Source: Candidatus Heimdallarchaeota archaeon
GTDB taxonomy: Archaea; Asgardarchaeota; Heimdallarchaeia; Heimdallarchaeales; Kariarchaeaceae
Assembly: GCA_015522385.1 (NCBI GenBank)
Contig: WAMJ01000177.1
Span: 1-18,042 of the forward strand
Reading direction: 5' to 3'
Length of the DNA stretch: 18,042 nt
Of the stretch, positions 1-18,042 are shown in pieces. Made by a program: the position numbers and the translations under genes. The notes under the pieces are model-generated. The model had not been told where the DNA came from. It ran no database searches and saw only the letters and a list, made by a program, of their open reading frames with translations. Position 1 is the stretch's first letter. Every line of letters begins with the position of its first letter.

Positions 1-2
1 AA

Positions 3-341
3 CTGGCAGGATACCTTTTCATCCATGGGGATATCTATGTGGACATTCCTGAGGATGTGCACACACTGATTCTGAGCCACGAACATCCATCTATTAATTT
101 GAAGGATGGAGTGGGGCATTCACTACGGGCTAAGGCCTTCATTGAATTGGATCTGGTGATAGGGGGACGGAAGATTAAAGGTGTCATTATACCTGCTGCA
201 GGTTTGTACACCGTTGGAGTGAAATTCCCCATAAACAAAAAAGACAAATTCTTATCTCCCATCCTCCAGAAATATGCCCAAATTGACACACAAGTTGTAT
301 ATCCTTTCACAGAGATTAGTGGACCATACAGAGTCACTTAA
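3..341 (+). CDS. Unrecognised protein, 5'-truncated by window edge
   Basis: The reading frame is open from base 3 to a TAA at 339-341, so about 112 C-terminal residues are visible and the real start lies outside the window. A GTG at 39 could be read as a start, but the frame continues upstream with good coding character (LAGYLFIHGDIYVD), so I treat the gene as cut. The visible part looks like a beta-rich soluble domain with no transmembrane segment and no motif I recognise. Its last 8 bases overlap the end of the convergent methyltransferase gene. A restriction partner for that methyltransferase is conceivable from position alone, but no nuclease motif is visible. Function unknown. Confidence 0.6.
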   Translation: MAGYLFIHGDIYVDIPEDVHTLILSHEHPSINLKDGVGHSLRAKAFIELDLVIGGRKIKGVIIPAAGLYTVGVKFPINKKDKFLSPILQKYAQIDTQVVYPFTEISGPYRVT

Positions 342-1248
342 TACTTTGTGGATGCGATCTCTCTAGTTTCCAGAGCTCAACACGTTCGTTGGCCAGGTCT
401 ACATATGTCTTCTCGTTGTCTATTCCTATAAACTTTCTTCCAGACTTCAGTGCAGCAACAGCAGTCGAACCGCTACCCATGAAAGGGTCCACAACGACAT
501 CACCCTTGTACGAATATAGCTGAATGCACCTGTAGGGCAATTCCACGGGATAAGGGGCAGGGTGATTAAGCCTCTTCGCCGAGGCTGTTGAGAAGGACCA
601 GATAGATTTGGTGAACTCCAGAAACTCATCACGTGTTATTGTGTTCTCCTTCTCACCCTTCTGCCGGTTCATGGTTCCCTTGGAGAACACGAGAATGTAC
701 TCGTGGACATCCCTCAAGGTCGGGTTACTAGCACTCTGCCATGACCCCCAAGCTGTTGAGGTCCCAGCACTTGAAGCCTTGTCCCAGATAATCTCACCTC
801 GCTGGAAGTAGCCGATCTCCGTCATCATTCGACTGACATAGTCGGACAATGGAATGTAGGGCTTTCGACCGACATTTGCGATATTGATACATACCCTCCC
901 GCCGTCTACAAGTTTAGTATAGATCTCTGAGAACACCTCGTAGAGTAGCTGGAGATATTCCGAGAGTGACAGGTCTTCATCATAGGTTTTCTTCGCGTTA
1001 TACGGTGGTGAGGTCACTACAAGATGAACAGATTGATCTGGCAACATCGAGAGATCCCTGCTATCACCTAGCATTGTCTTATTCAACATCTCATTGGGAA
1101 TAATGTTCTCAACGAGGGAGGACTTCCTCTTGGGAGGAACCCTGACTCCCTCGTACATCCTTGACTCATAGAATTTTTTGCTGTCATGGTTCTCCCGTTT
1201 GGAGGAACCAAAAGCCTGTGTCTCTGTTCCAACTCTTGCCTGTGCCAT
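334..1248 (-). CDS. Beta-class amino-group DNA methyltransferase (N4-cytosine or N6-adenine)
   Basis: SAM-dependent DNA methyltransferase acting on an exocyclic amino group. Counting from the GTG at 1257, the catalytic motif IV TSPPYN is at residues 82-87. The SAM-binding motif I, DPFMGSGST, is at 257-265, preceded by HPAPYPVELP at 232-241. Motif IV before motif I is the beta-class order. SPPY is more usual in N4-cytosine enzymes, but N6-adenine enzymes of this class can also carry it, so the methylated base is not settled. About 300 residues is normal for the class; the first 50 residues are a basic extension. I chose ATG 1248 because GGTGGT lies just upstream; GTG 1257 is the alternative. 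No endonuclease gene is recognisable next to it, so it may be an orphan. Its upstream region holds an unusual cluster of CGCG sites. Confidence 0.9.
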   Translation of the reverse strand: MAQARVGTETQAFGSSKRENHDSKKFYESRMYEGVRVPPKRKSSLVENIIPNEMLNKTMLGDSRDLSMLPDQSVHLVVTSPPYNAKKTYDEDLSLSEYLQLLYEVFSEIYTKLVDGGRVCINIANVGRKPYIPLSDYVSRMMTEIGYFQRGEIIWDKASSAGTSTAWGSWQSASNPTLRDVHEYILVFSKGTMNRQKGEKENTITRDEFLEFTKSIWSFSTASAKRLNHPAPYPVELPYRCIQLYSYKGDVVVDPFMGSGSTAVAALKSGRKFIGIDNEKTYVDLANERVELWKLERSHPQSIK

Positions 1249-1260
1249 ATGTACCACCGA

Positions 1261-1485
1261 TAATCGCGCTATTCGCGGTTTTAATAATGGTGATCAGGAT
1301 TATTAGGTTATAAACTTGATTGTGTTATGATTTTGTATATAAATTCGCGATACGTTTTCAGTCATAAATATACAAAAGATTGGAGGATAAATTTGGATTT
1401 TCGCGAAAATTCGCGATACAGAGATTCCCTATTGATTTTAGATTTGGCGCGGAATGTGTTTTTTTGGTACTTATTGGCGCGATAC
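1261..1485 (-). promoter_or_regulatory. AT-rich upstream region of the methyltransferase with seven CGCG sites
   Basis: This 228-base gap (1258-1485) between the methyltransferase start and the end of the upstream gene is AT-rich yet contains CGCG at 1265, 1274, 1346, 1402, 1412, 1448 and 1478. CGCGATAC occurs three times, at 1346, 1412 and 1478, exactly 66 bases apart. The first two copies share 13 bases (AAATTCGCGATAC), and 1397-1410 is a perfect 14-base palindrome with TCGCGA in its centre. Two TATA-like sequences read toward the methyltransferase: TTTATATA around 1338 and GTTTATAA around 1311. The second would give a leader of roughly 35 bases. An operator role is inferred. Confidence 0.5.
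1331..1377. repeat. Perfect 10-bp inverted repeat with a CGCGATAC site in the loop
   Basis: TTTTGTATAT at 1331-1340 is matched by its exact reverse complement ATATACAAAA at 1368-1377, separated by 27 bases that include AAATTCGCGATAC. The left arm overlaps the TATA-like sequence of the methyltransferase promoter. It could be a dimeric regulator site or the symmetric halves of two TATA boxes; the sequence cannot distinguish them. Confidence 0.4.
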
Positions 1486-2532
1486 TTACTTGAATGCTGC
1501 TTTCAATTTATCTTGAAGTTGCTGCTTGAGTTGTTCGGCCGAGAGTTCTTCTATATTTGTGACCTCTTCTGCCTCGTCTTCAGCGTCCTTCTTACTTGGA
1601 GTTTCTTCTTTCTCATCTGTAGGGGCCTTCTTGAGATTGGCAAGAGCACTCTTCAGCGCACCCTCCGATACAAGACCACCTCCCATTGAGGGAGCTGAAG
1701 ATTTTGGAGTTTCCTCTTTCGGTGGAGCTTTTTTCAGATTAGCAAGTGCGTTTTGCAATGCACCTTGACTGACCAGACCGCCCCCACCCATCGGAGCTGG
1801 GCTTGCCGTTGCGGGTTCCTTCGGAGGCGCTTTGCTCAAGCTACTGATTGCATCCTGAAGAGCTCCTCCAGATACAAGACCACCACCAAGGTTAGGCCCT
1901 GCAGGAGTAGATCCAGGAGTGCCCCCGAGATTGGGACCAGAAGGAGTACCGCCAAGATTAGGACCAGAAGGAGTACCGCCGAGATTAGGACCAGTGGGGG
2001 TACCACCGAGATTGGGACCAGAGGGAGTGCCTCCGAGACTGGGGGCAGAAGGAGTACCACCGAGACTGGGGGCAGAAGGAGTACCACCGAGATTAGGACC
2101 AGAAGGAGTGCCTCCGAGACTTGGACCAGTGGGGGTGCCTCCGAGACCGGGACCAGAAGGAACGGTCGGAGTACCACCAAATGACGGTCCACCAGATGAA
2201 GGAGCTCCAGCTGTGGCTACAGGGGCTACGGACGGGGATCCAGTTCCAGGAGTACTAAATACCGGTACCTGTGCCTTGGTTCCCATAATATTCAGGGGAC
2301 CTAAATTCAGTCGCTCTACGGGGATCATTGCAAGATCTTCAACGATTGAATCAAATTTTTCCTCATCGTCGGTCACTCTCCGATTTAGCTTTTTGAGCCT
2401 AAGTGACGTCTCACTAACGAAGTCAATTATCTTGGTTCCCACATTGTCGATCTTAATTGCTACATCCTTTACCTGTTGCTTATCTTCTGCTCCAAGAATT
2501 ACACTATCGATAAAGTCCTCTAAGTCGCTCAT
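1486..2532 (-). CDS. Coiled-coil protein with Gly/Pro repeat linker and three 34-residue C-terminal modules
   Basis: A 348-residue protein without recognised enzymatic motifs. Residues 1-75 are a charged helical, probably coiled-coil segment (KIIDFVSETSLRLKKLNRRV in its middle). Residues 95-215 are Gly/Pro/Ser/Thr-rich, with eight exact-length copies of a nine-residue unit LGGTPxxPx at 130-201. Then come three modules of pattern GGGLVSxGALxxALxxLxKAP whose leucines (219, 253, 287) are exactly 34 residues apart. An acidic stretch follows, then a final helix at 326-348. No signal peptide or membrane helix is seen. The layout (short coiled coil, flexible Pro-containing linker, repeated short helical motifs ending in basic LKK) recalls eukaryotic actin-nucleation factors, and the N-terminus has a weak resemblance to BRK1/CCDC53-type coiled coils; this is inference only. 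ATG 2532 fits a TATA box about 30 bases upstream. Confidence 0.85.
   Translation of the reverse strand: MSDLEDFIDSVILGAEDKQQVKDVAIKIDNVGTKIIDFVSETSLRLKKLNRRVTDDEEKFDSIVEDLAMIPVERLNLGPLNIMGTKAQVPVFSTPGTGSPSVAPVATAGAPSSGGPSFGGTPTVPSGPGLGGTPTGPSLGGTPSGPNLGGTPSAPSLGGTPSAPSLGGTPSGPNLGGTPTGPNLGGTPSGPNLGGTPSGPNLGGTPGSTPAGPNLGGGLVSGGALQDAISSLSKAPPKEPATASPAPMGGGGLVSQGALQNALANLKKAPPKEETPKSSAPSMGGGLVSEGALKSALANLKKAPTDEKEETPSKKDAEDEAEEVTNIEELSAEQLKQQLQDKLKAAFK
1603..1887 (-). repeat. Three protein-level modules with 34-residue period
   Basis: Within the coiled-coil/Gly-Pro gene, the motif GGGLVSxGAL is repeated three times with exact 34-codon (102-base) spacing. Copies 2 and 3 share ALANLKKAP, and copy 1 is more diverged (AISSLSKAP). 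Pro/Lys/Glu-rich spacers separate them. Each looks like a short amphipathic helix followed by a basic, extended stretch, as in short linear binding motifs. Confidence 0.75.
1930..2145 (-). repeat. Eight tandem 27-bp units coding the LGGTPxxPx linker
   Basis: Eight in-frame 27-base units span residues 130-201 of the coiled-coil protein. The variable positions alternate between S/T, G/A and N/S, and a ninth lengthened unit (LGGTPGSTPAGPN) follows at 202-214. On the plus strand the units read as variants of AGATTAGGACCAGAAGGAGT. Near-identical neighbours suggest recent slippage or recombination, so copy number may vary between strains or be misassembled. Confidence 0.9.
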
Positions 2533-2559
2533 TTACCTGTATGACTATCTGTATGTAAT

Positions 2560-2570
2560 CTTATAAAAAG
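2560..2570 (-). promoter_or_regulatory. TATA box of the coiled-coil/Gly-Pro protein gene
   Basis: On the minus strand CTTTTTATAAG is centred about 33 bases before ATG 2532. This is the distance expected for an archaeal TATA box with a very short leader. It lies between the end of endA and the start of the gene, so this gene probably has its own promoter although it follows endA on the same strand. Confidence 0.55.
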
Positions 2571-2597
2571 ATAGGTTCATTCAGATATATGCCTGTC

Positions 2598-2628
2598 GGG
2601 GGATTTCCCAACTTAAGGGTAATTCCCC
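2598..2628. other. Strong hairpin at the end of endA
   Basis: GGGGGATTTCCC (2598-2609) and GGGTAATTCCCC (2617-2628) form a 12-position stem with one T-T mismatch and one G-T pair around the loop AACTTAA. The right foot touches the endA stop codon. No T-run follows on the minus strand, so it is not a classical terminator. It could be an mRNA 3'-end structure or an operator upstream of the following gene. Confidence 0.4.
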
Positions 2629-3206
2629 TATATTTTTACCCTATCAAGATTCAGAAATTCGACTCTTTGGTCTTCCGTGATATAGGCTAAAAGAAATATT
2701 TTCTTAACCGTACCAGCTAACCTGCCAGCCTTTACCAGATCGAAAGCTCGTACCTTTGAATGATCGTGTAGGACATGAACGACATATTCTGCGTGATCAA
2801 TTCCAGGTCCAGTTGTGTAAGCTATAAATTCTGAACCGAATTTCATACCCGGTCTCACAACGTAATTTTTATCTCTGAAATAACTGTATACGAGGTAATT
2901 ATCAGAGAAATTCTCGTATTTCTCCTTGGCAAATTCAATTATTCTCTCAAGGTCTAACTGTTCACCGTCCTCAAAGACCTCCACCATATCTTTAGAAAGT
3001 AGATAGCAGACCTCGAAGTAAGAGTACGTGTATGGGAGGGCACTACCAGAGGGGGGTATCTTCCTGGCTCCGAGGGGTTTCCCGAAGAAATGAGGCTGTG
3101 AGTAGAGACGCTGGGCATCCTCTTTGTCCCATTGAACAAATATCTCTCCGAGTTTCTCGATTTTGAATTTCCCTGACTGGTTCACCGAGCGATCTACCAC
3201 GTACAA
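2628..3206 (-). CDS. endA: tRNA-splicing endonuclease
   Basis: Cleaves the bulge-helix-bulge motif at intron-exon junctions in precursor tRNA (and rRNA). The C-terminal nuclease domain matches the family clearly. The stretch YVVRPGMKFGSEFIAY ends in the expected catalytic Tyr130, DHAEY holds His138, and LAGTVKKIFLLA holds the catalytic lysine (Lys168 or Lys169). At 192 residues it has the short form typical of homotetrameric archaeal enzymes: an N-terminal domain (about 1-95), then one catalytic domain. The annotated start is a TTG at 3206, with GTG 3200 as the alternative; the frame stays open for 18 more codons upstream but has no better start. It is transcribed divergently from uppP, with an 85-base gap. 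No intron-containing tRNA is visible in this window. Confidence 0.93.
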   Translation of the reverse strand: MYVVDRSVNQSGKFKIEKLGEIFVQWDKEDAQRLYSQPHFFGKPLGARKIPPSGSALPYTYSYFEVCYLLSKDMVEVFEDGEQLDLERIIEFAKEKYENFSDNYLVYSYFRDKNYVVRPGMKFGSEFIAYTTGPGIDHAEYVVHVLHDHSKVRAFDLVKAGRLAGTVKKIFLLAYITEDQRVEFLNLDRVKI

Positions 3207-3291
3207 GCGATAGATTCCCAGTACTTTAAGGATTCTAAAGAGAATGATCTTGCATTTTGGTTACGAGACAAGCATTTAACACTTGCAGGAT

Positions 3292-4131
3292 ATGGGTAAA
3301 TATGTGAATAATATCTGGTTTTACATCCTTCTAGGTCTGATTCAGGGTACTGCAGAGTGGTTACCTATATCTTCAGAGGGTATGCTCACAGTTGCTCAGA
3401 CATCAGCAGGAGTAGATTATCTCATTGCAATCAGAATTGCTATTTGGTTGCACATCGGAACTCTTGGAGCAGTCATGATAGTATTCCGGGAGGAGTGGAG
3501 ACGGATTTTTCTCGTCTGGGACGAACATGTTCCTGAAAGGAAATTTGTAATACTGACGACCATAGGAACCGGGATTGTGGGCATCCCCGTCAAGGTTTTC
3601 CTAGTTGACCTTATTGGTGAATCTGCAACTGTAGTCGGTTGGATTTACATTCAAATTGGTGCTGCTTTGCTCATTACTGCAGTTTTACTGCGCTACAGCA
3701 GATTTAAAGAGGGTGATGAGAAGAAGATAGACGATCTCCCGTCTTGGCAACAACTTCTCATAGGTTTCTCCCAAGGATTTACCATCATCCCAGGTATTAG
3801 CAGATCAGGAACAACTGTTTCTGCACTTCTATTCAGCAAGGTGGATGGGGAGGAGTCATTTAGAGGGAGTTTTCTCATGTCTGTCCCTGCAGTGGCGGGT
3901 GGAGTTTTCTTAGACATAATTGGGATTATTGGTGATGGAGGTGACCTCACCTCTGGGCTAAATTTCTCACTAGTGGCGCTAGGAATCGTGGTGGCCTTCA
4001 TCTCTGGGCTGGCAACCATAAAATTGCTCTTAAATTTTGCAAGGAAGCTTAACTTTGCACTGGTTGCGCTCAGTTTCGGGATACTTCTGATTGTGGTTGG
4101 ACTATTCTTACTCCTGATCCCCCCTCTATGA
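3292..4131 (+). CDS. uppP: UppP/BacA-family polyprenyl diphosphatase
   Basis: Integral membrane enzyme that removes a phosphate from undecaprenyl (in archaea presumably dolichyl-type) diphosphate to recycle the lipid carrier for glycan assembly. The family signatures are GLIQGTAEWLPISSEG near residues 15-30 and PGISRSGTT near 167-175, including the active-site arginine (Arg171). The protein is almost entirely hydrophobic helices, as expected for about 270-280 residues. Two changes from the bacterial form are visible: the first Glu of ExxxE is Gln18, and the His that follows SSxG in bacteria is Met31. I chose ATG 3292 over TTG 3283, since the ATG is close to the first helix. Its last 62 bases overlap the convergent MoaD-like gene. 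Confidence 0.92.
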   Translation: MGKYVNNIWFYILLGLIQGTAEWLPISSEGMLTVAQTSAGVDYLIAIRIAIWLHIGTLGAVMIVFREEWRRIFLVWDEHVPERKFVILTTIGTGIVGIPVKVFLVDLIGESATVVGWIYIQIGAALLITAVLLRYSRFKEGDEKKIDDLPSWQQLLIGFSQGFTIIPGISRSGTTVSALLFSKVDGEESFRGSFLMSVPAVAGGVFLDIIGIIGDGGDLTSGLNFSLVALGIVVAFISGLATIKLLLNFARKLNFALVALSFGILLIVVGLFLLLIPPL

Positions 4132-4360
4132 TAGGAAGAAGAGAAAGTTCGTTCTTGATCTCAATGAATAAATCACGAGGAAGTGTGAGGGAAAGGTCAT
4201 CCGCAATCACATTTATCTGCCCTTCTTGAAACTCTTCGCCAATCTCTGGATATTTCTCGAATAAGTAGTCAAGTACTTCTTTTACCACAGAGCCTTCTGA
4301 TGCAATCGTCTTTGAACCCACAATTCTTGATAGGTATCCATATAATTTGACTGTTACCAC
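4070..4360 (-). CDS. MoaD/ThiS-like ubiquitin-fold protein with a tail after the Gly-Gly
   Basis: A 96-residue beta-grasp protein. The MVTVKLYGYLSRIVG first hairpin, the helix VKEVLDYLFEKYPEI and the closing LSLLPIIEGG strand match MoaD/ThiS/SAMP-like sulfur carriers and archaeal ubiquitin-like modifiers. These normally end in Gly-Gly, which is adenylated by an E1-like enzyme. Here Gly80-Gly81 is followed by 15 more residues (SGVRIVQPQSEVSRN), so the Gly-Gly is internal and would need cleavage before use, or the protein is not a carrier. That tail is encoded inside the overlap with the 3' end of uppP. The start is a GTG at 4360; a stop codon lies two codons upstream. It lies 32 bases downstream of the TPR/coiled-coil gene and may be cotranscribed with it. 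No E1, MoaE or protease is in the window. Confidence 0.8.
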   Translation of the reverse strand: MVTVKLYGYLSRIVGSKTIASEGSVVKEVLDYLFEKYPEIGEEFQEGQINVIADDLSLTLPRDLFIEIKNELSLLPIIEGGSGVRIVQPQSEVSRN

Positions 4361-4392
4361 ATATTAATTACGTTACACAGGGATAAGAAAGC

Positions 4393-6390
4393 TTAGGTTG
4401 AAGAATGCTCCTTGAGCTTCATTTCGTAGTCTTCTTTGAGGGTGAGGAGTTCCTTCTCATGCTTGGACTGAAGCTGTGATATTTTCAGCTCATTTTCCTG
4501 TATGAGTTGTTCCTTCTGCAATCTGAGTTTTTCTTCATACTCATTGGTCAGATCTTTGATCTTCGCCTCATATTCTGATTTGAGTCTGTTCTCTGTCTCT
4601 TCTACAGCATGAACCTTCTCCTCCTCAAATTGCTTCCGCAACTCATTGACTGTCTCTGCATTCTTTTCGTTTGATTGGGACAGCTGTTTGTTAAACTGTT
4701 CTCTCAGCATCTCTTCTTGTTCAGATAACTTGGCATTGAGCTTTCTATCCATCAGCGCGGTGTTCTGGTCTATCTCGTCCTTCATCTTGGACTCCATCTC
4801 TTCAAGCTGGACCTTATGAGCCTCGAGGAGCTCATTCTTCTCCTTCTCAAAGGACTCCTTTAACTCCCGCTTCTGCCCATCTAATGCCTTCTGGTGTTCG
4901 GCTTTCAGCTCTTCAATCTTCTTAGAAGTCTCCTCCCTCTGCGCGGCAAGAGCAGCTTCCTTTTCAGATTCGAACTTTGCACGCTCACTGGCTAGCGTCT
5001 CCTCAAACTCCTTTGATTTAATCTCGATGGCTTCTTGGACTTTGGACTCGGCATGAGTCTCCTTATCCTTCTCAAGGGCCCCCAGAACTTCGGAAGTCTT
5101 AGATCCATCAGGGCTGAAATAGTCTGACAGAACGCTCCTCAGGATTTGAAGACTTTCTATGTATGCGGGTACATTTTCGTACTCTTCATTATCAAGTTTC
5201 TTCTGTACCTCTTCAACTATGGTCTTCTGGACATTTGATAGCATAGTTGTAAATTCACTTGGATAGTCCTCATGGATTCTGAGTGATTGCTGTCCCTCGA
5301 TCTTCTCAACCTCTGCTTTGATCTCTCTTCCCAACTTATCCTTCTTGCTCTCAGCGTTGATCTCAATCTCGTAAGGACCGAAGTACTGCACCTGCTGGTT
5401 CTTGAGCATGTTGAAATATGTGATCTTTCCTCCAAGTTTAACCTTGATGTCTGCAGGAGTAGAGGTTTGATGTCTGAGGTGGAGGACTAACTGTTCATGC
5501 TGTTCGGGATCGAAGGTCTGGTACTCTTTGACAGTATCACCATCGACAAGTTCCAACTCGGATGGAAGTTCCAGCTCTACCCTCGCATTACTCGCAACTC
5601 CCTCACCTGTGTTCATGAGGTCAATCTTTACCTCGAAGATCTGGTTCACTACGATGTCTTTGGGTAGTTCACTGGAAATCAACATAGAGGGGAGTTTGAT
5701 CTGATCCTGGAAATGAGAGAGTACATCATCAACAACTTGATTCAGGAGGGGCTCAATTCCGCTGAGTTTCATTTTAGACAGAGATGGTCTAATCTGAGAT
5801 GCTATGAGTCGTTGGGCCTCCTGCAATGACTCATGGGACACTTCCTGAAGAGCCTGTAAGACGTACCCGACCACCCAAACGGTCTGTACGAGGTTCTCCT
5901 TACCAATCTGTATCTTTCCTTCGGCAGATTTCTTCTCGATTGACTGAAGTGTATTCTCATAGACACTTTTCGCCTTGTCATAGTCCTTTAATAGAACGTA
6001 GATCAATCCACCAAGAGCGGCACAGGTCACACCATGGGAGTACTCTTCATAGGTGTTGATGTACATATTGGCAGCTTCCATGAGTTGTTCTCCGACCGTG
6101 CTGTAGAGTTTCTCTGCTTCATCCTTCTGACCAAGTTTGAGGTACCCCAAACTCGTGAGGTAATATGCTTCTGCAGCAGATCTGTACTGTTTCTGCTCTG
6201 CATACTTCTGAGCCTTGGTCATACCATTCTTGACCGCAGAAGTATACAGAGTGTTCGCTTTACCGACATTACCGTTTGTATATTCGATGTCTCCGTTCTG
6301 GATCAGCTTGAAGGGATCAGTCTCCCCCTCCTCGCTGTCTGCACCAATTTTCGCAAATAACTCATCTCTAAATGCCATCTTCGCGCTCAT
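4393..6390 (-). CDS. TPR / Ig-like / long coiled-coil protein
   Basis: A 665-residue soluble protein, not recognised as a named family. Residues 25-230 are an alpha-helical repeat array with TPR-like helix pairs (AAEAYYLTSLGYLKLGQKDEA, DYDKAKSVYENTL). Residues 235-347 look like a beta-sandwich of the CARDB/Ig type (FEVKIDLMNTGEGVASNARV is characteristic). Residues 350-430 are helical. Residues 440-662 are a nearly uninterrupted Glu/Lys-rich coiled coil that would be about 30 nm long if fully extended. No membrane segment is seen. The TPR region suggests partner binding and the coiled coil suggests dimerisation or a spacer, so a scaffold or tether is the most natural reading. It follows pyruvate kinase by 72 bases on the same strand and precedes the MoaD-like gene by 32. 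ATG 6390 has a weak AT-rich TATA-like stretch 20-27 bases upstream. Confidence 0.85.
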   Translation of the reverse strand: MSAKMAFRDELFAKIGADSEEGETDPFKLIQNGDIEYTNGNVGKANTLYTSAVKNGMTKAQKYAEQKQYRSAAEAYYLTSLGYLKLGQKDEAEKLYSTVGEQLMEAANMYINTYEEYSHGVTCAALGGLIYVLLKDYDKAKSVYENTLQSIEKKSAEGKIQIGKENLVQTVWVVGYVLQALQEVSHESLQEAQRLIASQIRPSLSKMKLSGIEPLLNQVVDDVLSHFQDQIKLPSMLISSELPKDIVVNQIFEVKIDLMNTGEGVASNARVELELPSELELVDGDTVKEYQTFDPEQHEQLVLHLRHQTSTPADIKVKLGGKITYFNMLKNQQVQYFGPYEIEINAESKKDKLGREIKAEVEKIEGQQSLRIHEDYPSEFTTMLSNVQKTIVEEVQKKLDNEEYENVPAYIESLQILRSVLSDYFSPDGSKTSEVLGALEKDKETHAESKVQEAIEIKSKEFEETLASERAKFESEKEAALAAQREETSKKIEELKAEHQKALDGQKRELKESFEKEKNELLEAHKVQLEEMESKMKDEIDQNTALMDRKLNAKLSEQEEMLREQFNKQLSQSNEKNAETVNELRKQFEEEKVHAVEETENRLKSEYEAKIKDLTNEYEEKLRLQKEQLIQENELKISQLQSKHEKELLTLKEDYEMKLKEHSST

Positions 6391-6462
6391 TTTACTATAG
6401 CGACTGAGTAAATAATGTTTATCGTGACCGAGGTAAAATTTTGAAGCAAAATCAAATATCTT

Positions 6463-7965
6463 CTAATTAATCTGGTAGGTCCTCAGTCGACGCTTTCCCT
6501 CCTCTGCGTCTAGGATATCCTTGACTCGATAATACTGGATGAGGTTGGTGGGGAAAGGCTGACCCAGTTTGCTACCTGCTATAACAATGACTAGACCGTC
6601 CTTGGTCACTAATCCCTCTTTGTAGGCTTTATATATACCAGAGGAGATCATTGAGTCAGTGTCGAAATAGGTAATATTGGCAAATAGGGGAACCACACCC
6701 CACAGGAGGTTAAGTTGTCGCTTGACCTGGGGGGAGTTGGTAATCCCTATAATCGTCTGCTTAGGCCTGTACTTCGAAACTACTCTTGCTGTTCTACCAG
6801 ATCTAGTATTGGCAATAATAGCTTCTGCCCCTAGAGTATCTGCTAAGAGTACAGCAGATTTAGCTATCGCCTCTTCCGCAGAGATATTGTCTTCTTTCTT
6901 GAAGTAGTCTATGGGAAGGAGTTTATCCTGCAAATTTTTTATAATAGAGGCCATGACTTCGACAGATTGGAGGGGAAAATTTCCAGTAGCAGTCTCAGCA
7001 GAGAGCATAACGGAGTCTGCACCGTCAAAGATGGCATTGGCTACGTCAGAGGCTTCAGCTCTTGTTGGTCGTGGAGAGAACACCATGGATTCGAGCATCT
7101 GAGTTGCAACAATCACCGGGATACCGTGGAGATTGCACCTGTGCACAAGGTCTTTCTGAACGAGTGGTACCTCGGTGGGATCGATCTCTACTCCAAGATC
7201 ACCCCTTGCGACCATTACGGCATCAGTGCTCTTGAGGATCTCATCTATATTCTTAAGTGCATCTTGATGCTCTACCTTGGTGATGATAAGAGGCAATTCT
7301 GGATCGTCACGTCCATAGATACATCCAGTTTCATTCTCGATGAGAAACCTTACTTTCATTAAGTCCTCGGCACGTCGAACGAAAGAAACGGAGTAGAAAT
7401 CAGGTTTCAGATCCACTGTCTTCTTCAAGTCATTCACATCCTTCTTGGTTGGGGGATAGAGCCCAATCGGTATATTTGGTGTGTTTATACCCTTCCGAGA
7501 ACTTAGAGGACCACCCTTAAGGACCTCACAAGTAAGCTCGTCAGTTCCTTTCTTAATGACCTGAACCTCAATCAAGCCATCGTTTAGGAAGAAATGATCG
7601 CCGATGGATGCAAGATCAATTAATTCCTTATACGAGACCGACATCAACTCCTTGTTTCCAACAATCTCTTTTTTCTGCAGTTTAAATGTATCACCAGCAA
7701 TCAGGTTGTAAGACGACTCAAGCTCTCCTATCCGAATCTTAGGGCCGCTTAAGTCGAACATAACCGGGAGATTCTCATCAACATCTCTGATCATTGTAAA
7801 CCTCCTCCGAGCTTCTTCGATCGTTCCGTGTGAGAGGTTGATTCTCGCCATTCCTAACCCCTTGTCAATTAGGCTTTTGATCATCTCTGGAGTGTCACAA
7901 GAAGGCCCTATGGTACTCACGATACATCCTTTGAGGATTTGCTTTCTCCTCTTTTTGTCATTCAC
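6463..7965 (-). CDS. pyk: Pyruvate kinase
   Basis: Final step of glycolysis: phosphoenolpyruvate plus ADP gives pyruvate plus ATP, in the cytoplasm, with divalent metal and usually K+. The protein has 500 residues, the normal length. STIGPSC is at 17-23 and ARINLSHG at 40-47 (Arg, Asn and Ser ligands). DLSGPKIR at 71-78 enters the B domain, and ITKVEHQDAL carries the catalytic Lys230 and metal-binding Glu232. VMVARGDLGVEI is at 250-261 and ATQMLESM at 287-294. The C-terminal regulatory domain (about 360-500) is complete. The start is GTG 7965: there is no ATG upstream in frame, and a TATA box sits about 26 bases before it, indicating a leaderless message. It is divergent from the tubulin-like operon. 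Confidence 0.97.
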   Translation of the reverse strand: MNDKKRRKQILKGCIVSTIGPSCDTPEMIKSLIDKGLGMARINLSHGTIEEARRRFTMIRDVDENLPVMFDLSGPKIRIGELESSYNLIAGDTFKLQKKEIVGNKELMSVSYKELIDLASIGDHFFLNDGLIEVQVIKKGTDELTCEVLKGGPLSSRKGINTPNIPIGLYPPTKKDVNDLKKTVDLKPDFYSVSFVRRAEDLMKVRFLIENETGCIYGRDDPELPLIITKVEHQDALKNIDEILKSTDAVMVARGDLGVEIDPTEVPLVQKDLVHRCNLHGIPVIVATQMLESMVFSPRPTRAEASDVANAIFDGADSVMLSAETATGNFPLQSVEVMASIIKNLQDKLLPIDYFKKEDNISAEEAIAKSAVLLADTLGAEAIIANTRSGRTARVVSKYRPKQTIIGITNSPQVKRQLNLLWGVVPLFANITYFDTDSMISSGIYKAYKEGLVTKDGLVIVIAGSKLGQPFPTNLIQYYRVKDILDAEEGKRRLRTYQIN

Positions 7966-8096
7966 ATCTAGAAGCAGACTATAGAGAATATAAGCTTATT
8001 TCCAAGTCAGAATATTACTATTCTCTCTGTATAAATTCCATTTGTGCAGTCTGTTAAAGGTCAGTTTTAATTACTCAGGATATATGGAACTATTGC
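7966..8096. promoter_or_regulatory. Divergent promoter region between pyk and the tubulin-like operon
   Basis: 131 bases separate the two divergent starts. AGAGAATA (7983-7990) and its reverse complement TATTCTCT (8019-8026) form an inverted repeat with 28 bases between. For the plus-strand operon two TATA-like candidates exist. TATAAAT at about 8031-8037 would give a leader of about 35-40 bases. TTTTAATTA at 8065-8073 would give a leaderless message. No ribosome binding site precedes ATG 8097, which favours the leaderless option. Confidence 0.45.
7987..7994 (-). promoter_or_regulatory. TATA box of pyruvate kinase
   Basis: CTTATATT on the minus strand is centred about 26 bases before the GTG start of pyk, exactly where a TATA box of a leaderless archaeal transcript would sit. 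Confidence 0.6.
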
Positions 8097-9431
8097 ATGG
8101 TATCTAAGGGGTTATTCAAGAAGAAGCAAGGAAAGGATATGAGACTTGCAGTGTTTCCCAGTGAATTAATCGTGAAGGAGACGAAGAAGACGATTGAATC
8201 TCGGGAATACACTATGAGTTCCTTAAGCCCTAAGATCTACTCTTCGGAATTTATGAGCCCGAGTATCCCACTGATTGGGATAGGAGGAGCTGGGATTTCA
8301 GTTCTCACCAATATAGTTAGCAGGATCAAGGAATACCAGATTGATTACCAAACAGCGGGTATCGATCTGGACTGGAAGACTCTGGAAACCAATACAAATT
8401 TGACACATAAGTTAAAGTTGGGGAAATCTGGAATGGGGACTGCAGCACAATTCAGGCTTGGGACAAAATTTGCAAAGGAAGAGAAAGACACAATCAAACA
8501 ATTCATGGAGTCGTATCTACAGGAGTTCTCATATAACTACAAGCACGATATAATCTTCTTCGTTCTTGGCTCAGGTGGAACGGGCGTGGGAGTAGGGTTG
8601 GAAAGTATGAAGATTGCTAAGGAAATGGGTTATAGACCAGTACCAATACTCATTCTTCCTGATGAAAACGCATCTACAAGGGTAAGATTCACTGCCGCTG
8701 CAGGTCTCTATTACTTCAGCTTTGCACCAGGTGAAAGATCAGAGGGTCTGATGACTATTTTGATCGACAATCAGATCTTCTATGAAAATAATAAGAAGCT
8801 ACCAGAAGAGGAATTGCTGAAATACATCAACAGCAGTATTGGAGTGACCATCGGAGACCTACTTATTTCAACAGAGGTAAAGAGCGATGGATACTCTACC
8901 GATTTAAATGAATTCCTCGAGGTCTTCCGAACCGTGAAGGGAATTGGTTCAATTATGGACATGACATCATTACCCGATGCGAATGAGCTGAACTCATTTG
9001 TCAAGCAGAATATGGATGAAAGCATTGCCTATTCCGCAGATCCACAATCCTCCACTAGATCGTACTTCATGATTCAATCGAACAAGAAGAAGGTCACAGC
9101 TATTGACATGAGAAACACCCTATCGCTCTTCCAGAACAGTGACATCTTTCCGAAATACTCGATCTCTGATATCGGAGAGACAGAATATTTCAGGGTCCTG
9201 TCAGTCTTTAGCGGAGTTCAAATGAACAAGAGACTCCGGGATCTGATGATAGAAGCTGAAGACAACCGAGTGGATATTCTGGAAAAAACGAAAGGAGGAG
9301 AAATCAATAGCTCTGTGAATCAGAAGATTGAGAAGATAAAGGATGGAGAATCCATAGATGTACATACTGCGGAAGAGATCAGAGATACCCTTGTGAAAGA
9401 GGTTGTAGCCAAACGTAGAGGTGAGGCATAA
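8097..9431 (+). CDS. Tubulin/FtsZ-superfamily GTPase A (divergent)
   Basis: A 444-residue member of the tubulin/FtsZ superfamily, probably a GTP-binding, polymer-forming protein. The N-terminal nucleotide domain starts after a 55-residue extension. The first glycine loop is GIGGAG (61-66), close to FtsZ GVGGAG. A GIDLD strand sits where FtsZ has NTD, and the tubulin signature appears as GSGGTGVGVG (158-167). ILIDNQ (221-226) carries the Asn expected to contact guanine. The T7 loop, which in polymers acts on the neighbour's GTP, reads STDLNEF (267-273) in place of NxDxxD: the first Asn is Ser and the last acid is Glu. A C-terminal domain with FRVLSVFSGVQ follows, then a charged helical tail. 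ATG 8097 is the first in-frame start. The stop codon overlaps the next start (TAATG). It is too divergent to call FtsZ, CetZ or a known FtsZ-like family by eye. Confidence 0.85.
   Translation: MVSKGLFKKKQGKDMRLAVFPSELIVKETKKTIESREYTMSSLSPKIYSSEFMSPSIPLIGIGGAGISVLTNIVSRIKEYQIDYQTAGIDLDWKTLETNTNLTHKLKLGKSGMGTAAQFRLGTKFAKEEKDTIKQFMESYLQEFSYNYKHDIIFFVLGSGGTGVGVGLESMKIAKEMGYRPVPILILPDENASTRVRFTAAAGLYYFSFAPGERSEGLMTILIDNQIFYENNKKLPEEELLKYINSSIGVTIGDLLISTEVKSDGYSTDLNEFLEVFRTVKGIGSIMDMTSLPDANELNSFVKQNMDESIAYSADPQSSTRSYFMIQSNKKKVTAIDMRNTLSLFQNSDIFPKYSISDIGETEYFRVLSVFSGVQMNKRLRDLMIEAEDNRVDILEKTKGGEINSSVNQKIEKIKDGESIDVHTAEEIRDTLVKEVVAKRRGEA
9418..9424 (+). promoter_or_regulatory. Strong ribosome binding site for the operon's membrane protein
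   Basis: GAGGTGA, a full match to the archaeal anti-Shine-Dalgarno, lies six bases before ATG 9431 and inside the last codons of the first tubulin-like gene. Together with the TAATG overlap it argues for coupled translation. Confidence 0.75.
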
Positions 9432-10831
9432 TGAGTACAGCACCAAAAATTGGTACGTCATTCATCGAGGAACATCCTGTCAAGCTGAGGAGGAGTGATA
9501 TCAAATTCGACTTCGAAGATTTTCTGGAAGAGGTCGAAGAGGTTTTACCAGAGGGGATTGATAGCAACTACTACTCCTTGATAAAGGCACTCCAGAACCC
9601 ACTGAGGAATCTCACAAAGCTTCCAAGAGCACTGAGTACACTTCCAATCAATGCTCTCCTCTTCCAGCCACTAAAGACGATTCTGATCATATATGCTATA
9701 CCACTACTCATTTCTGCACCAATGATGTTCCTGAGTATCATGGCGTCCAAACTTGCATCCAGAGGTAACGCAGGAACAGGTATCGTCTTTACTATCATTA
9801 CAATAATTGGACTGGTTGTCACCCCGCTGTACATGAAGAATCTGTACACATCCTTTAGTAAAATGATCGAGAGTAACAATGTAAAGTGGTTAACTGGAGG
9901 GTTAAATCAGCCATTCACAAAATATTACCACAGAAGATGGCCGAAACTATTCTTCAGGCTGAGTTTCCTTATTCCACTAGTGCTAGAAGTTCAGATGTTC
10001 ATAATAGGATTATATACCAGCAGTACGCTCTGGTTGAATATCGTCTACATAGTTTTGACGCTAATTGGCCATGTCGGGATGGCTATCGTTATCTACGCCA
10101 ACTTCATGACACTCTACTTCGTCAGAGTCAATACTAAGTTGTATCTCGAATTACTAGGGAGGATCACAAACAAGGTCAAGGGATACACGGACGGACATGA
10201 GAGTATTCTTACCAAAAACACATTCGAGGTCGTCAAAGTATTGGCAGACAGTCCAGGACTGACCGTTGAGAACCTTGGTTCAATACCTCTATTGAGCTTC
10301 TTTACAACTGTTCTTGTCGTGAATTCAATGATATTCCTTCTAGGGGGTCCGCTCCTCTCTAACCTAATCGAGAACTTTGCAATCCATCAGAGGAACTTAG
10401 CGATCAAAGCACTATCGTCAGACCCTAGTAGTACAGCTAAAGATATCACAGAGGGGGCGGCTCTAGCGCTGCTTGATGCAAAGAAATTCATGTTTACCCT
10501 GATTTTCATCGTTGCCATGGTAATCTCCTTCGCCCTATCTCTTACACAGATAACTCCGATCTTTACGATATCTGGAATCATGGTGAGGTTTAGGGTAAAG
10601 GCCTTAACCGAACTGGATCCATATATCTATGAGGACTTGACCAACTTCGCACTGAATCGGAACATCTCTGAATTCGCAGATTCAACCACACTAAATCTCT
10701 TCATACTGAGACAGTACATCGGGAGTATGAAGACAAGACCAGTAAGCCTGTTCAAGCTCATATACTTCTCGTCACTGTTCCTGATCTACTCCTCAAGAGT
10801 GATTCCGGCACTAGTGGCTACATTCGCATAG
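9431..10831 (+). CDS. Multi-pass membrane protein encoded between two tubulin-like genes
   Basis: A 466-residue protein with no family I recognise. Residues 1-80 are soluble, with an acidic segment (FDFEDFLEEVEEVL, 26-39), then hydrophobic helices at about 83-106, 116-135, 173-195, 199-228, 284-308, 352-382 and 443-464. Loops at 136-170, 230-282 and 385-440 are hydrophilic and mostly helical. There is no cleavable signal peptide and no transporter motif. Its start overlaps the upstream stop by one base and its TAG abuts the next gene, so it is made with the two tubulin-like proteins. The most natural role is the membrane anchor or membrane-bending partner of the filament. A remote link to type IV pilus platform proteins (GspF/FlaJ type) was considered but not supported by a motif. 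Confidence 0.85.
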   Translation: MSTAPKIGTSFIEEHPVKLRRSDIKFDFEDFLEEVEEVLPEGIDSNYYSLIKALQNPLRNLTKLPRALSTLPINALLFQPLKTILIIYAIPLLISAPMMFLSIMASKLASRGNAGTGIVFTIITIIGLVVTPLYMKNLYTSFSKMIESNNVKWLTGGLNQPFTKYYHRRWPKLFFRLSFLIPLVLEVQMFIIGLYTSSTLWLNIVYIVLTLIGHVGMAIVIYANFMTLYFVRVNTKLYLELLGRITNKVKGYTDGHESILTKNTFEVVKVLADSPGLTVENLGSIPLLSFFTTVLVVNSMIFLLGGPLLSNLIENFAIHQRNLAIKALSSDPSSTAKDITEGAALALLDAKKFMFTLIFIVAMVISFALSLTQITPIFTISGIMVRFRVKALTELDPYIYEDLTNFALNRNISEFADSTTLNLFILRQYIGSMKTRPVSLFKLIYFSSLFLIYSSRVIPALVATFA

Positions 10832-10835
10832 GTGG
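10830..10835 (+). promoter_or_regulatory. Ribosome binding site of the second tubulin-like gene
   Basis: AGGTGG, overlapping the stop codon of the membrane protein gene, lies five bases before ATG 10841. This spacing favours ATG 10841 over the GTG at 10832 that directly follows the stop. Confidence 0.65.
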
Positions 10836-10840
10836 ATATC

Positions 10841-12001
10841 ATGCTGGCAAGACTACATTTAGTAAGACAATTCGAGCTCAGTATCATCTCCTGTGGTGAT
10901 GCGGGGATGGAACTCGGAGCATCGATTATCACCCTGCTCAAATCAATGGGTAAGGAAATGCACAAGAGCCTTGGAATAAATAGTGGTAGAATCGATCCGG
11001 ACTTGGACAAGGTGTTCAAGAAATACGTGAGTATTGATCCTAACACCGGTGGGTTCGCCCATGATCTCACGTCTGCAACAGCAGTTGCAGGTTCCAGCTA
11101 CGAGACCTTGAACAAGAGCATCGGAGGGATACTTCCCTCTAAGAATGGAATTCTGATGATCACTGTAGGGGGAGGGGGTACTGGTATCGCCAGTGCAATG
11201 ATCGTTCTGAAAATTCTTCGGGAGATCTACCAGCAGACACCACCTGTATTCCTCCTCCTCCCAGAAGTTTTCGAAAACTCCCGGGTTCACTACAATGTCT
11301 CACAGTTCCTCTACCACACAGTCTACAGCAATAATCCCATAGGGAATCCTGTGATAGTTATTGATAACAAGGCCACAGAGGGTGAGTACAAGGAACCCTT
11401 TGATGTTGTCGCAAAGAGGAGAATGGCGATCATCCCAAAAGCAATAGCGAATTTACTATATTCTGCCTTTACAAAGCCAAGGTATGAGGAGTACAACGCT
11501 GAATTTCGGGACTTTTCTGAGGTAATCCACACCTCGGGAATTGGAGTGCTCGTTGCAAAGGATCTCGAGAATGACCAAGGTGAGCTAAATCTCAGGTTTG
11601 ATGACATTCTCTTTGACTCGATAACGGAGATTACAAGTCTACCCCGTGAGAAGATAGCAGAGGCGAGGAAGGTCTTCATATCCATAATCAATGTTGATAT
11701 GCAACAGTTCCAGTTCACAGTAGAGGCAAAGAAGATCAAAGCACTATTCAAGGACACCTCACCATATCTCATCTTCGCTGACTCAGAGGAGGAAGAATCT
11801 AAGAGGCCAACACTTAATGCTATAGTCACGGGTCTTCCTCTACCACCGAGGGTAATACAGATCATGAAGATCGCAAGGGAATCAAGGAAGGATATGATCT
11901 TCAAAGAGATGGAAGGGTTAGAGGTTGTGAGTAATTTGGATCCAGGGAGAGTAGCAAACCTCGAAGAAGAGATTGAGAATTCCTACCTCAAGTATTCCTG
12001 A
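10841..12001 (+). CDS. Tubulin/FtsZ-superfamily protein B (divergent)
   Basis: A 386-residue second member of the superfamily, clearly different from protein A. Numbering from ATG 10841, the first loop CGDAGMELGA (18-27) has the G-xx-G-xxx-GA spacing of tubulin (GQCGNQIGA) rather than FtsZ. The signature loop is GGGGTGIA (110-117), keeping GGGTG but with Ala for the usual last Gly. IVIDNK (172-177) carries the candidate guanine-contacting Asn. The T7 loop is NAEFRDF (219-225), an NxExxD version of NxDxxD with both acidic positions kept. A C-terminal domain with FISIINVD and a Glu-rich end follows, rather like the acidic tails of tubulins. No membrane segment is seen. Third gene of the coupled operon. 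The superfamily call is firm on the combined loops; the specific family is unknown. Confidence 0.78.
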   Translation: MLARLHLVRQFELSIISCGDAGMELGASIITLLKSMGKEMHKSLGINSGRIDPDLDKVFKKYVSIDPNTGGFAHDLTSATAVAGSSYETLNKSIGGILPSKNGILMITVGGGGTGIASAMIVLKILREIYQQTPPVFLLLPEVFENSRVHYNVSQFLYHTVYSNNPIGNPVIVIDNKATEGEYKEPFDVVAKRRMAIIPKAIANLLYSAFTKPRYEEYNAEFRDFSEVIHTSGIGVLVAKDLENDQGELNLRFDDILFDSITEITSLPREKIAEARKVFISIINVDMQQFQFTVEAKKIKALFKDTSPYLIFADSEEEESKRPTLNAIVTGLPLPPRVIQIMKIARESRKDMIFKEMEGLEVVSNLDPGRVANLEEEIENSYLKYS

Positions 12002-12002
12002 T

Positions 12003-12012
12003 TTTGTATATT
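12003..12012 (+). promoter_or_regulatory. Possible TATA box of the lipid kinase gene
   Basis: TTTGTATATT directly after the stop of the second tubulin-like gene is TATA-like and would place transcription start about 20 bases before the TTG at 12056. The kinase gene may therefore also be transcribed separately from the tubulin-like operon. Confidence 0.35.
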
Positions 12013-12055
12013 GAAGCCATAAGTCTCAAAAAGACTGAATTTACATGTAGTATGT

Positions 12056-13012
12056 TTGAAAGATAGAAAATTCTATGGTATCTACAATCCTAAAGCAAGG
12101 GGAGGGAGAACGAAGAAATATAGCGAGAGGATTATTTCAGTTCTCGATGATCATGGTATCGACAACATGATTGAGTCGTCCTCCAGTATTGAGGATGCCA
12201 GATCCAAGGTCGAACAAGCACTCTCCGAGGGCTATAATACTCTCATAGCAATCGGAGGAGACGGTACAGTCCACCACATTGCTAATATGGCCATAGAATC
12301 AGATACACTCTTCGCCGTGATCCCTGCAGGATCTGGAAATGACTTTGCTGCCTCTCTCACCATGACCAACGACATAGATAGATCAATCGATACTCTCCTC
12401 GACGGTAAAGAGATGAAACTCAGTACAGTGCGAACAACGACATCGGATGGAAGTTTCTGGACAATAAATATCGCGGATGTTGGTCTGGGAGCTAAAGTGG
12501 CTTACTCTGCCCAGAGAAAACTGAAGTGGATGGCTGGACAGATCAAGTACGACCTCATCTCCGTTTGGGAGATATTTGCCCACAAAGCCTTCAATGCGAG
12601 GATAAACTTCGATGGGAATGAGGAAGAAATCCCCATGCACATGCTGATCGCAGGAATGGGGCAGACCGCGGCTTCTGGGATGAATTTTCTCCCTGATGTC
12701 AGATTCAACCATAACACCATGCAAGGGGGGATTATTCAGACCAATTGTAACAAATTCCAGATGGCCAGGGCTCTTCAGAAGGTAAGAAGGGCACAGCATA
12801 AGGACCTCCCATATATTAGGATGTTCAGAGCGAAAAAGATAGAGGTTGAAGTTCTGGGTGAAGAGATCATGGTCGAGTCCGAAGGAGAGATGAGGGGGAC
12901 AACTGCGTTGACTATGGAGGTTGTTCCCGAGAGGTTCAGGGTAATCGTTCCCAAGGAATTCCAGTTCGAAGATGAAAACATCATAGCGGTAAAGCAGAAA
13001 TACAAGACCTGA
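12056..13012 (+). CDS. Diacylglycerol-kinase-family lipid kinase
   Basis: A member of the DAGK/sphingosine kinase catalytic family (DgkB/YegS-like), which phosphorylates a lipid hydroxyl using a nucleotide triphosphate. The nucleotide loop IGGDGTV is at 66-72 and IPAGSGNDFA at 89-98. The C-terminal part ends with SEGEMRG around 275-281, where the catalytic acid (Glu276 or Glu278) of the family lies. The length of 318 residues is typical (about 300). The likely substrate in an archaeon is an isoprenoid glycerol or related lipid, but the sequence does not show it. The start is TTG 12056; an ATG four bases earlier runs into a stop in its own frame, and the conserved FYGIYNP strand begins at residue 6, so little can be missing. 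It lies 54 bases after the second tubulin-like gene on the same strand. Confidence 0.9.
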   Translation: MKDRKFYGIYNPKARGGRTKKYSERIISVLDDHGIDNMIESSSSIEDARSKVEQALSEGYNTLIAIGGDGTVHHIANMAIESDTLFAVIPAGSGNDFAASLTMTNDIDRSIDTLLDGKEMKLSTVRTTTSDGSFWTINIADVGLGAKVAYSAQRKLKWMAGQIKYDLISVWEIFAHKAFNARINFDGNEEEIPMHMLIAGMGQTAASGMNFLPDVRFNHNTMQGGIIQTNCNKFQMARALQKVRRAQHKDLPYIRMFRAKKIEVEVLGEEIMVESEGEMRGTTALTMEVVPERFRVIVPKEFQFEDENIIAVKQKYKT

Positions 13013-13078
13013 TTTTCCTGAATGTATTACTAAAGATAAAAAAGTATGAAGTTCAGATAATCCATTACGGAGAAAAAC

Positions 13079-13690
13079 ATGCGACCTGAGCTAAATCTAC
13101 GTCTCTCTACACTGAAGAGGTATGCGGTGTATGACTGCAACGGGATGGACATAGGTGAACCTATAGATATAGCTCTAGACTCATTAGACGAATATCGAGC
13201 TGCACACATCATTATTGGAGGAGGATTTATAGAAGAACTACTCGAAGAATTGGAGAGAAGGGACAACATCGACGAGTTCTTTCATCTCTCACAGATTAAG
13301 GAGGTGTTAAATGAAGAAATACACCTTACAATCAGTGAGAACGAGCTCAGCAAGACCGACAGCTCGGGTAACCTTCCAGAGAACCTCATTCGTTTTACAG
13401 AAATACATAGGATGAAGGTTTATGATGAGGAAGGCAACCCATTGGGTGAGACGATCGATATCGAATTCAAGAATGGGAGAACATATCTAGTAATACAAGA
13501 TTTCTCATTTAACCGGAATATGAGCTTATCGAGTGACTACAAGCAACGAGTAGATTTTATCATCCCAATATCCAAGATGACTTTCAAGAAAGATGAAATA
13601 GTGGCACCACTTAAAGCTGATAGTAGAATGGAACTGGTTGTGGAGAGTCTCAAACCCAAAAACAGAGGAATAGACACAATCTATATCTGA
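13079..13690 (+). CDS. Double PRC-barrel domain protein
   Basis: A 203-residue protein with two PRC-barrel domains in tandem. Domain 1 spans about residues 9-90 and domain 2 about 105-192. The duplication is visible as [18 protein letters not shown] (14-31) against [18 protein letters not shown] (111-128). PRC barrels are small beta-barrels used as protein-protein adaptors. In haloarchaea, PRC-barrel proteins (the CdpB group) are parts of the FtsZ-based division machinery; placement here beside tubulin-like genes makes an adaptor role worth testing, though PRC proteins are common in archaea and several unrelated roles are possible. ATG 13079 has GGAG six bases upstream. It is 66 bases after the lipid kinase, and one base separates its stop from the convergent ABC gene. 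Confidence 0.85.
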
Positions 13691-13691
13691 T

Positions 13692-14456
13692 TTATTTGGA
13701 GACCACATTACTTCGGATCTCACTGGGGAGCCCGAAGTGGTCGAAGATCGTCGGATCAGACCCATCGAAGACACGGTCATCCACAATCAGACCATCACGC
13801 ATGGTCAAGACCCTCATCCCCTCCCTCAGCTTAGTCACATCATGTGTCACCATGAGGATTGTAGGTCTCCAGTCAAGATCCTTGTTGATCTCAACCATGA
13901 GATCAATAATCATATCACCAGTGACAGTATCTAGGTCACCTGTAGGCTCGTCTGCAAGGAGTAAAGCAGGACGATTAATCAGGGCTCGTGCAATGCCGAC
14001 TCTCTGTTTCTCACCGCCCGATAGTTCCTCTGGATAGTTGAGTAACCGGTCACCCAGTCCGACCTTTTCGAGGATCTCCTTTGCGAGTGGTCTTCTCTCT
14101 GATTTAGGGGTGTTAGCAATGAGTAGCGGAAGCTCAACGTTCTCGATGGCGGTTAGCATATCCATGAGGTTGAAGTGTTGAAAGACAACACCAATCTCGG
14201 TCCGCCTCATCCGGGCTAGGTCGTCCTCACTTTTCTTGGAGAGATCAATCCCCTCAAACTTTACAGTTCCAGACGTAGGTTGGATCAATCCTCCAATAAG
14301 TGAGATGAAAGTCGACTTCCCAGATCCTGACTTCCCGAGTATCACGACGAACTCGCCCTTATCGATTCTGAGATTTATTCCTCGTATTGCATGGACAAGG
14401 GTCTCTCCCGAACCAAAGTCCTTCTTTACATCAATCATTTCTATTAAATTAGACAT
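13692..14456 (-). CDS. ABC transporter ATPase, MacB/LolD type
   Basis: ATP-hydrolysing subunit of an ABC system, 254 residues. Walker [10 protein letters not shown] is at 41-49, the Q-loop Gln at 93, the signature [10 protein letters not shown] at 145-154, Walker B LLLADEPT at 165-172, the D-loop DLD at 174-176 and the switch His at 205. The GD(L)D form after Walker B and the short length are typical of the LolD/MacB/FtsE group, which act as mechanical drivers of FtsX-like permeases rather than solute importers. ATG 14456 is preceded by GGAGGAG with a six-base spacer. It is the last gene of the operon, three bases after the other ATPase, and probably pairs with it as a heterodimer on the large permease. 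Confidence 0.95.
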
Positions 14457-14459
14457 AAT

Positions 14460-15386
14460 CTACTCCTCCATATCTGCGGGCTCAAGATAGACCCTGTTAT
14501 TCTCTATATGAAATCTCACATAGTTCTTGATCCCAACACGCTCCCTCACTTCCTGAGGGATACGAACGTTGCCAAATTGATCGACATACGCTACCTCCTC
14601 TCTCTGCGATGTCTGCCAGTTATCTGCTACCAGACCATCCATGGTTCTCTGTATCCCACTTATTTGCCCGTCGAGTATCTTGAAGGATTTCTGAGTAATT
14701 CTCTCGAACCTCGAGTCGTGTGTGACAACGAGCATCGTCACGCCCTGATCCCTGTTAATCTCCTTCAGGTAGTCTATGATCTCTAACGTTGTCTCTGAGT
14801 CTAACTCACCAGTTGGCTCGTCTGCACACAAAACCTTAGGCTCGTTCGCAAGAGCTATAGCCAGACCAACCCTCTGGGCCTCTCCTCCAGAAAGCTCACC
14901 CAACCGATGATTACGCCGATCGTAAAGACCAATTGCCTTGAGCAATTCCTCTGTTCGAGCCTTCCTCTTATTCCGCGGATATCCAGCGATACGTTGTGCA
15001 AACTCTATATTCTCCTCAGCGGTTAAGACTGGGAGGAGATTTCGTTCTGGAAGTTGCCACAGGAATCCCACAACCTTCATTCGATACTGTTCCATTAACG
15101 ACTGGGGTAATGCCTGTATAGGTAGAGGTCCTACGTTGACACTTCCTGCAGTAGGTCTGGTCATACCACCAATGATGTTCAGGAGGGTAGATTTCCCAGC
15201 ACCTGATGGCCCGATGACCGAGGCGAACTCCCCTGGCTTGATATCCATTTCCACACCCCGGAGTCCAATAATCCCCTCCATGCTGGCAGGGTCTTCATAC
15301 ACCTTGAGCAGGTCTCTAGTCACTATGCCATAAGGCTCGGGGTCCTCAAAGGAGAATCTAATGTCGAATTTTATCTGATTGCTCAT
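14460..15386 (-). CDS. ABC transporter ATPase fused to a C-terminal AbrB/SpoVT-like domain
   Basis: Second ATPase of the MacB/LolD type, 308 residues from ATG 15386. Counting from GTG 15395, Walker A GPSGAGKST is at 62-70, the signature LSGGEAQRVG at 168-177, Walker B LCADEPT at 189-195 and the switch His at 226. After the nucleotide domain a linker (240-265) leads to a swapped-hairpin AbrB-like unit at about 266-305: VDQFGNVRIPQEVRERVGIK matches the usual GRVxIPxxIRxxLGI pattern. Such domains bind DNA or dimerise; fusion to an ABC ATPase suggests dimerisation or feedback control, not shown here. I chose ATG 15386 because GAGGTGA sits five bases upstream; GTG 15395 would overlap the permease by eight bases. 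Confidence 0.93.
   Translation of the reverse strand: MSNQIKFDIRFSFEDPEPYGIVTRDLLKVYEDPASMEGIIGLRGVEMDIKPGEFASVIGPSGAGKSTLLNIIGGMTRPTAGSVNVGPLPIQALPQSLMEQYRMKVVGFLWQLPERNLLPVLTAEENIEFAQRIAGYPRNKRKARTEELLKAIGLYDRRNHRLGELSGGEAQRVGLAIALANEPKVLCADEPTGELDSETTLEIIDYLKEINRDQGVTMLVVTHDSRFERITQKSFKILDGQISGIQRTMDGLVADNWQTSQREEVAYVDQFGNVRIPQEVRERVGIKNYVRFHIENNRVYLEPADMEE
14463..14469 (-). promoter_or_regulatory. Ribosome binding site of the last ABC ATPase gene
   Basis: GGAGGAG on the minus strand, inside the last codons of the upstream ATPase gene, with a six-base spacer to ATG 14456. Confidence 0.65.
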
Positions 15387-15387
15387 G

Positions 15388-18042
15388 TCAGTCACCTCTG
15401 AGGACAGATCCAGTCTCCTGTCTTGCTAGCTTTAGTGTAGGAATTAGTGAAGCTACGACCGACGCCAAAATCATTCCAACGATAAACACATAGAATGCTG
15501 GTGGGAAATAGAAGACAATGATCTGCACCTGCGAACTATCTCCAAAGCTACCTAAAATCACAAAGTACCTAAGGATGATGAAGGTCATCCCTACGCCAAA
15601 AGTTATTGCATTGAGCAATATGAAAATAGATTCAGTTATAAGCAGTCTAAATATCTGATTTGAGACCATCCCTAGTGCACGATAGATCCCAATTTCACGT
15701 GATCGATCTGCTAGACTGATAAACGAGTAATACCCAATTGCAACGACTGAGGTAATAAGTGAGATGAAGATAAAGCTAGAAGAGAGTAATTTCAAGGTAG
15801 TATCAAATATACTACCCTCCGAATCTCGATTAGAGAAGGAGATTAAACCCAAACCAAGTAACGATATTTCATTATCTATCTTGTCAAAATCTGCAGAGTC
15901 ATCAATTTTCACTAACAGGCTAAAGTCCAATCCAGATGAGAGAGATTTGTTTGAAATACTAACTAGAGTATCAATATTCATTACAATAGGTACTGGAGCC
16001 TCGGGAGATCCGTCATTGTATCTCTTTACTATAGGAAACAGTTTGAAGAACCCACCGACCTTCATACGTACAGGTTTGTTGGAAATCCTCAGGTCGGCAT
16101 CGGATCCTACCTCATATCCTCGGAGCTTTTTCATCTCTGTACTTGTAAGGAATGTATCATTAGACCTGATAATATTCACCAGGTCTGGAAGAGATTTATC
16201 TGCAAAGTTATTTTTCCAATACAACACATTGGTAACAGAGTCTGGGTCAAGACCTATTGCATACGTTGATGAACCCCCATAACGATCGCCAGCCCCAGCT
16301 ATTAAGCTTACCGCCTTTATCCCCTCAATATCCTGAACTTTCTCGGTCAACTCCTTGGCTTTGGTGTAATTGCTGGTAGACATATACACCGTATCGTTAG
16401 CCCCGTTGGTGTATGCCCAAGTCTGTTGGTATGATTCCTCTACACTCCCAGGCATAGTCAGGAACAAACTCGTGACAACTATGCCAAAAACAAGAATTGC
16501 AGCCAGTCTCGATGCAGAGAATTTCGATTTTCTCAAATTCCTTGTTGCGAGAGCAAACATATCACCCCTCTTTGTCCAGAGCAAGTTGGATATCCATCCT
16601 GAGTATGACGGGAAATATCTCTCTACTATCAATGTGGTACCGAGGATGAACCCAACAATACCAAATGGAACAGTGATATAAACAAGAATTAGGAAAATTT
16701 CAGGAAGTCTGAAGTAACGTAGAGCTTCAATTATTACGTACTGAAGGATTCCAATAAGGAAAATAATAAGGTCAATATTGTACTTTCGGAAGAATGATTT
16801 CTTATTCTCCTCGGCTATATTTCCCTCTTCAATCGTCATTTTAATTAAAGAGAACACATTTGTGATATTCAGATCAAATGATAGGATCATCCCAACTAAC
16901 GGGACTTGCCAGTACCAACTCTGAGGAATGACATATTCTTGAAAGGTGCTAATATTTCCGAATATCTCAACTATCATGTTGTTAAAACCTATGAAAGGTA
17001 TACTCAACAGCATCCCAACTGCAATTGAGATGACAGAGGACACTATCAGTTCAAACATGACCATACTACCGATCTGGCGTTCCATGACACCACGAATCTT
17101 AGCTATGGTCATCAACTGCTCTTTACGTTTTCTGACAAGATTCACTGAGAAGTATATCAAAAAGAGTGCCAGACCAATCACAGGTGCAGACATTATAGAG
17201 CTAAATACTCTAATAAATGAGAGAAAATTACTGACAGATCTCAATTCACTTTGAAGGGGTGATCTGATAGAAGGATCACCTCCAATTTCGATATAGAGGG
17301 TGTCTACGAGATTGTCGAGATCTATCACATAATCTCCAATATCCGTATTTTGTAGATTTGGAGAACTCAGGTAATAATTGTATATTTCTATGACATTAAG
17401 ACCCTTACCCATGGCTTTATCGATGAAGTTAGTGTAAAATTTTGAGTGGATTAATATTATGTTGTTTGCATTGCTGATATCACTGAAATCTGATACGTAA
17501 AAATCACCAAGAGACACCTGCCTGCTAAGTTCAGTTGAGATTTCACCATTGACTTGAATCGGGATAGTAGTATTGATGGGATTTTCGTCGTATGATTTTA
17601 TCTGGATTTTTTCTATGTTAGTCTGGTGCGTAGCCGAGTATTGGGTATACAATGAAATATTGACCCCGTCTTCATACTTTACATTCAGATCAACATACTT
17701 GTTTATAAGATCGAATTTCTCCTTAGTTAGTTCAATAACAAACGTTTTCTCTAGAGACCCAATAGATGAATTTGCAGTATCTACGTAGTGCTCATAGAAA
17801 CGCCCGTATGTGAAATTTTCGTACTTTGTTACCTCAAATCCCTTTGACTCTATTTTACCAATGACACGATCGTTAAACTTCGGGTCCTTCCAAAATATTG
17901 GAAAGCCATCAATTTTTCTGTCCGACTGAGAGATCGTAATCCCTGGTACATTAAGTTCATTGACTTTGTCCTCAACGATTTTTTGATTTAAACTATCAGG
18001 TACAATGAGTGCCTGACTGATGATAATTATGGCAAGGAAAAG
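15388..18042 (-). CDS. Large FtsX/MacB-type ABC permease, 5'-truncated by window edge
   Basis: The frame runs from a TGA at 15388-15390 open to the right edge: 884 residues, with the start outside or at the edge. A TTG at 17652 is not the real start, because coding sequence continues upstream into LFLAIIIISQAL, which looks like the first transmembrane helix. Residues about 20-270 are an extracytoplasmic domain. Helices follow near 281-303, 326-352, 375-390, 423-441, 448-475 and 513-531. A second outer domain is at about 535-750, and three helices lie near 755-780, 805-830 and 845-870. Two FtsX-type halves are seen: an RKRKEQLMTIAKIRGV segment after the second helix and a RSREIGIYRALGMV segment after the helix near 755-780. 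These cytoplasmic segments couple to the ATPases. Substrate unknown; lipid or lipoprotein handling, peptide export or mechanotransmission are all possible. Confidence 0.93.
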   Translation of the reverse strand, partial: LFLAIIIISQALIVPDSLNQKIVEDKVNELNVPGITISQSDRKIDGFPIFWKDPKFNDRVIGKIESKGFEVTKYENFTYGRFYEHYVDTANSSIGSLEKTFVIELTKEKFDLINKYVDLNVKYEDGVNISLYTQYSATHQTNIEKIQIKSYDENPINTTIPIQVNGEISTELSRQVSLGDFYVSDFSDISNANNIILIHSKFYTNFIDKAMGKGLNVIEIYNYYLSSPNLQNTDIGDYVIDLDNLVDTLYIEIGGDPSIRSPLQSELRSVSNFLSFIRVFSSIMSAPVIGLALFLIYFSVNLVRKRKEQLMTIAKIRGVMERQIGSMVMFELIVSSVISIAVGMLLSIPFIGFNNMIVEIFGNISTFQEYVIPQSWYWQVPLVGMILSFDLNITNVFSLIKMTIEEGNIAEENKKSFFRKYNIDLIIFLIGILQYVIIEALRYFRLPEIFLILVYITVPFGIVGFILGTTLIVERYFPSYSGWISNLLWTKRGDMFALATRNLRKSKFSASRLAAILVFGIVVTSLFLTMPGSVEESYQQTWAYTNGANDTVYMSTSNYTKAKELTEKVQDIEGIKAVSLIAGAGDRYGGSSTYAIGLDPDSVTNVLYWKNNFADKSLPDLVNIIRSNDTFLTSTEMKKLRGYEVGSDADLRISNKPVRMKVGGFFKLFPIVKRYNDGSPEAPVPIVMNIDTLVSISNKSLSSGLDFSLLVKIDDSADFDKIDNEISLLGLGLISFSNRDSEGSIFDTTLKLLSSSFIFISLITSVVAIGYYSFISLADRSREIGIYRALGMVSNQIFRLLITESIFILLNAITFGVGMTFIILRYFVILGSFGDSSQVQIIVFYFPPAFYVFIVGMILASVVASLIPTLKLARQETGSVLRGD
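15392..15398 (-). promoter_or_regulatory. Ribosome binding site of the AbrB-fused ATPase gene
   Basis: GAGGTGA on the minus strand, in the last codons of the permease gene, five bases before ATG 15386. It decides the start of that gene. Confidence 0.7.

Follow-up and report, generated by a model that had tools for sequence, protein, structure and literature searches.

A candidate membrane-bound cytoskeletal system with two tubulin-superfamily paralogues in Asgard archaea

Asgard archaea are the closest known relatives of eukaryotic cells. In the genome of a Candidatus Heimdallarchaeota archaeon three genes, here termed A, M and B, form a tight operon. A and B encode proteins of the tubulin/FtsZ superfamily as judged by profile and predicted fold, M encodes a membrane protein, and the set has the appearance of a cytoskeletal system at the membrane that has not been described before. 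By sequence, A and B most likely constitute a family of their own within the superfamily, distinct from the rows of FtsZ, tubulins, CetZ and CetZ-like proteins included in the comparison. The comparisons further demonstrate that one of the two paralogues has lost its GTP signature in particular lineages. Literature searches found no publications on the A/M/B gene set, and a search on FtsZ3 in archaea gave no lead.

The operon and its neighborhood

The window, i.e., the whole analyzed stretch of 18,042 nucleotides (contig WAMJ01000177.1), contains three contiguous plus-strand open reading frames which, according to the window's ORF list, comprise 444 (A), 466 (M) and 389 (B) codons. The features are:

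4393..6390, minus: TPR and coiled-coil protein (Pfam, locus comparison)
6463..7965, minus: pyruvate kinase, divergently transcribed, conserved neighbor of A/M/B (Pfam, locus comparison)
8097..9431, plus: gene A, tubulin-superfamily paralogue A, 444 aa (ORF, profile, predicted fold, tree)
8277..8294, plus: T1 glycine loop of A, GIGGAG (joint alignments)
8568..8591, plus: T4 GTP-signature loop of A, GSGGTGVG, intact (joint alignments)
8895..8912, plus: T7 loop of A, STDLNE, both acidic positions retained (joint alignments)
9418..9433, plus: A-M junction with Shine-Dalgarno-like GAGGTGAGG and the stop/start overlap TAATG (read directly)
9431..10831, plus: gene M, membrane protein, 466 aa (ORF, hydropathy)
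10598..10639, plus: conserved KALTELDPYIYEDL stretch of M within the predicted cytosolic loop 378-444
10830..10835, plus: Shine-Dalgarno-like AGGTGG ahead of the ATG of B, overlapping the M stop (read directly)
10841..12001, plus: gene B, tubulin-superfamily paralogue B, 386 aa from ATG; GTG 10832 is the alternative start
10889..10906, plus: T1 loop of B, SCGDAG (joint alignments)
11168..11191, plus: T4 loop of B, GGGGTGIA, with A in place of the last G of the FtsZ signature
11495..11512, plus: T7 loop of B, NAEFRD, second acidic position retained (joint alignments)

The TAA stop of A (9429-9431) shares one base with the ATG of M (9431-9433), and GAGGTGAGG is read directly at 9418-9426, upstream of this ATG. 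M ends with TAG, the last base of which is 10831. A coupled three-gene operon with overlapping or abutting stops and starts and Shine-Dalgarno-like sites, as described in the first-pass annotation, is thus confirmed in the window sequence. The coordinates given there are amended in two points, a better start of B and the inclusion of pyruvate kinase (6463-7965). B had been started at GTG 10832. This codon was rejected and ATG 10841 preferred because GTG 10832 overlaps AGGTGG (10830-10835) and the homologues P0022 and P0023 begin at the position matching the ATG.

M possesses about seven hydrophobic segments according to alignment-averaged hydropathy; this agrees with the seven-helix membrane protein of the first-pass annotation. 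Its conserved hydrophilic parts are predicted to be cytosolic. The window M has no match in Pfam. The M alignment gave nothing convincing in Pfam, i.e., scattered matches, the best of them in two of 18 members at E 7.5e-4, and no convincing solved relative in the PDB, the best match being an opsin (E 0.22). A protein search with the same alignment returned eight relatives. No SepF match was found for M in Pfam. None of the 13 genomes that make up the window's clade and the intermediate lineages shows SepF (PF04472). It is, however, also unseen in genomes that do not have the system, e.g., G042-G047, and 22 of 23 clade-2 genomes match it at E 0.001 or better; on these grounds M was rejected as a SepF substitute.

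Of 227 Asgard genomes, 36 carry the A/B family. M adjoins B in every genome having both (29/29), and A is located within 5 kb of M on the same contig in 30 out of 30. Nine diverged loci were compared; the six with contigs spanning all three genes uniformly show the order A-M-B, and the L005 contig stops within B. The complete loci and the invariant M-B neighborhood bear out a gene order conserved in relatives. In clade 2, A is separate from M-B and mostly divergent. Two species of this clade (G016 and G021) have an intact locus with M, B and pyruvate kinase but lacking A, which was not found elsewhere in their genomes either. Thus, A is not always needed, which counts against A and B being an obligate pair. 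A is unseen as well in G031, where the contig start is close by. An FtsZ-level protein is also encoded in 35 of the 36 A/B genomes.

The pyruvate kinase is part of the conserved neighborhood and is located beside the A/M/B set in 32 of 37 genomes. Membership of the TPR/coiled-coil protein in the system is uncertain; relatives were seen near the set in six of 40 loci (L001, L003, L004, L007, L008 and L066). The lipid kinase and PRC-barrel genes downstream (12056-13690) were excluded as parts of the system because no relative of either adjoins B in the 40 loci compared (blastp, E 1e-5).

A and B within the tubulin/FtsZ superfamily

When searched against Pfam as single sequences, A matches PF00091 with E 1.6e-7 (32.3 bits, cut-off 33) and B with E 5.8e-4 (20.6 bits), a signal of superfamily membership which is beyond chance but weak. 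Using family profiles, the best solved sequence for A and B is TubZ with E 2.5e-16 and 2e-16, respectively. The structure predictions, built on alignments of 19 (A) and 5 (B) rows which predate the wider families, display the two-domain tubulin/FtsZ fold for both proteins; the C-terminal half of B is poorly modelled, with residues 251-338 below pLDDT 50. The top structural Z belongs to CetZ2 in either case (34.3 for A, 19.7 for B), and for A CetZ ranked higher than TubZ. Profile searches and tubulin-like predicted folds therefore agree with the initial assignment of both proteins to the superfamily. The glycine loop, signature loop, IDN motif and T7 loop pointed out at that stage could each be placed in A and B on joint alignments, one with FtsZ and tubulin, the other with FtsZ. 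Window A and window B both carry the GTP signature (core G[GA]TG) and a T7 acidic loop.

In profile comparisons and trees A and B group as a single family, to which neither Asgard FtsZ and tubulins nor the CetZ-like group and the partial CetZ rows belong. A and B are separated from 25 Asgard FtsZ rows with a support of 100/99. Constraining A with FtsZ is rejected (p-AU 0.021), and A reaches 40.4 bits against the TIGR00065 FtsZ equivalog with its curated cut-off of 295.2; B and M do not match this model. Four tubulin rows form a single clade (100/99) in the half of the tree opposite to A/B. In a quick tree of the GTPase domain two partial Haloferax CetZ rows group with FtsZ/tubulin (SH-aLRT 99). 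A separate CetZ-like Asgard group exists (L018, L069-L071), of which L070 matches CetZ first and tubulins next in the PDB. Neither protein falls among the FtsZ, tubulin, CetZ-like or partial CetZ rows used here, which fits the earlier view that A and B are not standard FtsZ or CetZ.

A and B most likely arose from a single ancient gene duplication. Some doubt attaches to the orthology of clade-2 A: the profile comparison A1-A2 (E 2.7e-28) is no closer than A1-B2 (E 4.9e-28), and a constraint uniting A and B of clade 2 fails by a narrow margin only (p-AU 0.049).

In the window's clade both paralogues have an intact GTP signature. In clade 2 it is present in none of 18 A proteins and in 18 of 20 B proteins; in the third lineage (L064/L065) it is absent from both B proteins (0/2). 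The loss is not cleanly reciprocal because A is also off the strict core where B has lost its signature: A of L064 reads GSTG and A of L065 is degenerate. When L067 and L068 are counted with the third-lineage group, two of four A proteins carry the signature. A of L003 is likewise devoid of the signature core. Clade-2 A retains the first T7 acid and mostly not the second, a change which would weaken the site between the GTP of B and the T7 loop of A.

Proposed mechanism and competing explanations

The reading we favor, although it is close to an even call, is that A and B form a GTP-driven polymer which M keeps at the membrane and which is distinct from FtsZ. The two-subunit membrane-anchored cytoskeleton suggested in the first-pass annotation is partly supported; none of the three results named there as refuting it was obtained. 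The mechanism we infer would start with the binding of GTP by A and B and their co-assembly into a mixed, probably alternating protofilament at the cytosolic face of the membrane. The conserved cytosolic parts of M would dock this polymer and anchor it to the membrane. GTP hydrolysis would take place at a composite interface to which one subunit contributes its signature loop and the next subunit its T7 acidic loop, and would drive polymer turnover. The polymer would shape or organize the membrane beside the ordinary FtsZ of the same cells, and the neighboring pyruvate kinase may connect the activity or expression of the polymer with glycolysis. That the A/B sisters can become a GTPase/pseudo-GTPase pair within an M-anchored membrane cytoskeleton, coupled to glycolysis via pyruvate kinase, is conceivable but doubtful. 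In such a scheme the window's clade would have two functional nucleotide sites, and the dead subunit would be A in clade 2 and B in the third lineage.

Alternatively, A and B could each form a homopolymer of its own or act as a regulator, sharing only M and never a mixed filament, comparable to the two archaeal FtsZ paralogues. Each could assemble alone because the nucleotide loops are largely preserved in both proteins of the window's clade, as is a T7 acid, and the two genomes with M-B and no A fit this notion. Against it stands clade-2 A, which has lost the signature loop throughout (0/18) yet mostly stays a linked neighbor; this suggests that A acts through another protein, and we regard separate assemblies as unlikely. 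Less probable still are A and B as non-polymerizing GTPase switches which gate or regulate M, the active device in this case (a transporter, channel, lipid scramblase or receptor), so that a tubulin-like fold would serve a task that is not cytoskeletal. The strict adjacency of M and B in 29 of 29 genomes, the lack of a known family for M and the lineages without nucleotide loops are compatible with switches. However, the predicted fold of A contains both tubulin domains and T7, the subunit-contact loop of the superfamily, and no transporter family matches M convincingly.

Two further explanations concern ancestry and novelty. The top rank of TubZ among solved sequences for both profiles might indicate that the family descends from segregation filaments of the TubZ/PhuZ type, which moved from a plasmid or phage to the chromosome. 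Against this, relatives of A or B were absent from the viral contigs searched and relatives of A from the plasmids searched, the structure comparison of A puts CetZ above TubZ, and there is no TubR-like gene among the longer genes of the window, those scanned with Pfam. Viral or plasmid origin was accordingly rejected as main reading and appears barely credible. The A proteins may also belong to the already catalogued CetZ-like 'Asg.Tub' (Santana-Molina et al., 2023), in which case novelty would be confined to B, M and the gene set. Heimdallarchaeia are represented in the Asgard group of CetZ-like proteins which the paper describes, and the A protein P0016 is labelled 'Tubulin-like protein CetZ' by its source. 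Yet the gene context described there consists of unknown genes, most with coiled coils, and the words 'pyruvate', 'membrane protein' and 'transmembrane' do not occur in the main text. The other CetZ-like Asgard group (L018, L069-L071) is a better fit to Asg.Tub because L070 matches CetZ, then tubulins, in the PDB. We view the identity of A with Asg.Tub as improbable.

Should such an M-anchored A/B polymer exist, it would be a second, independently paired tubulin-superfamily branch in the archaea closest to eukaryotes, next to FtsZ and the Asgard alpha/beta-like tubulins. Gene duplication followed by subunit specialization is the step proposed for tubulin heterodimers (PMC13371889); the A/B family would allow subunit divergence to be compared at different stages inside one family. 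A link of pyruvate kinase to division is reported for Bacillus subtilis (PMC8270655). The conserved neighborhood offers a testable gene link between a cytoskeleton and pyruvate kinase, and A/B/M is a concrete candidate for membrane organization in Asgard cells.

Comparison with known systems

CetZ, the haloarchaeal cell-shape tubulin homologue, is archaeal like A/B and yielded the highest structural Z (CetZ2). CetZ coexists with FtsZ. A and B differ in being a sister-paralogue pair with a membrane protein, and two partial CetZ rows fall elsewhere in the quick GTPase-domain tree. TubZ, a plasmid segregation filament and the best solved sequence for both profiles, is defined by the tubC-tubR-tubZ partition operon on plasmid or phage. 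TubZ has a DNA-binding adaptor, A and B have a membrane partner instead.

FtsZl1 and FtsZl2 are divergent superfamily members like A/B. As described by Makarova and Koonin (2010), FtsZl1 has a coiled coil and a helical C-terminus, vWA, GTPase, kinase and OmpA partners and a membrane-related gene context; FtsZl2 is proteobacterial and without conserved partners. PF13809 (Tubulin_2, FtsZl1) finds neither of the two window proteins and one of 21 B rows (E 0.013), and no vWA protein is among the 22 Pfam-scanned neighbor genes. A and B thus differ from both families as described there. Asg.Tub comprises CetZ-like proteins of Heimdallarchaeia and Lokiarchaeia (Santana-Molina et al., 2023, PMC9871819); its gene context as published differs from that of A/B.

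Archaeal FtsZ1 and FtsZ2 are, like A and B, two paralogues of the same superfamily. FtsZ needs a membrane anchor, which in archaea is SepF (PMC8178401). In contrast, A and B are outside FtsZ and M is polytopic without a SepF match. The proposed A/B mechanism is modelled on the heterodimer logic of the Asgard tubulins AtubA/AtubB, adjacent and closely spaced paralogues which form heterodimeric mini microtubules according to PMC13394414 and PMC13371889; the former puts the share of surveyed Asgard genomes that have tubulins at about 1%. The tubulin rows stand apart from A and B, which are accompanied by M and occur in 36 of 227 genomes.

The A-M-B operon and its distribution

The genes A and B, coding for two paralogues of the tubulin/FtsZ superfamily, and the gene M between them, coding for a membrane partner, constitute a real, conserved two-paralogue system present in some of the Asgard archaea. 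The coupled operon proposed in the first-pass annotation is borne out: A, M and B are three plus-strand genes with hardly any spacing.

8097-9431, +, gene A
9431-10831, +, gene M
10841 (ATG, the better start), +, gene B
12056-13690, +, lipid-kinase (DAGK/YegS) and PRC-barrel genes, directly 3' of B

The stop of A and the start of M share one base (TAATG). The start of B is placed at ATG 10841 because the homologues P0022 and P0023 begin there and a Shine-Dalgarno-like AGGTGG, which overlaps the M stop, lies five bases upstream. A scan of the window for tRNAs found none.

Protein searches, in which scoring was limited to the approximately 8,000 candidates with most words in common, returned 21 proteins for A, the window's own included, and 4 for B. 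Five A matches carry a label naming an organism: three Kariarchaeaceae, one Heimdallarchaeota and one Methanobacteriota. Nine first loci were collected from genome contigs by exact conserved-peptide patterns, so distant relatives were possibly missed. The survey of gene order suggested in the first-pass annotation shows A-M-B kept in all six loci which reach all three genes; in L006 the contig stops in M, in L008 and L009 it stops in A.

Among 227 Asgard genomes the tallies at E 0.001 were 38 for B, 33 for M and 154 for A. For B, 29 were accepted; of the nine dropped, four hit A (G005, G007, G013, G037) and five other superfamily members (G042, G046, G051, G103, G110). The A tally is mostly FtsZ background (E above 1e-15), and the 33 accepted include short fragments in G035 and G023. 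By accepted matches, 36 of the 227 genomes have at least one of A, M and B. M and B share one contig and one strand in 29/29 genomes, with gaps of 11-36 bases between matches; A and M lie on one contig within 5 kb in 30/30.

Two layouts occur. The collinear order A-M-B is found in the window's clade and in L064-L066 and L077. In clade 2 (23 genomes, G014-G036) A is detached from M-B; in most cases the two are divergent, and pyruvate kinase often lies between them. A is missing at an intact locus in G016 and G021, and was not seen in G031 either, there near a contig start.

Kinship of A and B and their signature loops

On sequence grounds A and B are kin. The profiles of the window's clade, A1 and B1, match each other at E 1.7e-27 over 342 columns, compared with 9.5e-15 for A1 and 4.9e-7 for B1 with FtsZ; A1 matches tubulins and the CetZ-like Asgard group more weakly. 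That neither protein is a standard FtsZ, as originally claimed, agrees with a 74-row tree in which A and B are joined (100/99), with FtsZ, tubulin and the CetZ-like group on the other side, and form two clades (A 99/93, B 96/85) of broadly matching inner order. In a GTPase-domain tree with two CetZ rows A and B remain apart from these (SH-aLRT 99; A 86, B 57). The trees have long branches, leave out TubZ and include CetZ only as those partial rows. Constraining A to group with FtsZ gave p 0.020 for clade-2 A and 0.021 for all A.

How A and B arose by duplication is less certain than that they are related, since by profile A1 is no closer to clade-2 A (A2, 2.7e-28) than to clade-2 B (B2, 4.9e-28), and a constraint uniting clade-2 A and B in one clade was rejected by a narrow margin (p-AU 0.049).

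The GTP-signature loop T4 was scored per row as the core G[GA]TG, a few rows sharing one genome. FtsZ rows possess it in 25/25 cases, the window's clade in 11/12 (A) and 9/9 (B). The A protein of L003, like P0017 and P0020, has GGFG in place of GGTG and is otherwise intact. In clade 2 the core is present in 0/18 A rows (the region is missing in 3 of 21) and in 18/20 B rows, i.e., the nucleotide signature was lost from A and retained in B; the second acid of the T7 loop is mostly absent from clade-2 A. Judged from these motifs, a pair with one common working site would permit such a loss. Among L064, L065, L067 and L068 the counts are 2/4 for A and 0/2 for B, so B lost its signature in the L064/L065 lineage. 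This is no clean mirror image of clade 2, as the A loop also deviates there, reading GSTG in L064 and being degenerate in L065.

Neighbours and other superfamily members

In 33 of 40 loci, the window not counted, pyruvate kinase adjoins the set; with loci assigned to genomes and L004 taken as one, this makes 32 of 37 genomes. Of the five remaining genomes G014 and G040 have contig ends near; G027, G018 and G029 have no such gene there. In Bacillus subtilis FtsZ rings are mislocalised in a pyruvate kinase mutant (PMC8270655). A TPR/coiled-coil gene is near the set in 6/40 loci. Relatives of the lipid-kinase and PRC-barrel genes were not found beside B in the 40 loci compared. On the minus strand of the window two ABC ATPase genes and one for an FtsX-like permease follow in series (13692-17652), convergent with the PRC-barrel gene; a protein rich in GGTPS/GPNLGG-type Pro-Gly repeats (1486-2532, minus), lacking a Pfam match, has a relative in L001 (4115-5398).

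Of the 36 genomes with any of A, M and B, 35 match PF00091 at the level of FtsZ (E no higher than 7.1e-34). The exception, G005, has its A alone; in G007 the best PF00091 match is a tubulin and FtsZ matches at 8.7e-44. G007 (Heimdallarchaeota, the genome of L008) unites three superfamily branches: a tandem tubulin pair (L010, L017), FtsZ (L023) and a gene A cut by the contig end.

SepF, the archaeal membrane anchor of FtsZ, had no match in any of the 13 genomes that make up the window's clade and the intermediate lineages (G001-G007, G013, G037-G041), 12 of which have an FtsZ-level protein. It is also unmatched in some genomes without A/M/B, e.g., G042-G047.

The membrane protein and comparison with known families

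Hydropathy averaged over 18 sequences indicates about seven hydrophobic segments in M, near residues 85-102, 115-130, 181-189, 203-225, 288-305, 351-377 and 445-458. By charge, the conserved hydrophilic parts of the window's protein are predicted to be cytosolic and the variable loop 306-351 outside. A Pfam search found no family common to most members, and a search with the M alignment no convincing relative among solved structures. With these features M fits as a candidate anchor that would offer docking surfaces to A and B. Of the inferences on A/M/B, a cytoskeletal mechanism is the best supported; it is not itself a result.

A literature search, which covered neither most subscription papers nor bioRxiv preprints, returned nothing on this operon, and the accessible portions of the Asgard tubulin and Odin FtsZ literature do not mention one of the A-M-B type. 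As far as our searches show the system is undescribed, though A may belong to the CetZ-like group 'Asg.Tub', which is reported by Santana-Molina (2023). A candidate for that published group is the set of CetZ-like Asgard tubulins in L018, L069 (7423-8757), L070 and L071, which is separate from and not close to A or B. The best PDB match of L070 is CetZ1, followed by CetZ2, gamma- and alpha-tubulin chains; in L069 a 1143-codon ORF (8761-12189) is immediately upstream of the CetZ-like gene on the same strand. The families FtsZl1 and FtsZl2 were presented by Makarova and Koonin (2010); as described there, they differ from A and B in architecture and in partners.
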